Below, in pieces: positions 1 through 64,000 of a stretch of 64,000 nucleotides of DNA. Position 1 is the stretch's first letter, and every line of letters starts with the position of its first letter. The position numbers and the translations under genes were made by a program. Source of the stretch: a virus; IMG/VR virus record IMGVR_UViG_3300015202_000003, positions 62,001-126,000 of that record; one strand, written 5' to 3'. The notes under the pieces were generated by a model that was not told where the DNA came from, searched no databases, and saw only the letters and a list, made by a program, of their open reading frames with translations.

Positions 1-517
1 ATTAAATTAAACAAGGAAAAAATTTGAAATTCTATCTCCCCCCAATTCCGCCTGTCCCCCTCTTTTCTTTTTTGGTTTGAAATAGAGATTTAAAATTTAA
101 AGATTGGAAATAGAGATTTAAAATTTAAAGATTGGAAATAGAGATTTAAAATTTAAAGATTGGAAATAGAGATTTAAAATTTAAAGATTGGAAATAGATC
201 GTTTTAAACAGCCGAAAAACCTAGTAGACGTATCCAACTTCATTTTCGGGCTAAGAACGTCAGGAATCGGCTTTAGAACGAAAAAGAGCGTTATTTTTAA
301 AGATAATCTAAGACCGTGTTTAGATTTTAGAGGTTTAGGTTTTGAAACAAGGGTTATTTTTTAAAACCCGTTAAGAAATTTAAAAAAATCAAGAATTTCT
401 ACTTTAAATTTTGAGACTTGGTTTTTCCGTTGAAAATTAATTTTCTCAAACCCCTTGTAATTTTAGTTTCTATCTGTTAGAATTTTTCTTGTTCCTTTTC
501 CCAATCAAAAAAAAATC
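1..517. other. Leading intergenic region with no gene
   Basis: Apart from the tandem repeat listed separately, I see no convincing coding sequence in the first 517 bases. The stretch from about 200 to 500 is AT-rich and all frames are closed at short intervals. It may be the tail of an upstream transcription unit and the leader of the gene at 518. Confidence 0.5.
79..198. repeat. 28-bp direct tandem repeat, four copies plus a partial
   Basis: The unit begins GAAATAGAGATTTAAAATTT and is 28 bp long. Copies start at 79, 107, 135 and 163, followed by an 8-bp partial copy at 191-198. The copies are identical and abut directly with no spacers, so this is not a CRISPR array. Each unit contains the palindromic core TTTAAAATTTAAA. 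It may be an iteron-like protein-binding site or simple slippage. Confidence 0.9.
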
Positions 518-715
518 ATGTCCGCAGAAATAACCATTGAAATTCCTCAAGTAGATTCACCCAATATTCAAAAGGGTTTAGATTCTCTTACTCCTGAACA
601 AATTACACATTCGTTAGAAGTTGTTCCTCAGACTGGGCAAATTGGAAATTCTTCTCCGTCTTACGAAGAACCTGTAACTTTGATTAAAACCGTTGCAACA
701 GAGATTTCGGAGTAG
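518..715 (+). CDS. Small acidic protein, function unknown
   Basis: A 65-residue protein rich in Ser, Thr, Pro and Glu with no recognisable fold, probably soluble and partly disordered. The ATG follows an A-tract leader (AAAAAAAAATC) with no Shine-Dalgarno, the usual start context in this window. It is the first gene of a run of small genes ending at the terminator near 1314. I do not recognise a family. Confidence 0.6.
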   Translation: MSAEITIEIPQVDSPNIQKGLDSLTPEQITHSLEVVPQTGQIGNSSPSYEEPVTLIKTVATEISE

Positions 716-768
716 GTTTTTAAATTGCGATGGTTAGAGAAAAATTAGTTGGATCATTTAATTAAATT

Positions 769-915
769 ATGTTAGAAACAATTGCAATCGTTCTTTTTAT
801 TCTTTGGATTTTAGGTTTAATCACTCATGTTGGTGGCGCTTTAATTCATATTCTTTTGGTTTTGGTTCTCCTTTCTTTTGTTGTTAAAATAGTTCGGGGC
901 CGTTCAATTCTTTAA
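769..915 (+). CDS. Small two-helix membrane protein, lmo0937/DUF5670 type
   Basis: A 48-residue ORF read directly from the sequence. It begins MLETIAIVLFILWILGLI, then a Gly-Gly-Ala-x-x-His turn, a second hydrophobic helix and a basic tail ending RGRSIL. Two short hydrophobic helices around a GG..IH turn and a terminal Arg-Gly-Arg match the lmo0937 (DUF5670) family of small bacterial membrane proteins, which are often stress-induced and of unknown role. The leader TTAAATT before the ATG fits the local start context. In a phage it may act at the inner membrane, but that is a guess. Confidence 0.75.
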   Translation: MLETIAIVLFILWILGLITHVGGALIHILLVLVLLSFVVKIVRGRSIL

Positions 916-981
916 ATTAACAGAAGAATTTTCGTTCTTTTTAAGAGCCGTAAAAGACAGTTCAAATTTCGCTTTCCTATC

Positions 982-1296
982 GTGTCTAATTCCATTCAAA
1001 ATTTAAATGTAGAAGAAAGTTTTCAAGAGGTTGTTAATGACACGGAAAATCTTTCTCTTGAAGAATTATTAAAATTTCATTCTAAATCTGAAGAGGTAGG
1101 AAGAAGATTTAATAATTTTAAGGCGTGGTGGGGAGAGGATAGAAAGAAGAAAAAAGAAGAGGACGCTAAGTATAAAGAAATAGATTTGAGCGGTAGTAGA
1201 TACGACACTTACGGATATAGGGAAAGAGAGGAGCGCCAAATGGAAAGGGATTTTAATGGTGAGATAGAACCTCTTTTTCCAGAAGACGGTAGTTAG
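982..1296 (+). CDS. Highly charged helical protein, function unknown
   Basis: 104 residues starting at a GTG codon. The middle (about residues 45-85) is dense in Lys, Glu, Asp and Arg and probably helical, with a Tyr-rich patch (RYDTYGYRERE). There is no membrane segment or known motif. It ends just before a bidirectional terminator shared with the convergent endonuclease gene. The GTG start lies downstream of an unpunctuated leader, so the start is tentative. Confidence 0.6.
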   Translation: MSNSIQNLNVEESFQEVVNDTENLSLEELLKFHSKSEEVGRRFNNFKAWWGEDRKKKKEEDAKYKEIDLSGSRYDTYGYREREERQMERDFNGEIEPLFPEDGS

Positions 1297-1313
1297 GTTA
1301 AAAATAAATAAAC

Positions 1314-1351
1314 AAAAAACCTTTTGATTTAAGAACATCAAAAGGTTTTTT
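1314..1351. terminator. Bidirectional intrinsic terminator
   Basis: A 15-bp stem (AAAAAACCTTTTGAT at 1314-1328 pairing with 1337-1351) closes an 8-nt loop, with A-tract and T-tract on the two sides. It sits between the + strand gene ending at 1296 and the - strand gene ending at 1357, so it can serve both. Confidence 0.85.
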
Positions 1352-1356
1352 GTATT

Positions 1357-1842
1357 TTAAGAATTTAAAAAATTAATTAGATACAGATTAGCTTTGATTA
1401 GGTTTTCTGGATTATCTTTAAATAGACCTAAAGCCAAGTTACATTTTGAACAAAGAACGCCTCGAAATTTTAGAGTTGAATGACAATGATCAATGGACAG
1501 CTTACGATTATTGATTTCTCGTTCTCCACAAATATCACATTGACCGTTATGTTCTAAAATAATTTTTTCAATTTCTTCTAAATTCAAACCATACCTTTTC
1601 CAATTTATTTTTCTTTTACGTTCATTTTCGCACTCTTTACATTTTGAACGTCTTTTGATTTTTCTATCTTCTTTTTTGTTTTCTTCATTATCTCTCAAAC
1701 TAAAATTTTCAATTGATTGTTTTAATTTACACCCATAACAAACTTTTTCTTCTGGTTCTTTTTTTCTACAGCTAAGACAATTTTTAGATCTGTATTCTTT
1801 CGGGCCAGAACACAGAGGACAAATTTTATTTGAAATTTCCAT
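1357..1842 (-). CDS. Recombination endonuclease VII-like nuclease
   Basis: 161 residues, one of only two - strand genes in the window. The N-terminal part has Cys-x2-Cys pairs (CPLC, CLSC, CYGC and CKEC) suggesting zinc binding. The C-terminal part has the His-Me-finger core CDICG...SIDHCHST...GVLCSKCNLALG typical of the endonuclease VII family (T4 gp49 type). Family members resolve branched DNA, and many free-standing phage copies act as mobile or homing nucleases. Isolation on the opposite strand between two terminators suggests it is a mobile insert. Resolvase and homing roles cannot be told apart from sequence. Confidence 0.85.
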   Translation of the reverse strand: MEISNKICPLCSGPKEYRSKNCLSCRKKEPEEKVCYGCKLKQSIENFSLRDNEENKKEDRKIKRRSKCKECENERKRKINWKRYGLNLEEIEKIILEHNGQCDICGEREINNRKLSIDHCHSTLKFRGVLCSKCNLALGLFKDNPENLIKANLYLINFLNS

Positions 1843-2048
1843 TAAAAATTAAAAGAGTAAAAAAATAAAAACATAACAAATTAACGCAACTATTTTTATT
1901 TTAAAAACTCAGTTTAAGTTTATTTCTATAATAAGTCAAACCGAGTCAAATTTTTTTTCTCATGCTTCTGTATAGGTGTTAGATTGAAAGAGGGCGACGA
2001 AAAAAGGAGAGAAATTAAATTAGATAGATTAAGGAATTGAATTTAAAA

Positions 2049-2213
2049 ATGAAAAACAAAGAATCAAAGGGAATTTCTCTTTTAATGGCAGTAGGAGCTT
2101 CTTTAGCTGTTCAACTTTCTTGGGAAGCTGTTCATTCGGTTCCTTGGGCTATTTTGCACGGTCTATTGAATTGGGTTTACGTTCTTTACCGTTGGCTTGT
2201 TGTTGGAGTTTGA
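2049..2213 (+). CDS. Small membrane-associated protein
   Basis: A 54-residue ORF read from sequence, starting MKNKESKGISLLMAVGAS. It has a short charged N-terminus, then two amphipathic to hydrophobic stretches with several Trp and a C-terminal WVYVLYRWLVVGV segment. The leader TTTAAAA precedes the ATG and a terminator follows closely. It could be a small membrane or holin-like peptide. No family is recognised. Confidence 0.55.
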   Translation: MKNKESKGISLLMAVGASLAVQLSWEAVHSVPWAILHGLLNWVYVLYRWLVVGV

Positions 2214-2246
2214 GGGAGTAAAAAACCTAATAAGAATAACTTAAAT

Positions 2247-2281
2247 TAAAAAAGAGAGGAATCTTCGTTCTTCTCTTTTTG
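2247..2281 (+). terminator. Intrinsic terminator with the recurring UCUUCG loop
   Basis: The AAAAAAGAGAGGAA arm pairs with TTCTTCTCTTTTT around TCTTCG. The same loop core (GAATCTTCGTTC) recurs in many terminators of this window. It closes the unit holding the gene at 2049. Confidence 0.85.
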
Positions 2282-2496
2282 TCTTTTAAACGGTAGAAGT
2301 TTTAATTGGGAAAAACTCAATCTCAATTAGACATTAGTCGAAATTGTTGTTGTTTTTAATAAAACGGCAAAATTCACATTTACGTTAAACCTTGGTTTAA
2401 CAGGGGAAAGAGAGGAAACGGTAGAATTTTTAGACTGATAATTAAAAGATTTACAAAAGAAGATTGTATTCAAGAAAAGATGGTAGGAAAAATAAA

Positions 2497-3540
2497 ATGT
2501 TAGAGATTCCAATTTTACCTGTAGACCAATTAATGAATCCCACTTTGTTTTGGGATGTTTTTCAAAAAGAAATAGAGAAGGATTACTTAACTTCTTTAAA
2601 CAGCTTGCCTCTGTTTCAGTCTTTAATTTCCAAGGGAAAATATTCGGCTCAGATTCAAAAATCAACTCGTTATCTTTTTCATATCAATTCAAACAAAGTT
2701 TCTCTTTACCCTGCTACAGAAACAGGTTCTGGTTTTCCTAAACACTTTGGAATAGAAAAAGATGCAAGTTGGGGTATTTCTGTTTGTTTTGAATCTTTAA
2801 AACAAAATGAAAATTTACATGGCTTTTACGAGTGCGAGTTAATTAAAGAGAAAAATAAAAGTGGCAATGGGTTTTTCAACAGAAACATTTTTAAATTTGA
2901 AATCAAAGATGTTTTAGAATATAAAAATGAAACGACTCAATATTGGCCTTGGCGGGATAGATTAGATTTAATTTTAAGTCTTAAAAATCAAGACAAGTTA
3001 TTTTCAGTTCCTGAAGAGAGTGTAGATTTTTTAAATTTCAATTCTCCTATTGAATCTCTCAAAGAATTTTCCATTGAAAATTTAAAAAGCAATAGGAATG
3101 TTATTTTAAAAGAGAACTCTGGAATATACGAAACTTTAAAAACCAGAGGGGCTAAATTTAGGTGTTTAGCTCTCCGTTCTTTTTTTGAAGTAGACGTTGT
3201 TTTCAATTCAAAATTTTATAATCGATTAGTTTCAAATCAAATAGAAACTCCTTCTTATCTTCAAGAAGGGGAAATTTTAGATGTGATTTACGATAAAAAG
3301 ACAGCTAAAAATACGGGTCTTTGCAACGGTTTAAAAATTAAAATGAAAGATACTCAAAAAGAGAAGGAAATTTGTTCTCTTCCAAAAACTTTCAGAAGGG
3401 AGGTTCTTTCAAAAACTGATTCTAAATCTCATTTTTATTTGAACCCCTTGTTTAAAAACAGAAAAGTTTGGATAGAAGAAGTTTTACAAACCCGAAATTT
3501 AAGGGAGAGATTAGTTGGGATAGAAAATTATTTAATTTAG
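2497..3540 (+). CDS. Protein of unknown function
   Basis: 347 residues from the ATG at 2497, which has the typical leader AAAATAAA. A longer TTG-initiated reading from 2464 is possible but less likely. It is predicted soluble with mixed alpha/beta composition. The last ~90 residues (EGEILDVIYDKK onward) look like a compact beta-rich domain followed by a short basic region. I recognise no catalytic motif. It forms a pair with the next gene downstream. Confidence 0.65.
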   Translation: MLEIPILPVDQLMNPTLFWDVFQKEIEKDYLTSLNSLPLFQSLISKGKYSAQIQKSTRYLFHINSNKVSLYPATETGSGFPKHFGIEKDASWGISVCFESLKQNENLHGFYECELIKEKNKSGNGFFNRNIFKFEIKDVLEYKNETTQYWPWRDRLDLILSLKNQDKLFSVPEESVDFLNFNSPIESLKEFSIENLKSNRNVILKENSGIYETLKTRGAKFRCLALRSFFEVDVVFNSKFYNRLVSNQIETPSYLQEGEILDVIYDKKTAKNTGLCNGLKIKMKDTQKEKEICSLPKTFRREVLSKTDSKSHFYLNPLFKNRKVWIEEVLQTRNLRERLVGIENYLI

Positions 3541-3600
3541 TTTATTTCTTAAATTATAAATAGAAGAGTTTCTATCTTTTTTTATTCGTTTTTAAATCTA

Positions 3601-4242
3601 ATGCACAAATTTCATTTTTCAGAAAATTTAAAGCCTATGGGTTCAGGGTATGGTTTAACCCAAGGAAAAGAGAATTTCGTAGAAGTCGTTTCTAAATTGG
3701 GTTCAAAGAATTGGAACACGATTACAAGAAAAAATCAACAAAGAATCGTCAAAAAAACTTTGAAGGTTCCAATTGAAGCGGAGGTTTTCGGAGATGATAA
3801 ATCTTTGTTTTCTTTTTCTTCTCTTTCTACTTACGATTACATATTAGATTCCAAGTCCGAATATAAACACCCGTTTGATTTCGATTCAAATTTTAAAATT
3901 TTTTTGACTTCTTCCAAAGAGCCGCGAGTAGAAAAAACTCTAATAGAAAAACAGGGTTTTTGGTTTGGGGTTCAAACAAAGTTTAAAGATTCTAAGATTA
4001 ATTTTTTATTGGGAGAAACCGTTTCTAAATTTGTTTTAGGAGAAGAGTTTGAAATGAAAGTGAATTGGGGGGACATCTATTTTGTCAAAGATAAGTTGTT
4101 TGTTTCTTTACCGTCCAAATTTAATTTAGAGAACTCTCCCTCTCTTCAAGCAGAAATTTTAGATTACGGTTTATTTTTTCAAAGCATAGTAAAAAATTTA
4201 GGTTTGGTTTCTCATCAATGGAATCCTTTTGTTTTAAAATGA
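3601..4242 (+). CDS. Protein of unknown function
   Basis: 213 residues, soluble, rich in Phe, Lys and Ser with alternating beta-type patterns. It starts after a T-rich leader (TTTTTAAATCTA) and ends with TGA, a rare stop here. A terminator and a strong promoter-like sequence follow, so it ends its transcription unit. No family is recognised. Confidence 0.65.
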   Translation: MHKFHFSENLKPMGSGYGLTQGKENFVEVVSKLGSKNWNTITRKNQQRIVKKTLKVPIEAEVFGDDKSLFSFSSLSTYDYILDSKSEYKHPFDFDSNFKIFLTSSKEPRVEKTLIEKQGFWFGVQTKFKDSKINFLLGETVSKFVLGEEFEMKVNWGDIYFVKDKLFVSLPSKFNLENSPSLQAEILDYGLFFQSIVKNLGLVSHQWNPFVLK

Positions 4243-4276
4243 GTCGGAAGAAGAAATAACAAAAAAAGACTGTAGT

Positions 4277-4311
4277 AAAAAACACATCGAATTAATTTTC
4301 TTTGTGTTTTT
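4277..4311 (+). terminator. Intrinsic terminator
   Basis: AAAAACACA pairs with TGTGTTTTT across a 17-nt AT-rich loop and is followed by a T-tract. It separates the gene ending at 4242 from the fibronectin-type gene downstream. Confidence 0.6.
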
Positions 4312-4320
4312 TTTAATTTC

Positions 4321-4329
4321 TGTTATAAT
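4321..4329 (+). promoter_or_regulatory. Extended -10 promoter (TGTTATAAT)
   Basis: TGTTATAAT is a near-perfect extended -10 element (TGn plus TATAAT). It lies about 45 bases before the start of the first fibronectin-type gene and directly after a terminator. No clear -35 is visible. Confidence 0.6.
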
Positions 4330-4373
4330 GATTTTAGCGACTTCTTTTGTGTTTTTAAAACGTTTAAATAAAT

Positions 4374-5585
4374 ATGAGTTTTTATTCAGATAACCAATAC
4401 AATCCACAACCCGTTTATTACGAAGATTTAAACAAAAAAGAAAAGGAGAAGAAGTTCTCTTGGAAAAGAGTTTTAGGTTTTTTCTTTAAATTAAATCTCA
4501 CTCTGTTCTCATTTTTTATTTTGTGGTTTTGGTGGGGCACAGTTCCTCATCCCAAAATTTTACTTCGTAAAAAAACAAACTCTAATCAGATTTTAAATTT
4601 GAATTTAAAATCCTCTTTCATAAAGAAAAGCGGAAAGAAGAAAACCAGATTCAAATTCAAATTTATGGCTAACAACATCATCGTCTCCGGCGCCGGAACT
4701 GCCTCCGCCAACGGCACATATACGCCCAATACTGCTAACTTGGCATCTCCTGCCAGAAATATTCCGCTCTTTGCAATGGCGGGCGGTGCCAACTTCTACC
4801 TATACGATTACTCGGCAGGCACAAGTGGAGCTGGAGCTTGTGCGTGGGCAGTGGGGCCAGATTCTACAAACGCAAACAGATGGTATGGGACTTCCACTTA
4901 TTACTCGTCTTTTGCGGCTGCGCTTACAGCAGGGCCACAGGCGTCTACTTACACAGTCGTCGCTGGCACCGCTCCCGTTCCTACCGTCATATCGCAAGCC
5001 GCAGGACCAACTGGAAATGAATCTGGGCCTTCAAATGTTTCTAATGCAACTCCTCAAGTTCCGCTTCCCGGTGCCCCAACTTCGCTTACGGCAGCTTTTG
5101 CTTTAGCAATGGTTACTGGAAACCCAATTGCTCCAACTGCTAACTTAGCATGGGTAGCTCCTTCTGGGGGTCAAGCCGCAACTTCATACAATGTTCATAG
5201 AGGGACAACTGTAGGAGGCGAAAATACAACGCCTTTAGCAACTGGAATTACGGGTTTAACTTATACAGATACAACTCCCTTAAACGCAACAACATATTTT
5301 TATGTAGTGGACGCGGTAGACGCTGCGGGAGAGGGTATTGCTTCTAACGAAGTGGGTATTAAAACGGCAACTCTACCTCCAACAACCTTAGCTGTTACTG
5401 GTTCAAACGGCTCTGCTTCTCTTTTGTGGACGGGAGCAACTGGAGCTATTAACTATAATGTAAAACGTTCTTTAAGCGCGGGCGGAACATTTACAACAAT
5501 AGCTACGGTTGCTACAACAACCTATACTGATACATCTGTAACAAACGGCACAACCTATTACTACGAAGTCACGGCTTTGGATTAA
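4374..5585 (+). CDS. Membrane-anchored protein with two fibronectin type III domains (copy 1)
   Basis: 403 residues. Residues 1-35 are polar and basic, 36-56 form one transmembrane helix, and 57-97 are a very basic linker. At residue 98 (ATG at 4665) a different module begins: MANNIIVSGAGTASANGTYT, a Gly/Ala/Thr/Asn-rich beta module of about 110 residues. Two fibronectin type III domains follow (about 230-320 and 321-403), with TSYNVHRGT and YNVKRS strands and TYFYVV/TYYYEV strands. Such modules are common in phage surface or tail proteins and in adhesins. The DNA from about 4665 is visibly GC-richer than its flanks. An internal start at 4665 could give a form without the membrane anchor. The paralogue follows at 5668. 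Confidence 0.75.
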   Translation: MSFYSDNQYNPQPVYYEDLNKKEKEKKFSWKRVLGFFFKLNLTLFSFFILWFWWGTVPHPKILLRKKTNSNQILNLNLKSSFIKKSGKKKTRFKFKFMANNIIVSGAGTASANGTYTPNTANLASPARNIPLFAMAGGANFYLYDYSAGTSGAGACAWAVGPDSTNANRWYGTSTYYSSFAAALTAGPQASTYTVVAGTAPVPTVISQAAGPTGNESGPSNVSNATPQVPLPGAPTSLTAAFALAMVTGNPIAPTANLAWVAPSGGQAATSYNVHRGTTVGGENTTPLATGITGLTYTDTTPLNATTYFYVVDAVDAAGEGIASNEVGIKTATLPPTTLAVTGSNGSASLLWTGATGAINYNVKRSLSAGGTFTTIATVATTTYTDTSVTNGTTYYYEVTALD

Positions 5586-5599
5586 GGTTTATTAGTTTG

Positions 5600-5668
5600 A
5601 TGAGAGAAATTAAAAAGAGAGGTTTTCAAAAAAACCTCTCTTTTTTTACAGTTTTTTTATTAGTTTAA
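5600..5668 (+). CDS. Possible 22-residue leader peptide overlapping a terminator
   Basis: ATG at 5600 opens a 22-codon frame starting MREIKKRGFQKNLSFF. It runs through the hairpin at 5612-5645 and stops at TAATG, overlapping the next start by one base. Its first codons (ATGAGAGAAA plus a following AAAAAGAG) duplicate the beginning of the downstream gene. It may be a translated leader controlling the terminator, or simply a by-product of a short duplication. Confidence 0.3.
   Translation: MREIKKRGFQKNLSFFTVFLLV
5612..5645 (+). terminator. Intrinsic terminator between the two fibronectin-type genes
   Basis: AAAAAGAGAGGTTTT (5612-5626) pairs perfectly with AAAACCTCTCTTTTT (5631-5645) across a 4-nt loop, followed by a T-run. 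It lies inside a possible leader peptide, so attenuation is possible. Confidence 0.85.
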
Positions 5669-6798
5669 TGAGAGAAAGTAAAAAGAGTAGAAATTTAATT
5701 AAAGTCGGAGTAGGTTTATTTTTAGGGTTGGGGTTTTTAAAAGATATTTTTTATTTTCCTTCATCTCGTTCTTTACCTTCTTCCATATCAAAACCTTTAC
5801 CTACTTCTTCTCCGGAAAAGTTAAAAAACTATAAAGAAATAGATAAGTGGTTAAAGGAAACCAGTAAGAAGAGAGGACGTAAAAAATTTAAGGAAAGAAG
5901 AAAACCAGATTCAAATTTAAAATTTATGGCTAACAACATCATCGTAAGCGGCGCAGGAACTGCCTCCGCCAACGGAACATACACGCCCAATACTGCTAAC
6001 TTGGCGTCTCCTACTCCCTTCACCCCGATGTATGCAATGGCGAGCGGTGCGTGCTTATATGTGTTTAGTCCCAGCGCTGGATATTTTTTCTGGGCGTTTG
6101 GCACCTCCACCGCAGCCATCTCCGGCAACACCGCCGGGTTGTATACCTCAGGCTTTTCTTGGACCACTCTCGCCGCCGCTATCGCAGCAGGGCCACAAGG
6201 ATTAACATACGTAGTATCTTCTGGCACCGCTCCCGTCCCTACCGTCACCCAAGCCGCTGCCGCAACGGTTCCCAACTCTCCTACAAATTTAACAATAGTT
6301 TCAACATTTGGTTTAGTTACTGGAAATTCAAATGCTCCTATTATAAATTTAACATGGGTAGCTCCTGCTTCGGGGTCTACGGTTGTTTCATATTCAATTT
6401 TTAGAGGGACAACTACGGGAGGAGAATCAGCAACACCTTTAGCAACGGGTGTAACGGGTTTAACATATTCTGACACTACAGTAAATAATAACACGACATA
6501 TTTTTACACGGCTCAAGCGGTTAATTCGGGCGGGAACTCGGTTTCTTCTAATGAAGCCACAATTAAATCTGTCACAATTCCGCCTTCTGTTTTAGTAGCT
6601 GTAAAAGGAAATACAATTATAAATTTAACATGGACGGGTTCAACGGGAGCTTCTTCTTATAACATAAAAAGGTCAACAACATCTTCAACGGGGCCATTTA
6701 CGTTTATAACAAGTGTTCCCAACACTCAAACAATATATTCGGATACGGGTTTAACTAACGGTCAAATTTATTATTATCAAGTAACGGCTTCGGATTAG
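5668..6798 (+). CDS. Membrane-anchored protein with two fibronectin type III domains (copy 2)
   Basis: 376 residues and a paralogue of the gene at 4374. A short basic N-terminus and a hydrophobic helix (about 10-31) are followed by a Ser/Pro and Lys/Arg-rich linker to residue 86. Then comes the same MANNIIVSGAGTASANGTYT module (ATG at 5926) and two fibronectin type III domains. The region around residues 115-175 differs strongly from copy 1 (different aromatic residues and indels) while the flanks stay close, as expected if it forms a variable ligand-binding face. The start codon overlaps the preceding leader peptide (TAATG). Confidence 0.75.
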   Translation: MRESKKSRNLIKVGVGLFLGLGFLKDIFYFPSSRSLPSSISKPLPTSSPEKLKNYKEIDKWLKETSKKRGRKKFKERRKPDSNLKFMANNIIVSGAGTASANGTYTPNTANLASPTPFTPMYAMASGACLYVFSPSAGYFFWAFGTSTAAISGNTAGLYTSGFSWTTLAAAIAAGPQGLTYVVSSGTAPVPTVTQAAAATVPNSPTNLTIVSTFGLVTGNSNAPIINLTWVAPASGSTVVSYSIFRGTTTGGESATPLATGVTGLTYSDTTVNNNTTYFYTAQAVNSGGNSVSSNEATIKSVTIPPSVLVAVKGNTIINLTWTGSTGASSYNIKRSTTSSTGPFTFITSVPNTQTIYSDTGLTNGQIYYYQVTASD

Positions 6799-6835
6799 AT
6801 TTAAGAATTAAAAAATAAATCATTAGTTATCTATT

Positions 6836-7132
6836 ATGGATTTTATACCTGTTGAATCTTCTCCTTCTAATGTTGTCTCTGTTACTCCTTTTGACAACCC
6901 TGTAATTCTTCCTCCTGTCATTCTTTCTAATGATACGATTTATAATTTTACGAAGTTGAATGTAGAATTTAAAACTCCGATTGAATTTAACCTTATAAAT
7001 TTTAATTTTAATATGTCGGGTGAGATTAGGTTTAATATAACGAATCCACAAAACGGAATTAGCATAGATGCCCCTGTAATTTCTAACGTTTCTTTTTCCC
7101 CTACAATTACAACACCTGTTTCTAATTTATAG
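6836..7132 (+). CDS. Small beta-rich protein of unknown function
   Basis: 98 residues, rich in Asn, Pro, Ile, Ser and Thr with very few charges. The repeated hydrophobic/polar alternation suggests a beta-sheet structure. It follows the fibronectin-type gene after 37 bases and ends at a strong terminator, so it is probably the last gene of that unit. A structural or surface role is plausible only by position. Confidence 0.6.
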   Translation: MDFIPVESSPSNVVSVTPFDNPVILPPVILSNDTIYNFTKLNVEFKTPIEFNLINFNFNMSGEIRFNITNPQNGISIDAPVISNVSFSPTITTPVSNL

Positions 7133-7181
7133 GAAGTGGGGATAAAAAAGACGGGGGTCAAAATTAGTTTTAAAAAAGAGT

Positions 7182-7218
7182 AAAAAACCTTTTAGATTAA
7201 ATTTCTAAAAGGTTTTTT
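7182..7218 (+). terminator. Strong intrinsic terminator
   Basis: AAAAAACCTTTTAGA at 7182-7196 pairs with TCTAAAAGGTTTTTT at 7204-7218, giving a 15-bp stem with a 7-nt loop and a T-tract. It closes the fibronectin-type unit. Confidence 0.9.
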
Positions 7219-7266
7219 CGTTATAAGTTTGACTTTTAATGTCTAATATCTTAAAATTAAATTACT

Positions 7267-8178
7267 ATGAGATTAAAAGATTTTATGAGTCAGCCTTCTG
7301 AAACGGTTGAACTTTTGTCCTGTGCTTTAGTTGGAACGGAAATAAAAATAAAAAGGGATGGTGATCCTTATTTATCTCTTTATTTAAAAGATTTTTCGGG
7401 TAGTTTAGAAGTTCCTGTTTGGGATGAGCTTGATTACAAAAACTATTTAAATTTTTCTTTTCCTCTAAGTGTGGAAGTAAGCGTAAGAAGTTCGAGTGCC
7501 AAAGGTTCGACAGATCGCAAGAATTACAGATTAACACAGCCGTTAAGGGTTACAGATGTTTCTTTTGAAAATTATATAAAAACGGTAGATTATAAATTTT
7601 ATTGGAGTAAGATAAAAGAAACGATAGACACTTTATCTTCTGATTATAGGGAATTAGTTTTAGCTATTTTACGAGTAGAAGAAGTTAGGAAAGACTTTTT
7701 AACTCATCCTGCGGCTCTCAAACACCATCAAAATTATGAATCTGGTTTAGTTTTTCATACTTCTAATGTTGTTGGTTGGGTAGAAAAATTTTATGATTTC
7801 TATACAGAACAGCAAATAAATTTAAACAGAGACTTGCTTCTTTCTGCCGCAATTTTACATGATGTTTCAAAAACGGTAGAGTATGAAAGGGATGGTTTAG
7901 GTTGGACAAGCAATGTTTTTTCTATTGAACATCCATTATCTACAATTGCTTGGATTAGAAATTTAAACACAACTTTAAATGATGTTCAATTGAAAGCCTT
8001 ACAAGATTTAATTCTACAACATCACGGCACTTACGGAAATTATGAAATAAATAGTATAGAATCAAACATTTTACATTTTGCGGATAATTTGGATGCAAAG
8101 GCGCATTGTCCAAAAACACCTTCTTTCGGTTTAGATTATGGCTTAGAAAAGAAGAGAATTAGAAAGGAAGAGAATTAG
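7267..8178 (+). CDS. OB-fold plus HD-domain 3'-5' exoribonuclease, YhaM family
   Basis: 303 residues. Residues 10-95 resemble an OB-fold nucleic-acid-binding domain (YLSLYLKDFSGSLEVPVWD). Residues 150-290 form an HD domain, with ALKHHQNYESGLVFHT (H153/H154, H164), the metal-binding pair AAILHD (H198, D199) and a later QHHGTYGN histidine pair. This OB-HD order is that of YhaM/Cbf1-type exoribonucleases, which remove nucleotides from RNA or ssDNA 3' ends with Mn or Co. The C-terminus ends in a short lysine/arginine/glutamate tail. In a phage it may help turn over host mRNA. Confidence 0.85.
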   Translation: MRLKDFMSQPSETVELLSCALVGTEIKIKRDGDPYLSLYLKDFSGSLEVPVWDELDYKNYLNFSFPLSVEVSVRSSSAKGSTDRKNYRLTQPLRVTDVSFENYIKTVDYKFYWSKIKETIDTLSSDYRELVLAILRVEEVRKDFLTHPAALKHHQNYESGLVFHTSNVVGWVEKFYDFYTEQQINLNRDLLLSAAILHDVSKTVEYERDGLGWTSNVFSIEHPLSTIAWIRNLNTTLNDVQLKALQDLILQHHGTYGNYEINSIESNILHFADNLDAKAHCPKTPSFGLDYGLEKKRIRKEEN

Positions 8179-8273
8179 AAAAGAAGAGAATTATAATTTT
8201 ATTTTTAGATTTCATCTTAAAATTAATAACTCTTTATAGAAAAAAGCTGTTTATTATTTAGTTAGAAACCGTT

Positions 8274-8279
8274 TATAAT
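8274..8279 (+). promoter_or_regulatory. TATAAT -10 box placing the transcript start at or next to the ATG
   Basis: TATAAT ends seven bases before the ATG at 8286. Transcription from it would begin at about the A of the start codon, giving a leaderless mRNA. No -35 is evident. Confidence 0.45.
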
Positions 8280-8285
8280 ATAGCT

Positions 8286-8663
8286 ATGCCATTAAAAGAT
8301 CAGAAAATTTCACAGACAGTATTAGAGAACATAGACAAGGGAGATTGGTTAGAATTTCAAACTCCCAATGGTTTAAAACGTGGACAATGTGTTTCAATAG
8401 AAGAGGAAACCCCAATTTTTAGTTTTTATGTTCGTGAGAATTTAAATTATTATTTTCCGAAATCGGATTTTAGTTTTTGGGTTTTAGTTCCTACAAAAGA
8501 GCCTACTTTGTATAGGGTTTCTTTGGATTTTATTAAGTTTAAAATTTATAATCCTACTCTTGTTATTCCCGGTTTAAATTTAGCTTCTCGTTTTGAGTTA
8601 GACTATTTCCCTGATATTTTAAAAAGAAAGGTAGTTTCTTTAAGGCGGTCTTTTTCCAATTAG
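8286..8663 (+). CDS. Protein of unknown function
   Basis: 125 residues with an SH3- or Tudor-like beta pattern near residues 15-45 (GDWLEFQTPNGLKRGQCVSI) and a second beta-rich half. This resembles small phage accessory proteins, but no family can be named. It is possibly translated from a leaderless transcript (TATAAT just upstream). It begins a run of unknown genes reaching 11270. Confidence 0.6.
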   Translation: MPLKDQKISQTVLENIDKGDWLEFQTPNGLKRGQCVSIEEETPIFSFYVRENLNYYFPKSDFSFWVLVPTKEPTLYRVSLDFIKFKIYNPTLVIPGLNLASRFELDYFPDILKRKVVSLRRSFSN

Positions 8664-8745
8664 CATTTCAACTTATGTTTTAACAGGGGAAGAACAGGAA
8701 CTAAAAGATTTTCTTTCGGCTGTATTTGAACACGGACAAAATTTA

Positions 8746-9120
8746 ATGTTTGAGCAGAAAAGTTTAATTGAAGAGTTAACTTCTTTAAAATTTGAAGAAT
8801 TAACGTGGGAAGAGGCGTCCAATCAAAAAACATTGTATTCGGCTCAAACGGAAATAGGAATGGTTTTAGATAGAATTTCTACGTCTCAGACTCGTTTTAA
8901 TTTTTTAAAGGGAGAGTATAAACGTTCCAAATTTGAATATCCTACAACTCATTTTCCCAACAAAATGACATACCAAAGTCAGATAGAAAAAGTATTGGAT
9001 ATTTTAGGAGACTTAAACAAGTCTTTAACTTCTTTACTAAGTATTTGGGATCGAAAATATAGTCGTTTAAAAAATGTGACTTTCCAACAAAACTTAGACA
9101 GATCAAACAAAATGTTTTAA
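8746..9120 (+). CDS. Helical protein of unknown function; true start may be upstream
   Basis: 124 residues from the first ATG, mostly helical with Lys/Glu-rich heptad-like stretches. The frame stays open upstream to 8644 and encodes a protein-like amphipathic segment (STYVLTGEEQELKDFLSAVF) with no ATG, GTG or TTG. An AUU codon at 8659 or 8665 would be needed to include it, and an AAGGCGG sequence lies about ten bases before. The preceding gene stops at 8663, so the two would overlap. The function is unknown. Confidence 0.6.
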   Translation: MFEQKSLIEELTSLKFEELTWEEASNQKTLYSAQTEIGMVLDRISTSQTRFNFLKGEYKRSKFEYPTTHFPNKMTYQSQIEKVLDILGDLNKSLTSLLSIWDRKYSRLKNVTFQQNLDRSNKMF

Positions 9121-9128
9121 GTAAAAAA

Positions 9129-9389
9129 ATGATTTACGTTATCTTGTCTATTTTTTTATGGGTTTCTTTAAGCCTGTTAAATTCTTTCATTTGTTATAAG
9201 AAGAACAGATATAAAAAATTATTTTTTTTAGAGGTTTTTATTTTTGGTTTGTTGTGTCCTCTTTTAGCACTTCCATTTTTAATACATGGTCTTACGGGTT
9301 TTGCGTTATATTTTTGGATTTTTTCTTATAGTTTTTCTTCTATTGTGGTTTTGTTTTCGATTAAAAAAGAATTAAAAGGTAAAAGTTAA
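9129..9389 (+). CDS. Small membrane protein with two or three helices
   Basis: 86 residues with hydrophobic helices at about 2-21, 33-52 and 57-77, and short basic loops (YKKNRYKKLF) and tail. It lies 8 bases after the previous stop and 1 base before the next start, so it is co-translated in an operon. It could be a holin or inner-membrane accessory protein. No family is recognised. Confidence 0.65.
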   Translation: MIYVILSIFLWVSLSLLNSFICYKKNRYKKLFFLEVFIFGLLCPLLALPFLIHGLTGFALYFWIFSYSFSSIVVLFSIKKELKGKS

Positions 9390-9390
9390 A

Positions 9391-10041
9391 ATGAATTTTT
9401 CACAGGCGTTAGAAATCAGTAAGAGTTATCAACTGAATTTTAAAGGTTCGGAATTAACCGAAACCCAACAAAGAATTTTAAAAGAGTTTAAATTTGATGC
9501 GAAGCCTTTTGTTCGTAAATTTTATTTGTTACAAAACGAAACTTTTGAGAATTTTCTTCTTCAATTAGACACTTTGGAAAACTCTTTGTTAAAATATTGG
9601 TTTTATTTAATTAAGCCCAGATTTTATTCTTTAAGTGTTGGCGACATGAGCAGGGTTTACGATTATTTTGTTGACCCTGTTAATTTTTTTACCCCTAAAA
9701 CAAACGATATTTTTTCTTCTAAATCTTTTTTAAATGATACTTCTTTAGAAAAGTGTATTAAGACTTGTGTTGCTTGGGATTACGAGTGTAAGACACTAAG
9801 AAAATTTGTTTTTTCTCATCCAGAAATAAAAGAATCTAAGTATTGGGATTTTGATATTTTTCCTAAAACTGTTAAGTCCAATATTTCTTTTGATGATTTA
9901 GCAGAGATAATTTTTAGATGTAATGAACGTAACGTTTACAAATATAGTGTTTACCCTGAATTTTTAGAGCTTCAAAAACAGGGTTATGAAATTTCGGATA
10001 TGAGATCAATTACTCGCCAAAGATACGGTTTTGAAGATTAA
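9391..10041 (+). CDS. Protein of unknown function
   Basis: 216 residues, predicted soluble and mostly helical, with several aromatic-rich segments. The start follows the previous stop immediately (TAAAATG), typical of coupled phage genes. No catalytic motif or known fold is recognised. Confidence 0.65.
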   Translation: MNFSQALEISKSYQLNFKGSELTETQQRILKEFKFDAKPFVRKFYLLQNETFENFLLQLDTLENSLLKYWFYLIKPRFYSLSVGDMSRVYDYFVDPVNFFTPKTNDIFSSKSFLNDTSLEKCIKTCVAWDYECKTLRKFVFSHPEIKESKYWDFDIFPKTVKSNISFDDLAEIIFRCNERNVYKYSVYPEFLELQKQGYEISDMRSITRQRYGFED

Positions 10042-10067
10042 CGGCGTGCGTCGTCTAAAAAGCAATA

Positions 10068-10325
10068 ATGGAACCATTAGAGTCTCAAAATCAATCTCTC
10101 ACGAATCAAGTTTCAAGTTTAGAATTTGATTTAGATAAAGCCAACAAAGAAATTAAGAAATGGAAAAGGATCGCACAAGCATTTTATAAAGTCCACAAAG
10201 AAAAAGAGAGTTTTATTAAAAACGATTCTAATTATTTATTACAAATTTCTCGCAGATTAAATGATCTTTCTAAAAGTGCGGATGAGATAGTTAAAACACA
10301 TTCTTTAGATGAAGAGAATAAATAA
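10068..10325 (+). CDS. Small coiled-coil protein
   Basis: 85 residues with heptad spacing of Leu/Ile through most of its length (SLTNQVSSLEFDLDKANKEI onward), so probably a homodimeric coiled coil. It lies between unknown genes in the same orientation. Possible roles are scaffold or adaptor. Confidence 0.6.
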   Translation: MEPLESQNQSLTNQVSSLEFDLDKANKEIKKWKRIAQAFYKVHKEKESFIKNDSNYLLQISRRLNDLSKSADEIVKTHSLDEENK

Positions 10326-10392
10326 ATTTAAATTACACAGATAAAACAAAGAACGAAGATTCTAAGTCAAATTTTAATTAAATTAAAATACC

Positions 10393-10791
10393 ATGAAACA
10401 CGAAAAAGCCATTAAAAAATTAGAGCCTTATGTTTTAGAAATAGCTAAAACAATGAATTTAACAAATTGGGATATTTCTCTTTCTGATGAAATATGTGAT
10501 TACGAATCTTCTGCAACTTGCACTTGTTTGAATGGGAGAAAAGATGCTTTAATTAGATTAAGCGAAGATTTTTGGGGAGGTTCTTTAGAGGTTCAAAGAG
10601 ATACAATTGTTCACGAACTTCTTCATATTGTTTTGGCTCCCATGCACAATCCTTTAGCAAAAGTTTTATATGATCCCGCTTTAAGCTTTTATATTTCTTC
10701 TTTAGAATACGGCGTAGACGATTTAACAAACATTTTAGCTCCTTTTCTTCCGTTACCTCCTAAAATTAAAAAAGAAAAACATGAGAAATAA
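10393..10791 (+). CDS. Zinc metallopeptidase-like protein (HExxH)
   Basis: 132 residues. The sequence VHELLHIVLAPMH at about residues 73-85 contains a zincin HExxH motif (HELLH), with further histidine downstream. The N-terminal half (NWDISLSDE...ATCTCLNGRKDALIRLS) matches small SprT-like or WSS1-like phage proteins in layout. This family is widespread in phage genomes as a putative metallopeptidase, and substrates are unknown. The C-terminus is basic. Confidence 0.7.
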   Translation: MKHEKAIKKLEPYVLEIAKTMNLTNWDISLSDEICDYESSATCTCLNGRKDALIRLSEDFWGGSLEVQRDTIVHELLHIVLAPMHNPLAKVLYDPALSFYISSLEYGVDDLTNILAPFLPLPPKIKKEKHEK

Positions 10792-10928
10792 AATTACGAT
10801 CTCAGTTGACAATTTATTGTTGAATAAAAAACATAGTGGTTTCTTTCAACAAGAAAAGAATGTTTTTCCGAGATAGAAACTATAGTAGATACGATAAACC
10901 AAGAATTTAAATTAGTTTTTAAAATACC

Positions 10929-11270
10929 ATGTTATTAGATACAAAATTTTTTAAAAGGTCTTCAAATGTGTTTGAGATTTTAATTAGAGAGTTAGAAATT
11001 AAAACTCATTATTCCCATAAACAATTAAAAGAATTTTTGTTTAAATATATCAAAATTCATCAGGGTTCGGGTTTTACACCTGCACAAATCAAAGATAAAT
11101 TTGAAGAGTTAGTTTTAGCTTTAGGGGAAGCGGATAGTTTGAATGTGGAATCTAAACAAGGGGAAGACCCTTTTAGATTTTTCAACTACGCTCTTTTGGA
11201 TATTTCTCTTTCTGATAATGTTTTAGAAAATTTAATTTCTCAAATCCCCGTTAAAAAGAAAGTTAAATAA
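10929..11270 (+). CDS. Protein of unknown function
   Basis: 113 residues, probably helical and soluble. The start follows a typical AAAATACC leader. The stop codon is embedded in the 5' arm of the terminator that follows, so the gene and terminator form one compact unit. No recognised family. Confidence 0.6.
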   Translation: MLLDTKFFKRSSNVFEILIRELEIKTHYSHKQLKEFLFKYIKIHQGSGFTPAQIKDKFEELVLALGEADSLNVESKQGEDPFRFFNYALLDISLSDNVLENLISQIPVKKKVK

Positions 11271-11308
11271 ATAAAACTTTGAATCTTCGTTCTTAGTTTT
11301 ATTTATTT
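11265..11308 (+). terminator. Terminator with the GAATCTTCGTTC loop
   Basis: AAATAAATAAAACT at 11265-11278 pairs with AGTTTTATTTATTT at 11295-11308 around GAATCTTCGTTC. The left arm includes the stop codon of the preceding gene. Confidence 0.8.
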
Positions 11309-11320
11309 TTTGTTACACTG

Positions 11321-11329
11321 TTACAGGTT
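11321..11329 (+). promoter_or_regulatory. Extended -10 promoter (TGTTACACT)
   Basis: TGTTACACT fits the recurring TGTTAnAcT pattern. It lies immediately after a terminator and 14 bases before the Nudix gene start, giving a short leader. Confidence 0.5.
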
Positions 11330-11343
11330 AAAAAATAATTGCA

Positions 11344-11787
11344 ATGTTAGAAGAAAACAAATATCAACGGTTTGTATCTGTCCTATTATTTGATGGACAC
11401 GGAGAAGAAGTGGCTTTACTGAGAAAACAAAGGCCCGATTTTTTAAAAGGTAAGCTAATGCCCATAGGAGGGAAGATAGAGGAGAACGAAACTCCAACTC
11501 AAGCTATTTTAAGAGAGTTGAGAGAAGAGGCTAATTTAAATTTAGAAGAGAAAGATTTAGTTAACTTTGCTTTTTTACGAGGGGATAGTTTCGATATTTC
11601 TTTTTATTATAACTTCTCAGATTCTATTTTTAGAATAGAATCTTTAACAGATGAGAAAATAGATAGATTTTATGTTACATTTTTAGAAACTTTAGATGTA
11701 GGGCCGGATGTTAGTTGGTTAATCCCAATGGCTCTTTCAATTAAAAATAAAAAAGAGAGCGTAGATTTTTATATTGTTCAGAAGTAA
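11344..11787 (+). CDS. Nudix hydrolase
   Basis: 147 residues. The Nudix box is clear at about residues 40-62: GGKIEENETPTQAILRELRE followed by EANL, fitting G-x5-E-x7-R-E-U-x-E-E-x-x-U. The enzyme should hydrolyse a nucleoside diphosphate linked to another group, with Mg held by the REuxEE glutamates. The layout (R-K-Q-R-P before the box) is like MutT or ADP-ribose pyrophosphatase types. In this phage, with several ADP-ribosyltransferases, ADP-ribose or NAD-derived substrates are an attractive but untested option. Confidence 0.85.
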   Translation: MLEENKYQRFVSVLLFDGHGEEVALLRKQRPDFLKGKLMPIGGKIEENETPTQAILRELREEANLNLEEKDLVNFAFLRGDSFDISFYYNFSDSIFRIESLTDEKIDRFYVTFLETLDVGPDVSWLIPMALSIKNKKESVDFYIVQK

Positions 11788-11811
11788 GTTTTAAATTTAA
11801 ATAAAATTATT

Positions 11812-12012
11812 ATGCCTCGTTACATTAAAAAACCTTATGTTCCGGCTACACCTGAAGAAAACTTAGCTTTTCGTGCCGAATACAAAGTTCACATGGAATC
11901 TCTTTGGACGGCTTTAGATTCTCAAAAGAAAACATCTCCCTTCTTTTATGATGGGGGTAAAGCCTATCGTTGTGGACAAAGAGTTCATAATAGTTGTGGT
12001 TGTCGTTGGTAG
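11812..12012 (+). CDS. Small Cys-containing protein of unknown function
   Basis: 66 residues. The N-terminus is rich in Pro and Lys, and the C-terminus carries three Cys (YRCGQRVHNSCGCRW) that may bind a metal. The start has the typical AAATTATT leader. No known family. Confidence 0.55.
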   Translation: MPRYIKKPYVPATPEENLAFRAEYKVHMESLWTALDSQKKTSPFFYDGGKAYRCGQRVHNSCGCRW

Positions 12013-12020
12013 GAAATAAA

Positions 12021-12146
12021 ATTAAATTTTATAGCGTAAAACAAGAACGGGCAACGCCCGACTCTCTTTTTAATAAATTAAACGAAGAATTAAATTTTGA
12101 GTGGGATTTAGCGGTTGATGAAAACAATAAGAAATGTTTTTCTTAA
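12021..12146 (+). CDS. Possible 41-residue ORF without a standard start
   Basis: An open frame encodes a protein-like sequence (KFYSVKQERATPDSLFNKLN onward, ending NNKKCFS). It has no ATG. The reading would need the AUU at 12021 or a TTG upstream. It contains a CGGGCAACGCCCG hairpin (12048-12060). It could be a remnant of a longer gene. Confidence 0.25.
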   Translation: MKFYSVKQERATPDSLFNKLNEELNFEWDLAVDENNKKCFS

Positions 12147-12185
12147 AACTATTGTTGAATTAAATTTTACTTTTTATTACAAGTC

Positions 12186-12194
12186 TGTTAAACT
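12186..12194 (+). promoter_or_regulatory. Extended -10 promoter (TGTTAAACT)
   Basis: TGTTAAACT lies nine bases before the methylase ATG. Transcription would start within a few bases of the start codon. Confidence 0.5.
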
Positions 12195-12203
12195 TTTTTT
12201 AAC

Positions 12204-12911
12204 ATGACTTATTTAGGAGGCAAAGCAAAAATAGCGAAGCAGTTAGTTTCTTTTATGGTAGAAGACATTAAAGGCAAAGAACACAATAATAAGTTTTACG
12301 AACCTTTTTTTGGTTCAGGAGCAATTTCTTTTGAACTAATAAAACAAGGTTATGATTTTGGATTTAATGCCAGTGATTTACAACCGGATTTAATTTGTTT
12401 TTTTAAAGCGATTCAGAGTGGTTGGGTTCCAAATTTTATAGATGAGAGTGAATATAAAAGATTACGACAAGAAAAAGAACCTTCTCCTGAAAGGGCTTTA
12501 GCTGCTTTTTGTTTGTCTTTTGGAGGTAAATATTTTGGAGGTTATTCGAGAAACTCTGAAAGATATAATTATTTTCAATCGGCATTAAATTCCATTGAGA
12601 AGATGAGAGAGCCGTCTAAAAAAATAAATTTTAATTGTTGCAGTTATTTAGATTTAGAGATAGAAGATAACAGTTTGGTTTATTGCGACATTCCGTATGC
12701 TGACACAACGAAATATTTTCAGGGAAAATTTGATTCAGAACAATTTTTTGATTGGGCTTATGTTTTAGGTCAGAGATGTAATGTTTATATTTCTGAGTAT
12801 CAAGCCCCTGAAAATTTCGAGTGTGTTTTTTCCATTGAAAGAAAATTAAATCTCCGTTCTAAAAACGGTTGTGAGATTAGAGTAGAGAAATTATTTAAAC
12901 CTATTTATTAA
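12204..12911 (+). CDS. N6-adenine DNA methyltransferase, D12/Dam class
   Basis: 235 residues. The N-terminal YLGGKAKIA and the AdoMet-binding FYEPFFGSGAIS (about 30-43) are motifs X and I of D12-class adenine methylases. CDIPYADT (about 152-159) is the catalytic motif IV, here DIPY instead of the common DPPY. The enzyme would methylate adenine in DNA, perhaps protecting phage DNA from restriction. No cognate restriction gene is adjacent, so it is probably an orphan methylase. The target site cannot be deduced. Confidence 0.85.
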   Translation: MTYLGGKAKIAKQLVSFMVEDIKGKEHNNKFYEPFFGSGAISFELIKQGYDFGFNASDLQPDLICFFKAIQSGWVPNFIDESEYKRLRQEKEPSPERALAAFCLSFGGKYFGGYSRNSERYNYFQSALNSIEKMREPSKKINFNCCSYLDLEIEDNSLVYCDIPYADTTKYFQGKFDSEQFFDWAYVLGQRCNVYISEYQAPENFECVFSIERKLNLRSKNGCEIRVEKLFKPIY

Positions 12912-12972
12912 AAAATATAAACTAATAACTGTTCTCATAATTTAACCTCTATACACCTACCTCAATCTACGG

Positions 12973-12978
12973 TATAAT
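12973..12978 (+). promoter_or_regulatory. TATAAT -10 box upstream of the gene at 13110
   Basis: A perfect TATAAT about 130 bases before the likely start. The intervening leader carries three near-copies of AATTTTTAAAAC at 13011-13044, which could form a regulated leader. Confidence 0.5.
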
Positions 12979-13109
12979 TTAATGTGTTGTTTAGAGAGTT
13001 GCGGAAATTTAATTTTAAACAATTTTTAAAACAATTTTTAAAACAACAAAAAACCTATTTAGGCCCAATTCTCCGGTATGGGGACGGGAACCAAAACAAA
13101 AAACACATC

Positions 13110-13853
13110 ATGTTAGAACACGAAAACACAGAAGCTTCTTACGAAGTTTCAACTGAACTGAAACCCAAGGGCATCATCAATGTTCCCGGTGTTTCTTTTA
13201 TCAAAACAGGAGAGAAGGCATCTTCTTTGCTTTTTGAGAAGTTGAAGTTTACCAAAACAAAAGCAAATTTAATTTGTTTAATTGCTCCTGACCCGATGAT
13301 TGTCAAACTTCATTATTTAGAAGATTTGAAAGCGGGTTATGTATTGACTTCTAAAGAGATTGTTGAAGATTACGGCCCTCCAACAATTAAATATGTATAT
13401 CCTTGTTTTGTTTATGACACAAACGAAAAAGGTAAAGTAGTTAGCCAAGATTTGAAGTTAAAACTTTTGTCAGTTGGAATTTCAGGATATGAGCCTTTGT
13501 GTTCTATTTTCAATATGGTAGAAGATAGCGGTAAAGATTTAACTTCTATGGACTTGTTAGTTAATTGCATGGATGAGCAATATCAAAAATTAACTTTCAC
13601 ACAGTCTCAGGGTCGCGCTTACGAGAAGTTTGAAGATAAGACACAGATTAACGAACTACGGCAGTTTTGGGCAGAGAACGCTCACGAATCTTACAAAACT
13701 TTAGCTCGTTCACTAAGCCCTGAAGAATATCAGAGGTTGAAAGACGGTTCTTTTTCTTCTTCTAATGATACAAGTTATTCTTCTTCTAATTCCAATAAAA
13801 ACAATGTATTGGGTTCAAAAGAAAAAGATTACGAGAAGTTCTTAAATCTTTAA
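13110..13853 (+). CDS. Unknown protein with Ser/Asn-rich linker and short C-terminal tail
   Basis: 247 residues from the ATG at 13110 (leader AAACACATC). A longer TTG reading from 12984 is possible, but its first 42 residues are encoded by a tandem-like AATTTTTAAAAC repeat and look like leader. A compact domain (about 1-205) is followed by a Ser/Asn linker (SSSNDTSYSSSNSNKNN) and a conserved-looking tail KDYEKFLNL. Domain-linker-tail is also the plan of single-stranded DNA-binding proteins, but I see no diagnostic motif. Its own promoter (TATAAT at 12973) and a strong terminator suggest high expression. Confidence 0.6.
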   Translation: MLEHENTEASYEVSTELKPKGIINVPGVSFIKTGEKASSLLFEKLKFTKTKANLICLIAPDPMIVKLHYLEDLKAGYVLTSKEIVEDYGPPTIKYVYPCFVYDTNEKGKVVSQDLKLKLLSVGISGYEPLCSIFNMVEDSGKDLTSMDLLVNCMDEQYQKLTFTQSQGRAYEKFEDKTQINELRQFWAENAHESYKTLARSLSPEEYQRLKDGSFSSSNDTSYSSSNSNKNNVLGSKEKDYEKFLNL

Positions 13854-13875
13854 ATTAGGTTTAGAGAAAACACAA

Positions 13876-13920
13876 ATAAAAATCCTGATTGAAAATAAAA
13901 AAATCAATCAGGATTTTTAT
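13876..13920 (+). terminator. Strong intrinsic terminator
   Basis: ATAAAAATCCTGATTGA at 13876-13892 pairs perfectly with 13904-13920 (17 bp), with an 11-nt loop, and the arm ends in T-rich sequence. It can act in both directions and faces the - strand gene on its other side. Confidence 0.85.
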
Positions 13921-13945
13921 TTATGGAAAATGGGCGTAGAAACTC

Positions 13946-13961
13946 CATGCTTTTCAGGGGC
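13946..13961. mobile_element. Possible fragment of an IS200/IS605-type end
   Basis: CCATGCTTTTCAGGG matches the CCATGCTTGTCAGGG core of the relic near 38882 at all but one base. It lies in the 3' part of the broken - strand gene. Short, so only suggestive. Confidence 0.3.
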
Positions 13962-13962
13962 G

Positions 13963-14232
13963 CTACTTTTCCCAACTATCCTTTAACCTTTGTTTTTCAA
14001 CTTTGTCTTTATATCGTTTTGGAACAGTTATGAACGAATTGCTATAAGTTCATTCCCAACACTCTATTTCTTTGCTAACTTCATCATCCCAGTTAATAGG
14101 TGTTTTATGTTCTAAAATAAAGTGTCTAATCTCATGCAACGCACCCAAGTAACTATCTAAATTTGTAACAGGGGCGATTTCTATTTTTTTAGTTTCGCTG
14201 TCATAGTTATTAAGATCGCAGTTCTTTATCAC
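13963..14232 (-). pseudogene. Zincin-like gene interrupted by an in-frame TGA
   Basis: From a GTG at 14232 the frame encodes 60 residues with a zinc-protease type site (LHEIRHFILEH) and EIECWE, a layout seen in small phage ImmA-like or HExxH proteins. A TGA at 14050-14052 stops it, yet the same frame stays open for 28 more codons (TYSNSFITVPKRYKDKVEKQ onward) to a TAG at 13963. The upstream frame also opens a few codons earlier without ATG. It is either a decayed gene or one read through at UGA. Confidence 0.5.
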
Positions 14233-14233
14233 A

Positions 14234-14563
14234 ATGATAGTAATGTTATAGTTTTAAATTAAAAGACGAATGAGTTCTTTTGCGTCTGTCATGCTAAATA
14301 GCACAGCTTAATTTGAAAAAAAAAATCAAGAGGAAATGTGCAAAGTTTTGCGAATTTAAAATTCAATCTATTTTTTTACATTTTTATTATCTTTTAGTCA
14401 AGAAAAAAATAATCTGTCCAAACCTCTTAAAAACTGCGATTTCCCCTTTCTTTTTGGTTGAGGATTAAATAGAATTTACTACCCGTTCAGAACGAGTTTC
14501 TAATTTCAAGGGTTTAGACGACAATCGAAAAATTAATTGTCGGTAGTTTTTAAGTTTTATATT
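14234..14563. other. Intergenic leader of nrdJ
   Basis: About 330 bases without a gene, between the divergent broken zincin gene and nrdJ. A 7-bp hairpin (CGACAAT at 14519 pairing with ATTGTCG at 14536) lies 20 bases before the nrdJ ATG. I looked for a cobalamin riboswitch because the enzyme uses B12, and did not find a B12 box. Both promoters must lie here but no clear one stands out. Confidence 0.5.
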
Positions 14564-16729
14564 ATGTCTGACACAGCATACGGATTTTCTTCGCTTTACG
14601 AGTCTTATTTTTCTTTTCTTCCCTCTCAGCTTTTGCCCTCTTTAACTGATAAAGTTCTTTTAGAGCAAGACTCAGATTGGAGTATTTCTCCTGAGTTATA
14701 CCGTGTTTTAACTAAAACAAAAATTGAATGGGGAGAAATAGGTTATCTGGTGTATCGCCGAACTTATTCAAGAACGTTACCAACAACTTTTTTTGATGGG
14801 GAAATAAAAGAAGAGTTTCCCGGAACGGTTTTAAGAGTAATTTTAGCTTGTAGGAATCAGTTGAAAGTTGGTTTTACGGAAGAAGAGGAAGTTAGGCTTG
14901 CCAAACATCTTCTTCAATTTAAAGGCATGGTAGCCGGAAGATTTTTGTGGCAGTTAGGAACAGAAACTGTTCAAAAGTTAGGTTTATTATCTTTACAAAA
15001 CTGTGCTTTTGCGCCTATTGACCGCACTAACTCTTTTATCTGGGGTTTTGAGGCACTTTTACTGGGCAGTGGAGTTGGCTTCTCCGTTGAGAAAAAGTTT
15101 ATTTCTCAACTCCCTCAATCTTTTACGAATGTAGAAATTAACAGAGTTTTTAAAGATAGTGAAATAGATTTAAGTTTAGAGCGTGAAAATTCGGATTTAA
15201 GGTTAGAAACTTCAGATGGTTGTAGAGAATTAATAGAAAATAAGTTAGATTGTAAATTAGATGTTGATTACGTTGTAGCAGATTCGAGAGAAGGTTGGGT
15301 GGGTTTGTTAGAAGAAGTTTTTAAAGCTTTTTTTGTAACGGGAAAGACCTTTACTTATACGGTTCAAGCGGTAAGACCTAAAAATGTTCCTATTAAGGGT
15401 TTTGGAGGTGTTTCTTCTGGCCCGGAGCCTTTATGTGAAGGGATTGAGCAAATAGTTTCAATTTTAAAGGCGGGAGATGGTAGTTTAAATCAATCTAAAA
15501 AACTTTCTTCGGTTGATTGTTTGGATATTATGGCTACTTTAGCTTCAATTGTAGTTTCAGGCAATGTTCGCAGAAGCGCACTTTTAGCCTTGGGCGACCC
15601 TGATGATGAAAATTATTTAAAGACTAAGAGATGGGATTTGGGGCCAATTCCTAATTGTCGTTGTATGTGCAATAATTCTGTTAATGTTTCGGATGTGGAA
15701 CAATTAATACCCGCTTTTTGGGAAACGTATTTACAAGGGGAGCCGTTTGGAATTGTTAATATAGAGGGTGCAAAAAAACAAGGGAGAACCGGAGATACAA
15801 GATATTTAGATTTAGATTCTTGTGGTGTTAATCCTTGTTCGGAGCAATCTTTAAATGCTTTTGAAACTTGTGCCTTAGGGGAAACTTTTATTTCTCGTTG
15901 TGAATCAGAAGAAGAGTTCAAAGATGTTTGCTCTTTGTTATACAGAACTATTAAACATTCTCTTCGTTTACCTTGTCATTTAAAACAAACGGAAGAAATT
16001 GTTCATAAAAATATGCGAATGGGAATCGGGATTACGGGAATCCTTCAATGCACGGAAGAGCAACTTTCTTGGTTATCGCCAACTTATGAGTTTTTACGAG
16101 AGTTTGATGTTAACTATTCTAAAAACAAAGACTGGCCTGTATCAATTAAATTAACTACAACCAAGCCGTCAGGCTCTTTGTCATTACTTCCCGGTGTGTG
16201 CCCCGGAGCGCATCCGTCGCCGAGCGGCCCATATTATATTAGACGTGTTAGAGTCGCTTCTAATTCTCCTTTAATTGGTTTATGTGAAGAAAACGGTTAT
16301 TCTATTGAATATGTTATAGGTTTTGATGGGACAGAGGATAAAACAACTAAAATTGTTTCTTTTCCTTGCTGTGTTCCAGAAAACACTCCTGTAGCTTCTA
16401 ATTTCTCTGCGGAACAACAATTAGAGACTGTTAAACGTATTCAAAAAGATTGGTCTGACAATGCTGTATCTGTAACGGTGTATTATACGAAAGAAGAAAT
16501 TCCTTGGATTAAAGGTTGGCTGAAAGAAAATTTAAAAAACGACATAAAAGCAGTTTCTTTTCTTTTAAAATCGGAACACGGCTTCTTGCAAGCTCCTTAC
16601 GAAGATATTACAAAAGAGCAGTATTGGGAAATGAAAAATAAAACTACTCCAATCACACAAGGTATTTTTGAAGATTCCGATATGGATGTGGTTTCGGAGT
16701 GTAGTGGAGGTTCTTGCGGCGTTCGTTAA
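14564..16729 (+). CDS. nrdJ: Adenosylcobalamin-dependent (class II) ribonucleoside-triphosphate reductase
   Basis: 721 residues from the ATG at 14564, close to the 739 of the Lactobacillus enzyme. Reduces ribonucleoside triphosphates to dNTPs using a cobalamin-derived radical. Key residues are visible: the NCAF cysteine (C147), NPCSEQ with the radical Cys425 and Glu427, its disulfide partner Cys436 with the same spacing as the known enzyme, and the C-terminal reducing pair CSGGSC. Other typical segments are LLLGSGVGF and TTTKPSGSLS. It needs no separate beta subunit. Starts at an AAGTTTTATATT leader and is followed by a small Arc-like gene. It works with ThyX (29335) to supply DNA precursors. 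Confidence 0.95.
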   Translation: MSDTAYGFSSLYESYFSFLPSQLLPSLTDKVLLEQDSDWSISPELYRVLTKTKIEWGEIGYLVYRRTYSRTLPTTFFDGEIKEEFPGTVLRVILACRNQLKVGFTEEEEVRLAKHLLQFKGMVAGRFLWQLGTETVQKLGLLSLQNCAFAPIDRTNSFIWGFEALLLGSGVGFSVEKKFISQLPQSFTNVEINRVFKDSEIDLSLERENSDLRLETSDGCRELIENKLDCKLDVDYVVADSREGWVGLLEEVFKAFFVTGKTFTYTVQAVRPKNVPIKGFGGVSSGPEPLCEGIEQIVSILKAGDGSLNQSKKLSSVDCLDIMATLASIVVSGNVRRSALLALGDPDDENYLKTKRWDLGPIPNCRCMCNNSVNVSDVEQLIPAFWETYLQGEPFGIVNIEGAKKQGRTGDTRYLDLDSCGVNPCSEQSLNAFETCALGETFISRCESEEEFKDVCSLLYRTIKHSLRLPCHLKQTEEIVHKNMRMGIGITGILQCTEEQLSWLSPTYEFLREFDVNYSKNKDWPVSIKLTTTKPSGSLSLLPGVCPGAHPSPSGPYYIRRVRVASNSPLIGLCEENGYSIEYVIGFDGTEDKTTKIVSFPCCVPENTPVASNFSAEQQLETVKRIQKDWSDNAVSVTVYYTKEEIPWIKGWLKENLKNDIKAVSFLLKSEHGFLQAPYEDITKEQYWEMKNKTTPITQGIFEDSDMDVVSECSGGSCGVR

Positions 16730-16743
16730 TTTTATAAATAAAC

Positions 16744-16881
16744 ATGGAACAAAAAGAAATTCGTTTCACTCTCCGTATATCGGAGGAGTTGCAAAAGATT
16801 CTAAAGCAAAAAGCAAAAAAAGAGAAGCGTAGTTTAAATAGTCAGATTGTTTTTTTATTGGAAAACACAGTTAAAAATTAA
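16744..16881 (+). CDS. Arc-like ribbon-helix-helix DNA-binding protein
   Basis: A 45-residue ORF read from sequence. MEQKEIRFTLRISEELQKIL supplies the N-terminal strand and first helix, and a KRSLNSQIVFLLENTV segment the second helix, as in Arc/MetJ-type repressors. These small dimers bind operator DNA through the N-terminal strand. It lies 14 bases downstream of nrdJ in the same operon, so it may autoregulate this unit. It is followed by a homing-type endonuclease. Confidence 0.75.
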   Translation: MEQKEIRFTLRISEELQKILKQKAKKEKRSLNSQIVFLLENTVKN

Positions 16882-16928
16882 ATCAAAATTATTTAAAACA
16901 CTGCTTCGACACCATATATACATTATGT

Positions 16929-18038
16929 ATGTTTAATGCAGAAGAATTGGCAGGTCAGTTTTTTGGTCTTTTAGAGGTTCTATTCTACGAAGATTCTATT
17001 AAAGGCGGTTCCGGGGGTAGGATGTTTTTGTGCCGTTGTAAGTGTGGCGTTGAAAAACTTTTTTCTGGAAATCGTCTTAAGTCGGGAAGACATAAATCTT
17101 GTGGATGCAAGGGCTTTGGTAATTATGGAGATTCTTCTTTTGTTACTCCGCATTCAAGATTAAAACGACAGAAAGAGATTGCTACTATCGGGGAAGTGTG
17201 GGGTAAATTAACTATTTTAGATTTATATATTTCTGAAACTGTAACGGGTAAAGGTTCTTTAAGGTTGTGTAAATGTGAGTGTGGTGTTGAGAAGATACTT
17301 GGTTATTCCAAATTAAAAAACGGAGATGTTAAATCTTGTGGCTGTTTAAAGTATAAAAGGGGGTTAAAGTATCCCTATAAACCTAATACATCTCACGATT
17401 ATGTTTCTGTTGTTTTAAAAACGAGAGAGGTGAAGAGGTCGAAAAATCTTAAGAGAATAGGTTTAGTTTTTAACAGGCTTACAATAACAGACGTTGTTTT
17501 TCCTGAAAAAGGTAAATCCATTTATGTTTGTCGATGTTCTTGTGATAAAATTTATAAATTAAATCGTTTTTGTAGGTTAGTTAGGGGAGATGTTAAATCT
17601 TGTGGATGTTTGGCGAAAGAAGTTTCCAGTAAAACGGCTTCTAAACTTTCTACCTACAACAATAAAATAGGTAGAATTCATATTTACACAAAGAACGGAG
17701 TTAGCTTCAAAATGCGTTCGTCTTATGAGTTTGCTTTTGCTAACTATTTAACCTCTGAAGGAATAGAATGGGAATATGAACCTAAACTTTTTGTTTTAAA
17801 AGAAGGTTGTCGTTACAAACCTGATTTTTATGTTCCTGCTACAAATGAATGGTATGAAGTTAAAGGTTACATAGATGAAAAATCGAAAGAAAAAATAGAC
17901 TTGTTTCGGGAACAAGGGCATATAATTATTGTTGTAGATCAGGAATATATAAAAAGAGTTACGGGTTTAAAATATGGAGTGATTAATGGAGTGTCTGGTT
18001 TTTATCCAAGAAAGAGGAAAATTAAACATGAAACCTAA
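16929..18038 (+). CDS. Homing-type endonuclease: three zinc fingers plus PD-(D/E)xK nuclease
   Basis: 369 residues. Three related zinc modules (C35-C60, C114-C139, C201-C227), each with a CxCxCG or CxCSC start and an SCGC end and preceded by G-x-L-T-I-type strands, give a repeated DNA-binding region. Residues 260-325 form a PD-(D/E)xK nuclease: E267, KPDFYV (D299), then YEVKGY (E310, K312). Such proteins are typical free-standing homing endonucleases of phages. The gene sits immediately after the Arc-like gene and before an HNH gene, an obvious insertion hot spot next to nrdJ. Confidence 0.8.
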   Translation: MFNAEELAGQFFGLLEVLFYEDSIKGGSGGRMFLCRCKCGVEKLFSGNRLKSGRHKSCGCKGFGNYGDSSFVTPHSRLKRQKEIATIGEVWGKLTILDLYISETVTGKGSLRLCKCECGVEKILGYSKLKNGDVKSCGCLKYKRGLKYPYKPNTSHDYVSVVLKTREVKRSKNLKRIGLVFNRLTITDVVFPEKGKSIYVCRCSCDKIYKLNRFCRLVRGDVKSCGCLAKEVSSKTASKLSTYNNKIGRIHIYTKNGVSFKMRSSYEFAFANYLTSEGIEWEYEPKLFVLKEGCRYKPDFYVPATNEWYEVKGYIDEKSKEKIDLFREQGHIIIVVDQEYIKRVTGLKYGVINGVSGFYPRKRKIKHET

Positions 18039-18171
18039 AAACCCAAATAAGAACGAAGACTTTAATTTAATTTTAAAACAAACTCCACAAAAAACAAAAA
18101 ATAACTCTTATTCTAAAAACAGTTTCTTTCTTCTCTTCCCAAATCAGGGTTTTCATAGTAAAATTAACTCT

Positions 18172-18579
18172 ATGAGCAAAAAGAAGACTCGTTATGTTTT
18201 TAAGGGAGTGGGGGAGAAGAAGGAATCGGAGTTAAATTTTTCTTTAAGAAGAAAAGAATATTTAAAAGAAAATAATACTTGTCAATTTGAAGATGAGAAA
18301 GGTTGTATTTGCGGTAAAACAGAAAGGATTACGGTTCACCACAAGGGGGGTAGAACAGGAAATTTAATTTTCAAAAATCTAATTATTTTATGTGAAGAGC
18401 ATCATGTTTGGATTCATAAGTCTGAAAACGAGGATTATGCTCGTAGAAGAGGATATTTACTTTCCGAATTTATTTCCCCCTATTATCCCAAGAGAGTATA
18501 TTTAAATCCAGAAGATGTTTTGGATGAGGAATTAATTTCTTTCTTTTTAAAAGAAGAAAGGGAGATGTTAGAGAACTGA
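18172..18579 (+). CDS. HNH endonuclease
   Basis: 135 residues from the ATG at 18172. Upstream in-frame starts at 18028 or 17986 overlap the previous gene and are less likely. It has a Cys-based zinc site (CQFE...CICGK) and the HNH core TVHHKGGRTGNL...LCEEHHVWIH. It probably nicks or cleaves DNA, either as a mobile endonuclease or in packaging. Two nuclease genes in tandem support a mobile origin. Confidence 0.8.
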   Translation: MSKKKTRYVFKGVGEKKESELNFSLRRKEYLKENNTCQFEDEKGCICGKTERITVHHKGGRTGNLIFKNLIILCEEHHVWIHKSENEDYARRRGYLLSEFISPYYPKRVYLNPEDVLDEELISFFLKEEREMLEN

Positions 18580-18603
18580 TTAATTTAAAGATAATCTATA
18601 AAA

Positions 18604-18843
18604 ATGAAAATTCCTAAATTTATTTTAACAGGTTTAGTTCTTCAAATTGAAGAATCCGTTATAGCTGTAGAAAAAGAAGAAATCTACGTTAAAAGATTAG
18701 AAACTCAGTTGAAAGAAGCTAAACTAAAATTAGAAAATTTAAAGCTTCAAAGTCAAGAGTTAAATTCTTTTATAGAGGGTCTGGATTCCCAAGAAGAGAT
18801 TTCTTTAAATTTAAATAAAAAAGAAGGGAGTAACATTTTTTAA
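18604..18843 (+). CDS. Small coiled-coil protein
   Basis: 79 residues. The middle (about 15-65) is an ideal coiled coil (VEKEEIYVKRLETQLKEAKL onward). It ends 3 bases before the next gene, so it is co-translated with the two RuvC-like genes. The partner is unknown. Confidence 0.6.
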   Translation: MKIPKFILTGLVLQIEESVIAVEKEEIYVKRLETQLKEAKLKLENLKLQSQELNSFIEGLDSQEEISLNLNKKEGSNIF

Positions 18844-18846
18844 AGA

Positions 18847-19491
18847 ATGGAAAAATCTTCTTTTTCTAAAGTTCTCTGTTTGAATTTAGATTTTCCAAAT
18901 TTGGGTTGGTGTTTTTCTAATTCTAATTTAGAATTTCATTCTGCAATTGAGATGGGGTTGAAACTTTTGTGTTTTTCAAACCGTGGTGGACAAAACACAA
19001 ATCTACGTTATAGGGATGTGTGTTTGTGGTTAGAGAAACAATTAAGTTTTCACGAGCCGGATTTAGTTTTGTATGTAAAAAATTACATGTCCGATTTAGT
19101 TTTATGTGAAAAATCTTATGGGTCTGAAAGTAAATATGATCCTTATATACCTCTTGGATTTTACACTCGGATTTTAGAGCAATGTGCGTTTAAAAAAATA
19201 GAAGTTAAGTCAATAACACCTGAATCTCTAAAATCTCTCTTTACGGGGAACCTAAATGCAGATAGGTCGGATGTAAAGGAAAAAGCTCTAACGGAGTTTG
19301 ATTATTATTTAGATTACGATTTTGAAGATAAGAGAGGGGTGATAGCTTCTTCTTTAGGTCTATTGAAAGTTTTTAAAAATCACCCCGGAGAATTTGAACT
19401 CAAACCTGAAAAGAAGAAACCTATTAAAAAAACAGAAGTTAAAATTAAATTTGATGAACACTGTGTTTTAGAAAGTTTTATGGAGATTTAA
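18847..19491 (+). CDS. RuvC-like protein with lost catalytic residues (inactive paralogue)
   Basis: 214 residues with the same plan as the RuvC-like gene that follows. The first strand LCLNLDFPNLGW keeps the first acidic residue (D15). But the second strand reads LVLYVKNYM where the paralogue has LFIYEETYY, and the last helix lacks the paired aspartates (RGVIASSLGLL against RDISDALSQLG). The active site is therefore broken and the protein may be a structural partner or junction binder. Its last 17 residues and the following DNA are nearly identical to the end of an unrelated gene at 39843, evidence of recombination. Confidence 0.7.
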   Translation: MEKSSFSKVLCLNLDFPNLGWCFSNSNLEFHSAIEMGLKLLCFSNRGGQNTNLRYRDVCLWLEKQLSFHEPDLVLYVKNYMSDLVLCEKSYGSESKYDPYIPLGFYTRILEQCAFKKIEVKSITPESLKSLFTGNLNADRSDVKEKALTEFDYYLDYDFEDKRGVIASSLGLLKVFKNHPGEFELKPEKKKPIKKTEVKIKFDEHCVLESFMEI

Positions 19492-19509
19492 TTTAAATCA
19501 TGGAAAAGA
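19435..19509 (+). repeat. 75-bp repeat shared with 39787-39861
   Basis: The 3' end of the inactive RuvC-like gene and the first bases beyond it match 39787-39861 with two mismatches over 75 bases. The copies encode the same C-terminal peptide (VKIKFDEHCVLESFMEI, H to R in the other copy) and the same intergenic start region. Confidence 0.9.
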
Positions 19510-19547
19510 TTTGACAGGTGAGATTTTCGGTTTGTGTTTTAATTTTT

Positions 19548-20189
19548 ATGGATAAAATCTGTGTTTTTAATCCTCAGCGTATACTTACGTTAGATTTTTC
19601 AATTTCAAGGTCTGGTTGGTCTTTTTATGACAAAGAGAAAGATATTTTAAGAATGGGGGCTAAGACTTTTCCTCAAAAAGTTATTGTAAAAAAAACAAAA
19701 ACTTCCTCTGCTATTTTATCGCATCCGGCTTTAAGGTTTAGAGATATTTCTTTGTGGTTAGAAGATATGTTGGAAGAGTTTAATCCTGAGTTATTTATCT
19801 ACGAAGAAACATATTATTCAGCCAATAAAAGTGCTGCTTACATTTCTGTTTTTTTTTATTGTTCTGTAGATATGCTTTGCGCTGAAAGAAAAATAACAAC
19901 TAAAGCTATATCTCCTACAAGTCTAAAGTTGGGTTGGGGCGGCGATGGGAGATGTGATAAGAAACACCTTCAGGAAAAAGTTCTTCAAAGATTTCCTTCT
20001 TATGCAGAATTTTTAGAAGAAGATTCCCACAAAGACCCTACTAAAATGCGAGATATTTCTGATGCGCTTTCTCAGTTAGGATTGTGGTTAGATAATCCTT
20101 CTGTTTACGAGCCTAAAATTAAAATAAAAAAGAAACCTTTGCCTAAAAGAGAGAAATCTCCTCTTCTTGTCAGAGGGGCATCTGACTAA
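19548..20189 (+). CDS. RuvC-like Holliday junction resolvase
   Basis: 213 residues from the ATG at 19548 (a GTG at 19518 is less likely). RNase H fold with the four-acid pattern of RuvC-type resolvases: LTLDFS (D16), IYEETYY (E86/E87) and MRDISDALSQLG (D169, D172). It would cut four-way junctions made during recombination-dependent replication and free DNA for packaging. The C-terminal tail (KSPLLVRGASD) is encoded by DNA resembling an IS200/IS605 end hairpin (20157-20178), so the tail may be a recent addition. An inactive paralogue lies just upstream. Confidence 0.8.
   Translation: MDKICVFNPQRILTLDFSISRSGWSFYDKEKDILRMGAKTFPQKVIVKKTKTSSAILSHPALRFRDISLWLEDMLEEFNPELFIYEETYYSANKSAAYISVFFYCSVDMLCAERKITTKAISPTSLKLGWGGDGRCDKKHLQEKVLQRFPSYAEFLEEDSHKDPTKMRDISDALSQLGLWLDNPSVYEPKIKIKKKPLPKREKSPLLVRGASD
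20157..20178. mobile_element. IS200/IS605-like end hairpin fragment
   Basis: CTCCTCTTCTTGTCAGAGGGG resembles the right-end hairpin of the tnpB element (CCCCTCTGCTTGTCAGAGGGG at 47040) with two differences. It lies inside the last codons of the RuvC-like gene. Probably a remnant of a lost element. Confidence 0.45.
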
Positions 20190-20213
20190 GTTCGTAAAAT
20201 AAATTAAAAAACC

Positions 20214-20516
20214 ATGTCTACAATCGCAGCGCCTTTTACTCTTGAACAAATTGAAAAATTAAATCTTCAACAAGAAAACGAAAATTTCCATCCGTTTTCT
20301 TGTCCTAATGACGGAGATGAAAAACATAAACAATATGAATTTTCAAAAACCGAGGAGTCTAAAACTCAAACCTTAGAGTCTTTTTTGGGGGATAGAGTAG
20401 AAGAGGGTGTTTCTTTTCCCGAATTTTATTTTACGGAAACAAAATTAGTTGCTGAAGAGAAGGGTTGGCAATGTCCTGTTTGTTCTTACATCCAAACTTA
20501 TGCTTGGGAATTTTAG
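20214..20516 (+). CDS. Small zinc-ribbon-like phage protein
   Basis: 100 residues. FTLEQIEKLNLQQ is followed by HPFSCPNDG and, near the C-terminus, GWQCPVCSYIQTYAWEF. The layout (a HPFxC site, then a WxCPxC site with a Trp near the end) is common in small phage proteins of unknown role, presumably binding zinc with two Cys pairs. Typical start leader AAAAAACC. Confidence 0.65.
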   Translation: MSTIAAPFTLEQIEKLNLQQENENFHPFSCPNDGDEKHKQYEFSKTEESKTQTLESFLGDRVEEGVSFPEFYFTETKLVAEEKGWQCPVCSYIQTYAWEF

Positions 20517-20548
20517 TTTATATTTTTTTAATTATCTGCGTGGTTAAA

Positions 20549-20577
20549 TTCACAAACTCCTTCTTAGGTTTTGTGAA
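20549..20577. promoter_or_regulatory. Inverted repeat before a promoter, possible operator or terminator
   Basis: TTCACAAA at 20549 pairs with TTTGTGAA at 20570. It lies immediately upstream of TTATACT and lacks a T-tract after it, so it may be a binding site rather than a terminator. Confidence 0.4.
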
Positions 20578-20580
20578 TCA

Positions 20581-20589
20581 GGTTATACT
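20581..20589 (+). promoter_or_regulatory. -10 promoter element (GGTTATACT)
   Basis: TATACT ends eight bases before the ATG at 20597, predicting a leaderless or nearly leaderless transcript. Confidence 0.5.
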
Positions 20590-20596
20590 ATATTTC

Positions 20597-21766
20597 ATGT
20601 TAGAAACGCAAAACAAAACAAAAACAGTAGACGCTTGCATTTCAACCGCCAACACGATTTACATTGAAACTTCTTTCTTAAAAGAAATAGGTGCAATTTC
20701 TGTAGATTGCGCAGACGAGTTTTTCGATTACACAAAGCCCATTCATTTATTTTTAAAAGTAGTTAAAGATAAGAATGTAAAAACTTTAATCGAAGAGCGC
20801 CCTCTTTACGAGTTAAATTTTATTTTTTCCGATCAATTTCCTGATTTTCTTAGACATGAATTTGAGCAGTGGTGTCATTTAAAAGCATATCCTTCTTCTT
20901 ACGATACTTCTAAGAGAAATTTTCCTAAAACTTACCGTTTTTCTTTTTCTTCTTTTGAATATTCTTCTTATTCGAGAGTGGAATTTGAGTTAGCTGTGCG
21001 AGATTTAAACTTTTTACAAAATTTAAAAGGTTTTGCGCCATCGAAAGGGCATTGTTTTTCTTTTGTTGAAACTGAAAAATCTTTGAGAGGAATTATGACT
21101 AAGGGTCGAAAATCGAAAGACAATTTGGAATTACCGTTTAACTTAGAAGACTCTTTAGATGTAAACGAAGTGAAAATTAATATTGTTACGGAGAAAGAAA
21201 ACAAATCTGAATTTGAACCTTCTTCTGCTTTAGATGCAGTTCTTTCCACGGTTTCTCATTTAACGGGTTTAGAAGAAGTTGAGTTAATCCTTCCTTCGGA
21301 TTTTCGTTACATGCAAGAACCTCTTTACGGGAACTCTAAACATTCTCCACAAGCTCTAAAAGAAAAAAATGAAATCTCTTTAGTGGAAAAGATTGAAAGT
21401 AGAGTAGGAGATTATTTAGCTTTAATAGTAGAACAAGAGGCGGGGAACTTTGGTTTTACGGTGGAAGAAGGTGTTGATATTTTGGATTCTACTAAAGAGA
21501 AGTGGGCATTAGAAGAATTTGAGGAGCTTTTTAATAAAACAGGTGAAGAAACAAAACAAGAAAGCCCTGTGTTTTTAAATTTCTTGTTGAATTATAAAAA
21601 CCTTACTACAAATTCTAAATTTCAAATTTCTTTGAATACTTCTCTTCATAAAAACGGAGTGTTAAATGAAGAGGGTTTATTAGATGCAGCTTTAAGACTA
21701 AAAAATGAAGTCGCAGATTATACTAAGTGGACATTGGTTTCTTCTCTTTTAAAAGAAGAGTTTTAA
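20597..21766 (+). CDS. Protein of unknown function upstream of recA
   Basis: 389 residues from the ATG at 20597. The longer open frame from 20465 begins with a spurious hydrophobic stretch that overlaps the previous gene. Soluble, acidic in its second half, with an acidic linker (about 195-225) between two parts. No motif is recognised. It has its own promoter and terminator, directly before recA, so a recombination or replication role is possible by position only. Confidence 0.65.
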   Translation: MLETQNKTKTVDACISTANTIYIETSFLKEIGAISVDCADEFFDYTKPIHLFLKVVKDKNVKTLIEERPLYELNFIFSDQFPDFLRHEFEQWCHLKAYPSSYDTSKRNFPKTYRFSFSSFEYSSYSRVEFELAVRDLNFLQNLKGFAPSKGHCFSFVETEKSLRGIMTKGRKSKDNLELPFNLEDSLDVNEVKINIVTEKENKSEFEPSSALDAVLSTVSHLTGLEEVELILPSDFRYMQEPLYGNSKHSPQALKEKNEISLVEKIESRVGDYLALIVEQEAGNFGFTVEEGVDILDSTKEKWALEEFEELFNKTGEETKQESPVFLNFLLNYKNLTTNSKFQISLNTSLHKNGVLNEEGLLDAALRLKNEVADYTKWTLVSSLLKEEF

Positions 21767-21793
21767 ATTTGTTTTCTGATTAGAGTTATTTTT

Positions 21794-21826
21794 AAACAGG
21801 GGTTAACTTTAACCCCTGTTTTCTTT
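21794..21826 (+). terminator. Strong intrinsic terminator
   Basis: AAACAGGGGTTAA at 21794-21806 pairs with TTAACCCCTGTTT at 21809-21821 and is followed by TTCTTTTT. Confidence 0.9.
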
Positions 21827-21832
21827 TTAAGA

Positions 21833-21841
21833 TGTTAAACT
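21833..21841 (+). promoter_or_regulatory. Extended -10 promoter of recA (TGTTAAACT)
   Basis: TGTTAAACT lies just after the terminator and 35 bases before the recA start, the same motif as at 12186, 24195 and 25686. Confidence 0.55.
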
Positions 21842-21876
21842 TAGGAAGTAGTTAGAAGACAAAAGAGATAAAAATT

Positions 21877-23091
21877 ATGGCATTTGACAAAGTAGAAAAA
21901 AAAGAGAAGCCAAAATTAAATTTAGCTTCGCTCCAAGAAAAAATGAGTTATAGTTCTTCAATATCTTTTTATAAGACAGGTTCAATTGTATTGGATGCTA
22001 TCATGGGTGGAGGTATGCCAGAGGGGGGGTTCATTGAATTATGTTCTCCGTCTGGTGTTGGTAAATCCACAACGATGTTACACATTTGTAGAACGATGTG
22101 TGATGAAAATAGAAAAGTTCTTTATATGGATGTTGAAGGAGGTGTTAACCCCAATTCCTTAACTTCTTTTGGGTTAGACCCTCATATTTACGATTCTAAA
22201 TTAAACCCTAACGGAAATTTTATTTTATTAAATCCTTCTACTTATTCAGACGCACAGGAATTAATGGATTTTGCATTGGATGAAAAGAGCGGGGTTAAGA
22301 TGATTGTTATAGATTCTATTACTTTTCTTCTTCCAACAAAAAGATTAGATTCTGATGTAGAAGGTGTTCAGATAGCAATTGATGCTGTTACAACAACTAA
22401 TTTTTTAAAAAAATACAACGCAGAGTGTATGAGAAAAAAAGTGAGTGTTTGGTTAGTCAATCAGATGCGAACAACAATTGATTCTCGCACAGGTGGTAAT
22501 GTTAAATCGGCGGGTGGTTTGGCTTTAGAGCATACTTGTCAGGTAAGAATTAAATTACGCAAGAAACAAGCATTAACAAAAACGGTGACAACTAACATTT
22601 CAAAAGAAGTTGTTCCTTATGGTTCCGTTGTAGTAGCTGAGGCTTTCAAAAACAGATTTGCGCCACCGAATAGAAAGATGGATATGGCAGTTTATTTTGG
22701 ACGGGGGATTTCCAACATCCATACATATAAAGAAATGCTTCAATCCAAGGGTTTAATTAAACAAGGCGGCGCGGGCTATTTTAAAGTTAATCTTTATGAG
22801 GGGATGGAACCCGTTAGTTTACGTTCAGCCGCCGCAGTAGACGGTTATTTATCAGAAAACATTGCACAAGTCCAATCTCTTATAGATTCTTTCGGTGGAA
22901 TCTCTATTCTTTCTGATGAGGAGCAAACTTCTCGAATTTCAAAAGAGATGCCCAAAGGTAATTCTGTTGTTTTATCTTCTCAAAGAGAAGTCTTTATTGG
23001 AGAAGACGAAGAAGTTGAAATTCTTCCCGGAGAGGGTTCTGATGAATCATTAGAACCTCTCTCTTCAATTACGACAGAGGAAGAAGATTAG
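21877..23091 (+). CDS. recA: RecA/UvsX-family recombinase
   Basis: 404 residues. Walker A SPSGVGKST (57-65), Walker B MIVIDS (142-147), an L2-like stretch after VNQMRTTID, and SAGGLALEH. Forms filaments on ssDNA and drives strand exchange with ATP. The C-terminal tail (about 365-404) is very acidic, as in many RecA proteins, where it limits DNA binding. It would act with the SbcC/SbcD proteins and RuvC-like enzymes in this window for recombination-dependent replication and repair. Confidence 0.93.
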   Translation: MAFDKVEKKEKPKLNLASLQEKMSYSSSISFYKTGSIVLDAIMGGGMPEGGFIELCSPSGVGKSTTMLHICRTMCDENRKVLYMDVEGGVNPNSLTSFGLDPHIYDSKLNPNGNFILLNPSTYSDAQELMDFALDEKSGVKMIVIDSITFLLPTKRLDSDVEGVQIAIDAVTTTNFLKKYNAECMRKKVSVWLVNQMRTTIDSRTGGNVKSAGGLALEHTCQVRIKLRKKQALTKTVTTNISKEVVPYGSVVVAEAFKNRFAPPNRKMDMAVYFGRGISNIHTYKEMLQSKGLIKQGGAGYFKVNLYEGMEPVSLRSAAAVDGYLSENIAQVQSLIDSFGGISILSDEEQTSRISKEMPKGNSVVLSSQREVFIGEDEEVEILPGEGSDESLEPLSSITTEEED

Positions 23092-23111
23092 ATTGGATTA
23101 AAACAGGAGTA

Positions 23112-23155
23112 AAAAAGATAGGACTTGGAACGGAAATTCTTTGTCCTATCTTTTT
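23112..23155 (+). terminator. Intrinsic terminator after recA
   Basis: AAAAAGATAGGAC pairs with GTCCTATCTTTTT (13 bp) with an 18-nt loop. Confidence 0.85.
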
Positions 23156-23398
23156 AAACTCGGAAAACTATGCTTAAAAATAAACTTAAAACCAAAGAAG
23201 AAATTCAATTAGAAATTGACAAAAAAGAACTTTTGTAAGAAAACGGTTTTTACAATTTTCTTTTTAATTGAGAGAATTAGCAACTTCTAAATTAGAGGGT
23301 TGAATTTTATAATTAAAGACTTAAAATAGCAATTGGATAAATTACGTGCTGTTTTAAATTTTATAGAAATGGAGCGAGAATAAAAAATCTAATTGAAA
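23156..23398. other. Short gap with only a 22-codon frame
   Basis: The stretch holds one 22-residue frame at 23170-23238 (MLKNKLKTKEEIQLEIDKKE onward), too short to claim, and otherwise nothing I can interpret. Confidence 0.3.
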
Positions 23399-23566
23399 AT
23401 GAAAAACGAGATATTTTCACTGTGTTTGGGCACAGGAACAGGAGAAGAGGTTTTAGTAGAAGTTCCTCTTTTAACTTTTCCTATTATAGATAGCACAACA
23501 TCAGATGATGTTGCCGATACAGCTTCTTCTATTCGATTTAAAAACATATTCTTTGTTCAAAGATGA
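23399..23566 (+). CDS. Small protein, probably first half of a frameshifted gene
   Basis: A 55-residue frame with a good ATG leader (AATTGAA) and protein-like sequence starting MKNEIFSLCLGTGTGEEVLV. It overlaps the next frame by 62 bases. Near 23540 the two frames encode related short strings (SIRFK and FDLKTY), so a +1 shift at the T/A run would join them into one ~100-residue protein. Either overlapping genes or one broken gene. Confidence 0.45.
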   Translation: MKNEIFSLCLGTGTGEEVLVEVPLLTFPIIDSTTSDDVADTASSIRFKNIFFVQR

Positions 23567-23702
23567 AGAGTATATTAATATATTTTTTGAATCTAAAAAC
23601 GAGGAAGATTTAAATTTAGAACATGATTATCAAATAGACCCTAACCAATTGACTTTAGAAGAGATTGAAGCTAAAAAAATTAGAGGAAACATTTTAAATT
23701 AA
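23505..23702 (+). CDS. Small acidic protein, probably second half of a frameshifted gene
   Basis: 65 residues by the first ATG. The first ~13 residues look unlike the rest. From DLKTYSLFKDEEYINIFFES onward the sequence is protein-like and acidic, ending EEIEAKKIRGNILN. See the preceding entry for the probable joining by a +1 shift. Function unknown. Confidence 0.45.
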   Translation: MMLPIQLLLFDLKTYSLFKDEEYINIFFESKNEEDLNLEHDYQIDPNQLTLEEIEAKKIRGNILN

Positions 23703-23708
23703 AAAATT

Positions 23709-24011
23709 ATGGAAGATATAAGTAATAAACTTCCGCCTTGGGGCGCGAAAATAGAGTCTGAAGTTGTGGATACTGAAGCTCTTTCTCCCATTACGGATTC
23801 CGTCAATTCTTTGGAATTACATTTACAACAATTAGAACAGAAAATCGGGCATTTGGCTCATAAAATTAGACCTGTTTCAAAAGAAATCGATTTTTCTTGT
23901 TTTTCTAAGCTCAAAGAGTTGGATTTGAATGGGCATGACGAAAATAAAGACCTTTCAGTTTTGAGATGTAGAATTGTTGAGGTTGATTTCTGTAATTTCT
24001 TATTTATTTGA
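23709..24011 (+). CDS. Small helical protein of unknown function
   Basis: 100 residues. Residues 30-60 have heptad spacing (SLELHLQQLEQKIGHLAHKI), and the second half is acidic and Cys-containing. Leader AAAAAATT is typical. Ends with TGATAG and a terminator. No family recognised. Confidence 0.55.
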   Translation: MEDISNKLPPWGAKIESEVVDTEALSPITDSVNSLELHLQQLEQKIGHLAHKIRPVSKEIDFSCFSKLKELDLNGHDENKDLSVLRCRIVEVDFCNFLFI

Positions 24012-24032
24012 TAGATTAGATGTGTAGAGGAC

Positions 24033-24082
24033 AAAGAAGAAAAAATTCTTAGCTTTAACAACGAAGAATTTTTTCTTCTTTT
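24033..24082 (+). terminator. Long AT-rich intrinsic terminator
   Basis: AAAGAAGAAAAAATTCTT pairs with AAGAATTTTTTCTTCTTT across a 14-nt loop. Confidence 0.75.
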
Positions 24083-24194
24083 GACATTGATATGGAGAAT
24101 AATTTCGTAGATTTGGATAGAAGAATTTTTAAAAAGGGTTTGGATGGTTTTTGGATTAGGATTAAATAATAGATAGAATATTTCAATTATTTTC

Positions 24195-24203
24195 TGTTAA
24201 ACT
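24195..24203 (+). promoter_or_regulatory. Extended -10 promoter (TGTTAAACT) for the SbcC-like operon
   Basis: TGTTAAACT ends eight bases before the ATG at 24212, predicting a leaderless transcript. Confidence 0.55.
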
Positions 24204-24211
24204 AACGTCTA

Positions 24212-25318
24212 ATGTTTTTTCCAATTCAAGAGATAGAAGTAACAGTTGAAAATTTTCAATCTTTAGAAAAAGCTAATTTAAAGTTCGAGACGGGGATAAG
24301 TTTGATTCAAGGCTCTAATTCTTGCGGTAAAACGGCGGTCTTTAGGGCTTTAAATAGTTTTTATTTTAATTCTTTCAATGATAGTTTTATTCGTAACGGT
24401 CAAAATGAAACTAAGATAGAAGTAATTCATAACAATAGAAAGGCTTCTTTAACCCGTTGGCGTGAGAGTTCCAAGAAATATGGGAGTAAAGGCATCTATG
24501 AAATAGAGGGTGAAATCTTTACCAAGACGGGAAGAGAAGCCCCTCCTGAACTAATAGAGATAACTCGTATAGAGCCTAAAGAGTCTGAAAGTGCGGGAAT
24601 TACTTTACACCCTAATTTTTGGTTACAAGAAGCGCCTCCTTTTTTGTTAAATTTATCTCCTGCTAAGATTTACGATTTTCTTTTACAAGATAGGGAGTTG
24701 TTAGAAATTTTAGGAGATTTAAAAACAACACAAAAAGAGGCTTCAACAAAAACAAAGTTCATAGAAAACAGATTTGAATCTGAAGAGAAAGAAAGTTTAG
24801 AGCTGCAAAAAAAACAAAAGGAGCTGTCTTCTTACGACAGTTTGTTTTTATTATTAGATTTGATAGAAGAAGCCGAAGAAAGGTTAGAAGGTTTAATTTT
24901 AACTAAAGAAAAATTAAAAGGAATTAGAGAGAGAAAAACGAATTTAAATCAAAAACAAAATAAAAACTTTAAGATTGTTTCTCTTTTAAACTCTCTTCCT
25001 AATCCTGAAAACTACAAAAATTTATCTGCTTTAAAAGAAATTTTGTTAGGTATTAAAAAGTCAGTAGAGTCTCAAAAAAACACGTTAAAAATTAATTTTT
25101 TGAAGCAAAAAAGTCTTTATTTTCCTGACATGGAAGAAGATTTAGCTTCTCTTTTTCATTTAAGAAATGTTTTGGAATCTTACAAAGAGATAAAAGAGAG
25201 AAAAGAGAGTTTTATTTTAAAACAAGAGACAAATTCACATTTTATGGAAGAAGTTAAAATTTCTTTAGAATCTTTCGATGTGTGTCCGTTATGCAGTTCT
25301 GAGTTAGTTAAATTTTAA
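24212..25318 (+). CDS. N-terminal half of a split Rad50/SbcC-type ATPase
   Basis: 368 residues. The N-terminal lobe has VTVENFQSLEKANLKFETGI and Walker A GSNSCGKT (34-41). A coiled coil follows (about 165-345). The protein ends with CPLC (C358, C361), the zinc-hook motif that in Rad50/SbcC lies at the middle of the chain. The Walker B half is a separate gene at 25969. So the ATPase is encoded in two pieces cut at the hook. Works with the SbcD-like nuclease at 36184 on DNA ends and hairpins, like T4 gp46/gp47. Confidence 0.85.
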   Translation: MFFPIQEIEVTVENFQSLEKANLKFETGISLIQGSNSCGKTAVFRALNSFYFNSFNDSFIRNGQNETKIEVIHNNRKASLTRWRESSKKYGSKGIYEIEGEIFTKTGREAPPELIEITRIEPKESESAGITLHPNFWLQEAPPFLLNLSPAKIYDFLLQDRELLEILGDLKTTQKEASTKTKFIENRFESEEKESLELQKKQKELSSYDSLFLLLDLIEEAEERLEGLILTKEKLKGIRERKTNLNQKQNKNFKIVSLLNSLPNPENYKNLSALKEILLGIKKSVESQKNTLKINFLKQKSLYFPDMEEDLASLFHLRNVLESYKEIKERKESFILKQETNSHFMEEVKISLESFDVCPLCSSELVKF

Positions 25319-25325
25319 TTGGATT

Positions 25326-25664
25326 ATGTTTTACCGTAAAAAGACCTCTCCTGTTGTGGCTTTTCAAATAAGCTACAAGCCGTTAGATAATTTAAATTGG
25401 CCTTTGTGGTTTAGGAGATTAGTTTTACATGAACAAAGAAAAGAAGATTCTAATGAAAAGTGTTATAAAATTGTTTTCAATGATAATGGTAGGTATGAAT
25501 TTTTAATTAAAGCACCTCTTTTAAGTTCTAAAGACATTAGAATTGAAATAGAAGAGGGGCATTGGGTTATTCAAGGGGAAGAGTTTTCAAAAAACTTGGA
25601 AATTTATACTCGTTCCGACAAAGATTTTAAAGAGCAGTATGAGCCTTTAGGAGCGGGGATTTAA
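25326..25664 (+). CDS. Small phage protein of the YRKK...GHWVI(x)G type, function unknown
   Basis: 112 residues. The start MFYRKKTSPVVAFQ and the C-terminal IEEGHWVIQGEEF...FKEQYEPLG match a very common small phage protein that begins with YRKKPVxVEAFQ and contains an EGDWIIxG segment. Its role is unknown. It lies 7 bases after the N-terminal SbcC half, between the two halves of the ATPase. Confidence 0.65.
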   Translation: MFYRKKTSPVVAFQISYKPLDNLNWPLWFRRLVLHEQRKEDSNEKCYKIVFNDNGRYEFLIKAPLLSSKDIRIEIEEGHWVIQGEEFSKNLEIYTRSDKDFKEQYEPLGAGI

Positions 25665-25685
25665 AGAAGTGCGAAAAGAATTTTT

Positions 25686-25694
25686 TGTTAAACT
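25686..25694 (+). promoter_or_regulatory. Extended -10 promoter (TGTTAAACT)
   Basis: Lies 11 bases before the ATG at 25706, giving a leader of only a few bases. It allows the second half of the SbcC region to be transcribed on its own. Confidence 0.5.
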
Positions 25695-25705
25695 GAAAAT
25701 CGTCT

Positions 25706-25960
25706 ATGAAAATACAATCCAACAATGATTTAGTTTCTCGTTTTCAATCTCTTCAAACAAAGAAAAGAGAATTAGAATTGGAGGAAGTTCAAATTAAAAC
25801 TCAGTTAACTTCTTTAAATGAAAAGGAAGAGTCTATTTTAAAAGAGCTTAAAACATCTTACGAATTAAATTCTTTAGAGGAACTAACTCAAAGAATAGAG
25901 CAAGAAGAAAAGAAAATAGAGGATTCTTTAACTCAAGCTGAACAAGGTTTAAATATTTAA
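25706..25960 (+). CDS. Small coiled-coil protein between the SbcC halves
   Basis: 84 residues, almost entirely coiled coil (KKRELELEEVQIKTQLTSLN onward). It ends 8 bases before the Walker B half. It may be the returning arm of the Rad50 coil broken into its own gene, or an independent partner. It has no CxxC. Confidence 0.6.
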   Translation: MKIQSNNDLVSRFQSLQTKKRELELEEVQIKTQLTSLNEKEESILKELKTSYELNSLEELTQRIEQEEKKIEDSLTQAEQGLNI

Positions 25961-25968
25961 TTTTTAAA

Positions 25969-26607
25969 ATGTTAAATACAAGAATCTCTTTGTTAAAATC
26001 TAATTTAACTCCTATAAAAAAACAAAAAGAGGAGTTGGATTTCCAATTAAAAAATTCAATTTTAAATCTTGAGAAGTTAAAATTAGAGTTAAAAGAATCA
26101 AGAAAAAATTTAGAGTTTCAAACCGAGTGTTACGAGTGGTGCAAGAACATTTTAGATTTAAGAAACAAAGAACATTTGGATAAGATTACGAATTTAATTT
26201 CTTTAGCTTTACAAACTGTTTTTTTTGACCGTAACTATGAATTTATTTTAAAGATAGAAGATAAGAGAGGTGTAAAGAACGCTGTCTTTATTTTGTGGGA
26301 GCAATTAGAAAACGGAGAAGTAATAGAAACAGATTTTAATGGTTTGGGCGGAAGTGTTAGAGTAATTGTTTCTTTTTGCCTAAGCGTGTTTTTTATAAAT
26401 TATTTTAAATTGTCCCCTGTTATTTTTTTAGATGAGGCTATGGGTGCCCTTTCTAACTCATACATAGACTCCTTTGGAGAGTTTGTATCTTCTTTGTGTA
26501 ATCAGACAGGTTTAATTTTTGTTTTAATTTCGCATGACCCGCGTTTTCGTGATCTTGCTAATGTTGTCTACGAAATTAAAAATGGAACTGCAAAAGAGGT
26601 TTCATAA
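25969..26607 (+). CDS. C-terminal half of a split Rad50/SbcC-type ATPase
   Basis: 212 residues. Coiled coil at about 1-70, then the ABC C-terminal lobe: signature-like FNGLGGSV (123-130), Walker B VIFLDEAMGAL (151-161) and H-loop ISHD (187-190). Together with the gene at 24212 this makes a complete Rad50/SbcC head. Residues 24-40 are encoded by DNA nearly identical to part of the gene at 35318. The protein has no Walker A, so it must pair with the N-terminal half. Confidence 0.85.
   Translation: MLNTRISLLKSNLTPIKKQKEELDFQLKNSILNLEKLKLELKESRKNLEFQTECYEWCKNILDLRNKEHLDKITNLISLALQTVFFDRNYEFILKIEDKRGVKNAVFILWEQLENGEVIETDFNGLGGSVRVIVSFCLSVFFINYFKLSPVIFLDEAMGALSNSYIDSFGEFVSSLCNQTGLIFVLISHDPRFRDLANVVYEIKNGTAKEVS
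26039..26085 (+). repeat. About 45-bp repeat shared with 35693-35739
   Basis: The segment encoding QLKNSILNLEKLKL is nearly identical in the two genes at DNA level (CAATTAAAAAATTCAATTTT and on), including synonymous positions, so it is a copied DNA segment and not convergence. Confidence 0.85.
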
Positions 26608-26711
26608 TAAAAAATTTAGATGAAATAAAACTTCGTTTAAATTTTTGTTTTTGGGTTTTACTTTCCATTAAAAAACATTTACAGATTTTTTTTATAGAAG
26701 AGGTTAATGAT

Positions 26712-26751
26712 AAAGAGAAGATAAGAAATTTTAATTCTTATCTTCTTTTTT
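26712..26751 (+). terminator. Intrinsic terminator abutting the next start codon
   Basis: AAAGAGAAGATAAGAA pairs with TTCTTATCTTCTTTTT. Its T-tract runs directly into the ATG at 26752, so formation of the hairpin would also hide the translation start. Confidence 0.8.
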
Positions 26752-27462
26752 ATGTTTAGTTTAAATTTAAATCCCGAACATTTAATTGCTCAAAAATTAA
26801 CTTCTTTATTTGAGCAAAGCACATTTTCAATGCCCATAAACAACATTACCGATGAAAATGACGGTAGGGGTTTTACAGTGGGTTGGGCGGGGTTTACGAC
26901 GGCAGATGAAGAGCCAAGAAGGTGTATTGAAACTTATATAAAATTAGTCGGTGAGAACGGTTTAAGCGGGGATGTTTTAGATACGATTAAGCGTTCACAG
27001 GGTAATCATGCCACTCAAGCATTGAATAATGTAAATTTTAAAGCTATGTGGAAGGATGCGTGTTCAAACCCTTCTTTCCAAGATGCTTTTCAATTAACGG
27101 TCAGTTCTATTTTCGGGGTTCCTGCTCAGAAATATTGTGACGATTACAACTTTGTTTTTCCTATATCTTTTGCAATTTTATTTGATTCTTTAATTCAGCA
27201 TGGTAATGGTAATGACCCGGATAGTGTTCCTTCTATGATAAGTAGTTTAAATTTAGGAAGTTCTGATGATGAAAAAGTTCAAATGTCCGCTTTTTTAGAC
27301 GAAAGACACAGAGTTTTATCTCACCCTAATAATACAGATACGCAAGTAGAGTGGGCGGCATCCGTTGGTAGAGTGGATTCTTTGAGACATATTTTAAATA
27401 CTAACAGAAATTTAAAATCTCCCATTAATTTTAATTGGGAGCATAGTTCTTATTCTCTTTAA
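26752..27462 (+). CDS. Glycoside hydrolase family 46 (chitosanase)-like protein, copy 1
   Basis: 236 residues. AQKLTSLFEQ supplies the general acid (E21). NDGRGFTVGWAGFTTADEE is the GH46 signature, with catalytic Asp37 in place of Asp40 of the Streptomyces enzyme. SFAILFDSLIQHGNGND matches the conserved YDxxIQHG helix. GH46 enzymes have a lysozyme-like fold and cleave beta-1,4 glucosamine chains. In a phage this may be a lysin or a depolymerase for a chitosan-like or partly de-acetylated host polymer. No signal peptide is visible. The start overlaps a terminator tract. A diverged copy follows. Confidence 0.8.
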   Translation: MFSLNLNPEHLIAQKLTSLFEQSTFSMPINNITDENDGRGFTVGWAGFTTADEEPRRCIETYIKLVGENGLSGDVLDTIKRSQGNHATQALNNVNFKAMWKDACSNPSFQDAFQLTVSSIFGVPAQKYCDDYNFVFPISFAILFDSLIQHGNGNDPDSVPSMISSLNLGSSDDEKVQMSAFLDERHRVLSHPNNTDTQVEWAASVGRVDSLRHILNTNRNLKSPINFNWEHSSYSL

Positions 27463-27507
27463 TTTTCACATTTTTAAATAAAGAAAAGTTGATACAAAAA
27501 TTAAAAT

Positions 27508-28215
27508 ATGACTTACCAACAAACTGCTCAAAAATTGACTTCTTTATTTGAAACAAATGAAACAGGGGTTCCAATTAACAACGTTTCCAATGAAAATGAT
27601 GGCAGAGGATATACTTGTGGTTGGGCAGGATTTACAACGGCAGATCAAGAAGTTGTAGAATTTGTCAAGCGTTATACGGAATTACAGGGGACTAATCATC
27701 TTAGCGGTAAAATTTACAAAGAATTAATTAGACTTTCTACAGAGGGTTGTGATGAAACTGATGTTTTAGATCAGTATCAATTTAAGATGCATTGGCAAAA
27801 CGGTTGTTTTTACGAATATTCAAAAGAAAGTTTTAGAAAAGCCTATGAAGAAACGGTAGATTATGTTTTTGGTTCAACGGCAAAAGAACACTGTGAGAAA
27901 TTAAATTTAGTTCTTCCAATTTCTTATGTTGTTTTATTTGATACGGGGGTTCAACATGGTTGGGACAGTGATTTAGATAGTGCGGCTTCTATGATTGAAA
28001 AAACATGGCGTCCTGAAATTGATGAAAAGGAATTTTTAGAATCTTTTTTAAAATTAAGAAAGGAGATTTTAGAAAACCCTCACAATAAAGAAACAAAAGA
28101 GGAGTGGGCACAATCTGTTGGCAGGGTAGATTCTCTAAGACAAATTTTAGAAGAGAATCTCGAACTAACTTCTCCAATTAAATTTAAATGGGAGGAGGGC
28201 GATTACGAGTTTTAA
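27508..28215 (+). CDS. Glycoside hydrolase family 46 (chitosanase)-like protein, copy 2
   Basis: 235 residues and a tandem paralogue of the previous gene: AQKLTSLFET with E15, ENDGRGYTCGWAGFTTADQE with D31, and SYVVLFDTGVQHGWDSD. The two keep the same acid spacing and the shared C-terminal SVGRVDSLR segment but differ in the middle, so they may have different substrates. Starts 45 bases after copy 1 with leader TTAAAAT. No signal peptide, so export would need a holin or attachment to the particle. Confidence 0.8.
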   Translation: MTYQQTAQKLTSLFETNETGVPINNVSNENDGRGYTCGWAGFTTADQEVVEFVKRYTELQGTNHLSGKIYKELIRLSTEGCDETDVLDQYQFKMHWQNGCFYEYSKESFRKAYEETVDYVFGSTAKEHCEKLNLVLPISYVVLFDTGVQHGWDSDLDSAASMIEKTWRPEIDEKEFLESFLKLRKEILENPHNKETKEEWAQSVGRVDSLRQILEENLELTSPIKFKWEEGDYEF

Positions 28216-28345
28216 AGGAGAGATTTAAATTAGGGTTTAAGGGTAAAAGGATTAATCGTTTTTGGTTTTCTTTTTATTTGGCAACACTTTATTTTTGTAA
28301 CAAATTATTTTTGGTTTTCTTTTGTGCGGGTTTATTTAAATTTTA

Positions 28346-28561
28346 ATGTTTGATAATTTTTATTACGGATACGTTCCTGATTTACCGGATTTTAGGGATC
28401 ATAAAGTAGAGGAAAAGTTTGGTTTAGAGCTTTCTCCCCAATTACAAAAGAATTTGATTTGAAAGCCTCCTGCTTTAGCGGTGGGAGTGTCAACGTTTGA
28501 GTATTTATTAAATCCTAATTTAGCTTCAAATTTTTGGGTTATAGAACATTTAAACAATTAA
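28346..28561 (+). pseudogene. Short gene with an in-frame TGA
   Basis: ATG at 28346 opens a frame starting MFDNFYYGYVPDLPDFRDHK, like the N-terminus of C1 (papain-type) peptidases (GYxPDLPDxRD). It meets TGA at 28460-28462 after 38 codons. The same frame stays open for 32 more protein-like codons (KPPALAVGVSTFEYLLNPN onward) to TAA at 28559. No catalytic Cys or His is present. Either a remnant or a product read through at UGA. Confidence 0.45.
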
Positions 28562-28565
28562 AAAT

Positions 28566-28769
28566 ATGAATTTAATTAAAACCATCATCACACACTTCAA
28601 AGAAAGGTATTTTTTAAAAACTTATAAACAAAAAGGTTTTGAGTATATCTACTCTTTTAATTCTTGGAACGGAGTAACAGAGAATTTTCTTTCTCCTCAC
28701 ATTTTCTCTGTTTTTAGAAATACACTAACTCAAGAAGAGAAGGTAGTCTATGCTTATTCTATCCTTTAA
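28566..28769 (+). CDS. Small protein of unknown function
   Basis: 67 residues, basic and aromatic-rich (YFLKTYKQKGFEYIYSFNSW). Starts 4 bases after the broken frame before it. No known family. Confidence 0.5.
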   Translation: MNLIKTIITHFKERYFLKTYKQKGFEYIYSFNSWNGVTENFLSPHIFSVFRNTLTQEEKVVYAYSIL

Positions 28770-28819
28770 AATTCAAGTGTTTTTTTAATTAAAAAAGCAG
28801 CTACATAATAAAGAATTAC

Positions 28820-29050
28820 ATGGAATTGGAAGCAGAAATCATAGAAACCCTTCAAAAATTTGAAGGTTCCTTAGAGCGCCGACACTTAATTTCTTTAGTT
28901 GGGGGAGTAGGTTCTAATTACGGCAAAGTTGCTAATGCTTTGGGAAGATTATCTTCTCAAGGCAAAATAGAGCGTTATAACAAACCTTTTCCACATACTA
29001 ATCTTAATGATTATAGTAAATCTCAATCTTTCTGGCGTTTAAAAGTTTAA
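28820..29050 (+). CDS. Small winged-helix-like protein
   Basis: 76 residues. Helix-turn-helix-like pattern (AEIIETLQKFEG, RRHLISLVGG, GKVANALGRLSSQGKIER) with a following beta-type wing suggests a DNA-binding winged helix. May be a small regulator. No family is named. A terminator follows. Confidence 0.5.
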   Translation: MELEAEIIETLQKFEGSLERRHLISLVGGVGSNYGKVANALGRLSSQGKIERYNKPFPHTNLNDYSKSQSFWRLKV

Positions 29051-29068
29051 AAATAAATAACACATATT

Positions 29069-29102
29069 AAAAAAGAGAGGGTTCTTCGACCTTCTCTTTT
29101 TT
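29069..29102 (+). terminator. Intrinsic terminator with a TTCTTCGA loop
   Basis: AAAAAAGAGAGGGTTCTTCG is followed by the complementary ACCTTCTCTTTTTT. A variant of the recurring loop. Confidence 0.8.
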
Positions 29103-29129
29103 GTTATATTTATAGTGGAGTTTTTATTT

Positions 29130-29240
29130 ATGTTTAACAATCCTGTTTGGCCTTACATATTAATTTTTCTAATGTTTTTAGGACTTTGGAAACTCATAGA
29201 AATTTTAGTATGGCTTTTTGTTCATGTAAAAATAATTTAA
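29130..29240 (+). CDS. Tiny single-pass membrane peptide
   Basis: A 36-residue ORF starting MFNNPVWPYILIFLMFLGLW, mostly one hydrophobic helix. It follows a TTGTTATATTTATAG promoter-like sequence and a terminator, so it has its own signals. Could be a small membrane effector. Confidence 0.45.
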   Translation: MFNNPVWPYILIFLMFLGLWKLIEILVWLFVHVKII

Positions 29241-29334
29241 AGTAAAAATGAAATTTATAATTGGGAGAACGAATTTGTAGTTCGTAGTAAATTAGGAGAG
29301 AGTTGAAATTTTTTGTGTTTTAGGCATTTATTTT

Positions 29335-31803
29335 ATGAAAAAAGAAGAGATTAAAGTTTTAAATAAGGGATTTGTAGCATTGGACGATTTTTGTGCAGAT
29401 GATTTATCAGTTGTAAATAGCGCAAGAGTTTCTTTTAATAAGAGAGTAGAAGAAGTTTCTTACGGGGACGAGAAGCTAATTGGATTTCTTTTAAAGAATA
29501 AGCATGGTTGTTACGACTCAGAAACGGAAGTTTTGACAAGTGAAGGCTGGCGTAAATGGCCTGATATTGTAGGTTTTGAGTTGTTTGCTACGCTTTCACC
29601 TAAAGGTGTTATAGAATATCAACAGGCTGAACGTGTTGTTCATAAAGAAGTAGAAGGCCCAATGATTAAGTTGTCAATGAATCAAGTTGATTTACTTGTA
29701 ACTCCTGATCATAATATGTTGGCAAAAAAATCTTTTAATACTACTAAACCTTATGAATACAAACTTATTCCTGCGAAAGATTTATTACTACATTCATATC
29801 GTATCCCGTTGACAGGTGGAGATTGGAGTGGTAGTGAACAGAATGAAGCTCGTATGGCTTTATTGGGTTTTTTTATTGGGGGCGGTTCTTTCAAAGAAAT
29901 TTCAATCGAGTTTCACTTAAAAGAAGAACGGGAAATTAAATTTCTTTTTGAACAATCTGAAAAAGCAGGTTTTTCCGTCAATAGTAACAAAGACGACACC
30001 TATCTCTTGAAATCCGACGCGGAGTTTAGAGAAATTTGTCGTCTTTGTTACAACAAAGGGGGTGAAAAAGTAATTCCTCGCTCTATTTTAAATAGTAGCC
30101 CTAAAAGTCTTGAATCTGTGTTGAGTGGTTTGATGCACTCAGATGGAACCTGTTCAAAAACAGGCAAAGAAACATACTCAACCGCCAGTTTTATTTTAGC
30201 GGGTGAAATACAAGAACTCTGTTTGAAGATTGGCCGAGCCGCACTTATATACCCACATCTGTTTACAAAAGAAGACGGACATTACGGCAGTAAAGACTGT
30301 TACAGGATAACAATTTACCGAAAAAGCAATTCAGAACCCAGAATTGGTTGGACTATCGCTGATAGAAGAAATCAGGTTAAAATTGTTCTTTATAAGGGGT
30401 TTGTCCATTGCGTAACAGTTCCTAATGGAAATCTTTATGTGCGTAGAAACGGTAAGCCTTGTTGGTGTGGAAATACACCTTTTGAGTCTAATTTTTTTAG
30501 GTTTAGGGTAAAGGCTCCTATATTTGTTTTTAGAGAGTGGCACAGACACAGAATTGGTTCTTGTTTGTCTGGGGATTCTATAATTACTACAGAATCTATC
30601 GATGTTAGAAGCGGGAGAATGAAACGTCTCCGTAGATTAAAAGATTTGCATGACAATTATAATTGTGGTGTGACTGATGTTAAAAACAGAACCAGATTCT
30701 TGCCTTCTTGTAGAAACTTAAAACTAAGAAACTTGGATGAAGGCGCAAACTCGTTTACGGTTCAGAAAATTGAAGATGTTTATTGCACAGGGGAAAAGGA
30801 GGTTTTTTCTGTTTGTGTAGGAGAAAACGCGTTAAAAGCTTCTTGTGACCATAAAATTTTAACGGCAGATGGTTGGGCTAAAGTAAATGAACTTTCCGGT
30901 AATGAACTTATAGCTGTTTCTTCTAATATTCATTGTTCTAATCCAGATAGAATTTCTTCACATCTTAGAACTGGGATCGGGTTGTGGACACAGCAACAAA
31001 GGGATATTTTAATTAAAGAAGAAGACTACTGTTATAATTGTGGAGGTTGTTTCAATAGAAAACATCTTGATTTAGACCATTTAATACCTGTAGTTACAGA
31101 TTTGTCTAAAGCATTGGATAGAAACAATTTAAAGCCCATTTGTAAAGAATGTCATAGAATAAAAACTTCTTCCGAACAAATTTCGGCTAACAGAAAAGGG
31201 TCTTCTGTTGAATTGAAATACGTTTCTTTGGCTAAAAAAGTAATCAGAGTTGGGGAAGAAATGACTTACGATATATCTATGCCAGCACCTAATCACAATT
31301 TTGTAGCTAATGGAATTGTAGTTCATAACAGTATAAATGAGTGGTCAGCAAGATATTCTCGTTTAGAACCTGATTTTTATATTCCTGAACCTGAAAATGT
31401 CAGGGTTCAAGTGGGAAAGCCGGGGAATTATACTTATTTACAGGCAACAAAAGAATCGGCATTTTCTTTTATAGAAAGGTTAAAAAATAAATGTAGTCGA
31501 GATTACGAAGATTATGAATGGGCTTTAAATTGTGGACAAGAGTTTTCCTTGTCTGATTTTTTTGGAGAAAAGGTGGAAGGTATAGCAAAAGAACAAGCAA
31601 GGTTTTTTCTAAATGTAAATATTTATTCTGAAATGTATTGGTCTTGTAATGCACGTTCATTGATGAATTTCCTTTCTTTAAGAAATTCCCCTAAGTCTCA
31701 GTGGGAGCTAAGAGAGTATGCTATTGTTTTAGAAGATATTTGGAAAGAAATTATGCCTATGACTTATAATTATTTTATAGAGAACGGTAGAGTAGCCCCT
31801 TAA
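29335..31803 (+). CDS. thyX: Flavin-dependent thymidylate synthase (ThyX) with two inteins
   Basis: 822-residue precursor with an extein of about 244 residues, the usual ThyX size. ThyX makes dTMP from dUMP using FAD, NADPH and methylene-tetrahydrofolate. The extein holds VNSARVSF, KHG|TPFE, FREWHRHRIGS|SINEWSARYS (the ThyX motif RHRx7S) and the C-terminal EQARFFLNVNIYSEMYWSCN. The first intein (29509-30474) lies between KHG and TPFE, the second (30562-31329) inside the signature between RIGS and SINEW. Splicing is required for activity. Works with NrdJ to supply dTTP. Confidence 0.95.
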   Translation: MKKEEIKVLNKGFVALDDFCADDLSVVNSARVSFNKRVEEVSYGDEKLIGFLLKNKHGCYDSETEVLTSEGWRKWPDIVGFELFATLSPKGVIEYQQAERVVHKEVEGPMIKLSMNQVDLLVTPDHNMLAKKSFNTTKPYEYKLIPAKDLLLHSYRIPLTGGDWSGSEQNEARMALLGFFIGGGSFKEISIEFHLKEEREIKFLFEQSEKAGFSVNSNKDDTYLLKSDAEFREICRLCYNKGGEKVIPRSILNSSPKSLESVLSGLMHSDGTCSKTGKETYSTASFILAGEIQELCLKIGRAALIYPHLFTKEDGHYGSKDCYRITIYRKSNSEPRIGWTIADRRNQVKIVLYKGFVHCVTVPNGNLYVRRNGKPCWCGNTPFESNFFRFRVKAPIFVFREWHRHRIGSCLSGDSIITTESIDVRSGRMKRLRRLKDLHDNYNCGVTDVKNRTRFLPSCRNLKLRNLDEGANSFTVQKIEDVYCTGEKEVFSVCVGENALKASCDHKILTADGWAKVNELSGNELIAVSSNIHCSNPDRISSHLRTGIGLWTQQQRDILIKEEDYCYNCGGCFNRKHLDLDHLIPVVTDLSKALDRNNLKPICKECHRIKTSSEQISANRKGSSVELKYVSLAKKVIRVGEEMTYDISMPAPNHNFVANGIVVHNSINEWSARYSRLEPDFYIPEPENVRVQVGKPGNYTYLQATKESAFSFIERLKNKCSRDYEDYEWALNCGQEFSLSDFFGEKVEGIAKEQARFFLNVNIYSEMYWSCNARSLMNFLSLRNSPKSQWELREYAIVLEDIWKEIMPMTYNYFIENGRVAP
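29509..30474 (+). other. Intein 1 of ThyX (LAGLIDADG type)
   Basis: 322 residues. Starts with Cys59 (CYDSETEVLTSEG), has the block B VTPDHNML, two LAGLIDADG-like helices (LLGFFIGGGS and VLSGLMHSDG) and ends ...NGNLYVRRNGKPCWCGN before Thr. The penultimate residue is Gly instead of His. The first LAGLIDADG copy has lost its acidic residue, so the nuclease may be weak or dead. Confidence 0.9.
30562..31329 (+). other. Intein 2 of ThyX (HNH type)
   Basis: 256 residues. Starts at CLSGDSIITTE, block B ASCDHKILT, an HNH nuclease with CYNCGG...LDLDHLIPV...CKECHRIK, and ends NHNFVANGIVVHN before Ser. It interrupts the RHRx7S active-site motif. Confidence 0.92.
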
Positions 31804-31826
31804 AATTCTAATTCGCCAATAAAAAA

Positions 31827-31913
31827 ATTAAATTAAAATACGAAGAAGAAGTAGAAAAAATAGCGGAAAATACATCTTCAAAAACAACCTCTCTTTTAGA
31901 AAAATACGTTTAA
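31827..31913 (+). CDS. Possible short frame without ATG
   Basis: 28 codons of protein-like sequence (KLKYEEEVEKIAENTSSKTT onward) open from an AUU at 31827. No standard start precedes it. May be a remnant. Confidence 0.2.
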   Translation: MKLKYEEEVEKIAENTSSKTTSLLEKYV

Positions 31914-31984
31914 AATAAGAGAACGGGTTCAAATGAATTAGACTCAGATTCTTCTCTTTTCAAAATTAAAATAAAATTCCAACT

Positions 31985-32248
31985 ATGTTCATATCTCCCC
32001 CTGTTATTTTTCTTTTTCTTTTTTTGTTCTACGCTTTTATAATTTTTCTTTTTTATTTTCGATTAGAAAACAGAGATACTTTATTAGATTTCAGATTAGA
32101 GAAAGTTAAAAATGAATTTTTAGAAACTTACATCAGATTTTTAAAAATGAAAACGGAGGATTTGGAAAACAGGTTAAAAAATAAAGTTGTATTTCCTCAA
32201 AGAGATAAAAGAGGTAGACTATTGCCTTGGAGTAAAAAAGAAAATTAG
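31985..32248 (+). CDS. Membrane-anchored coiled-coil protein
   Basis: 87 residues. One hydrophobic helix at 4-26 followed by a charged helical region (RLENRDTLLDFRLEKVKNEF onward) and a basic tail. The plan resembles an inner-membrane spanin (Rz-like) or other N-anchored phage protein, but nothing more specific can be said. Confidence 0.55.
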   Translation: MFISPPVIFLFLFLFYAFIIFLFYFRLENRDTLLDFRLEKVKNEFLETYIRFLKMKTEDLENRLKNKVVFPQRDKRGRLLPWSKKEN

Positions 32249-32259
32249 GAGGTTTCGTT

Positions 32260-32490
32260 ATTCAAACACAAAAAGATAAAAAATTGTTGTTGGGTAGGTT
32301 AGAGTTTAGAAGTTGGATTAAGAACCCTTATAAGTTAAAATTAAAAGAAAGTAATTCTCCGTTATATCTTACGGGCGGAGTTTTTTTAGAGGAAGACCCT
32401 GAAACTAAGAAAGAATATGTTGTAGGCTGTGATGAGATGGGAAATTTCTATTTGTATTTAAAAGATGAAGTAGAGGGATTAGAAAATTAA
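32260..32490 (+). CDS. Small protein, possibly starting at AUU
   Basis: From a TTG at 32284 the frame encodes 68 residues (MLLGRLEFRSWIKNPYKLKL onward). But AGGAGG at 32247-32252 lies seven bases before an in-frame ATT at 32260, which would add QTQKDKK. The Shine-Dalgarno is one of the best in the window, so AUU initiation is proposed. Compact beta-rich protein of unknown function. Confidence 0.5.
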   Translation: MQTQKDKKLLLGRLEFRSWIKNPYKLKLKESNSPLYLTGGVFLEEDPETKKEYVVGCDEMGNFYLYLKDEVEGLEN

Positions 32491-32505
32491 AGGAAAAAAT
32501 TAAAA

Positions 32506-32736
32506 ATGAGCCATTATAAAGATGATTTTTATTTTGAAAAATCACCTTCTTTTATTTCTCTCGAAGAAGAGAGAAATTTCTATTTAATAGAAGGTTGTCG
32601 CATTAAAGGCGAGATAGATTACGTTTTTGGCTTTTCTGTTTTTAAAGGGGAGATTGAAAGAGTTACAAAATTTAGAAGAGAAAACAATTTGCCGTTAGAA
32701 ACGGATGAATTTGGTTGGTTTCAAAAGGATTTTTAA
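32506..32736 (+). CDS. Small protein of unknown function
   Basis: 76 residues, acidic and aromatic, with a beta-type pattern. Its stop overlaps the start of the RNA ligase gene (TAATG), so the two are translationally coupled. Confidence 0.55.
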   Translation: MSHYKDDFYFEKSPSFISLEEERNFYLIEGCRIKGEIDYVFGFSVFKGEIERVTKFRRENNLPLETDEFGWFQKDF

Positions 32737-34034
32737 TGTTAAAATTAAACTTAGAAATAAAAGAAAGTTCAAAAAGTTACTGTGCTGAGGTTGTAAAAGT
32801 TCCTCAATTAAATAGTTTAGAGAATTGCGATAATCTTCTTTCTTTTTCTCTTTACGGTTTCAATGTTTTAGTTTCAAAACAAATAAAAGAGGGGGAGTTA
32901 GGGGTTATTTTTCCAACTGAGTGTCAGTTGTCTCAAGAATTTTGTTTTCAGAACAATTTGTTTCGAGATTGTATAAAAAACAAAGACTTAACTCGAAAAG
33001 GTTACATAGAAACAAATAGGAGGGTAAAAGCAACTAAACTCAGGTCACATATTTCTTCTGCTTTGTGGCTCCCAATTTCTTCTTTAAATTATTTGGGGGA
33101 AGATGTTGTTTCTCAACTTAAAGAGGGGGATTCTTTTACGCACATAAACTTTAAAGAAATTTGTTGTAAATATGAATTGCCAGAAATTGTCTTAAATAGA
33201 TTAAATAAAAGCAAAAGTAAAAGTTTAGAGTTGTTAGCTTTACAAAAAACATTTCCAGAACACGTTGAAACTTCAAATTATTTTCGTAACGAGCATAAAA
33301 TTTCAGACCTTAAAATTATTGTTATAACTCAAAAATTGCACGGGTCGTCGGGTCGCTTTGTTCATATTCCACTGCAAAAAACCGTAAAATTAAATTGGTT
33401 AGAGTCTCAGTTGAAAAAATTTAATTTAATAAAAACTCCTTCAAATGAAAACATTTTTACTCACATAGCAGGTTCTCGAAGAGTAATTAAAAACAATTCT
33501 TCTTCTTTAAAAAAAGATGTTTGGGGTTTAACTTTAGAAAAGGTAAGACATAAAATTCCAAAAAACGTAATTTTTTACGGGGAGTTGGTGGGTTGGGATG
33601 GGGAGAAACAAATTCAAAAAAAATATACTTACAAAGTTCCAAAGGGACAATGTGAATTGTATATTTACAGAATTTGTTCGATTAATGAAGACGGTTTTTC
33701 AGTTGATTGGGGTTGGGATGCTGTTAAAGAGTTTTGTAAAGAGAACGGTTTAAATTATGTTCCGGAACTTTTTCGGGGAACACACGAACAGTTTAAACTT
33801 ATAGCTCAGAAGTTCTTAGATGTTAATTATTTTGAGCAATACAACAAAGACAATTCTATTTACGTTGATATTCCTCTACCTTTAGATTCTCTTCATTTAT
33901 ACGATGAAGGTTTTGTTTGTAGAATAGAGGGGTTTCAACCTAAATTTTACAAGGGAAAGAGTGTCAATTTTCTTTTGCATGAATCTAAGCAATTAGATGA
34001 TAACGAAACAGACAGTGAATCTTTAGAGAGTTAA
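32736..34034 (+). CDS. RNA ligase with N-terminal OB-like domain (Rnl5-like)
   Basis: 432 residues from the ATG at 32736. The nucleotidyltransferase core shows motif I TQKLHGSSG (Lys200 as the adenylated lysine), motif III FYGELVGW, motif IV DEGFVCRIE and motif V FKxK-like FYKGKS. The N-terminal ~190 residues are a beta-rich region as in the Deinococcus-type RNA ligase, which has an OB domain before the ligase domain. It seals RNA breaks, possibly tRNAs or nicked RNAs cut by host defence. No polynucleotide kinase gene is seen in this window. Confidence 0.85.
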   Translation: MLKLNLEIKESSKSYCAEVVKVPQLNSLENCDNLLSFSLYGFNVLVSKQIKEGELGVIFPTECQLSQEFCFQNNLFRDCIKNKDLTRKGYIETNRRVKATKLRSHISSALWLPISSLNYLGEDVVSQLKEGDSFTHINFKEICCKYELPEIVLNRLNKSKSKSLELLALQKTFPEHVETSNYFRNEHKISDLKIIVITQKLHGSSGRFVHIPLQKTVKLNWLESQLKKFNLIKTPSNENIFTHIAGSRRVIKNNSSSLKKDVWGLTLEKVRHKIPKNVIFYGELVGWDGEKQIQKKYTYKVPKGQCELYIYRICSINEDGFSVDWGWDAVKEFCKENGLNYVPELFRGTHEQFKLIAQKFLDVNYFEQYNKDNSIYVDIPLPLDSLHLYDEGFVCRIEGFQPKFYKGKSVNFLLHESKQLDDNETDSESLES

Positions 34035-34072
34035 AATTTAAAAGAAGCCGTTGGATATTTAGAAAACAAAAA

Positions 34073-34363
34073 ATGAAAAGTAAAACAGATAGGTTCATAA
34101 ACACAGAAACCGGAGAGAGTTCTTTAGACAAACTTTCGGGTTTCGATTCCGAGATTTACAGACTTTTAGGGAGGAAGATTGTTTCTATTAAACAATTAAA
34201 ACAAACTCAATTTACGGAGGAAAGTTCTCTTCCACAATCAAAGTCTTTGGAAGATGCTTTCGATACAATTCCAAATACTTTCCCTGTTATAAATTCGGTA
34301 TCGGGTTCAAAAATAATCGAATTTACTTGTTCGGATGGTTCAATTGTTAGATTAGAATTTTAA
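34073..34363 (+). CDS. Small protein of unknown function
   Basis: 96 residues, mainly soluble with a Ser/Thr-rich middle and a C-terminal beta pair (SKIIEFTCSDGSIVRLEF). Follows the RNA ligase by 38 bases and ends at a terminator. No family recognised. Confidence 0.55.
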   Translation: MKSKTDRFINTETGESSLDKLSGFDSEIYRLLGRKIVSIKQLKQTQFTEESSLPQSKSLEDAFDTIPNTFPVINSVSGSKIIEFTCSDGSIVRLEF

Positions 34364-34391
34364 AATTTAAAAAGTAAGAATAACTGAAATT

Positions 34392-34425
34392 AAAAAAGAG
34401 AAGAATCTTCGTTCTTCTCTTTTTC
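34392..34425 (+). terminator. Terminator with the GAATCTTCGTTC loop
   Basis: AAAAAAGAGAAGAA pairs with TTCTTCTCTTTTT around TCTTCG. Followed by GTTTATATATATGAG, a promoter-like sequence repeated at 34949. Confidence 0.85.
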
Positions 34426-34450
34426 GTTTATATATATGAGATAAAATTTA

Positions 34451-34876
34451 ATGGAAAATTCAACGGCGACAGAGATGCGAAAAAACAGGTTTGTTTATAC
34501 AGAAGCTATTAAGAAACTTTCTTTAGGGGGTTTTTGTGATGTTGTGCGTGTTCCTGTTCAAAAATTTTTTGATGCCTATTATGCTCTTTTGTTTCCTTTA
34601 GTTTTAAAAGAAGGTTATCAAACTTCTTCTGTTATAGATTTAACAGATTATATGAATCACGAAAATAATTTCTTACGGGTAGCTTTATTTGCAGATTCTA
34701 CTGTTTGGAACGTAGACGAAAACTCTCGTCCTAAAACAGATGAAAACGGAGATTTCTCTTCTGATGTTTGTATTTTAGCTGTTTTTCCCGAAGAGGGTAG
34801 AGTGGGTTTTGTAACAGAAGATGGAACTGTTTTTCAATCGGGAGACATAGATATAAAAATTTCTATGTCTTTTTAA
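34451..34876 (+). CDS. Protein of unknown function
   Basis: 141 residues, soluble, with mixed alpha/beta pattern. Enclosed between two near-identical terminator plus promoter modules, so it forms a one-gene unit. No known family. Confidence 0.6.
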   Translation: MENSTATEMRKNRFVYTEAIKKLSLGGFCDVVRVPVQKFFDAYYALLFPLVLKEGYQTSSVIDLTDYMNHENNFLRVALFADSTVWNVDENSRPKTDENGDFSSDVCILAVFPEEGRVGFVTEDGTVFQSGDIDIKISMSF

Positions 34877-34913
34877 AACAAAACTGTGAAAATTCAAGTA
34901 GCTGAAGAACATT

Positions 34914-34946
34914 AAAAAAGAGAGGAATCTTAGTTCTTCTCTTTTT
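34914..34946 (+). terminator. Terminator with a TCTTAG loop
   Basis: AAAAAAGAGAGGAA pairs with TTCTTCTCTTTTT. A copy of the module at 34392 with one loop base changed, followed by the same GTTTATATATATGAG. Confidence 0.85.
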
Positions 34947-34969
34947 CGTTTATATATATGAGAATAAAT

Positions 34970-35185
34970 ATGAAAAACGAAGATTTTAAATTAAATAAAA
35001 ACAGTTCTTTAGCACAATGGGAACATGAATTAACGAATCAGGTTTATTTGGCTTCTCTTTTAATTGAAAAAGCTGAGAGGTTGGGTTTGTGTAACGGTAA
35101 CGGACATCATGCCGCCCAAAACATATCACAGTTCGCAGTAGAACAATTAAAATCTCATTGGATTCCCGAAGATAAGAGGAAGTAG
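34970..35185 (+). CDS. Small helical protein of unknown function
   Basis: 71 residues from the ATG at 34970 (leader AATAAAT). An in-frame ATG at 34958 lies within the promoter-like repeat. Helical, with NGNGHHAAQNISQFAVEQLK near the C-terminus. No known family. Confidence 0.55.
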   Translation: MKNEDFKLNKNSSLAQWEHELTNQVYLASLLIEKAERLGLCNGNGHHAAQNISQFAVEQLKSHWIPEDKRK

Positions 35186-35317
35186 ATAGAAGAGTTTATT
35201 TTTTCTTAAAGAGTAAGAGATTAAATTATTAAATTGTGGAACATCAAACAGATAGTTCTGAATTAACTAAACAATTAAATAAGATGGGTTAGTGTAGAAG
35301 TTAAGTTGGGAAATAAA

Positions 35318-35893
35318 ATGGAAAATTTAACTGAGATAGCAGAAGGTTTTAGAAGTTTGGAACTTTCAACGGAACGGGCGCGGGAAGAGTTCCTAAATCA
35401 TCCAAGAATAAGGGAGTGGATAGGTTGTGTTTTAAAACCGCGAGAATTTTATTTTATTAACAGTTTTTCTTTTGAGAATGGAAAGGTAGGTGTAAACTAC
35501 TGGTGTCCAAGCGGTGATGATGCCCTATTCATTCCTTTAGAAGTTTTAAATTCAAATGAACCTATAGAAGATTATTACGACGGATTAGAAAAAGAGCAGG
35601 AAAAATCTTTAGGTTTGATTAAAAAGAGAGAAAATTATAAAATAATGTTAAGCAATCTTTCTAAGGAAGAATATTCTTACGGGGAGTTGGTTTTACAATT
35701 AAAAAATTCAATTTTAAATCTTGAGAAGTTAAAATTATATATCTTTAATCTTGAAACTTGTTTATTAGAAAAAGGGGAGTGTCCTCCATTTTTAACTGAA
35801 AGTGAGGTAAAGGAATTTGATAGATTGAATAATAAGAGTATTTTGAAGAATGGGGGGTTGGAAGAAAAGAACGAAGATAGTTTTATTTTTTAG
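35318..35893 (+). CDS. Protein of unknown function sharing a copied coil segment
   Basis: 191 residues from the ATG at 35318. The first ~90 residues form a compact domain (PREFYFINSFSFENGKVGVN). Around 127-145 it carries LQLKNSILNLEKLKL, encoded by DNA nearly identical to part of the C-terminal SbcC half. Ends in a polar tail. Overlaps no neighbour. Function unknown. Confidence 0.55.
   Translation: MENLTEIAEGFRSLELSTERAREEFLNHPRIREWIGCVLKPREFYFINSFSFENGKVGVNYWCPSGDDALFIPLEVLNSNEPIEDYYDGLEKEQEKSLGLIKKRENYKIMLSNLSKEEYSYGELVLQLKNSILNLEKLKLYIFNLETCLLEKGECPPFLTESEVKEFDRLNNKSILKNGGLEEKNEDSFIF
35693..35739 (+). repeat. About 45-bp repeat shared with 26039-26085
   Basis: Second copy of the DNA segment coding QLKNSILNLEKLKL. 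It sits in an unrelated protein, consistent with recombination or copying between coiled-coil genes. Confidence 0.85.
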
Positions 35894-35900
35894 TTAAATT

Positions 35901-36191
35901 ATGCTGAAGAATTTTGAAGAATTTCTTATTTATTTACAACAAAAGAAAACTGCTGTTTACGATGATTTATTAAAAAACTATGTTTTAGTTAATGGTTTTT
36001 ATAAGGAGTCTGATTTGAAAGAAGAAGACAGGGAGGTAATTATATTTAAGACAGAGAAGATTTTTGGAGAGTATTTGAAAGGCAATGTTCGTCCGGTTGT
36101 TCGGGCTATAAATTTAGCTATGTCTTCTTGGGGCGAAGATGTTTTCAGAGACGTGGCAACGGCGTATTTGTCTTTTAATCACAATGGTTAA
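35901..36191 (+). CDS. Small helical protein upstream of the SbcD-like gene
   Basis: 96 residues, helical, ending 7 bases inside the next gene, so translation is coupled. No motif recognised. Conserved coupling to an SbcD-like gene suggests a related function. Confidence 0.55.
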   Translation: MLKNFEEFLIYLQQKKTAVYDDLLKNYVLVNGFYKESDLKEEDREVIIFKTEKIFGEYLKGNVRPVVRAINLAMSSWGEDVFRDVATAYLSFNHNG

Positions 36192-37167
36192 TTTAAAATC
36201 TAATAGTTTTTTTCTGGTTGGTGACTTGCATATTAATTTTTCTAACGTCGTATCCCGCCGCGATAGTTATGGAGAAACTGTTTTAAGAAAACTAAGGTGG
36301 GTTTTTGAACATAGTTTGGGAAAAGGTTGTAATGTGGTCTTGGTAAGCGGCGATTGGTTCCATACAAAGAAGCAGACGGTTTCTTATTTAAATAAAGTAG
36401 TTTCTCTTTTTGCTGAATTTAAAAAAAGAGGCTTATATGTATATGGGATATTAGGAAATCACGACTATACCTCAGAAATCGCTGTTTCAGTAGAGAATCA
36501 TCCGATTTATATGCTTTTCAAGTCAGAGATGGCTTTTCATTTAGATGTGTTAAATCTTTTAGACGAAAAAGAAAATGTTTTAATATCTATACAAGGAAAA
36601 GATTATTTAGATTTAAATTTTAGTAAAAGTTGTTTAAAAGATGTTTTGTCTTGTTTAGTTTTTCATAGATATTACGAAGAAGATGAACACGAACCTTTTC
36701 CTTTAACTAAAGAAGTTGTTTTAAAAGAGGGGTGGGATATTTGTTTCGGCGGACACGCGCATCAACGATACGCTGACGTTTTATTTCCTAATCTTCAATC
36801 TTTTTCGGGTAAATCTTTAATTGTAAGACCCGGCTCTCTCTTACGGGGAACAAGCCATTCAGAGGAAGTTAGAAAAGAGGTAGGGGTAGTTTTTTTTGAT
36901 GTATCAGATCCAAAAAATCCTAAACATGAATTTGTAGTTGTTCCCCACGAAAAAGCAGAAGATGTTTTTATTTCTCAAGTCTTTGACAAAGAAAACAAAC
37001 AAAAAAATATAAAAGATAGAATAAAAGACAAGGTAGAAATTTTGGTGGGAATGATGGAAAATACAAGTTCAAGTGAGAAGTTGGATTTAAATGTTTACGA
37101 GAAAATGCCCGAAGAAGTTAAAATTCATCTTAGAGAGAAATTAAGAGAGAAAGGTATTTTTGGTTGA
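36184..37167 (+). CDS. sbcD: SbcD/Mre11-type metallophosphoesterase nuclease
   Basis: 327 residues from the ATG at 36184. Five phosphoesterase motifs are visible: VGDLHINF (I), SGDWFHTK (II), GNHDYTS (III), a VFHR segment (IV) and GGHAHQRY (V). It would bind two metal ions and cut DNA ends with the SbcC/Rad50 ATPase, like T4 gp47. The C-terminal helices (about 270-327) would contact the Rad50 coil base. It is 9.6 kb from the split ATPase genes, unlike the usual adjacent pair. Confidence 0.9.
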   Translation: MVNLKSNSFFLVGDLHINFSNVVSRRDSYGETVLRKLRWVFEHSLGKGCNVVLVSGDWFHTKKQTVSYLNKVVSLFAEFKKRGLYVYGILGNHDYTSEIAVSVENHPIYMLFKSEMAFHLDVLNLLDEKENVLISIQGKDYLDLNFSKSCLKDVLSCLVFHRYYEEDEHEPFPLTKEVVLKEGWDICFGGHAHQRYADVLFPNLQSFSGKSLIVRPGSLLRGTSHSEEVRKEVGVVFFDVSDPKNPKHEFVVVPHEKAEDVFISQVFDKENKQKNIKDRIKDKVEILVGMMENTSSSEKLDLNVYEKMPEEVKIHLREKLREKGIFG

Positions 37168-37177
37168 TGTTTAAATT

Positions 37178-37211
37178 AAATTAACAAAGAATCTTCGTTC
37201 TTTGTTAATTT
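37178..37211 (+). terminator. Terminator with the GAATCTTCGTTC loop
   Basis: AAATTAACAAAGAA pairs perfectly with TTCTTTGTTAATTT around TCTTCG. Confidence 0.85.
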
Positions 37212-37249
37212 AAAATTTTGTATTTTCAATCTAATTTTTAAAAACTTAA

Positions 37250-37525
37250 ATGTATCCGGAAAAAGATTTTTTAGACATAGAAGAACAAAAACATAAATTT
37301 TTGGGTTTATTTTTTCAAAACAAGCCTTTTATGTTTGAAACGGGTTTTTTTACAGTTAAAATTAATTGTAAAGGTTTAGCTCATATCAATGAAAAAAAAG
37401 GTTTTTTTGAAGCTATCAACGAATACGAGTTAGAGGGTTGGGCTGTAGAAATTAAAACAAAAAGAAGTGGTTTTTTATGGTTGAATAAACATAAAGAAGT
37501 TTCTTTTTCTAATCGGGGATTTTAA
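37250..37525 (+). CDS. Small protein, first of three related-looking genes
   Basis: 91 residues. AINEYELEGWAVEIKTKRSG in the second half resembles the ALEEFRKQGWGIREED and MLEEFQKDSWTYDYEIK segments of the next two proteins, and all end in basic/aromatic strands. Together they look like a diverged tandem family of small alpha/beta proteins. Function unknown. Confidence 0.55.
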   Translation: MYPEKDFLDIEEQKHKFLGLFFQNKPFMFETGFFTVKINCKGLAHINEKKGFFEAINEYELEGWAVEIKTKRSGFLWLNKHKEVSFSNRGF

Positions 37526-37528
37526 AAA

Positions 37529-37858
37529 ATGAATTTAAAAGATTTAAAACTATCTTACGGGGATTTAAACGAAGAGTTTTTGGTTGATTTTAAAAATCAA
37601 ATTGAGAAAGAGAAACAGAGTTTTTGTTTTTTTATTTCAAATTCTATTAAAAACCAAATGTTAAAAGAGAACCAATTTTTTTCAGTGTGTTTGGAAGGCT
37701 TCGATTACAATGATGAATTACAAAAAATTGGTTTAGAAAAGGCTTTAGAAGAGTTTAGAAAACAGGGTTGGGGTATTAGAGAAGAAGATTTTTACAGGGT
37801 TATTTTTAAGAAATATAAATTTAAAAGAATCCATTTATTTCATTCTTCGTCTCATTAA
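37529..37858 (+). CDS. Small protein, second of three related-looking genes
   Basis: 109 residues with an E-x-F-x-K-x-G-W segment like its neighbours and a basic aromatic C-terminus (KKYKFKRIHLFH). Starts 3 bases after the previous stop. Confidence 0.55.
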   Translation: MNLKDLKLSYGDLNEEFLVDFKNQIEKEKQSFCFFISNSIKNQMLKENQFFSVCLEGFDYNDELQKIGLEKALEEFRKQGWGIREEDFYRVIFKKYKFKRIHLFHSSSH

Positions 37859-37862
37859 AACC

Positions 37863-38153
37863 ATGAACGATAAAAATAAAAACTCTTTTTCCTTCTCGTT
37901 AGACCCCATCTCTCCAAGCATAAAAATTACGGATTTTGGGGGCAGTTATAATTATTTTCTAATTGAAGTTCCTGAAACAGAGTTAAAAAAACCAGAGATA
38001 GAAATATGGTTGGGAAATATGTTGGAAGAATTTCAAAAAGACAGTTGGACTTATGATTACGAAATAAAAACAGTTAAATTTTCTAAGTGGAAATTTTGGC
38101 AAAAACACAGAGTGAGGTTTTATAAATTTTATTTTCCGGAAGATTTGGTTTAA
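37863..38153 (+). CDS. Small protein, third of three related-looking genes
   Basis: 96 residues. Ends with WKFWQKHRVRFYKFYF. Starts 4 bases after the previous gene. See the first member for the shared pattern. Confidence 0.55.
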   Translation: MNDKNKNSFSFSLDPISPSIKITDFGGSYNYFLIEVPETELKKPEIEIWLGNMLEEFQKDSWTYDYEIKTVKFSKWKFWQKHRVRFYKFYFPEDLV

Positions 38154-38215
38154 ATTTTAAAAATAGCTGAAATAAGGTTTTAAAAGGATTTTTTCTTTTT
38201 AAGGTTCGTTTAATT

Positions 38216-38268
38216 AGTTAATACCGTAGGGATTGCGGGATTTTAAGCCTGTGGAGACGGTGTTAATA
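38216..38268 (+). mobile_element. Decayed tnpB 3' end (relic 1)
   Basis: TAATACCGTAGGGATTGCGG, then GATTTTAAGCCTGTGGAGAC and GGTGT. Translated, VNTVGIAGF-stop-ACGDGV matches the usual TnpB C-terminus type (NTAGxAGxxACGDG). Nearly identical to relic 2 for about 50 bases, after which the two differ. Confidence 0.65.
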
Positions 38269-38352
38269 AAAACGACTTGGTTTCTACGAGTAACGGTTGG
38301 GAATCATTTTTTGGACATCCTGTTAGAGAAATGATGTGGGAAGAATAACATT

Positions 38353-38529
38353 ATGGCAAAATTTATTTTTACATTAAATATAGGATTGAATGGCGGAAGA
38401 AAAGAAGAAGTAGAAATTCCTGACGAGGAGTTAGAAGGCTTAGAGGAACAAGAAAAACAGAGTTTTATGGAAGATTATTGGAAGGAATGGTCTGGTGAGT
38501 ATATTGATGGTGGGTGGAGTGAAGAGTAA
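38353..38529 (+). CDS. Small conserved phage-type protein (DEELEGL...YIDGGW)
   Basis: A 58-residue ORF read from sequence. MAKFIFTLNIGLNGGRKEEV, then EIPDEELEGLEE, and a C-terminal YWKEWSGEYIDGGWSEE. The pattern matches a widespread small phage protein with an E-I-x-D-x-E-L-E-G-L site and a C-terminal Y-I-D-x-G-W, of unknown role (DUF7167-like, from memory). Leader TAACATT. Confidence 0.6.
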   Translation: MAKFIFTLNIGLNGGRKEEVEIPDEELEGLEEQEKQSFMEDYWKEWSGEYIDGGWSEE

Positions 38530-38659
38530 ACCCAAAATTAATTTGAGGAATCTCTTTTAGATGATGCTCTCTTACTAATCACTATTCTCCGTGCTACGAT
38601 AAATAAAAATCCTGTTCACCTACTTTAAAATACGACGTTGTATCACACAAACAAGGCAG

Positions 38660-38791
38660 ATGATAGCTAAGATGAAGAATCCCAATTATAAACCCCCATT
38701 TAATTGGCTTTATGATTACTTGGATGAACGCATTTTGTCTGAGGGGATAAAAGCCCAAGGGAACCCAACGGGTTTCTTCTCGGTTTCTTAG
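38660..38791 (+). CDS. Small unknown ORF ending in a tnpB relic
   Basis: 43 residues (MIAKMKNPNYKPPFNWLYDY onward), ending TCTTAG where relic 2 begins. Possibly a truncated gene cut by the insertion. Confidence 0.35.
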   Translation: MIAKMKNPNYKPPFNWLYDYLDERILSEGIKAQGNPTGFFSVS

Positions 38792-38925
38792 TTAATACCG
38801 CAGGGATTGCGGGATTTTAAGCCTGTGGAGACGGTGTAAGACCTCCGAAAGGGGGCGTTAGTCTGTGAAGCAGGAAGCCACCATGCTTGTCAGGGTGGTA
38901 AGTTCACAAATGTTTTGTTTGTAAC
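38790..38925 (+). mobile_element. Decayed tnpB 3' end and right end (relic 2)
   Basis: Contains TAATACCGCAGGGATTGCGG, then the GTGGAGACGGTGTAAGACC core, GTGAAGCAGGAAGCCACC, a hairpin with loop CTTGTC (CACCATGCTTGTCAGGGTGG) and TAAGTTCAC. This is the layout of a TnpB C-terminal coding end plus guide-RNA scaffold plus right end of an IS200/IS605-type element. Translation (VNTAGIAGF-stop-ACGDGVRPPKGG) has stops, and no tnpB body remains upstream. Confidence 0.75.
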
Positions 38926-38968
38926 AAATATCATTTGACAATTCGCTCTTAAAAAATTAAATAGCTGA

Positions 38969-39010
38969 GATAAGAAAACCTTTGAATCTTCGTTCGAGGG
39001 TTTTCTTATC
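38969..39010 (+). terminator. Terminator with the GAATCTTCGTTC loop
   Basis: GATAAGAAAACC pairs with GGTTTTCTTATC around a larger loop that includes GAATCTTCGTTC. Confidence 0.85.
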
Positions 39011-39033
39011 TTTTACAGAGGTTAAAAAATAAA

Positions 39034-39207
39034 ATGAAAAAATTTTTGAGCAGTGCAATGAAGTTTTGGGGTTTTGAAAGTGATTCTGAAAAGAGTGTAG
39101 GCTGTTTATTTATGGCCTTTTTTCTTTTTGTTTTTCTTTCATCCTTGTCTTTTTTGGCTTTTATTTTGTGGGCTATTTACAAGTTTACGATGCACTTCAC
39201 CGCTTAA
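39034..39207 (+). CDS. Small single-pass membrane protein
   Basis: A 57-residue ORF (leader AAATAAA). Soluble N-terminus MKKFLSSAMKFWGFESDSEK, then one long hydrophobic helix (about 22-48) and a short tail. No family recognised. Confidence 0.5.
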   Translation: MKKFLSSAMKFWGFESDSEKSVGCLFMAFFLFVFLSSLSFLAFILWAIYKFTMHFTA

Positions 39208-39297
39208 TTCAAATTAAAAATAATAAAAGCAATGAACCAGAAGAGGTCAATTAAATTTTAACTGTTCGTTTAAACAATAGGAGTTAATAAAAACACA

Positions 39298-39843
39298 ATG
39301 ACAAACACAGAAAAAAGAAAAGCGATAGAAGAATATGTTTCAGAAATCGCAGAAAAAAAGGAAACTTGGCCTGAAGGGGTTTGGAATAATGAACCTGACA
39401 GAGTGGAGTGGAGGGCAGAATTTAATGGAAAAACCTTTCCTTGTCTTCTTATAAGGAATTGGCTTGGGACGTGGTGTGGCTATGTAGCAGTAGATTCAAC
39501 CCATCCTTATTACAATAAAAATTACTCTGAAGAAAGAATCTCTCATCTAAATTGTCATGGTGGTTTGACTTACGCTTCTTTTTGTGGCGGGTCTATTTAT
39601 CATATTCCTTTAGGTGAAGAAGAAGACAAGGTTTTTTGGTTTGGGTTTGATGCCGCACATTCTGGGGATTTAATTCCCGGTATGCCTTTCCGAGAAAAAT
39701 TAACCTTAGAATCTTTAAGTTGGGAAACTTACCGAGATTTAAATTACATGGAAAATCAAACAGATCAACTGGCGCAACAGTTATCTGAGGTTAAAATTAA
39801 ATTTGATGAACGCTGTGTTTTAGAAAGTTTTATGGAGATTTAA
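39298..39843 (+). CDS. Conserved phage protein of the HGGLTY...WFGFD(C/A)AHSGD type
   Basis: 181 residues. The segments LLIRNWLGTWCGYVAV, CHGGLTYASFCG and VFWFGFDAAHSGDLIPG match a widespread phage protein of unknown function, followed by YRDLNYMENQTDQLAQQL. The last 17 residues and 3' flank are shared with the inactive RuvC-like gene and replace the usual C-terminus. Confidence 0.7.
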   Translation: MTNTEKRKAIEEYVSEIAEKKETWPEGVWNNEPDRVEWRAEFNGKTFPCLLIRNWLGTWCGYVAVDSTHPYYNKNYSEERISHLNCHGGLTYASFCGGSIYHIPLGEEEDKVFWFGFDAAHSGDLIPGMPFREKLTLESLSWETYRDLNYMENQTDQLAQQLSEVKIKFDERCVLESFMEI

Positions 39844-39861
39844 TTTAAATCATGGAAAAGA
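39787..39861 (+). repeat. 75-bp repeat shared with 19435-19509
   Basis: Second copy; two mismatches. It covers the last codons of this gene, its stop and the start of the next. Confidence 0.9.
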
Positions 39862-40244
39862 AATATGTATACAATAAGACAGATCAAGAAATAGCACAGT
39901 TGGCTATGGATATTGTGGACGAAAAAGTTTTTGGCTCTTGGGATTTAAAAGGGGCAGAATTTTCTTCTATTTTACCTTTAATTTTTATGCCTCTTATGTT
40001 TATAGAAGAAGACACTAAAGAGCAGGTATTAAAAGCAGACACAGCACATCTTTACGAATATTTTTCGGAGGCATCTCCTCGTTCTGTAAATGGCTATCCG
40101 ATTTTCTTTTCTTTTAGAATGTTATCTAAAGAAAATTCAAACCAAGTTTTTGAAAAAGTAGAACTTTATAAACAGTTTAAATCTCAGATTTTAGTTTCTT
40201 TAGAGTCTAAGATTTTTGAATTGGATGAAACAATGAGTGTTTAA
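39852..40244 (+). CDS. Protein of unknown function
   Basis: 130 residues, helical, soluble. Its first bases lie in the 75-bp repeat. No family recognised. Confidence 0.6.
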   Translation: MEKKYVYNKTDQEIAQLAMDIVDEKVFGSWDLKGAEFSSILPLIFMPLMFIEEDTKEQVLKADTAHLYEYFSEASPRSVNGYPIFFSFRMLSKENSNQVFEKVELYKQFKSQILVSLESKIFELDETMSV

Positions 40245-40269
40245 TATTTTAAAATAGAAAATTAAAAAG

Positions 40270-40515
40270 ATGAAACAGTTTAAATTTTTCATATTAAATT
40301 TTGTGGAAACTATGACACCACACAGTTCTTCAGATCAATTCTTTCAAGCCCGAATTTTTTCGCTTAGGTCAATTTTTGCTTTGTTGGTTTTTCACTTCTT
40401 CCATTTCTTTAATTGGGTTGTCTTTCTTTCTTTTGTTTTAATTTTTATTGGAAATTTAATTCAGTGGTTAAATTATTTTGAGTGGAAAAAAGAGGACGAA
40501 GAAAACGGTTTTTAA
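40270..40515 (+). CDS. Small membrane protein with two helices
   Basis: 81 residues with hydrophobic segments at about 33-50 and 49-69 (RSIFALLVFHFFHFFNWVVF onward) and acidic tail (WKKEDEENGF). Possibly two short membrane passes. Function unknown. Confidence 0.6.
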   Translation: MKQFKFFILNFVETMTPHSSSDQFFQARIFSLRSIFALLVFHFFHFFNWVVFLSFVLIFIGNLIQWLNYFEWKKEDEENGF

Positions 40516-40586
40516 ATTAAAAAAGTGAATAGCTGAAATAAGCCAAAACCAGTCAATTTTTAATTTTCTAAGCGTTTATATTTAAG

Positions 40587-41132
40587 ATGCCCAAAAAATC
40601 AAAGATTGAAAGTGAAACGCCTTCTGTAAATCAAATTCCAGAAGGTGTTTTAGAAGCAGTTAAAAAAGACGTTGAGGGAAAGTCACAAAAAGAGATTTCG
40701 GATATGGCGGTCATGTTTTATATGATTGATTTTTTTCCTAAATTAAGACTTATTAAAGACGAAGTTTTATCTGAAGATTTTGAACCTGCTCAAAATTCTC
40801 CTTTACGTTCTTCCTTTGTTCAAACTTCAAAAGAATTAAAAGAAAAAACATACCACAAGCCTTTTAAGTTAAATTCACGTATAGATTTAATTTTGGCGGA
40901 GTGTGACGTGGAATCTCAGAGAAACCCTTTGCAACACATCAGAGGCGGTTTATTTATTCCTTCTTTTAGAGAAGAATCGATGTCTGGTTTGCAAGTTGTA
41001 GCCATTATGGTTTTAAGTTTGTATATAAAGACGGGTGAAAATAGAGAGGTTTCGGATGCTCTTTTTTCATCGTGGCCCTTAGAAAGGGTTTTGAATGTCT
41101 TAGATTCTAAGAAAGTTTTAGTTTCGGATTAG
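40587..41132 (+). CDS. Protein of unknown function
   Basis: 181 residues, basic N-terminal tail, then helical domain. Start has leader TTTAAG. No recognised motif. Confidence 0.6.
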   Translation: MPKKSKIESETPSVNQIPEGVLEAVKKDVEGKSQKEISDMAVMFYMIDFFPKLRLIKDEVLSEDFEPAQNSPLRSSFVQTSKELKEKTYHKPFKLNSRIDLILAECDVESQRNPLQHIRGGLFIPSFREESMSGLQVVAIMVLSLYIKTGENREVSDALFSSWPLERVLNVLDSKKVLVSD

Positions 41133-41335
41133 AAAGTAATTATGTCCCATCTTTTATTCTGAGTGTAAAGGGTTAATCTGGAAATTTTTTGGTCTTGTTT
41201 TGTTGTTTTTAGCTTTGTTTTTAATTCACATTGTTTTATTTTAGATTGTGGGTTAAGGATAGCACTATTTCTTTAAATTTATTTCTTTTATATGCCAAAC
41301 AGAGGAAATTAAATTTTTTCTGTTTGTCTTATAAA
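41133..41335. other. Gap without a gene
   Basis: Only very short frames are present. T-rich and without recognisable signals, it ends in the third tnpB relic. Confidence 0.4.
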
Positions 41336-41380
41336 TAGTTAATACCGCAGGGATTGCGGCTTGAACTAATGCGAACACCG
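41336..41380 (+). mobile_element. Decayed tnpB 3' end (relic 3)
   Basis: AGTTAATACCGCAGGGATTG CGG core as in relics 1 and 2, translating VNTAGIAA then stop, then unrelated GC-rich bases (CGAACACCGCGCCGCCGCCC). It lies right before the Shine-Dalgarno and start of the next gene. Confidence 0.6.
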
Positions 41381-41414
41381 CGCCGCCGCCCTGAAATAAG
41401 GGAGGGAGTAAAAA

Positions 41415-41912
41415 ATGGAAGTTTCAGAAAAATTAGACGCATATATCAGAAATGTAAAGGCTGAAAAAAAGCATTTAGAAATTGTAAAAAAGAAATGCCT
41501 TGAAGAATTGAAAGAGGCCAACAATTTTCTTTCAGCGGGAGAGGGTGTTTTAAACTTTTTTTTAAACCAATTAGCCAAAGAAAGGGAGGAAGACCTGTTG
41601 TTTCTTTTAAACAACAATGAAAAAATAGATTTTGGAAAAGGTTGCTTTTATGCACCTTACGAAAGAGAGGGTTTTGTTCACGCCGATAAAATTAGTTTAG
41701 AACCTTCTCTTTATACAGGTTATGAAAGTTGTTTGTTAGTGACAGGTGAGGATGTAGATGAGAGAAATTATTGGCTTGGTCATATTTCTTTACTGATGTT
41801 AGATTGCGATTTAACTTTTTTAAAAGAAGAAGTTAGAAACAAAGAAGCTGCTCAGAAAAAGGCTTACGAAAAGAAGTTATTTGAAGAGCTAAAAATTAAA
41901 TTAGGAGAGTAA
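41415..41912 (+). CDS. Helical protein of unknown function
   Basis: 165 residues, coiled-coil N-terminal part (about 1-60), central EGFVHADKISLEPSLYTGYE, and a charged helical C-terminus. It is preceded by GGGAGGGAG, a clear Shine-Dalgarno, which is unusual here and may derive from the relic just upstream. Confidence 0.6.
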   Translation: MEVSEKLDAYIRNVKAEKKHLEIVKKKCLEELKEANNFLSAGEGVLNFFLNQLAKEREEDLLFLLNNNEKIDFGKGCFYAPYEREGFVHADKISLEPSLYTGYESCLLVTGEDVDERNYWLGHISLLMLDCDLTFLKEEVRNKEAAQKKAYEKKLFEELKIKLGE

Positions 41913-41921
41913 TTAAGACAG

Positions 41922-41986
41922 TTGAGAAATCTAATTTTTTTCTTGTTAAATTATAAATCCAACAAGAAAAAAATTAGATTTCTCAA
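41922..41986. promoter_or_regulatory. Perfect 26-bp inverted repeat with 13-nt loop
   Basis: The arm starting TTGAGAAATCTAATTTTTTT (41922-41947) pairs perfectly with 41961-41986. The left arm and loop contain TGTTAAATT, a promoter-like core. AAGGAG overlaps the right end and lies ten bases before the ATG at 42001. Terminator, RNase III target or translation-control hairpin are all possible. Much longer and more perfect than the terminators elsewhere here. Confidence 0.85.
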
Positions 41987-42000
41987 GGAGTTTTAAAATC

Positions 42001-42555
42001 ATGCCAGTTACAAGTTTTGATGGGCGCCCTTCTCCTAAGCAAGTGAAAGAGGCAGAAGATTTTTATAACTCTCGAATAGGGTTGTGGAAACCTCCAACAC
42101 CTTTTTTTGAGATTCCTAAAGGGCTAACCTCTTCTGAAATTTTAGATATTATTTTAGGGGAGCCTGACCCTGAGCAACATCATATTGTGAAGGGTAGTAA
42201 CTTTACCCGTCAACATTCAACTTATAAAGTAAAAGGCTTAGAATTATATTTATGGGAGTGGATTCCTCGTTGGTGGGGAGAAAAACCCTATTCTCAGTGG
42301 CATCTCCCATTTGGCCCTAAAATACATTTAACTTCTCAATTAGAGAAAAAAATAAAATCTTACGCGGCTTCTTTCAAAGAAGATTACTATAACGAAGATA
42401 TTTATTTCATTGAGTGGGGGGATAGCGAAAAAGAGAGTTTAGGAATGGCTAAGTTTTTTTGTAATTTAAAAAGTTTTAAACAAACAACAGTTCCTCTTAA
42501 AGAAAAAGATTGTTTAAATAGAACTGAATGTTATTTGTTTGATTTTGAGTTTTAG
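42001..42555 (+). CDS. Protein of unknown function
   Basis: 184 residues, rich in Trp and Tyr (LYLWEWIPRWWGEKPYSQWH). Preceded by AAGGAG at the foot of the long hairpin, so its translation may be controlled by that structure. No known family. Confidence 0.6.
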   Translation: MPVTSFDGRPSPKQVKEAEDFYNSRIGLWKPPTPFFEIPKGLTSSEILDIILGEPDPEQHHIVKGSNFTRQHSTYKVKGLELYLWEWIPRWWGEKPYSQWHLPFGPKIHLTSQLEKKIKSYAASFKEDYYNEDIYFIEWGDSEKESLGMAKFFCNLKSFKQTTVPLKEKDCLNRTECYLFDFEF

Positions 42556-42571
42556 TTTGGGGGTTTTCATA

Positions 42572-42928
42572 ATGAAGTTAAATTATAAAAATTTGAAAGG
42601 TTTTGGTTTTAAATATCATGGGATGTTTGAACCTGTAGACAGTTCAATAGGTTTATTTTCTATCGCTTTGGAAGATGAGAAAGAAGCTAAAATAGTTTTT
42701 GTTTGTTCTTACGGCGATAGCCAACACATCCCTTGCACGTTAGGCGTTTTTAATTTAACAAAAGAACAGTTTAAAAAATATAAATCGAACAAACTAAGTT
42801 TACTTCCTCCCGGACATTGTTCTCCTTCTACAAGTGAAGGAGAAACTTTGTTGAAACACTGTCGGGTTTTATATTCAGAAAAAATAAAGTCTAAAAAACA
42901 TTTGCAAAAACTGTTAAGTTTAATTTAA
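42572..42928 (+). CDS. Small protein of unknown function
   Basis: 118 residues from the ATG at 42572. Beta-rich N-terminal half. The C-terminus is basic and helical (EKIKSKKHLQKLLSLI). No known family. Confidence 0.55.
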   Translation: MKLNYKNLKGFGFKYHGMFEPVDSSIGLFSIALEDEKEAKIVFVCSYGDSQHIPCTLGVFNLTKEQFKKYKSNKLSLLPPGHCSPSTSEGETLLKHCRVLYSEKIKSKKHLQKLLSLI

Positions 42929-42932
42929 AATT

Positions 42933-43226
42933 ATGGTTGTTAAAGCTATTCAATGTTCTAATCCCGGATGCGGGGATAAAATTTTTAGTAGGACAAATCA
43001 CGATTTCCGCTCTTGTTCTTGCGGGAGCGTTTCAATTGATGGGGGGCAATCCGACTACTACAGAATTTTATGGGATGATACTGAAATGGTTTCTCCCAAA
43101 CCATTTGATTTAGACATTGGGGATGTTACTTTAAAAGATTTATATAATGATTGGAACATGAGAGTAGACCATTACGGTTTAATTAAGAAAAACACTTTTG
43201 TTGTGGAAAAGATGATGGACATTTAA
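42933..43226 (+). CDS. Small zinc-ribbon phage protein (CSCG..SIDGG type)
   Basis: 97 residues. Cys-based site CSNPGCGDKIFSRTNHDFRS followed by CSCGSVSIDGG, a pattern common in small phage proteins (C-x2-C-G-x-I-x-S, H-D-F-x-x-C-x-C-G-x-x-x-x-D-G-G; DUF7695-like, from memory). Probably binds one zinc ion. Function unknown. Confidence 0.7.
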   Translation: MVVKAIQCSNPGCGDKIFSRTNHDFRSCSCGSVSIDGGQSDYYRILWDDTEMVSPKPFDLDIGDVTLKDLYNDWNMRVDHYGLIKKNTFVVEKMMDI

Positions 43227-43233
43227 AGAAATT

Positions 43234-43488
43234 ATGACAACGGAACAAAAAGAAGTTATACTTGATCAGGTTAAAAAAATTGACAATCACAAAAATTGGT
43301 TTCATTTTATTTTATCTGGTTTAGAAAATTTTTTAGATTGTAACCCTACGTTTCTATTTGAATTAATTTTCTTAGAGGCTCTGAAAGAGCGTGAAAGAAA
43401 AGGTTCTCATTCTACTGTTTCAGAAGAGGCATCTTTTATTTTTAAAGAATTAGGTTTTAAAAAAGTTGATAGTCCTTTAAAGGATTAA
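43234..43488 (+). CDS. Small helical protein of unknown function
   Basis: 84 residues, helical. Leader AGAAATT. Last gene before a gap with hairpins. No family recognised. Confidence 0.55.
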   Translation: MTTEQKEVILDQVKKIDNHKNWFHFILSGLENFLDCNPTFLFELIFLEALKERERKGSHSTVSEEASFIFKELGFKKVDSPLKD

Positions 43489-43586
43489 ACAAATTAAATT
43501 TATTTTTAGTTTTACCTAATGAAAAAACAAATTGTTAAAATTAACGGGAGAAGGGGTTGATAACTGGATTCATGCACTCGATTATA

Positions 43587-43611
43587 GCGAGTTTATCTTT
43601 GAGCGATAAAC
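43587..43611. other. Hairpin in a gap
   Basis: GAGTTTATC pairs with GATAAACTC across TTTGAGC. The complementary ACTCGCT/AGCGAGT segments also recur just around it, so a larger structure is possible. Upstream of the terminator at 43645. Confidence 0.45.
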
Positions 43612-43644
43612 TCTTTCAAACTCGCTAAACTCCTTCAATCTACA

Positions 43645-43676
43645 AAGAGTTCTTACGTTAATGAGAACTTTTTTCT
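43645..43676 (+). terminator. Intrinsic terminator
   Basis: AGTTCTTA pairs with the following TGAGAACT, then TTTTTTC. It closes the transcription unit before the GC-richer block. Confidence 0.65.
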
Positions 43677-43710
43677 CTCTCTCTTTTGAGGGGTCTTTTA
43701 AATAAACAAC

Positions 43711-44034
43711 ATGAAAAATATAATTTTAGATGAATACAAATTGAGCGGGGATAATTTTGAAAAAAGAGATATAGAAGCATCTGAAACGAAAGAAAAAATT
43801 AAATTTGTAGAAAAGGGCTTTGCCAATATCGGCTCCGCGATCCGCGCGTCCGAACTGGCGAACGATCTGTTCATCACCGCGAGCATAGCCACAGAGGGCG
43901 CGAAGGCAATCGACGTGCTGCGTGCGACTTTGGAAACTGTGACGGTTAAAGCAACTGTGGGCGAAGTGCGACAAGGCCAACCACGCGCTGTGGCAACAGA
44001 TGATCTCGACTGGGAATTTTTGGAATTCGAGTAA
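43711..44034 (+). CDS. Chimeric small protein at the edge of a GC-rich block
   Basis: 107 residues. The first ~33 codons are AT-rich like the rest of the phage (MKNIILDEYKLSGDNFEKRD). From about 43815 base composition rises sharply and the rest (FANIGSAIRASELANDLFIT onward) is Ala/Thr/Val-rich. It looks like a fusion of native and imported DNA. Function unknown. Confidence 0.5.
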   Translation: MKNIILDEYKLSGDNFEKRDIEASETKEKIKFVEKGFANIGSAIRASELANDLFITASIATEGAKAIDVLRATLETVTVKATVGEVRQGQPRAVATDDLDWEFLEFE

Positions 44035-44040
44035 AGCCTT

Positions 44041-44586
44041 ATGTTCTCCGGAAAAAGATTAATAGATAGAATTGATAGTAGAGTGGATACATTTAAGCAT
44101 ATCCAAACTGTTCAAAAATATATGTTGCGCTGTATTTCGCAATTAATAGAACGCCAAAGAGTTCACGACCAATCTAAATTGGTTTCACCAGAAGTAGAAA
44201 TCTTTGATGAATACACTCCTAAACTTAAAGAATCAACCTATGGTTCTGATGAATATAAAACATTTTTAGTTGGTATGAGAGTAGGTTTAGATCATCATTA
44301 TCTTGTAAATTCTCATCATCCTGAACATTGTGCTTTTGAAAATGGTGAAGTTAATCAGGAGTTAGTAAGAAACGGCACAGCTATATCGAGAATGAACTTA
44401 TTAGATTTGGTGGAGCTTGTGACTGATTGGATGGCTGCGGTTGAACGCCACGATACAGGTAATATAGAAGAGTCAATTGAAATTAATCAAAAAAGATTTG
44501 GGTATGATGACCAACTAAAGAGTATTATAAGGAACACGGTTCACATAATACAGGAGGATGTTCAGAAATCTTCCGACACATCTTAA
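44041..44586 (+). CDS. Conserved phage protein, DUF5662 type
   Basis: 181 residues. HIQTVQKYMLRCISQLIERQ, HDQSKLVSPE, FDEYTPKLKESTYGSDEYK, LDHHYLVNSHHPEH and LLDLVELVTDWMAAVERH match the DUF5662 family. The many conserved histidines and acidic residues suggest a metal-binding helical enzyme. The function of the family is unknown. Confidence 0.8.
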   Translation: MFSGKRLIDRIDSRVDTFKHIQTVQKYMLRCISQLIERQRVHDQSKLVSPEVEIFDEYTPKLKESTYGSDEYKTFLVGMRVGLDHHYLVNSHHPEHCAFENGEVNQELVRNGTAISRMNLLDLVELVTDWMAAVERHDTGNIEESIEINQKRFGYDDQLKSIIRNTVHIIQEDVQKSSDTS

Positions 44587-44646
44587 CAAAGAACTTTTCT
44601 GGTAATTTATTTTTCATAATACTCTTGAATTAATTGAGGACAAAAC

Positions 44647-45018
44647 ATGAATAGAACAGAAACCATTAATAATGAAGGTGTAAAAACTATTTATTTTGAC
44701 TCAAATCAAAAATTTGTAATTTACCCTCTTTCACAAACTCTTAAAGAAAAAGCTGTGAATTACTTGAAAACAGAATTACATCCTGATGTGCTTAAAGAAA
44801 TTAAGTATGCTTATGATGAAAACGGAGAATCATGGATTTCTGGCCATCATTTATTCTTTGGCATGGGAATCCGTAATTTACTTCGTAATATAATCAAAGA
44901 TAATGAACTACCTAAAAATATCTGGAATGACACAGAAGGAAACCAAAATTGGGATGATTATTATGTTCTCGTATTAGAGATAGCTGCGGAAATAAAACCA
45001 ATTGAAGCCAATGATTAA
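44647..45018 (+). CDS. Conserved phage-type protein of unknown function
   Basis: 123 residues. The segment HHLFFGMGIRNLLRNIIKDN followed by NWDDYYVLVLEIAAE is a pattern I associate with small accessory phage proteins. Preceded by TTGAGGA and leader AAAAC. Its last codons overlap the next start. Function unknown. Confidence 0.65.
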   Translation: MNRTETINNEGVKTIYFDSNQKFVIYPLSQTLKEKAVNYLKTELHPDVLKEIKYAYDENGESWISGHHLFFGMGIRNLLRNIIKDNELPKNIWNDTEGNQNWDDYYVLVLEIAAEIKPIEAND

Positions 45019-45184
45019 AAACGATTTCGATCATTTCAAGAACTTAGAGCAACGCACCCTTGATGCTTTGCCCCGTCCCGCCGAGGAAAAACCTTGGAAC
45101 GAATGGACAGAAAAAGAGCAGCGGGAATGGCTCGCAGCTAAACAAATGCGCGACGCCGCTCTGGACGCCTACTGGGAAAAATGA
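45011..45184 (+). CDS. Small protein from the GC-rich block
   Basis: 57 residues from the ATG at 45011. GC content rises within the gene. Helical, with WNEWTEKEQREWLAAKQ. Overlaps the previous and next frames by ATGA-type junctions, a hallmark of a compact foreign phage operon. Confidence 0.6.
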   Translation: MIKNDFDHFKNLEQRTLDALPRPAEEKPWNEWTEKEQREWLAAKQMRDAALDAYWEK

Positions 45185-45315
45185 ACCGCCACACTTCCAA
45201 GACACGCTCGCGCCGTCGCGGTTTAAGACACCCACCGATTACGGTGCTGACGGGATGTGTCGCTATGAACTTTTTGAGGAACTACTCAAACCATGACACC
45301 TACCACACCCATTGA
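45181..45315 (+). CDS. Possible small basic protein (overlapping frames)
   Basis: 44 residues (MNRHTSKTRSRRRGLRHPPI onward) starting at the ATGA overlap with the previous gene. It overlaps the next gene by 23 bases. The sequence is basic and low in structure. Competing frames exist, so the call is weak. Confidence 0.35.
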   Translation: MNRHTSKTRSRRRGLRHPPITVLTGCVAMNFLRNYSNHDTYHTH

Positions 45316-45619
45316 CAACTACACCCCGATTCTGATAATCCTCTGCGGCCTTGCTTTCCTGTTCGGTTGCGGAGTTGGTTTCTGGTGGCGCGGAGCCGAA
45401 GTAAAAGCCGCCGAAGTGGACGTGGTTTTCTGGAAGAAGATCGGCAGACGAAAACTCGCCGAACTTCGCCGCGCCCGTAAAAGCGCCGACAAAACCATAG
45501 ACGGCCTCCACGTCGCGCTCTCGGCGCAAAACAAGGAACTCGCCGAATGGCGCGCACATGGCGTCAGGCGCGACTCGAAAAGCGGGCGTATTTTGCCCAA
45601 GGAAAACTATGAACTCTGA
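45293..45619 (+). CDS. Membrane-anchored helical protein, spanin-like plan
   Basis: 108 residues, GC-rich. A hydrophobic helix at about 12-30 (PILIILCGLAFLFGCGVGFW) is followed by a charged helical region to the C-terminus. This N-anchor plus coiled-coil plan is that of i-spanins, but also of many other phage proteins. Overlaps the next start. Confidence 0.5.
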   Translation: MTPTTPIDNYTPILIILCGLAFLFGCGVGFWWRGAEVKAAEVDVVFWKKIGRRKLAELRRARKSADKTIDGLHVALSAQNKELAEWRAHGVRRDSKSGRILPKENYEL

Positions 45620-45740
45620 ACTCGAAAAATATCAGAAACCAATTTTTGAAGTTGGGAACACTATTCAATCGTGCCCTAATCTAATTGAGGGTGGCCCCTA
45701 TCGCGTCCATCTCTCCGATTGCGGCATAGCGGTTTATTAG
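45609..45740 (+). CDS. Small protein next to the tnpB element
   Basis: 43 residues from the ATG at 45609. MNSELEKYQKPIFEVGNTIQ and a C-terminal SDCGIAVY. It ends where the left end of the tnpB element begins, so it might be truncated by the insertion. Confidence 0.45.
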   Translation: MNSELEKYQKPIFEVGNTIQSCPNLIEGGPYRVHLSDCGIAVY

Positions 45741-45869
45741 AAAAGGGCGTAAAACCCCTGAGCTTGTCTCAGGGGATACAAGCCCCGTCGTCGTTCCGAC
45801 GACTTGAAAGTAGCAGGAACCTCAATCCCCGCAGTTCGTTTAACCAAGTAATAGTTTCTGGTTAAAGCA

Positions 45870-47030
45870 ATGCTGAAAGCCTACCGATACCGAATTTTTC
45901 CAACCAAAGAGCAGCAAATCACGCTGTCTAAATTCTTTGGTTGTTCTCGTTTCGTCTCGAACTGGGCGCTGGAAACCAAGCTCAAATTCCAAACCGAAAA
46001 GAGCGACGGCATTAGCCGTTTCAACCTTCTCAACCTTTTGCCCGCCTTGAAAAAGGAGCATGGGTTTTTGGGAGATTGTCATTCGCAAGTTCTTCAAAAC
46101 GGTGTTGACCGCGTTCACGTTGCTTTTGGCGAGTTTCTCAAAGGCAAGCGCGGTTGTCCTAACTGGAAGTCAAAAAAGAATCCTGTTTGCTCGGTTTCGT
46201 TTCCGCAAAGCGTGAAGTTGGAAGGCAAGCGTATCAAACTGCCCAAAATTGGAAGCGTGAAGATTGTGGTGCATCGGGAGTTTGAGGGCCAAATTAAGAC
46301 TGTCACGGTTTCAAGGGTTGCATCGGGCAAATACTTCGCTTCGATTTTGGTAGAGGATGGGAAAGAATTGCCCGACACAGAGAAAGTAGAAACGCAAAGC
46401 GCAGTTGGACTTGATTTTGGCATTAAAGACCTTTGCGTAGCCAGTGACGGTAGAACGTGGAATTACGGCGACAACCTCAAAGAAGCAGAAAAGAGTGTGA
46501 TTCGCTATCAGAAAAAGTTGAGCCGCAAAGTCAAAGGTAGCAAGAACTTTTTGAAAGCCAAAACCAAGTTAGCCCGCAAGTGGGAAAAGGTCGCTAACAT
46601 CCGCAACGATGTTTTGCACAAGATAAGTCACGAAGTCCTCAGTGAGAATCAAACTGTGGTTATCGAAGATTTAGCTGTGAAAAACATGGTGAAAAACCGG
46701 AAGTTAGCGCGGGCTATTTCTCGTCAAGGCTGGTCAACGCTTCGCAACTATCTGACTTACAAAGCCGCATTTAGAGGCAAGAATCTTTTGGTGATTGACC
46801 GTTTCGAGCCAAGTAGTAAGCTCTGTCACGCTTGCGGAGTGGTCAACAAAGAATTGAAGTTGTCGCAAAGAGAATGGACTTGTGTTTGCGGAAGCAAGCA
46901 CGACAGGGACAAAAATGCTGCGGTGAATATCCGCAACATGGGTTTAAATAAGCATAGTCTGGCCTCTGGAATAGGGGCTGCTGCCTTTCGAGGGAATGTT
47001 AGTCTTGCTTCGGCAAGCGTTTCCCGTTGA
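45870..47030 (+). CDS. tnpB: TnpB RNA-guided nuclease of an IS200/IS605 element
   Basis: 386 residues. N-terminal YRYRIFPTKEQ, RuvC motifs with Asp182 (VGLDFGIKD), Glu266 (VVIEDLAV) and Asp347 (HDRDKNAAVN), and a zinc finger C319-x2-C322...C338-x-C340. All catalytic residues are present, so it is likely active. TnpB proteins cut DNA guided by an RNA made from the element's 3' end and so favour element retention. No TnpA is present, so movement would need a TnpA supplied elsewhere. The start follows TTAAAGCA. Confidence 0.92.
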   Translation: MLKAYRYRIFPTKEQQITLSKFFGCSRFVSNWALETKLKFQTEKSDGISRFNLLNLLPALKKEHGFLGDCHSQVLQNGVDRVHVAFGEFLKGKRGCPNWKSKKNPVCSVSFPQSVKLEGKRIKLPKIGSVKIVVHREFEGQIKTVTVSRVASGKYFASILVEDGKELPDTEKVETQSAVGLDFGIKDLCVASDGRTWNYGDNLKEAEKSVIRYQKKLSRKVKGSKNFLKAKTKLARKWEKVANIRNDVLHKISHEVLSENQTVVIEDLAVKNMVKNRKLARAISRQGWSTLRNYLTYKAAFRGKNLLVIDRFEPSSKLCHACGVVNKELKLSQREWTCVCGSKHDRDKNAAVNIRNMGLNKHSLASGIGAAAFRGNVSLASASVSR

Positions 47031-47066
47031 AGAAGGAAGCCCCTCTGCTTGTCAGAGGGGTAATTC
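46940..47066 (+). ncRNA. Probable TnpB guide RNA scaffold (omega/reRNA)
   Basis: In this family the guide RNA overlaps the 3' end of tnpB and runs to the right end. Here the end of tnpB, the AGTCTTGCTTCGGCAAGCGT hairpin, GAAGAAGGAAGC and the right-end hairpin are conserved in the relic at 50391. The guide would be the bases just beyond the right end near 47067-47085. Boundaries are inferred. Confidence 0.6.
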
Positions 47067-47159
47067 ACTTCCGGGCTATTAGGAGATTTTAAGGGGGTAA
47101 TTCACATCTCTTATTTAAATTAGCTCTTGGCTAAATTTTAGTTTTGGGTTAAAATTTTA

Positions 47160-47528
47160 ATGATGAAAAATTCAATGTGTTTAGGTTTATGTTTGACGGG
47201 AATTTTGGGTTTGGTTTCTAACTCTTATTCTCATCCCCATGTTTTAAGTTCCAGAGCAAGTTTTTATAGATTGCTGGGAGGCGCGAAGGATATGGAGTGT
47301 GCTTCTCGTCATTATCAAAGAGGTTCAAAGGTTCTGGTTTGGAACGCAACAGGTGGAAAACATACAAGAAAATGGCTCTTGACTGTGACGGACGCTGGCC
47401 CTTACGTTTCAGGCAGAGAGTTCGATTTAAGCCCTGAAGCGTTTGAAAGAGTTTTTGGTTCTACTTCAAAGGGAGTTTGTAAAATTTCTTACAGGGTAAT
47501 TAAGCAGGTAGGTAGATTACGAGAGTAG
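47160..47528 (+). CDS. RlpA-like double-psi beta-barrel protein with signal peptide
   Basis: 122 residues. A signal-peptide-like N-terminus (MMKNSMCLGLCLTGILGLVS, then NSYSHPH) precedes a domain with SRASFY...MECASRHYQRGSKVLVWN, LLTVTDAGPYVSGREFDLSP and FERVFG..GVCKISYRVI. This is the RlpA/expansin-like double-psi barrel with the DxGP core. RlpA-like enzymes act on peptidoglycan glycan strands. It is probably exported and acts on the host wall. Confidence 0.8.
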   Translation: MMKNSMCLGLCLTGILGLVSNSYSHPHVLSSRASFYRLLGGAKDMECASRHYQRGSKVLVWNATGGKHTRKWLLTVTDAGPYVSGREFDLSPEAFERVFGSTSKGVCKISYRVIKQVGRLRE

Positions 47529-47538
47529 CTTTTAAAAA

Positions 47539-47677
47539 TATGCTTCGGCGTTGGTGGGCACACGCAGATTTGGAAAGAATCGTTTGAAAGATAAAGAGAG
47601 TCCAACAAAAAGAATATTCTTTTTGTTCCGATGTTCTAATAAACTTTCAAGAAGGGGGTTCAAATCCCCCAAGCATT
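47539..47677 (+). tRNA. tRNA-like structure with a large hairpin in the variable arm
   Basis: T arm GGGGG-TTCAAAT-CCCCC (47654-47670), D arm GCGT-TGGTGGGCAC-ACGC (47548-47565) and acceptor ATGCTT/AAGCAT. The anticodon region is GATT-TGGAAAG-AATC, read as GAA or GGA depending on the register (Phe-like or Ser-like); the base before the anticodon is not a standard U in the paired register. The variable arm (TTGAAAG at 47584 with CTTTCAA at 47644) holds a perfect 24-nt palindrome at 47604-47627. Such an insert is far longer than normal class II arms. Could be a decayed or interrupted tRNA. Confidence 0.5.
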
Positions 47678-47735
47678 TTTAAGTTTTTAAGAACAGGGTT
47701 TTAAAGAATACCTTTGTTCTTCTTATTTCTTTTAT

Positions 47736-47770
47736 TAAAAAACAAGGAAAATCTTCGTTCTTTGTGTTTC
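47736..47770 (+). terminator. Terminator with an AATCTTCGTTC loop
   Basis: AAACAAGGAA pairs imperfectly with TTCTTTGTGTTT around the shared loop core. Confidence 0.65.
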
Positions 47771-47896
47771 GTTTAATAATGGTAAGGAGAAAAATTTTTA
47801 TTTAGAAAAGATGCACGAAGAGTTCGAGAAACTTTTTTCACTGTGAGTGAATAAGAATAAGGGGAAAGTAAAATGCTGTGCATTAGTTTTCAAAGT

Positions 47897-47905
47897 TGTT
47901 AGACT
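47897..47905 (+). promoter_or_regulatory. Extended -10 promoter (TGTTAGACT)
   Basis: Same pattern as the recA and SbcC-like promoters. Lies 38 bases before the start at 47944. Confidence 0.45.
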
Positions 47906-47943
47906 AATAAAGTAAATAAAGAAAAGGAGAAATTAAAAAAACC

Positions 47944-49002
47944 ATGATTGTTCTTCAAGAGTTAACGCAGCGTTTATACGATAAAAACCCTCAGCAATTT
48001 CAGGGTTCTTGTTTATCTTACGGATTAGAAAACAATTGTTTTGAATTTGTATGGGAGTCGGATTTATCTGAAATGGATTTTATTAGACAAAATCCACAGC
48101 TTCAATTTGAGGCTCATACATTAACTTCCTTGTATGATACGGAGCCTCAATGGAACAAAACACAAGACAATTTAATTTCCTTATTTTTCCAAACTAATCT
48201 GCCTGTTGATGAGATAGGTTTATTAAATTTATCTTTTGAAGTCAGAGAAATTTTAGACGTAACATCTTTAACTCATAAGATAGAGGCAAGTTTCCCGGAT
48301 GTTTCTTCTCCTGAAGAATTGTCATATTCTCAATACGAACAAGTTGAAAATCTTTGTTCTTTTTTGAATAGAGAGCCTGTTTGGTTTGTAAAAGAAGACG
48401 AACCTAATTTTTCATTGGCTTTAAAATTAATTTTTCCATTAGAGTTAGAAGACCCCAGAACATCTTTTTACGATGAAGATTTCGTATTGGAACACAGAGG
48501 AGAGGAAAACGATTGGTCTTTTTCTTTGTTAGATTTAAAGTTGTTGGGTTATGATGCACAGGAGGTATTAGAAATGTATGAAAATTTAGGTAAAGCTGTT
48601 ACAATTCAAGAAGATTCCGAAGAAGAATTTATCCCAGACAAGTCTTCTTTGGTCAAAGATTACGGAACGGTAGAAGATACTTTGTTAGGAAGAGAAGTTG
48701 TTTATTTTAAATTGGGTGATAACAGAATAGAATATAGATATGAATGTAAGGGTAAAACTGCCAAAGAAGCTCTTGAAGCCTATTTAAATGATGTAAGGAA
48801 AAACACAAAGAGTTTGGGAGTTTCTTACAATAAATTTGTAAAATTCTCCTCTGATTGGAAAGAAGTAATGACTTCCAAAGGTTCTTTACAGGATAGGGGA
48901 ATGGAAGCATCCTATATTTCTCCTAAATCTATTGGCTCTTCAATTACGGCATCAAAAGCCCACGATTCAAACGTTTCCAGAAGAACGGGAAAAAGGAGTT
49001 AA
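47944..49002 (+). CDS. Acidic protein of unknown function
   Basis: 352 residues, strongly acidic, soluble, with a Ser-rich basic C-terminal tail. Preceded by AAGGAG and AAAAAAACC. Own promoter and terminator. Could be a structural or scaffold protein. No family recognised. Confidence 0.65.
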   Translation: MIVLQELTQRLYDKNPQQFQGSCLSYGLENNCFEFVWESDLSEMDFIRQNPQLQFEAHTLTSLYDTEPQWNKTQDNLISLFFQTNLPVDEIGLLNLSFEVREILDVTSLTHKIEASFPDVSSPEELSYSQYEQVENLCSFLNREPVWFVKEDEPNFSLALKLIFPLELEDPRTSFYDEDFVLEHRGEENDWSFSLLDLKLLGYDAQEVLEMYENLGKAVTIQEDSEEEFIPDKSSLVKDYGTVEDTLLGREVVYFKLGDNRIEYRYECKGKTAKEALEAYLNDVRKNTKSLGVSYNKFVKFSSDWKEVMTSKGSLQDRGMEASYISPKSIGSSITASKAHDSNVSRRTGKRS

Positions 49003-49005
49003 TTT

Positions 49006-49048
49006 AAAAACAAACACATTGAATCTTTGTTCTTTGTGTTTGTTTTTT
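49006..49048 (+). terminator. Intrinsic terminator with a GAATCTTTGTTC loop
   Basis: AAAAACAAACACA pairs with TGTGTTTGTTTTT around GAATCTTTGTTC, a one-base variant of the common loop. Confidence 0.85.
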
Positions 49049-49066
49049 AACTTCCAAAAATTTAAA

Positions 49067-49741
49067 ATGTATTTAAACCCTTCAATTTCAAGTTTGTTTA
49101 GTTCCATGTTTGGTTCTCAGAACGAGGAGATTAAAAAACAAATTTCTTCCAATGGAATTTTTTATGTTTTTGATTTAAAAGATCAGAAACTTTTATGGGA
49201 TTGCAAGCAAGTTGGAAAAGACGAATATGAAATTGTTTTTCCTTTATTTTGCCTTAAATTTTTAGAATTAGAGCAAGATTTCAAATGTGGGAAAGTCAAC
49301 GGAAAAGCGTCTTTTACGGGGGAAGAGTTAGATATTCTTTCCGAAGAGTATGTTCCACAATTAAAAGATTGGAAAGAAAATTTCGACATTTTTTCTTTGT
49401 TTGTTTATTCGGTAAAAGAGTTATTGGGTTATTTACCTCAAACTAATCTCAAAGAAACACATGGTTTAGGTTTGGCTGTTTACCATGAAATAAACACTCC
49501 TAAGAGAGAAGCATTAGATTTATTTTATGTATTTGGAGAGAACAGTTTTAAATTTACACTGTCTTACGAGGCTTATTATGAAGCCAAAACATCTGCTTCT
49601 TTTAGTTATTTGACCCCTTATTTTGATTCTTTTTATTTAAATAAAATAGAAGAAGATCAGGGTGATTTAGAGTGTGAAATTAAAATTAGTAAGTTGCCGG
49701 ATTTCTTTTCTTCTTTAAATTTATTTTTAAGTCAGTTTTAG
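49067..49741 (+). CDS. Protein of unknown function
   Basis: 224 residues from the ATG at 49067; the longer frame from 48932 runs over the terminator and is unlikely. Soluble, with mixed secondary structure and Phe/Tyr-rich beta strands. No family recognised. Confidence 0.65.
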   Translation: MYLNPSISSLFSSMFGSQNEEIKKQISSNGIFYVFDLKDQKLLWDCKQVGKDEYEIVFPLFCLKFLELEQDFKCGKVNGKASFTGEELDILSEEYVPQLKDWKENFDIFSLFVYSVKELLGYLPQTNLKETHGLGLAVYHEINTPKREALDLFYVFGENSFKFTLSYEAYYEAKTSASFSYLTPYFDSFYLNKIEEDQGDLECEIKISKLPDFFSSLNLFLSQF

Positions 49742-49893
49742 TTAGTTGTTTTTTAGTTTATTTCTATTGTTTTGTGTCAATTAGTTTCGGGGTTAATTTT
49801 TCTTAGGGAGATTGAAAAAATTTAAGCGTAGCACAAATTATATTTTAGTTTTTTCTTAGAGATTGAGTTGTAAGTTTTATATTCTTTTTAATT

Positions 49894-50310
49894 ATGTCAC
49901 AGAAATTAAATTTTCCGTTTGTTGATGAGTTCAAGTCTGAATTTGAGAAATCGTTTGTTCCCGCCTATAAATTTAAACAATTAGATTCCAACATTATTTC
50001 CGTTGTAGATAGTTTGGGAAGAGAAGTAATAAATATAACTTTTGACCCGAAATTAGGAGATGAGCAAAACCCTATTTTTATTGTTAATTACGGTGAAAAA
50101 TACTCTTCTATGGCGTGGCATAGGATTTTAGATAGGTTTGAAAGTATCTTTACTGGGATGCCGTATACGAAGACTTCTCTTTTCTTTCATATTTTAGCAG
50201 AAAAACTTAAAGCTCAAAGAGATGGTGCAAAAGAAAGGAAAGCAGAGTTAGAATCTGCTTGGTTTTCTGAGAGACTTCGTTTGTGGAAGTTAGGTATCAA
50301 AGTCCCTTAG
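49894..50310 (+). CDS. Protein of unknown function
   Basis: 138 residues with an alpha/beta pattern and a helical C-terminus (LKAQRDGAKERKAELESAWF). Leader TTTTTAATT. Followed by a tnpB right-end relic. Confidence 0.6.
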   Translation: MSQKLNFPFVDEFKSEFEKSFVPAYKFKQLDSNIISVVDSLGREVINITFDPKLGDEQNPIFIVNYGEKYSSMAWHRILDRFESIFTGMPYTKTSLFFHILAEKLKAQRDGAKERKAELESAWFSERLRLWKLGIKVP

Positions 50311-50390
50311 CGATTTAAATATTTTTTAATCTTTGTGAGAACGGCCTTTTAATTTTTCCTCTCGTAATAAAAAAGAATTTACTCGTCGAG

Positions 50391-50465
50391 GGGAATATTA
50401 GTCTTGCTTCGGCAATAGTTTCTCGTTGAAGAAGGAAGCTCTTCTGCTTGTCAGGGTGGAAATTA
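50391..50465 (+). mobile_element. Decayed right end of a tnpB element (relic 4)
   Basis: GAGGGGAATATTAGTCTTGC, TTCGGCAATAGTTTCTCGTT, GAAGAAGGAAGCTCTTCTGC and TTGTCAGGGTGG align along the whole 3' end of the tnpB element at 46989-47066 with scattered changes. The rest of the element is gone. Confidence 0.8.
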
Positions 50466-51143
50466 ACAATCTTTAACATATTAAAATCTCTTTGGGAGCT
50501 TTCTTTTGATTTTTCTTCTAAGAATTTGGAGAGTTCCCACTACGCTTATTTTGCTCACAAGTATGATATAAAAAATTGGAGAATTTTAAAATCTTCTTCT
50601 GTTATTGGTTTAGAGGGTTTACCCCAACACGTTTTAAGGTTTGTAGCTCAGAGAGGTGAGGTGTTAGCGATGTTTGAGTTTTTTGATGTTGAAAAAACAA
50701 AACCTGTATTTATAGTTTTACGAGATTTGGAATCAAAAGAGTTTTTAGTGTGGGGTTATTCTTCAGGTTTGCTGTATGGGTATTCTTCTTTAAATTTAAA
50801 CATAGATAAACCAATAGTATTAGTAGAGGGTGTTTTAGACTGTGAGGTATGTAAATTATTTAATCCGAATTGTTTAGCTGTTTTAACTTCTCGTTTATCT
50901 AAATCTCAGATAGGGTTTTTAAAACAATTGAACAAAAAAATAATTTTGTTTTACGATAACGATGTTTCTGGATTAGAGGGAGCGCAGAAAGATTATTCTT
51001 TATTAAAATTAATGGGTTTCGAGGTTAGTTTTTTATCTCATTTTCCAAAAATAAAAGATGCGGGAGAGTTGGCTTTTTTAGAATGGAGTGTAGATAAGAA
51101 TTATGAAAATTTAAAAAGTTATTTATCTTCTAAATTAAAATAG
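50448..51143 (+). CDS. TOPRIM primase-like protein, possibly truncated at the N-terminus
   Basis: 231 residues by the first available start, a TTG that lies inside the IS right-end relic. TOPRIM domain: PIVLVEGVLDCEV (Glu127) and ILFYDNDVSGLEGAQ (Asp170, Asp172), as in DnaG-type primases and primase-helicases. The N-terminal part (about 20-100) may be the remainder of a primase core. No zinc finger or helicase domain is present. No ATG exists near the start, so an element insertion may have replaced the original 5' end. Confidence 0.7.
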   Translation: MSGWKLTIFNILKSLWELSFDFSSKNLESSHYAYFAHKYDIKNWRILKSSSVIGLEGLPQHVLRFVAQRGEVLAMFEFFDVEKTKPVFIVLRDLESKEFLVWGYSSGLLYGYSSLNLNIDKPIVLVEGVLDCEVCKLFNPNCLAVLTSRLSKSQIGFLKQLNKKIILFYDNDVSGLEGAQKDYSLLKLMGFEVSFLSHFPKIKDAGELAFLEWSVDKNYENLKSYLSSKLK

Positions 51144-51206
51144 TCATTACTTTAATGGTAAAACGGAAGCTAATTCTCTTTTTTTAAATTTAAAAAAATA
51201 AAAGAC

Positions 51207-51247
51207 AAAAAATTCACAGAAAACTTGCGTTTCTGTGAATTTTTTTT
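51207..51247 (+). terminator. Strong intrinsic terminator
   Basis: AAAAAATTCACAGAAA pairs with TTTCTGTGAATTTTTT across a 7-nt loop, followed by a T-tract. Confidence 0.9.
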
Positions 51248-51252
51248 TAAAA

Positions 51253-51296
51253 TATAATATGTTAGTTTTTAATAACAGTTATTTTTAATTGTTATT
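51253..51296 (+). promoter_or_regulatory. TATAAT promoter with adjacent inverted repeat
   Basis: TATAAT at 51253-51258 is followed by AATAACAGTTA (51271-51281), which pairs with TAATTGTTATT (51286-51296) just before the sigma-like gene. The repeat could be an operator or an mRNA hairpin that controls that gene. Confidence 0.5.
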
Positions 51297-51303
51297 TTTT
51301 AAA

Positions 51304-51912
51304 ATGACTTCAATTTCAAAAAACATTCATCCACATAAGTTTGATTGGCCTTATGTAATAAGGTTAGTATCAGAGAAATATTACGAGCATCCAGAAGTTT
51401 TAAAAACAATTGATACGATGTGTGAATTAGTCTGGTCAAGATATTTTAATTTTCCATGTTTCAATCAAATGGACAGAGAAGATATGATTCAAGAGGGCCG
51501 TTTAAAATCTCTAAAAATGTTACAGTTAGAGTATTTCAACCCTGAATATTCGTTAAGAAACTTTCTTTATACGGGTATTAGAAACGAGATGCAGAATTTC
51601 ACAGTTAAATTTCAAAAGAACCCTATTTGCGGAGCGGAGAACTTTGATTTCGATGTATTAGCAGATAACGCTTACTACGAAGATGGTTTAGAAATGGAAA
51701 CAGAGATTTTAACACAGGTTTTTTCTAAATTTTCAAAAGAGTATTTAAGATTTGCTCCTGACACAATTTTAGCGTTAAAAGAAAGAGGTTTTACGTTTGA
51801 GAAAATGCCTGTGTCGGACGGAAAAACTTCTTTTAGGTCTAAAGAACTTGTTTCTAAGTTTGAGTGTTTGTGTATTTGGCAAAAGATGGATTCGTTACGA
51901 AATTTAAAATAA
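51304..51912 (+). CDS. Sigma-70 family-like transcription factor
   Basis: 202 residues from the ATG at 51304. Region 2 pattern: QMDREDMIQEGRLKSLKMLQ, FNPEYSLRNFLYTGIRNEMQ, as in sigma region 2.1-2.3 (DLxQEG...F.P..xxFxxYL...IRNxM). The C-terminal part could hold a region 4-like helix-turn-helix, but it is not obvious. Plausible phage-encoded late sigma (T4 gp55-like size), recognising phage promoters. Confidence 0.75.
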   Translation: MTSISKNIHPHKFDWPYVIRLVSEKYYEHPEVLKTIDTMCELVWSRYFNFPCFNQMDREDMIQEGRLKSLKMLQLEYFNPEYSLRNFLYTGIRNEMQNFTVKFQKNPICGAENFDFDVLADNAYYEDGLEMETEILTQVFSKFSKEYLRFAPDTILALKERGFTFEKMPVSDGKTSFRSKELVSKFECLCIWQKMDSLRNLK

Positions 51913-51914
51913 AA

Positions 51915-52472
51915 ATGAAAGATTTTCCAACCAACATTAATAAGAAAGAAAGACAACGTGGTAGCAACGAAACCTTTTCAGGTTATTTGAGCCACATAGA
52001 ACTAACTGAATACGATTATAAACTATTATTGTCTTCTTTACGTTCCAAATATAAAACATATTTTTTTGATTTTTTGACGGCAATTATTTCTCCTCCAGAA
52101 TTTCTAAAATTTTTAGATTTGTTTTCTCACGATATTTTACAAATTCCTCCGAGGGAAGAAATTTGTGCTTTAATTTCTGATGTCAAGATTTACGGTTACA
52201 TCGAAAGAAAAAAAGAAAAGTCTAATTGCGAGACATTAGAAGGTTTAAAGCAAACTCCGGATTTCCTCTTACAGAGTGCTTCAATGGCATTTGCTTTGCC
52301 TAAATTACAAGTGGAAAAGTCTAATAACAGAACTCGGAAACTTATCTCTTCCCTTAATACGTTGGATTTGTTAAATTTAAACAGTCTTAAATCCCGCAAG
52401 AAGTTATCTATAGAGAAGCCGTTGAAAGATGCTATACTGGAAGAGGAAAGCGAAGATTTAGAGACAAACTAA
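51915..52472 (+). CDS. Protein of unknown function after the sigma-like gene
   Basis: 185 residues from the ATG at 51915, 2 bases after the sigma-like stop. Helical, basic middle, acidic C-terminus. Co-translated with the sigma-like gene, so it may be a partner. No family recognised. Confidence 0.6.
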   Translation: MKDFPTNINKKERQRGSNETFSGYLSHIELTEYDYKLLLSSLRSKYKTYFFDFLTAIISPPEFLKFLDLFSHDILQIPPREEICALISDVKIYGYIERKKEKSNCETLEGLKQTPDFLLQSASMAFALPKLQVEKSNNRTRKLISSLNTLDLLNLNSLKSRKKLSIEKPLKDAILEEESEDLETN

Positions 52473-52487
52473 AAAGAGAAAAATTTT

Positions 52488-53111
52488 ATGTCAGAATACA
52501 AAACCGAGTTAATCTCAAAAGACACAGAAGAAGAAGAAAACGATCCTTTTTCGGATTTGATTCCTTCTAATCCTTCAACTCCCAAACCCAGTAGAAGTTT
52601 GGAAGATTCCGTAACAACTCTCTCTAAAGCCTCTCATTCGGGGATAGAAAAGGCTCATGGTGTCATGTCCAAAGAAGACCAAGTAGTTTACGACAATTGG
52701 CTTTGCGGGAAGGTTTCAGAGCCTCCAGAAGCCCTTAGATTGATGTTAGACCCTAATTTTAGAGATAGGGTTTCTAACTCTTTAATGTATCTTGTTGCGG
52801 ATGCAACAATTAGAGCCAACCATCATGCTTCTTATAATAATGCTATTGAAGCTAAACTTTTTGATTTGGAGGTGTTGAATCGTTACAATTCTGGCGATAC
52901 AGAGTTAATTGCTTTGCATGAACGTTCTTCAAAAACTTCTCAGGAAAATTTAAAATTTATTACTGGGACTTTAAAAGAACATCCTCAACTTTTCGATGCT
53001 TCTCCTAAACCTGATCCCAACCCTCAGATTGCGGAATTAAATAGAAAGTTACAAGAGTTTTCTCCTGCTAAATTATCTAAAATTCAAGATATTTTAGACA
53101 GTTTAGATTAG
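52488..53111 (+). CDS. Acidic helical protein of unknown function
   Basis: 207 residues. Disordered acidic N-terminus (about 1-50), a helical core (about 60-165) and a Pro-rich linker before a final helix. Size and layout could fit a small terminase subunit or packaging accessory, but no motif shows it. Strong terminator follows. Confidence 0.55.
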   Translation: MSEYKTELISKDTEEEENDPFSDLIPSNPSTPKPSRSLEDSVTTLSKASHSGIEKAHGVMSKEDQVVYDNWLCGKVSEPPEALRLMLDPNFRDRVSNSLMYLVADATIRANHHASYNNAIEAKLFDLEVLNRYNSGDTELIALHERSSKTSQENLKFITGTLKEHPQLFDASPKPDPNPQIAELNRKLQEFSPAKLSKIQDILDSLD

Positions 53112-53132
53112 AGATTAGTTAGAAACAACAGA

Positions 53133-53174
53133 AGACCCCCTTTTAGATTAAAAACCTAAAAGGGGGTTTTTTTT
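53133..53174 (+). terminator. Strong intrinsic terminator
   Basis: ACCCCCTTTTAG pairs with CTAAAAGGGGGT across a 9-nt loop, then T-tract. It separates the sigma-like operon from the ART cluster. Confidence 0.9.
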
Positions 53175-53296
53175 AAAATGAGAGTTTTAATAAAGGAAAA
53201 GGAATTAGATTTTAAAATGAAAACGAGCAGCAAATTACAATTAAATTTTTTAAATGTTTTTTAACTTTAAATTGGGTTTATCCTCACGATAATTAA

Positions 53297-54097
53297 ATGT
53301 TTAACTATATTCCTGTTTACAATGTTTCAGAGGAAGGTTATTGGGACAAATCCAAAGAAGAGCCTATATGGATTCAAAATCACATAGAATTGGTGAAAGA
53401 GGCTCTTAGTGTTTGGGTGGGAGATTCTATTGTTTTATATCATCATTTAGAAGATATAAAGAAAAAACAACCATTACCTTCTTCTGGCAGTGGAAAAATT
53501 GCAAGGATGAGAGCGGAGGCTTTGTTATGGGAAATTAAAAACGAGTCTAAATTAAATTCTTTTGTTTTATACAGAGGCTCTCACGAATATCCGACAGGTT
53601 TACAATCTTTTTCTTCTAATTTAAAAGTGGCTCAGAAATGGGCTGATAAAAATAATGGTTTTATTTATGTGGCCCCTAAGAAAACTGTAAGGGGTTTAAG
53701 ACTGACTGATTACGGAAAAAACACTTTTGGAGAGCGGGAATGGATAGTTGACTGTTCAACTTCAACTGAAAACTTTGATATGATTAAACCAATAAAAGAA
53801 GAACAAATTTTAATTTTTAAAAGTTCTAATGTTCCTATAAAAGAGGGTCTACGAGTTAATTATTTATTAGAAAAGGAAGGCGATTTCCCGGACAATGCTT
53901 CTGTTCTTAAAGGAGATTTTAATTTATCTGTTATTAAAAATAGGAGGTGGATGTTTAATTCTAAGTTGAACGAGTTTGTGTTGGGCATGATTAAACCAAT
54001 CATGCAGAGGAATTTGAATATGCAAAAGCCAGAGGAAGATATGACGATTGTTTACGGGGTTGGTTTGGTTTTGGCGGAGAATATAAAAATGGGATAG
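53297..54097 (+). CDS. ADP-ribosyltransferase (R-S-E class) with shared C-terminal module; gene frameshifted
   Basis: 266 residues. R-S-ExE ART pattern: VLYRGSHEYPTG (Arg93), LQSFSSNLKVAQKWADK (STS-like at 104-107) and GEREW (Glu146, Glu148). It would transfer ADP-ribose from NAD to a target protein or other molecule. At 171-186 comes ILIFKSSNVPIKEGLR, a motif found in four other proteins of this cluster. The frame ends at 54097, but another frame stays open to 54621 with protein-like sequence, so the gene seems shifted near 54050-54090. Confidence 0.75.
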   Translation: MFNYIPVYNVSEEGYWDKSKEEPIWIQNHIELVKEALSVWVGDSIVLYHHLEDIKKKQPLPSSGSGKIARMRAEALLWEIKNESKLNSFVLYRGSHEYPTGLQSFSSNLKVAQKWADKNNGFIYVAPKKTVRGLRLTDYGKNTFGEREWIVDCSTSTENFDMIKPIKEEQILIFKSSNVPIKEGLRVNYLLEKEGDFPDNASVLKGDFNLSVIKNRRWMFNSKLNEFVLGMIKPIMQRNLNMQKPEEDMTIVYGVGLVLAENIKMG

Positions 54098-54621
54098 TTC
54101 ATTTTGCTCCTCCAATTTCTCAAGAAGAATTAAAAGATTATGATATATTTGACGGTGTTTTAAAAACGGTTCGATTTTTTTTAAAGCATGGTTGTAATCA
54201 AAAAACAATTTTAAGAGGTCTGGGTTATTATAATAATGAAGAGACAATAGAAAAAACTTTTCCTGAATTATTTAATTCTTCTATTCAAGAGGATTCAAAC
54301 GAACCTGTTTTCCCCCCTACTTTAGATGAAGTTTATCGAAAAAATCTAAGAAATAAATTAAAAGGAACATTGGGTTCTTACGACTCCTCTGACGGAACTT
54401 ACAACATTTATATTCCTAAAGACAAAGTTTCAGATGCGGGGGAGGATGTAGATAAGTTACTAAAAAACATTATTGTTTCTAATTTTCTTAAAGAAGCTGA
54501 GAAACATGGTTATAGATTAAAAGAAAAAGATTTCAACTACCCCAATTTTTCTTTAAGTTTTCAAATAGGTTCTCCGAGTGTTTTGAAACAAAGATTGACT
54601 AATAAAGTTATGGCTCGGTAA
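54091..54621 (+). pseudogene. Continuation of the first ART gene in another frame
   Basis: In the frame of the TTG at 54370 the sequence upstream is fully open: GIVHFAPPISQEELKDYDIF, RFFLKHGCNQKTILRGLGYY, EETIEKTFPELFNSSIQED and on to the MAR end. It has no start of its own before 54370. The DNA around 54060-54090 has G and T runs where a +1 or -1 shift could join the frames. Either a sequencing/assembly indel, a true mutation or a programmed shift. Confidence 0.6.
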
Positions 54622-54632
54622 GAAAATAACAT

Positions 54633-55310
54633 TTGAAAGATATAGAAAAGGGAATGATTTTAAACATTTCTCCTTTTGTTTCTCAAAACAAATTTAAATT
54701 TTTAGATAGTGTAGAAGTCGGCTTAAATCTTAAAAATTTAAAGCCGAACAATTTTGAAAAAGTAGAAGGGAGAAAAACAAAACAAGAACAAGAGTATAAA
54801 TTTGATTATTCTTGTGTTTTAGTTCCTTTCTCCCCTTCTTTTAAAGAAGATTTTATTCAAGAATCTGAAAAGTTTGTCGGCCCGTTAGATTTTAGTGGCA
54901 AGGGCTTGGAATTAGAGCCTCATTTAACACTAAAATATGGTTTAACAACAGACGATATAAGTGAAGTGAAAGATTTAGTTTGTAATTTTGGAGAATTAAA
55001 TTTCACAACTCATTTTGTTTCTTGTTTTTTTGGAGAGGAGAAAAAGAAAGATTACGATGTTTTATATTTATCTGTTTTAAATTCCTCTAAATCTTTAAAT
55101 CGGTTAAATCATTTGTTGGGTTATCTATCCAATGTAGATGAAACAGAAATTTTCACGCCTCATATAACAATTGCCTACGTTCAAAAGGGCAAAGGATATA
55201 AGTATTTAGGAAAACCTTTTTCATTAAGTTTTCAAGCTATAGTTTCTGATGAAATAATTTTTTCAGATAGGAACGGAGTTCAAAATCTAATTTCTTTAGT
55301 TCAATGTTAA
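54633..55310 (+). CDS. 2H phosphoesterase-like protein
   Basis: 225 residues by the TTG at 54633; the ATG at 54654 after AAGGGA is an alternative. Two HxT motifs with the usual context: ELEPHLTLKYGL (His97, Thr99) and IFTPHITIAYV (His177, Thr179). The family cleaves 2',3' or 2',5' cyclic phosphodiester bonds and includes anti-CBASS enzymes of phages and 2'-5' RNA ligase-like proteins. The location within the ART cluster supports a host-directed role. Overlaps the next gene by 7 bases. Confidence 0.8.
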   Translation: MKDIEKGMILNISPFVSQNKFKFLDSVEVGLNLKNLKPNNFEKVEGRKTKQEQEYKFDYSCVLVPFSPSFKEDFIQESEKFVGPLDFSGKGLELEPHLTLKYGLTTDDISEVKDLVCNFGELNFTTHFVSCFFGEEKKKDYDVLYLSVLNSSKSLNRLNHLLGYLSNVDETEIFTPHITIAYVQKGKGYKYLGKPFSLSFQAIVSDEIIFSDRNGVQNLISLVQC

Positions 55311-56581
55311 TATTTAGTCCGAAAAACATTCCTTATATTAAAGGTTTAAGAGTGTTAGAATCTAAAAAAGAAGGTTTGTTAAAAAACATTAGGGGTGAGT
55401 GGGTGGACGAGCAAAAAGCAAAAGCAGATAGGGAAAAACTATATGCCCTTTACTTGGAAATTCAGAAGAAAAAAGGAGTTAAAGTTTCAACTGTCCCTGC
55501 TTCTTACGATAAAATGTCTCTTCCTGTTCTTTCACGAACTTTGAGGGCTATGTTACATTCTTTAGAGAAAAGGAAAGAAAGTCAGGAAAAATTTTTTATA
55601 CAATCTAAAGAGAAAAAAGAGGTTGAATCTGATAGTAATAAAGAGGTGGTTAAAGACCCCGAAGAAAAAGGTGGAGAAAGCGGTGGTGGGGTTAAAAAAG
55701 AGGTTGTTAATTTGGGTTTTTTAACTCCTGATAAAGAGGGTGTAGTTTTAATGCCTTTAAGTAATAAGAAACTTTTTTCTAAAAACCAGAAACCTTTTTT
55801 TGAAGAGGAGGTTAGGCAGGATGAAGATTCTTACCTTGAACATTCTAAAAAATTGGCGTCAAAAATCGTTTCTTCTTTAAAAGAAGACTTTGACGTAAAA
55901 AGTTTTGCGTTAGATTTAAAGGATTTAATAGGTTCACAAACACCTGATAGTCCTGAAGAGGTTGACCTTGAAACAACTTCTTTTCTTAAAAAACAAACTT
56001 CTTCTGTTGAAAATGCAGGTTTGGCTTTAATTCAAGCGTGGTATAGAAGTTCAAACGGTTCTGCTTTAAGTCAAATGATGCAACAATCAGCCAAGAATGT
56101 TTTTGGTGCGGATACAGATTCTTTTAAGCATGATACGGAGGAATTTAAATCTGGTAAGTCTGTTAAATATTTAAAAAGCAAGAAGGTTTTAGATTTCATG
56201 GCGAAGCATCAAAAAGCAGTAGACAAGATAGCGAAAGCAATGTATGAAGAAACCCAAAAACAATTGAAAGAGAAAGGAATTAAAGAGGTAACTGTTTTAA
56301 GAGGTGCGGAAGACTACGGGAAACAACTTAGTTCTTGTATTAATGGGGGGAAAAGTATAGATTTAAACCCTTTAAGTTCTTGGACTTGTGATAAATTTAT
56401 AGCAAAGGAGTTTTGTGATGATGTAGATTTCGGGAGAGGTATTATAATGAAAACCACGGTTCCGGCATCAAGAATATTTTCAACAGGTATGTCTGGAGTG
56501 GGAACATTAGGAGAAAGTGAAGTTGTTTTAATTGGCGGGAAAAATGTCGGCAAGGTGGGAAAGTATAATTTTGAGTTGTAG
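55304..56581 (+). CDS. ADP-ribosyltransferase (R-S-E class) on a modular N-terminus
   Basis: 425 residues. N-terminal MLIFSPKNIPYIKGLR motif; second shared part (RGEWVDEQKAKADREKLYAL, about 30-100) also in the gene at 57896; a Lys/Glu/Gly-rich linker (about 100-135); a middle region; then a C-terminal ART domain (about 235-425) with VTVLRG (Arg333), LSSWTCDKFIAKEF (Ser358/359) and GESEVVLIGG (Glu404, Glu406). All three catalytic features of R-S-E toxins are present. Resembles phage Alt-type and bacterial VIP2-like ARTs. Confidence 0.8.
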   Translation: MLIFSPKNIPYIKGLRVLESKKEGLLKNIRGEWVDEQKAKADREKLYALYLEIQKKKGVKVSTVPASYDKMSLPVLSRTLRAMLHSLEKRKESQEKFFIQSKEKKEVESDSNKEVVKDPEEKGGESGGGVKKEVVNLGFLTPDKEGVVLMPLSNKKLFSKNQKPFFEEEVRQDEDSYLEHSKKLASKIVSSLKEDFDVKSFALDLKDLIGSQTPDSPEEVDLETTSFLKKQTSSVENAGLALIQAWYRSSNGSALSQMMQQSAKNVFGADTDSFKHDTEEFKSGKSVKYLKSKKVLDFMAKHQKAVDKIAKAMYEETQKQLKEKGIKEVTVLRGAEDYGKQLSSCINGGKSIDLNPLSSWTCDKFIAKEFCDDVDFGRGIIMKTTVPASRIFSTGMSGVGTLGESEVVLIGGKNVGKVGKYNFEL

Positions 56582-56596
56582 GTTTAATATAAAAAA

Positions 56597-56869
56597 ATGG
56601 AAAATTTTAATCCTGATAAAAAAGAAGCTGACTGGATAAAAAGTAAAGATTCAGCTATAAAATTAACCTTGCCTCAGAAAGAAACTTTAAATTACAAGAA
56701 ATTATCAATTTTAATTAACACTTTTTCTGGGGAAGAAAGAGATTATGTTGATTCTTACATTAATTGTTTAAAAAAATCTGAGGATACATCTTCAATTAAA
56801 ACGTCTTTGTCTCAAAACGACAGACATAAAGTTGAAAAGGCATTTAACCCTTATTTAATTTCATGTTAG
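56597..56869 (+). CDS. Small protein of unknown function in the ART cluster
   Basis: 90 residues, soluble, Lys/Ser-rich and probably helical (NYKKLSILINTFSGEERDYV). It overlaps the next gene by 7 bases. Could be a partner or inhibitor of a neighbouring ART (speculative). Confidence 0.5.
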   Translation: MENFNPDKKEADWIKSKDSAIKLTLPQKETLNYKKLSILINTFSGEERDYVDSYINCLKKSEDTSSIKTSLSQNDRHKVEKAFNPYLISC

Positions 56870-57855
56870 TTTTCAATTTTAAATCTGTCCCTGTATTAGA
56901 GGGAATTAGAAATTCGGATTTGTTTTTATTAAATGAAGGGAAGAATGTTTTTGATTGTCGTCATATTGAACAGCCGGATGCGAAAAACTCTCGTTTTTTT
57001 AAAGGAGAATCTGTTTACGATTATATATCTCCTACAGAAGGTTTTTATTGGGATTATTATAAGGGGGACTTGATACTGTCTTCTACTTCCAATTTTTTTT
57101 ATTCTTCTGAAGTGGCAGGAATTGTCCAAAAAGAAGACAGAGCTAAAATTTCTAAGTTGTGGAATAATTTGGGTGGTAAGGTTGTTTTTCAACAAAAAAC
57201 TATTGTTTTTAACAAAGATAATTACGGAAATGGTAAATTAAGACAAAAGCAAGTTTATGACATAAAAGAGTTAAAAAAGGCTTTAAAAGATTTGTTTGTT
57301 TTTGGACTTACAAAAGATTTTAAAATTAAGGGTTTGGATAGTTTTCAGGTTGGGAAAACTGTGAAAGATGCTTTATCTTTAAAAGACCCTACTGATGAAA
57401 TTTTAAAATTAAATCAAAACTTAATTTTTTATCACGGGACTTCTTTTTTACGATGGGAAGATATAAAACATGAAGGTTTAAAACCAAATCAAACAGGAGA
57501 TTGTTATGCTGATTTAATTCCTAATTATTCAGATCTCAACATTTATTTGTCTTTTTCTCCTAAAGCATCTGAGTTTTACGCCAAGAGACAGGCTAAGAAA
57601 GATGAAACCGATGGTGTTGTTTTAAGAATAGAAGGAGTAGATACAGCTAAAATTTTAGCTGATGATGGTTCGTTATATCCTCCAGAATATTTAAATAAAA
57701 CCTTTCAAGAAATTGAAAAAATAGCTTCCTCTTCAAGAAAAATGGTTTGGTCTGGAAGAAAAAAGGGGGAGTTTGCTTATAGAGGAATAATTTTACCTTC
57801 CCACATTTCTTTGTTCAAAACAATTAAAGTTTCTTTTTCTTCTGTAATTGGGTAG
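56863..57855 (+). CDS. PARP/Tpt1-like ART-fold protein on the shared module
   Basis: 330 residues. N-terminal MLVFNFKSVPVLEGIR motif, then a ~150-residue module (YTEGF-like PTEGFYWDYYKG and IKELKKALKDLFVFGL) also present in the gene at 58296. The C-terminal domain (about 185-330) has FYHGTSFLRWEDIKHEGLKP (His191), IYLSFSPKASEFYAKR (Tyr228) and GEFAYRGII (Glu303), an H-Y-E pattern like PARP or Tpt1 proteins. May use NAD to modify protein or nucleic acid. Confidence 0.75.
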   Translation: MLVFNFKSVPVLEGIRNSDLFLLNEGKNVFDCRHIEQPDAKNSRFFKGESVYDYISPTEGFYWDYYKGDLILSSTSNFFYSSEVAGIVQKEDRAKISKLWNNLGGKVVFQQKTIVFNKDNYGNGKLRQKQVYDIKELKKALKDLFVFGLTKDFKIKGLDSFQVGKTVKDALSLKDPTDEILKLNQNLIFYHGTSFLRWEDIKHEGLKPNQTGDCYADLIPNYSDLNIYLSFSPKASEFYAKRQAKKDETDGVVLRIEGVDTAKILADDGSLYPPEYLNKTFQEIEKIASSSRKMVWSGRKKGEFAYRGIILPSHISLFKTIKVSFSSVIG

Positions 57856-57895
57856 TTATAGTTTTTATTTAATTTTGAATAAAGGTTAAATAGAA

Positions 57896-58288
57896 ATGCA
57901 AGTATTTAATTCAAAAAACATTCCTCTTATAGAGGGCATAAGAAAACCTAAAAATTTAAATTTAGAAGAATTAAATGAATTTTTAGGTTTTGGCCCAAAA
58001 GAACCTAAGGATTTTAAAAGTGCCAAGGGAGAGTGGATTACGCAGAAACAAGAAAAAACAGAGAGGGAAAAAATCTACGCTTTATATTTACATATAAAAA
58101 ACAAAAGATTAAAACAAGTAAATAAAGATTCTGAGTTAAACTGTCAAATTCCCGATTCTTTTACGAATAAGTCTTTGCCTGAAATTTATAAAATAATTCA
58201 ATCTATTCTTGTAGACATTAACAGTCACAGATCGGCTACCCAAACTCTTTTAAATTCAAAAGGTAAAGTTTCTTTTTCTACGGCTTAA
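57896..58288 (+). CDS. Orphan copy of the ART-cluster N-terminal module
   Basis: 130 residues: MQVFNSKNIPLIEGIR motif and GEWITQKQEKTEREKIYALY, parallel to the first ~100 residues of the gene at 55304, but no ART domain. Could be a decoy, an assembly partner or what remains after loss of an effector domain. Confidence 0.65.
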   Translation: MQVFNSKNIPLIEGIRKPKNLNLEELNEFLGFGPKEPKDFKSAKGEWITQKQEKTEREKIYALYLHIKNKRLKQVNKDSELNCQIPDSFTNKSLPEIYKIIQSILVDINSHRSATQTLLNSKGKVSFSTA

Positions 58289-58295
58289 AATAAAA

Positions 58296-59282
58296 ATGAC
58301 AACGGAAATAACCCCAGAACAAATTAAAGGAAGTCCAATGGTAATTTGTGTTCCAATTGGTAAGCCTAACCCGATAGGTTATAGGGCTAATATTTTGATA
58401 GATGGTTTAAATATAGCTACAAAATCGGAACACAAATTAATTTTAAATTTTAACAAGTCTATTTTTGGAGATTGTTCTTCTTACACAGACCCCAGAGAAT
58501 TAATATGTAAACAGGGAGGTGTGGCAATTCAAGTTTTCGGCCCATTGGCTAATGTTACGATTCCTTCTCCGACTTCTTTTTATTTTAATTTGTTTCAAGA
58601 ATGGTTTAAATGGAACAAATCTAATTTAGAAGCTACAGAAGTCACAGTTTTTATTTTAAACAAGAAAATTTATTTTAGTGTTCCCGTTTCCGAGCCAGAC
58701 TGGTTTGAATATTACAAAGAAAATAGACACTTGCAAGAATCTAATAAAAACAATAACAAAAATATTACAGTATTTAATTCTAAATCAAAACCAAATTTAA
58801 AAGGTTTACGAGAATCAAATTTAATTTGGGAGAACGGAGATTTCAACAAGTTAATTAAAACAGTGGAAGATAAGAGAGTTAAGGTTCCAACGAAAGAATC
58901 TTCAAAAAATTTAATTTCTTACACAGAAGGGTTTAATTTTTCTTATGATTTAAAATTAAAAAAACTTAATTTAGACTCTTCTCCAAAACCTTCTCCTTCT
59001 GCCGAAGATGCTTTAATTAGTGGACAAGTTAGTTTGAAAAATGAAACTTTAAAAATAAGCGAATTTATTCATAGACAACTCGCTCCTTTAAAATCAAATC
59101 AAAAAACAGGTATAGGAACTTCTATGACAAATCAGAAGTTAATCTACGAACCTTCTGATTTAGAAACTTTTAAAAGTTTATTAAAAGCATTAGAAGAATA
59201 CGGTTTAAAACCAAATTTCTCTGTAAGTGGTTTATCTCATAGTTACCCGAAAACTGTAGAACATATTTTAGAATTGGATTAG
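58296..59282 (+). CDS. Modular protein sharing the ART-cluster motif, no catalytic domain visible
   Basis: 328 residues. The first ~145 residues form a separate domain (VICVPIGKPNPIGYRANILI onward). Then the motif ITVFNSKSKPNLKGLR (157-172) and a module matching the one in the gene at 56863 (SYTEGFNFSYDLKLKKLNLD, FKSLLKALEEYGLKPNFSVS and YPKTVEHILELD). It is directly upstream of terL. Confidence 0.65.
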   Translation: MTTEITPEQIKGSPMVICVPIGKPNPIGYRANILIDGLNIATKSEHKLILNFNKSIFGDCSSYTDPRELICKQGGVAIQVFGPLANVTIPSPTSFYFNLFQEWFKWNKSNLEATEVTVFILNKKIYFSVPVSEPDWFEYYKENRHLQESNKNNNKNITVFNSKSKPNLKGLRESNLIWENGDFNKLIKTVEDKRVKVPTKESSKNLISYTEGFNFSYDLKLKKLNLDSSPKPSPSAEDALISGQVSLKNETLKISEFIHRQLAPLKSNQKTGIGTSMTNQKLIYEPSDLETFKSLLKALEEYGLKPNFSVSGLSHSYPKTVEHILELD

Positions 59283-59309
59283 GGGGAATAAAAAACTAAG
59301 TTAATTTAT

Positions 59310-59345
59310 AAGAAAACTTTTAATTTTAGAATTAAAAGTTTTCTT
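59310..59345 (+). terminator. Strong intrinsic terminator after the ART cluster
   Basis: AAGAAAACTTTTAATT pairs perfectly with AATTAAAAGTTTTCTT (16 bp) across TTAG. Confidence 0.9.
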
Positions 59346-59403
59346 TTTTATGTTTTTTAGTTAAAATTTAATTGTTATAGAGTGTTGGAAAATAAGTAAA
59401 ATT

Positions 59404-59430
59404 TAATAAGAGTCTTCGCTCTTTTTATTT
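59404..59430 (+). terminator. Second hairpin with a TCTTCG loop
   Basis: AATAAGAG-TCTTCG-CTCTTTTTATT. Part of a set of three hairpins between the ART cluster and terL. Confidence 0.7.
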
Positions 59431-59455
59431 TTATAGTGGGGGAGAGTAGAAGCTA

Positions 59456-59487
59456 AAATAAGAAGAATCTTCGTTCTTTATATTTTT
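59456..59487 (+). terminator. Third hairpin with the GAATCTTCGTTC loop before terL
   Basis: AAAATAAGAAGAATCTTCGT followed by TCTTTATATTTTT forms a weaker hairpin that ends 7 bases before the terL start, so it may attenuate terL. Confidence 0.6.
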
Positions 59488-59494
59488 AATTCAA

Positions 59495-62400
59495 ATGCCT
59501 AAAAAAATTATTACACCGGAAGACTCTGATTTCTTTGCAGAATCCGAAAAACAAAAAAGTGTTTTCGATGATTTTACGTTACAAGAAAGAAATTTATTTC
59601 AATCTCTTTTAAGTTCTGCTTTGAAGATAAAGGGGGTAGATAGTGAAGCTAAACAAATAAGGGAAATTGTTCCTATTGAAAAATGGTTGGAGTCAGAGTA
59701 TTATCTTGGCCCTGACGGATGTAGAATTTATGATTTTTGGAAACAGTTTATAGTGGACATTTTTAACAGTCCCACTTACATCAATGAAATAATTATTGAC
59801 GGGTCAATCGGCTGCTTAAAAGAAAACACCCGCGTCCCTACTTCCATCGGAAATTTAACTTTAAAAGATTTAGATTTAAAATGGAAACAAGGGGAAAGAT
59901 TCCAAGTTTTGTCAGAAGAAGGTTTTAAAGATGTTTTAGCTGTTTACGACAATGGGGAGAGCGAAACTGTTAGGATAAAAACTAAGCAGGGCAGAGAAGT
60001 TGAGGGAACTCCTAATCATAAATTTAGAGTTGTTGAATTAAACGAAGAAACGCAAAGACCAGAAATTAAATGGAAACGTTTTGATGAATTAAAAGAAGGT
60101 GACATTTTCACAATGACCCGAAAAGAAACTCCTTTTGGTTCTAATTCAATAGGAAAAGATTACGCTTATTTGTTAGGTGCAATGTCGGGAGATGGTGGTA
60201 TTTGTTTATCTTCGAGAAAAAATAAAGAAGACAAGGAAAGGGTTATCCCTTGGATTTTAGTTGATCCTAAAGAAAGTAATTCTGATTATATTAGAGAAAC
60301 CTTTAAGAAGGAGTTTGTTAGCTCTTATTCTACTATCAGTCGTCTTACGGAGAAGCATCAATGGCAAGAGTATATTAGAGGCCCGATTAACAGGGGGAAG
60401 TGCGAATATCTTTTATCTGAAGGATTTGGAACTTGTTCAGGTGATAAAAGAGTTCCCAATTTTATTTTCTCTTTAAATAAAATTGAAGTTGGAAGTTACC
60501 TTCGTGGATTGTTTGATACGGACGGGACAATTGGAAAAGACAATTTAAAAGAAGATGGGAGGGGTAATTATTCAATAGAATTGACATTGAAAAATAAAGA
60601 GATGATTTATGATGTTTCTTTTCTTCTTTCAATGTTCGGTATTAATTATAAAATAACTGATAAGAAATTTAATCAAAGAAGTTCTGTAACAGGGGAGCTA
60701 TTTTATGCTACTCGTCTAATTATAGTTGGGAAAGACTCTTACCGTTTATTTCATAAACATATAGGTTTTAATCTTTCTTATAAAAAAGACAGGTTAGAAG
60801 GATACGTTTCTTTACCAGTTCATAGAAACGAACGTATTAATGTTCCTTACGGCGTGGAGGAGTTAAAAATTGTTTTAGATTATAAGTCAATTAATAACCG
60901 TTCAAAAGTAAAGTCTTTGTTCGGATGGTTGTGGCAGCCTAATGTAACGTATGAAACCCTGAAAAAATTAAATGAACTATTTCCGGAGCAAATTTCTAAT
61001 TCTTCTTATTTAACTTGGATTTTAAAACACGATTGTTTTTTTGATGCCGTTGTTTCTGTTGAAAAAAGTTTTTGTTATTGTAGAGATTTAACAGTTAGAG
61101 AGTCACATACTTACTCTTTTCAAAATTTTCAGGGAAAAAATACAGGTAAGTCCAGTGTTTCGGATTTTATTGTTTTAAGAAAATTGTATGAGCTAAGTTG
61201 CTACACAAATATCCAAGCTAAATTTAATTTGATGAGGTCAAAACTCATTATGTTTTTTTATTTTTCTGTAACTAAATCACAGGCAGAAATTACGGGTTAT
61301 GGAAGTTTAAAAAATTTAGTTGACAGCATTGAATATTTTGAAAAAGAGTTTCCTCGAAATAAAAGATTTGATAAATGGTTGCTTTGGCCTCAAGAGAACA
61401 TTGCTATTATGTATGGTTCAAATTCAGATCACTGCATAGGCCTCAGTCTTCTTTTGTCCGTCATGGACGAAGCAAACTTCATGGGCAGAGAAGGCGATTT
61501 TGAACGGTCTTCTAACGGTCAACTGTCTAAAGCATCTAATTTATATGAAAAAACACGTCAACGCGCCCAGTCTCGTTTCTCTCCCAATGGTTTTGACCAG
61601 TCTTTTTCTCTTTTAGTTTCTTCTTCTACTCACGAAAGCTCTTTTACGGAAGAAAGAAAAAGAAAAAGTTTGGGTAAGAGCAACATTCTTTCGGTTACGG
61701 CTCGTTTGTGGGATGTTAAGCCTAAAGATTATCCTAAACCTAAATTTTGGGTGTGTGTTGGTAATCATTTAATAGACCCTTTTATTTGCGATACAATTTC
61801 TGACCTGAATCAATTTCTACAATCTTGTCAAGTTTCTTCTTTACCTTTAGAAGCAGATTTAAATTGGCAGGTGGAAAATAATCCAGATGTAGCGCCTTAC
61901 AGGTCTTTATTTCAACACATACCGGGAGATTTTAGAGATAGGTTTGAATCTAATATTGTTTCTTCTCTCCAAAATATAGCTGGTGTTTCAGTTGCTCCGA
62001 TTGGAAAATTGTTTACGGCGCGTCCTATTTTAGTAAAGGCTTATCAACATGGTGAAAGTTTAAATTTGGAACATCCTTTTACTAAAAGTGAAATTGTAAT
62101 TTCGACTCACGATGATGTTAGGTTAGAACATTTTTGGAGACAGGATTTCGAGTTTAAAAATATATCGGCACCTCGTTACATACATATAGATCAAAGCTTT
62201 GGGTCTTCTGACAATAACGGCGACTGCGGCGGAATTTCGCAGGTTTACATTGACAGGTTTGAAGAGAAAAACGGTCTTTTAAAACCTGTTTTTTGTGTGG
62301 ATTATATGCTTCAAATTAACCCTCCAAGACTGCCTCAAAAACTTTCTATTTCAAAAGTAAGAGATTTTGTTTTTTGGTTACAAGACAACAAAAATATAAA

Positions 62401-64000
62401 TTTTGGATTCATTTCTTATGACGGCGCGGGTTCTGCGGAATCTCTTCAAACTATTTCAGAGAGGGGAATACCTTGTAAGTTGTTATCTGTTGATAGAAGC
62501 GATGATGCGTATACTTCTCTTGTGAACATAATTTTCGAGGAAAGGCTTTACTCTTATTTTTACGAGCCTTTTGAAAATAACTTTTTAAATTTAATACACG
62601 ACAGAGCCAACAGAAAAGTAGATCATCCAAAAAGTTGTTTTGTTGCCGACACAAAAATAAAATTGTTAGACGGCACATATCCAACAATTAAAGAGTTGTC
62701 TGATAGAACATTAGAAGACCCCAACTATGAATTTTGGGTTTATTCTTCTCTGCCAGATGGAACACCCGTTCCCGGAAAAGCACGTCGCGCTCGATTAACT
62801 TCATTAAACCGAGAAATAGTTGAAGTCAAATTGGACAACGGCGAAACAATCAGATGCACTCCTGACCACAGGTTTCTTCTACGAAACGGAGAGTATAGAG
62901 AAGCTGAGTTTTTAACAACGGGAGATTCTTTAATGCCTTTGTATTGGGCTTTTAAGAGTCGTTTGAAAAAAAGAGAGTGTGAAAAAGAAGACGGATATGA
63001 AAGAATAAAAAATAATAAAACAGGTCAGTGGTGTTTAACTCATTCTTGGGTCAGTCGGTTTTTTGATTTTGGCGTGGTGTGGAAAAGTGGTAACGTTATA
63101 CATCACGTTGATTATAACAAGAAGAACAATATTCCCGAAAATTTACAGCTATTAACTAACAGCGAACACATGAAAATTCATGCTCTTTCTGAAGCTATAG
63201 CTAAAATGAAAATTTCTCTTAAAAAGTATTTTGAGGAAAACCCAAGCTCTGCTAAAGAAAGAAGGAAGGGCTATGTTCCTCAACATCTGATTGATTTTTT
63301 GAAAACGGAAGAAGGGATAAATCAGTCCGGAAAAAAAATCGAAAAAGTGAACGAAGTTTATTGGAAATCTGAAGAAGGTGTTTTAAAAAGAAATCAGATT
63401 CGTAAAGAGCTTACTGAAAAGGGCTATACAGAAGTCCTTGAGAAAAACAATTTAAAATTTGAACATACTCAAAAAGAAAAATCAAAGCCCTGTTTGGACT
63501 ATGTTCTTTGTTCTGGTCATGCGAAGTATTTACTTGGGGGCAGAAAAAGTTCGTGGGTTAGAAGGTTTGAACAGTGGGACATAAACCTTCAAGAAAACTA
63601 TAAACGAGTGAAAGAATTATCCGAAAATTCAATAGAGGAAGCTGTTGAGAAAACGGGTTTGAAAGATGTAAGGCATTTAAAAATCTATCTCAACAAATGT
63701 AAAAACACACACAATCACAAAGTAATTTCTGTTAAATTTTTAGGGGAGAAAGAAGATGTTTACGACATAGAAGTTCCTGAATATCACAACTTCGCATTAG
63801 CATCGGGGATTTTCGTTCACAATAGTAAAAAAGATGTGAGTGATTCTCTGGCGGGGGCTATTTATTCTGCTATTAAAAACTCTTCTAATTCCAACATTCA
63901 AAGATACGATCCTAATTTATTAATTTTATCTAACAATAATTCAGAAGAAGATGAAGACAGTAGTTATAAAGATTTCGGTTTCAATTTAAATTCAAGTAAT
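59495..64000 (+). CDS. terL: Terminase large subunit with two inteins (runs off the window)
   Basis: The frame from the ATG at 59495 stays open to the last base (over 1,500 codons). Extein features: IIIDGSIG|TGKSS is the Walker A loop, LLLSVMDEANFMG Walker B, YIHIDQSFG the first nuclease aspartate, and DHPKS|SKKDVSDSLAGAIY the last nuclease motif. TerL packages DNA into the head using its ATPase and cuts the concatemer with its RNase H-like nuclease. The first intein splits the P-loop, the second the nuclease site; both must be removed for activity. Three hairpins precede the gene. Confidence 0.93.
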   Translation, partial: MPKKIITPEDSDFFAESEKQKSVFDDFTLQERNLFQSLLSSALKIKGVDSEAKQIREIVPIEKWLESEYYLGPDGCRIYDFWKQFIVDIFNSPTYINEIIIDGSIGCLKENTRVPTSIGNLTLKDLDLKWKQGERFQVLSEEGFKDVLAVYDNGESETVRIKTKQGREVEGTPNHKFRVVELNEETQRPEIKWKRFDELKEGDIFTMTRKETPFGSNSIGKDYAYLLGAMSGDGGICLSSRKNKEDKERVIPWILVDPKESNSDYIRETFKKEFVSSYSTISRLTEKHQWQEYIRGPINRGKCEYLLSEGFGTCSGDKRVPNFIFSLNKIEVGSYLRGLFDTDGTIGKDNLKEDGRGNYSIELTLKNKEMIYDVSFLLSMFGINYKITDKKFNQRSSVTGELFYATRLIIVGKDSYRLFHKHIGFNLSYKKDRLEGYVSLPVHRNERINVPYGVEELKIVLDYKSINNRSKVKSLFGWLWQPNVTYETLKKLNELFPEQISNSSYLTWILKHDCFFDAVVSVEKSFCYCRDLTVRESHTYSFQNFQGKNTGKSSVSDFIVLRKLYELSCYTNIQAKFNLMRSKLIMFFYFSVTKSQAEITGYGSLKNLVDSIEYFEKEFPRNKRFDKWLLWPQENIAIMYGSNSDHCIGLSLLLSVMDEANFMGREGDFERSSNGQLSKASNLYEKTRQRAQSRFSPNGFDQSFSLLVSSSTHESSFTEERKRKSLGKSNILSVTARLWDVKPKDYPKPKFWVCVGNHLIDPFICDTISDLNQFLQSCQVSSLPLEADLNWQVENNPDVAPYRSLFQHIPGDFRDRFESNIVSSLQNIAGVSVAPIGKLFTARPILVKAYQHGESLNLEHPFTKSEIVISTHDDVRLEHFWRQDFEFKNISAPRYIHIDQSFGSSDNNGDCGGISQVYIDRFEEKNGLLKPVFCVDYMLQINPPRLPQKLSISKVRDFVFWLQDNKNINFGFISYDGAGSAESLQTISERGIPCKLLSVDRSDDAYTSLVNIIFEERLYSYFYEPFENNFLNLIHDRANRKVDHPKSCFVADTKIKLLDGTYPTIKELSDRTLEDPNYEFWVYSSLPDGTPVPGKARRARLTSLNREIVEVKLDNGETIRCTPDHRFLLRNGEYREAEFLTTGDSLMPLYWAFKSRLKKRECEKEDGYERIKNNKTGQWCLTHSWVSRFFDFGVVWKSGNVIHHVDYNKKNNIPENLQLLTNSEHMKIHALSEAIAKMKISLKKYFEENPSSAKERRKGYVPQHLIDFLKTEEGINQSGKKIEKVNEVYWKSEEGVLKRNQIRKELTEKGYTEVLEKNNLKFEHTQKEKSKPCLDYVLCSGHAKYLLGGRKSSWVRRFEQWDINLQENYKRVKELSENSIEEAVEKTGLKDVRHLKIYLNKCKNTHNHKVISVKFLGEKEDVYDIEVPEYHNFALASGIFVHNSKKDVSDSLAGAIYSAIKNSSNSNIQRYDPNLLILSNNNSEEDEDSSYKDFGFNLNSSN
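59813..61141 (+). other. Intein 1 of TerL (LAGLIDADG type) inside the Walker A loop
   Basis: 443 residues. Starts CLKENTRVPTSIG, block B EGTPNHKFRV, LAGLIDADG helices LLGAMSGDGG and LRGLFDTDGT, ends SFQNFQGKN before Thr. The residue before the last Asn is Lys instead of the usual His. Both LAGLIDADG copies retain an acidic residue, so the homing nuclease may be active. Confidence 0.9.
62636..63823 (+). other. Intein 2 of TerL (HNH type) in the nuclease domain
   Basis: 396 residues. Starts CFVADTKIKLLDG, block B CTPDHRFLL, an HNH nuclease (VIHHVDYNKKNNIPENLQLL), and ends YHNFALASGIFVHN before Ser. Inserted between DHPKS and SKKDVSDSLAG. Confidence 0.9.

What the first reader, a model, noticed from the sequence alone, without database searches (positions are those of the whole stretch)
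24212..26607. Rad50/SbcC ATPase encoded in two pieces cut at the zinc hook
The first gene holds Walker A and ends with CPLC, the second begins in coiled coil and holds signature, Walker B and H-loop. Two small genes and a promoter lie between. In the usual protein the hook is mid-chain, so the two halves would have to meet at the hook or along the coil.
Basis: seen in the sequence. Interest (0 to 1): 0.65.

Follow-up and report, generated by a model that had tools for sequence, protein, structure and literature searches.

The report
Rad50 cut open at its zinc hook
This phage makes its DNA-break-repair ATPase (Rad50/SbcC) as separate proteins, cut exactly where the zinc hook normally joins the two halves of the chain; the same cut recurs in other large phages, in megaplasmids and on roughly one in seven sampled Bacillota genomes, where it usually stands in for the one-piece enzyme, so it appears to be an old, working, apparently undescribed design rather than a broken gene.

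Summary
Observation confirmed. Window 24212-25318 encodes Rad50 up to a terminal CPLC; 25969-26607 encodes a short coil plus signature, Walker B and H-loop. The 198-kb virus record has no one-piece SbcC; SbcD lies at 36187-37167. It is not a frameshift. The same split occurs in five other distantly related phage genomes, IMG/VR contigs, plasmids and Bacillota chromosomes. Of 121 distinct complete N-halves, 118 end 3-41 residues after CxxC. A small coil gene usually sits between the halves, with SbcD beside them. Natural rearrangements support co-assembly: SbcD-N fusions, SbcD-N-C fusions without arm or hook, and circularly permuted C-N chains with CPxC at the extreme C-terminus. Canonical SbcC is found in 1/25 split-bearing genomes versus 20/39 others. 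The N-arm (median 296 residues) far exceeds the C-half coil (median 64), so the halves most likely join at the ATPase head, as in the crystallographers' two-chain Rad50, not along the coil or at the hook. Assembly, zinc binding and activity are inferred, not shown. The small coil in this window is supported by position and rank only. I found no description of the family in the open literature; it is a new variant of Mre11-Rad50.

The parts
24212..25318 (+). N-half of the split Rad50/SbcC (368 aa): N-lobe of the ABC ATPase, about 198-residue helical arm, terminal CPLC hook
   Evidence: ORF; Pfam AAA_23/AAA_15 over cut-off; leave-one-out profile E 1.6e-34; Rad50 solved-structure profile hits; AF2 model pLDDT 69
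24311..24334 (+). Walker A GSNSCGKT (N-half residues 34-41)
   Evidence: G34, G39, K40 invariant in 17 N-halves
24626..24628 (+). Q-loop glutamine Q139
   Evidence: invariant in 17 N-halves
25283..25294 (+). CPLC half-hook, residues 358-361, 7 residues before the stop
   Evidence: C358, P359, C361 invariant in the 17-row alignment; family profile matches the solved Rad50 zinc hook 6zff
25326..25664 (+). 112-aa gene of unknown function, probably an unrelated insertion between the halves (relatives carry AP2-like, AbrB-like or no gene here)
   Evidence: phrog_419 weak E 1e-4; comparison of loci
25706..25960 (+). 84-aa coiled-coil gene, probable counterpart of the small 'S' protein encoded next to the C-half in relatives
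   Evidence: position; best of 229 window ORFs with three S models without composition correction (E 2e-6 to 5e-3), no hit with the correction:
25969..26607 (+). C-half of the split Rad50/SbcC (212 aa): about 62-residue helix then C-lobe
   Evidence: leave-one-out E 3.5e-27; phrog_15167 E 2e-11; AF2 pLDDT 86; Foldseek top hits Rad50 1ii8_B and 1f2u_D/B
26344..26355 (+). Signature region LGGS (residues 126-129); GG invariant, canonical Ser absent
   Evidence: alignment of 20 C-halves
26419..26436 (+). Walker B VIFLDE (residues 151-156)
   Evidence: D155, E156 invariant
26533..26535 (+). H-loop H189
   Evidence: invariant
36187..37167 (+). SbcD/Mre11 nuclease partner (326 aa; an upstream in-frame start at 36139 is possible)
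   Evidence: Metallophos over cut-off; family leave-one-out E 6.9e-30; DLH, GDWF, GNHD, GHAH motifs
21877..23091 (+). Context: UvsX/RecA-like recombinase just upstream, as in phage Tunturi_5
   Evidence: Pfam RecA, phrog_97; Tunturi_5 order
19518..20189 (+). Context: RuvC-like resolvase
   Evidence: phrog_159 E 4e-14

Best explanation
A conserved multi-chain Mre11-Rad50 (SbcCD-like) complex whose Rad50 is opened at the zinc hook. SHOWN by sequence: an N-half (N-lobe, long arm, terminal CxxC), a separate C-half (short coil and C-lobe) and SbcD, encoded by separate genes, kept apart over a large phylogenetic range, with a fourth small coil gene (S) in most loci. INFERRED: one N-half and one C-half assemble at the ATPase head into one nucleotide-binding domain, with about 60 residues of coil contact at the root of the arm. 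Two such heads sandwich ATP and bind an SbcD dimer to process DNA ends for the phage's UvsX/RuvC recombination. The N-arm, whose descending partner strand is largely gone, folds on itself or with S and places CxxC at a free end, where two N-arms can share one zinc ion. The hook is then a link between chain ends and not a turn in a chain. Most phages and bacteria with this form keep the chain open; some lineages re-joined the lobes at the head instead (permuted C-N, or SbcD-N-C without arm or hook).
For: Leave-one-out identification of N, C and SbcD. Homologous split in Bacillus phage vB_BboS-125, Tunturi_5, Magritte, Mvi-JY20 and LR745208; N and C searches return nearly the same phages. 121 distinct complete N ORFs: 118 end 3-41 aa after CxxC, median 19; no chain runs N-hook-C. 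Gene order N-S-C(-D) or D-N-S-C in 115 of 124 C-halves placed; 58 of these are short loci without room for D. N-halves match Rad50 profiles 4-461/883 and C-halves 682-892/895. N and C profiles and models hit the two chains of engineered two-chain P. furiosus Rad50 (1f2t/1f2u/1ii8 A and B). Rosetta-stone fusions: SbcD-N (L033, L037), C-N permuted (L035, L036), SbcD-N-C without arm, hook or S (L143-L145). Canonical SbcC in 1/25 split genomes versus 20/39 others, p 7e-5. Arm 296 versus coil 64 residues, medians. Split family is one side of a 99/98 branch from SbcC, T4 gp46 and YhaN.
Against: No biochemical evidence; no complex could be modelled (single chains only). The N-half model is weak (pLDDT 69). 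The signature Ser is absent, so ATP hydrolysis might differ. S in this window is not significant once composition is corrected. Magritte's N-half lacks CxxC, so the hook is not indispensable. Canonical-SbcC counts are not phylogenetically independent, and only 15-20 candidate stretches per genome were scored.
Confidence: 0.82

Rival explanations
1. Sequencing error, assembly artefact or decaying pseudogene of a one-piece SbcC.
For: The record is a metagenome-derived virus contig; the halves are close together and on one strand.
Against: Same cut at the same place in over 100 loci including finished phage genomes and chromosomes; an intact 112-aa gene and an 84-aa gene lie between; Walker A, Q-loop, Walker B and H-loop all kept.
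Confidence: 0.01
2. The halves meet along the whole coil or at the hook, rebuilding the normal antiparallel arm in trans.
For: The C-half does start in coil; S could supply more of the descending strand (about 80 aa).
Against: C coil median 64 plus S about 80 is well short of an N-arm of median 296; S is absent in head-only fusions and not established here.
Confidence: 0.12
3. The pieces are rejoined during expression (trans-splicing, split intron or intein, ribosomal bypass).
For: Phages of this kind carry inteins (ThyX, 29335-31803); an AP2-domain gene sits between the halves in Bacillus phage vB_BboS-125.
Against: No intron family found (23000-28000); N and C are about 40 kb or more apart in Magritte, about 108 kb apart and on opposite strands in Tunturi_5, and SbcD or a clamp gene lies between them in others; each half has its own start and stop.
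Confidence: 0.02
4. An anti-phage defence or interference module of the Lamassu LmuB / Mad3 / PtuA-GajA type rather than a repair complex.
For: PADLOC models LmuB, mad3 and PtuA match N-halves; the modules travel on phages and plasmids.
Against: Matches are partial and sit on the shared N-lobe or coil; SbcD accompanies the copies whose flanks were read, with few exceptions; chromosomal copies lie between recA-recX and rny; phage copies lie with UvsX and RuvC; canonical SbcC is usually missing.
Confidence: 0.05

Closest known systems
Canonical bacterial SbcCD / archaeal-eukaryotic Mre11-Rad50
   Same: Both ABC lobes, Walker A, Q-loop, Walker B, H-loop, CxxC hook sequence, SbcD partner, Rad50 fold
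   Different: Chain ends at the hook; C-lobe on a separate gene with a short coil; unequal arm; signature Ser missing; extra small coil gene
T4 gp46/gp47 and other one-piece phage SbcC (e.g. SPN3US gp186, PMC5105663)
   Same: Phage recombination endonuclease with SbcD partner
   Different: gp46 is one 560-aa chain with CPTC mid-chain; falls outside the split clade
Engineered two-chain P. furiosus Rad50 catalytic domain (PDB 1f2t/1f2u/1ii8)
   Same: N- and C-lobes as separate chains (A and B); best or near-best structural matches of the two natural halves
   Different: Man-made and cut near the head; the natural N-half keeps the whole ascending arm and hook
Mre11/Rad50 fusion proteins (Yoshida et al. 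2011, PMC3175470)
   Same: SbcD fused to Rad50, on plasmids and phages; the authors noted that the Anaerostipes and Bacillus phage 0305phi8-36 fusions lack one P-loop segment, possibly this family
   Different: In the passages read they did not report where the missing lobe is, nor a split at the hook; not checked here for 0305phi8-36 (record not held)
RloC, YhaN, RecN, SMC
   Same: ABC ATPases with coil, some with a zinc hook (RloC)
   Different: One-piece chains; YhaN falls outside the split clade

Membership tests
Rad50/SbcC | N-lobe with Walker A and Q-loop | tested here: met
Rad50/SbcC | C-lobe with Walker B and H-loop, Rad50 fold | tested here: met
Rad50/SbcC | Signature motif LSGGE/Q | tested here: not met
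   GG invariant but the Ser position is another residue (L, F, R, N or V) in all 20 C-halves; canonical Bacillota SbcC have LSGGE
Rad50/SbcC | CxxC zinc hook | tested here: met
   sequence CPLC; 118 of 121 N ORFs; profile hit to solved hook 6zff; zinc binding not testable
Rad50/SbcC | Hook in mid-chain between two coils of similar length | tested here: not met
   CxxC 3-41 residues from the C-terminus; arm 296 versus 64 residues; canonical CxxC at 504-598 of 1004-1186
Rad50/SbcC | One polypeptide carries both lobes | tested here: not met
   exceptions are permuted or head-only fusions
Mre11-Rad50 complex | SbcD/Mre11 nuclease encoded alongside | tested here: met
   fused to the N-half in three loci
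Mre11-Rad50 complex | ATP-dependent DNA end processing or tethering | not testable with these tools
   needs protein
Lamassu LmuB / Mad3 defence ATPases | Full-length match and defence gene partners | tested here: not met
   partial matches only; partners are SbcD and S
Small S coil family (this report) | Window 84-aa ORF homologous to S | tested here: inconclusive
   first of 229 ORFs without composition correction, no hit with it

The most novel reading that the evidence does not exclude
Chain continuity at the zinc hook was lost once, long ago, and was never needed: a distinct clade of Mre11-Rad50 complexes (N, S, C, D) tethers by zinc between free C-terminal ends of N-arms, replaces canonical SbcC in many Bacillota, is carried by large phages and megaplasmids of several phyla, and has twice been rewired (circular permutation; loss of arm and hook).
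Probability: 0.6. Interest if true: 0.85.

Novelty: new variant of a known kind. Interest (0 to 1): 0.72.

Why it matters
Whether the Rad50 arm must be one continuous antiparallel chain running through the hook is a standing question about how Mre11-Rad50 tethers and signals from hook to head. Here nature has cut the chain at that point, shortened the return strand, permuted it, and in one lineage dropped arm and hook altogether, which makes the question testable with natural proteins. It also suggests why some bacteria and phages seem to lack SbcC: its parts are annotated as 'AAA family ATPase' and 'hypothetical protein'.

Tried and rejected
Direct scans of viral contigs with the window's own halves found nothing: too divergent. 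Alignment A1 had no conserved seed. The first sbcC search over 400 Bacilli failed; replaced by handle lists. Promoter between the genes: rejected as chance. Intron/RNA element: none. Leucine-rich-repeat matches of the arm taken as repeat-pattern similarity, since AF2 gives helices. Defence-system reading rejected. Record NC_009760, tried for 0305phi8-36, is not held. The permuted Vibrio protein has no relative in phage records.

Full report
OBSERVATION. The window is bases 62001-126000 of a 198,095-base IMG/VR virus record. The N-half holds Walker A (24311-24334), Q139 and, 7 residues before its stop, CPLC (25283-25294). The C-half starts in helix and holds GG of the signature, Walker B and the H-loop. 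Family profiles built without the window find exactly one ORF of 229 for N (E 1.6e-34), C (3.5e-27) and SbcD (6.9e-30, 36139/36187-37167), so this is far beyond chance. The SbcD keeps DLH, GDWF, GNHD and GHAH. No other N-lobe, C-lobe or one-piece SbcC is in the record (A8 contains the window's own C-half, so its score there is by construction). The claimed promoter is not supported.

NOT A BROKEN GENE. tblastn of the C-half found three phages, each with a standalone C-half. Every one of them also has a separate N-half and an SbcD. Reciprocal searches added Bacillus phage vB_BboS-125 and Microcystis phage Mvi-JY20. The N-halves stop at the hook..DCPVCGSLPGTKCSKPSS* (LR745208)..TLCGKCGDPISKSAA* (Tunturi_5)..GGICPLCEQTHKGGGC* (vB_BboS-125)..LTPCSQCNRLVLGGNPCQSSS* (Mvi-JY20); Magritte's N-half has no CxxC. 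In Magritte the halves are about 40 kb apart (across the record's ends, if those join) or 93 kb, in Tunturi_5 about 108 kb and on opposite strands, in LR745208 about 6 kb.

HOW WIDE. A scan of bacterial genomes found prophage-like modules in Sutcliffiella, Paenibacillus and Brevibacillus: N, small coil, C, SbcD. 29 IMG/VR contigs have the same. In 400 Bacilli genomes, 50 match the C-half profile, mostly one copy each; in most of the ten regions read it lies in the order recA-recX-SbcD-N-S-C-rny-ymdB-spoVS. recA, recX, rny, ymdB and spoVS are named from sequence by eye. In 399 Bacillota genomes the scores split cleanly (above 80 bits versus below 53); about 60 genomes lie above the gap. Plasmids add Alkaliphilus, Geobacillus, P. 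polymyxa, B. velezensis, Vibrio and Pseudomonas.

THE CUT IS THE HOOK. Of 121 distinct complete N ORFs, 118 end 3-41 residues (median 19) after their last CxxC; the three without CxxC are the head-only fusions described below. No ORF runs N-lobe, hook, C-lobe. Canonical SbcC of the same phylum has CxxC at 504-598 of 1004-1186 residues, and T4 gp46 has CPTC mid-chain. N-halves align to Rad50 profiles 4-461 of 883, C-halves to 682-892 of 895. The end of the N profile matches the solved Rad50 zinc hook 6zff (E 7e-4).

THE PIECES BELONG TOGETHER. Gene order N-S-C(-D) or D-N-S-C in 115 of 124 C-halves placed (some loci are overlapping fetches of one place, and 58 are short fetches without room for D). 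Rosetta-stone fusions: SbcD-N in Geobacillus and P. polymyxa plasmids and in L110; C-half fused in front of N-half, CPLC/CPTC at the extreme C-terminus, in Vibrio and Pseudomonas megaplasmids; SbcD-N-lobe-C-lobe in one chain of 684-700 residues with arm, hook and S gone in three genomes. The permuted form shows that the lobes can be joined at the head with the hook left open. Canonical SbcC is found in 1 of 25 genomes that carry the split form (three of them the head-only fusion) and 20 of 39 that do not (Fisher p 7e-5), which suggests replacement; the genomes are not independent and only 15-20 candidate stretches each were scored.

HOW IT PROBABLY WORKS. AlphaFold2 gives the C-half one helix (2-63) then the C-lobe, pLDDT 86, best matched by the B and D chains of P. 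furiosus Rad50 (1ii8_B, 1f2u_D, 1f2u_B). The N-half (pLDDT 69, so only a guide) gives the N-lobe, a helix 161-261, breaks at the Pro turns, a helix 307-353, then CPLC; it matches the A chains 9a9j_A, 1ii8_A and 1f2u_A. From established knowledge, those early PDB entries are Rad50 lobes produced as two chains, so the natural halves should likewise re-form a head. Arm length (N-lobe end to CxxC) has median 296 (70 N-halves), C coil median 64 (99 C-halves); S is mostly 75-93 residues. The return strand is therefore mostly missing, so contact should be at the head and arm root, with CxxC on a free end where two N-arms could share zinc. Head assembly about 0.85 likely; zinc link between N-arm ends about 0.6; S on the arm about 0.5 (S is absent when the arm is absent, L143-L145). 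The signature Ser is missing throughout, so kinetics may differ.

THE SMALL COIL. S is clear in relatives. The window's 84-aa ORF ranks first of 229 under three S models without composition correction (E 2e-6 to 5e-3) but gives no hit with it. Likely, not shown.

EVOLUTION. In a tree of N-lobe plus C-lobe (359 columns), all 25 split, permuted and head-only members are one side of a 99/98 branch from five SbcC, T4 gp46 and YhaN; the window groups with LR745208-like phages (98/86). Head-only fusions fall inside the Bacillota split group, so they look derived. Archaeal Rad50 was not included and several branches are long, so a single origin is favoured, not proven.

LITERATURE. Ten searches of the open library found no description of a split Rad50. 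The jumbo-phage review PMC7824862 calls SbcC/SbcD near-universal and describes split polymerases; no split SbcC appears in the passages found. Closest: PMC3175470, where two SbcD-SbcC fusions were noted to lack one P-loop segment. Subscription papers were not searchable.

Noticed in passing
L103, L105, L107, L108, L109, L112 (Bacilli chromosomes): Split Rad50 operon SbcD-N-S-C sits between recA-recX and rny-ymdB-spoVS; the products tested carry no specific family name over any NCBIfam cut-off.
   Followed up: partly
L035:4980-6971 and L036:4926-6803 (Vibrio, Pseudomonas megaplasmids): Circularly permuted C-lobe/N-lobe chain; the neighbouring SbcD-like protein (L035:6983-7855, L036:6796-7692) has lost the usual SbcD metal-site motifs and any Pfam match, possibly an inactive SbcD.
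   Followed up: partly
L143:3764-5818, L144:4652-6754, L145:4583-6670: SbcD, N-lobe and C-lobe in one 684-700-residue chain without arm, hook or S gene: a natural head-only Mre11-Rad50.
   Followed up: partly
26031-26085 and 35683-35737: A 55-base stretch of the C-half coil (96% identical, 42 bases exact, in frame in both) recurs inside the unrelated ORF 35306-35893 just before SbcD.
   Followed up: partly
29335-31803: Thymidylate synthase ThyX apparently interrupted by two inteins, one with a weak LAGLIDADG match, one with an HNH nuclease.
   Followed up: partly
26752-27462 and 27508-28215: Tandem pair of family 46 glycosyl hydrolase (chitosanase) genes in a phage.
   Followed up: partly
55304-56581: ORF with a match over cut-off to dinitrogenase reductase ADP-ribosyltransferase (DRAT): a possible phage ADP-ribosyltransferase.
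   Followed up: no
29066, 34389, 34911 (59 nt) and 38206, 38780 (58 nt): Repeated intergenic elements; the first family resembles hairpins ahead of genes.
   Followed up: no
L025:5001-6053 (Magritte gp155): Split N-half without any CxxC, so the hook can be lost while the split is kept.
   Followed up: partly
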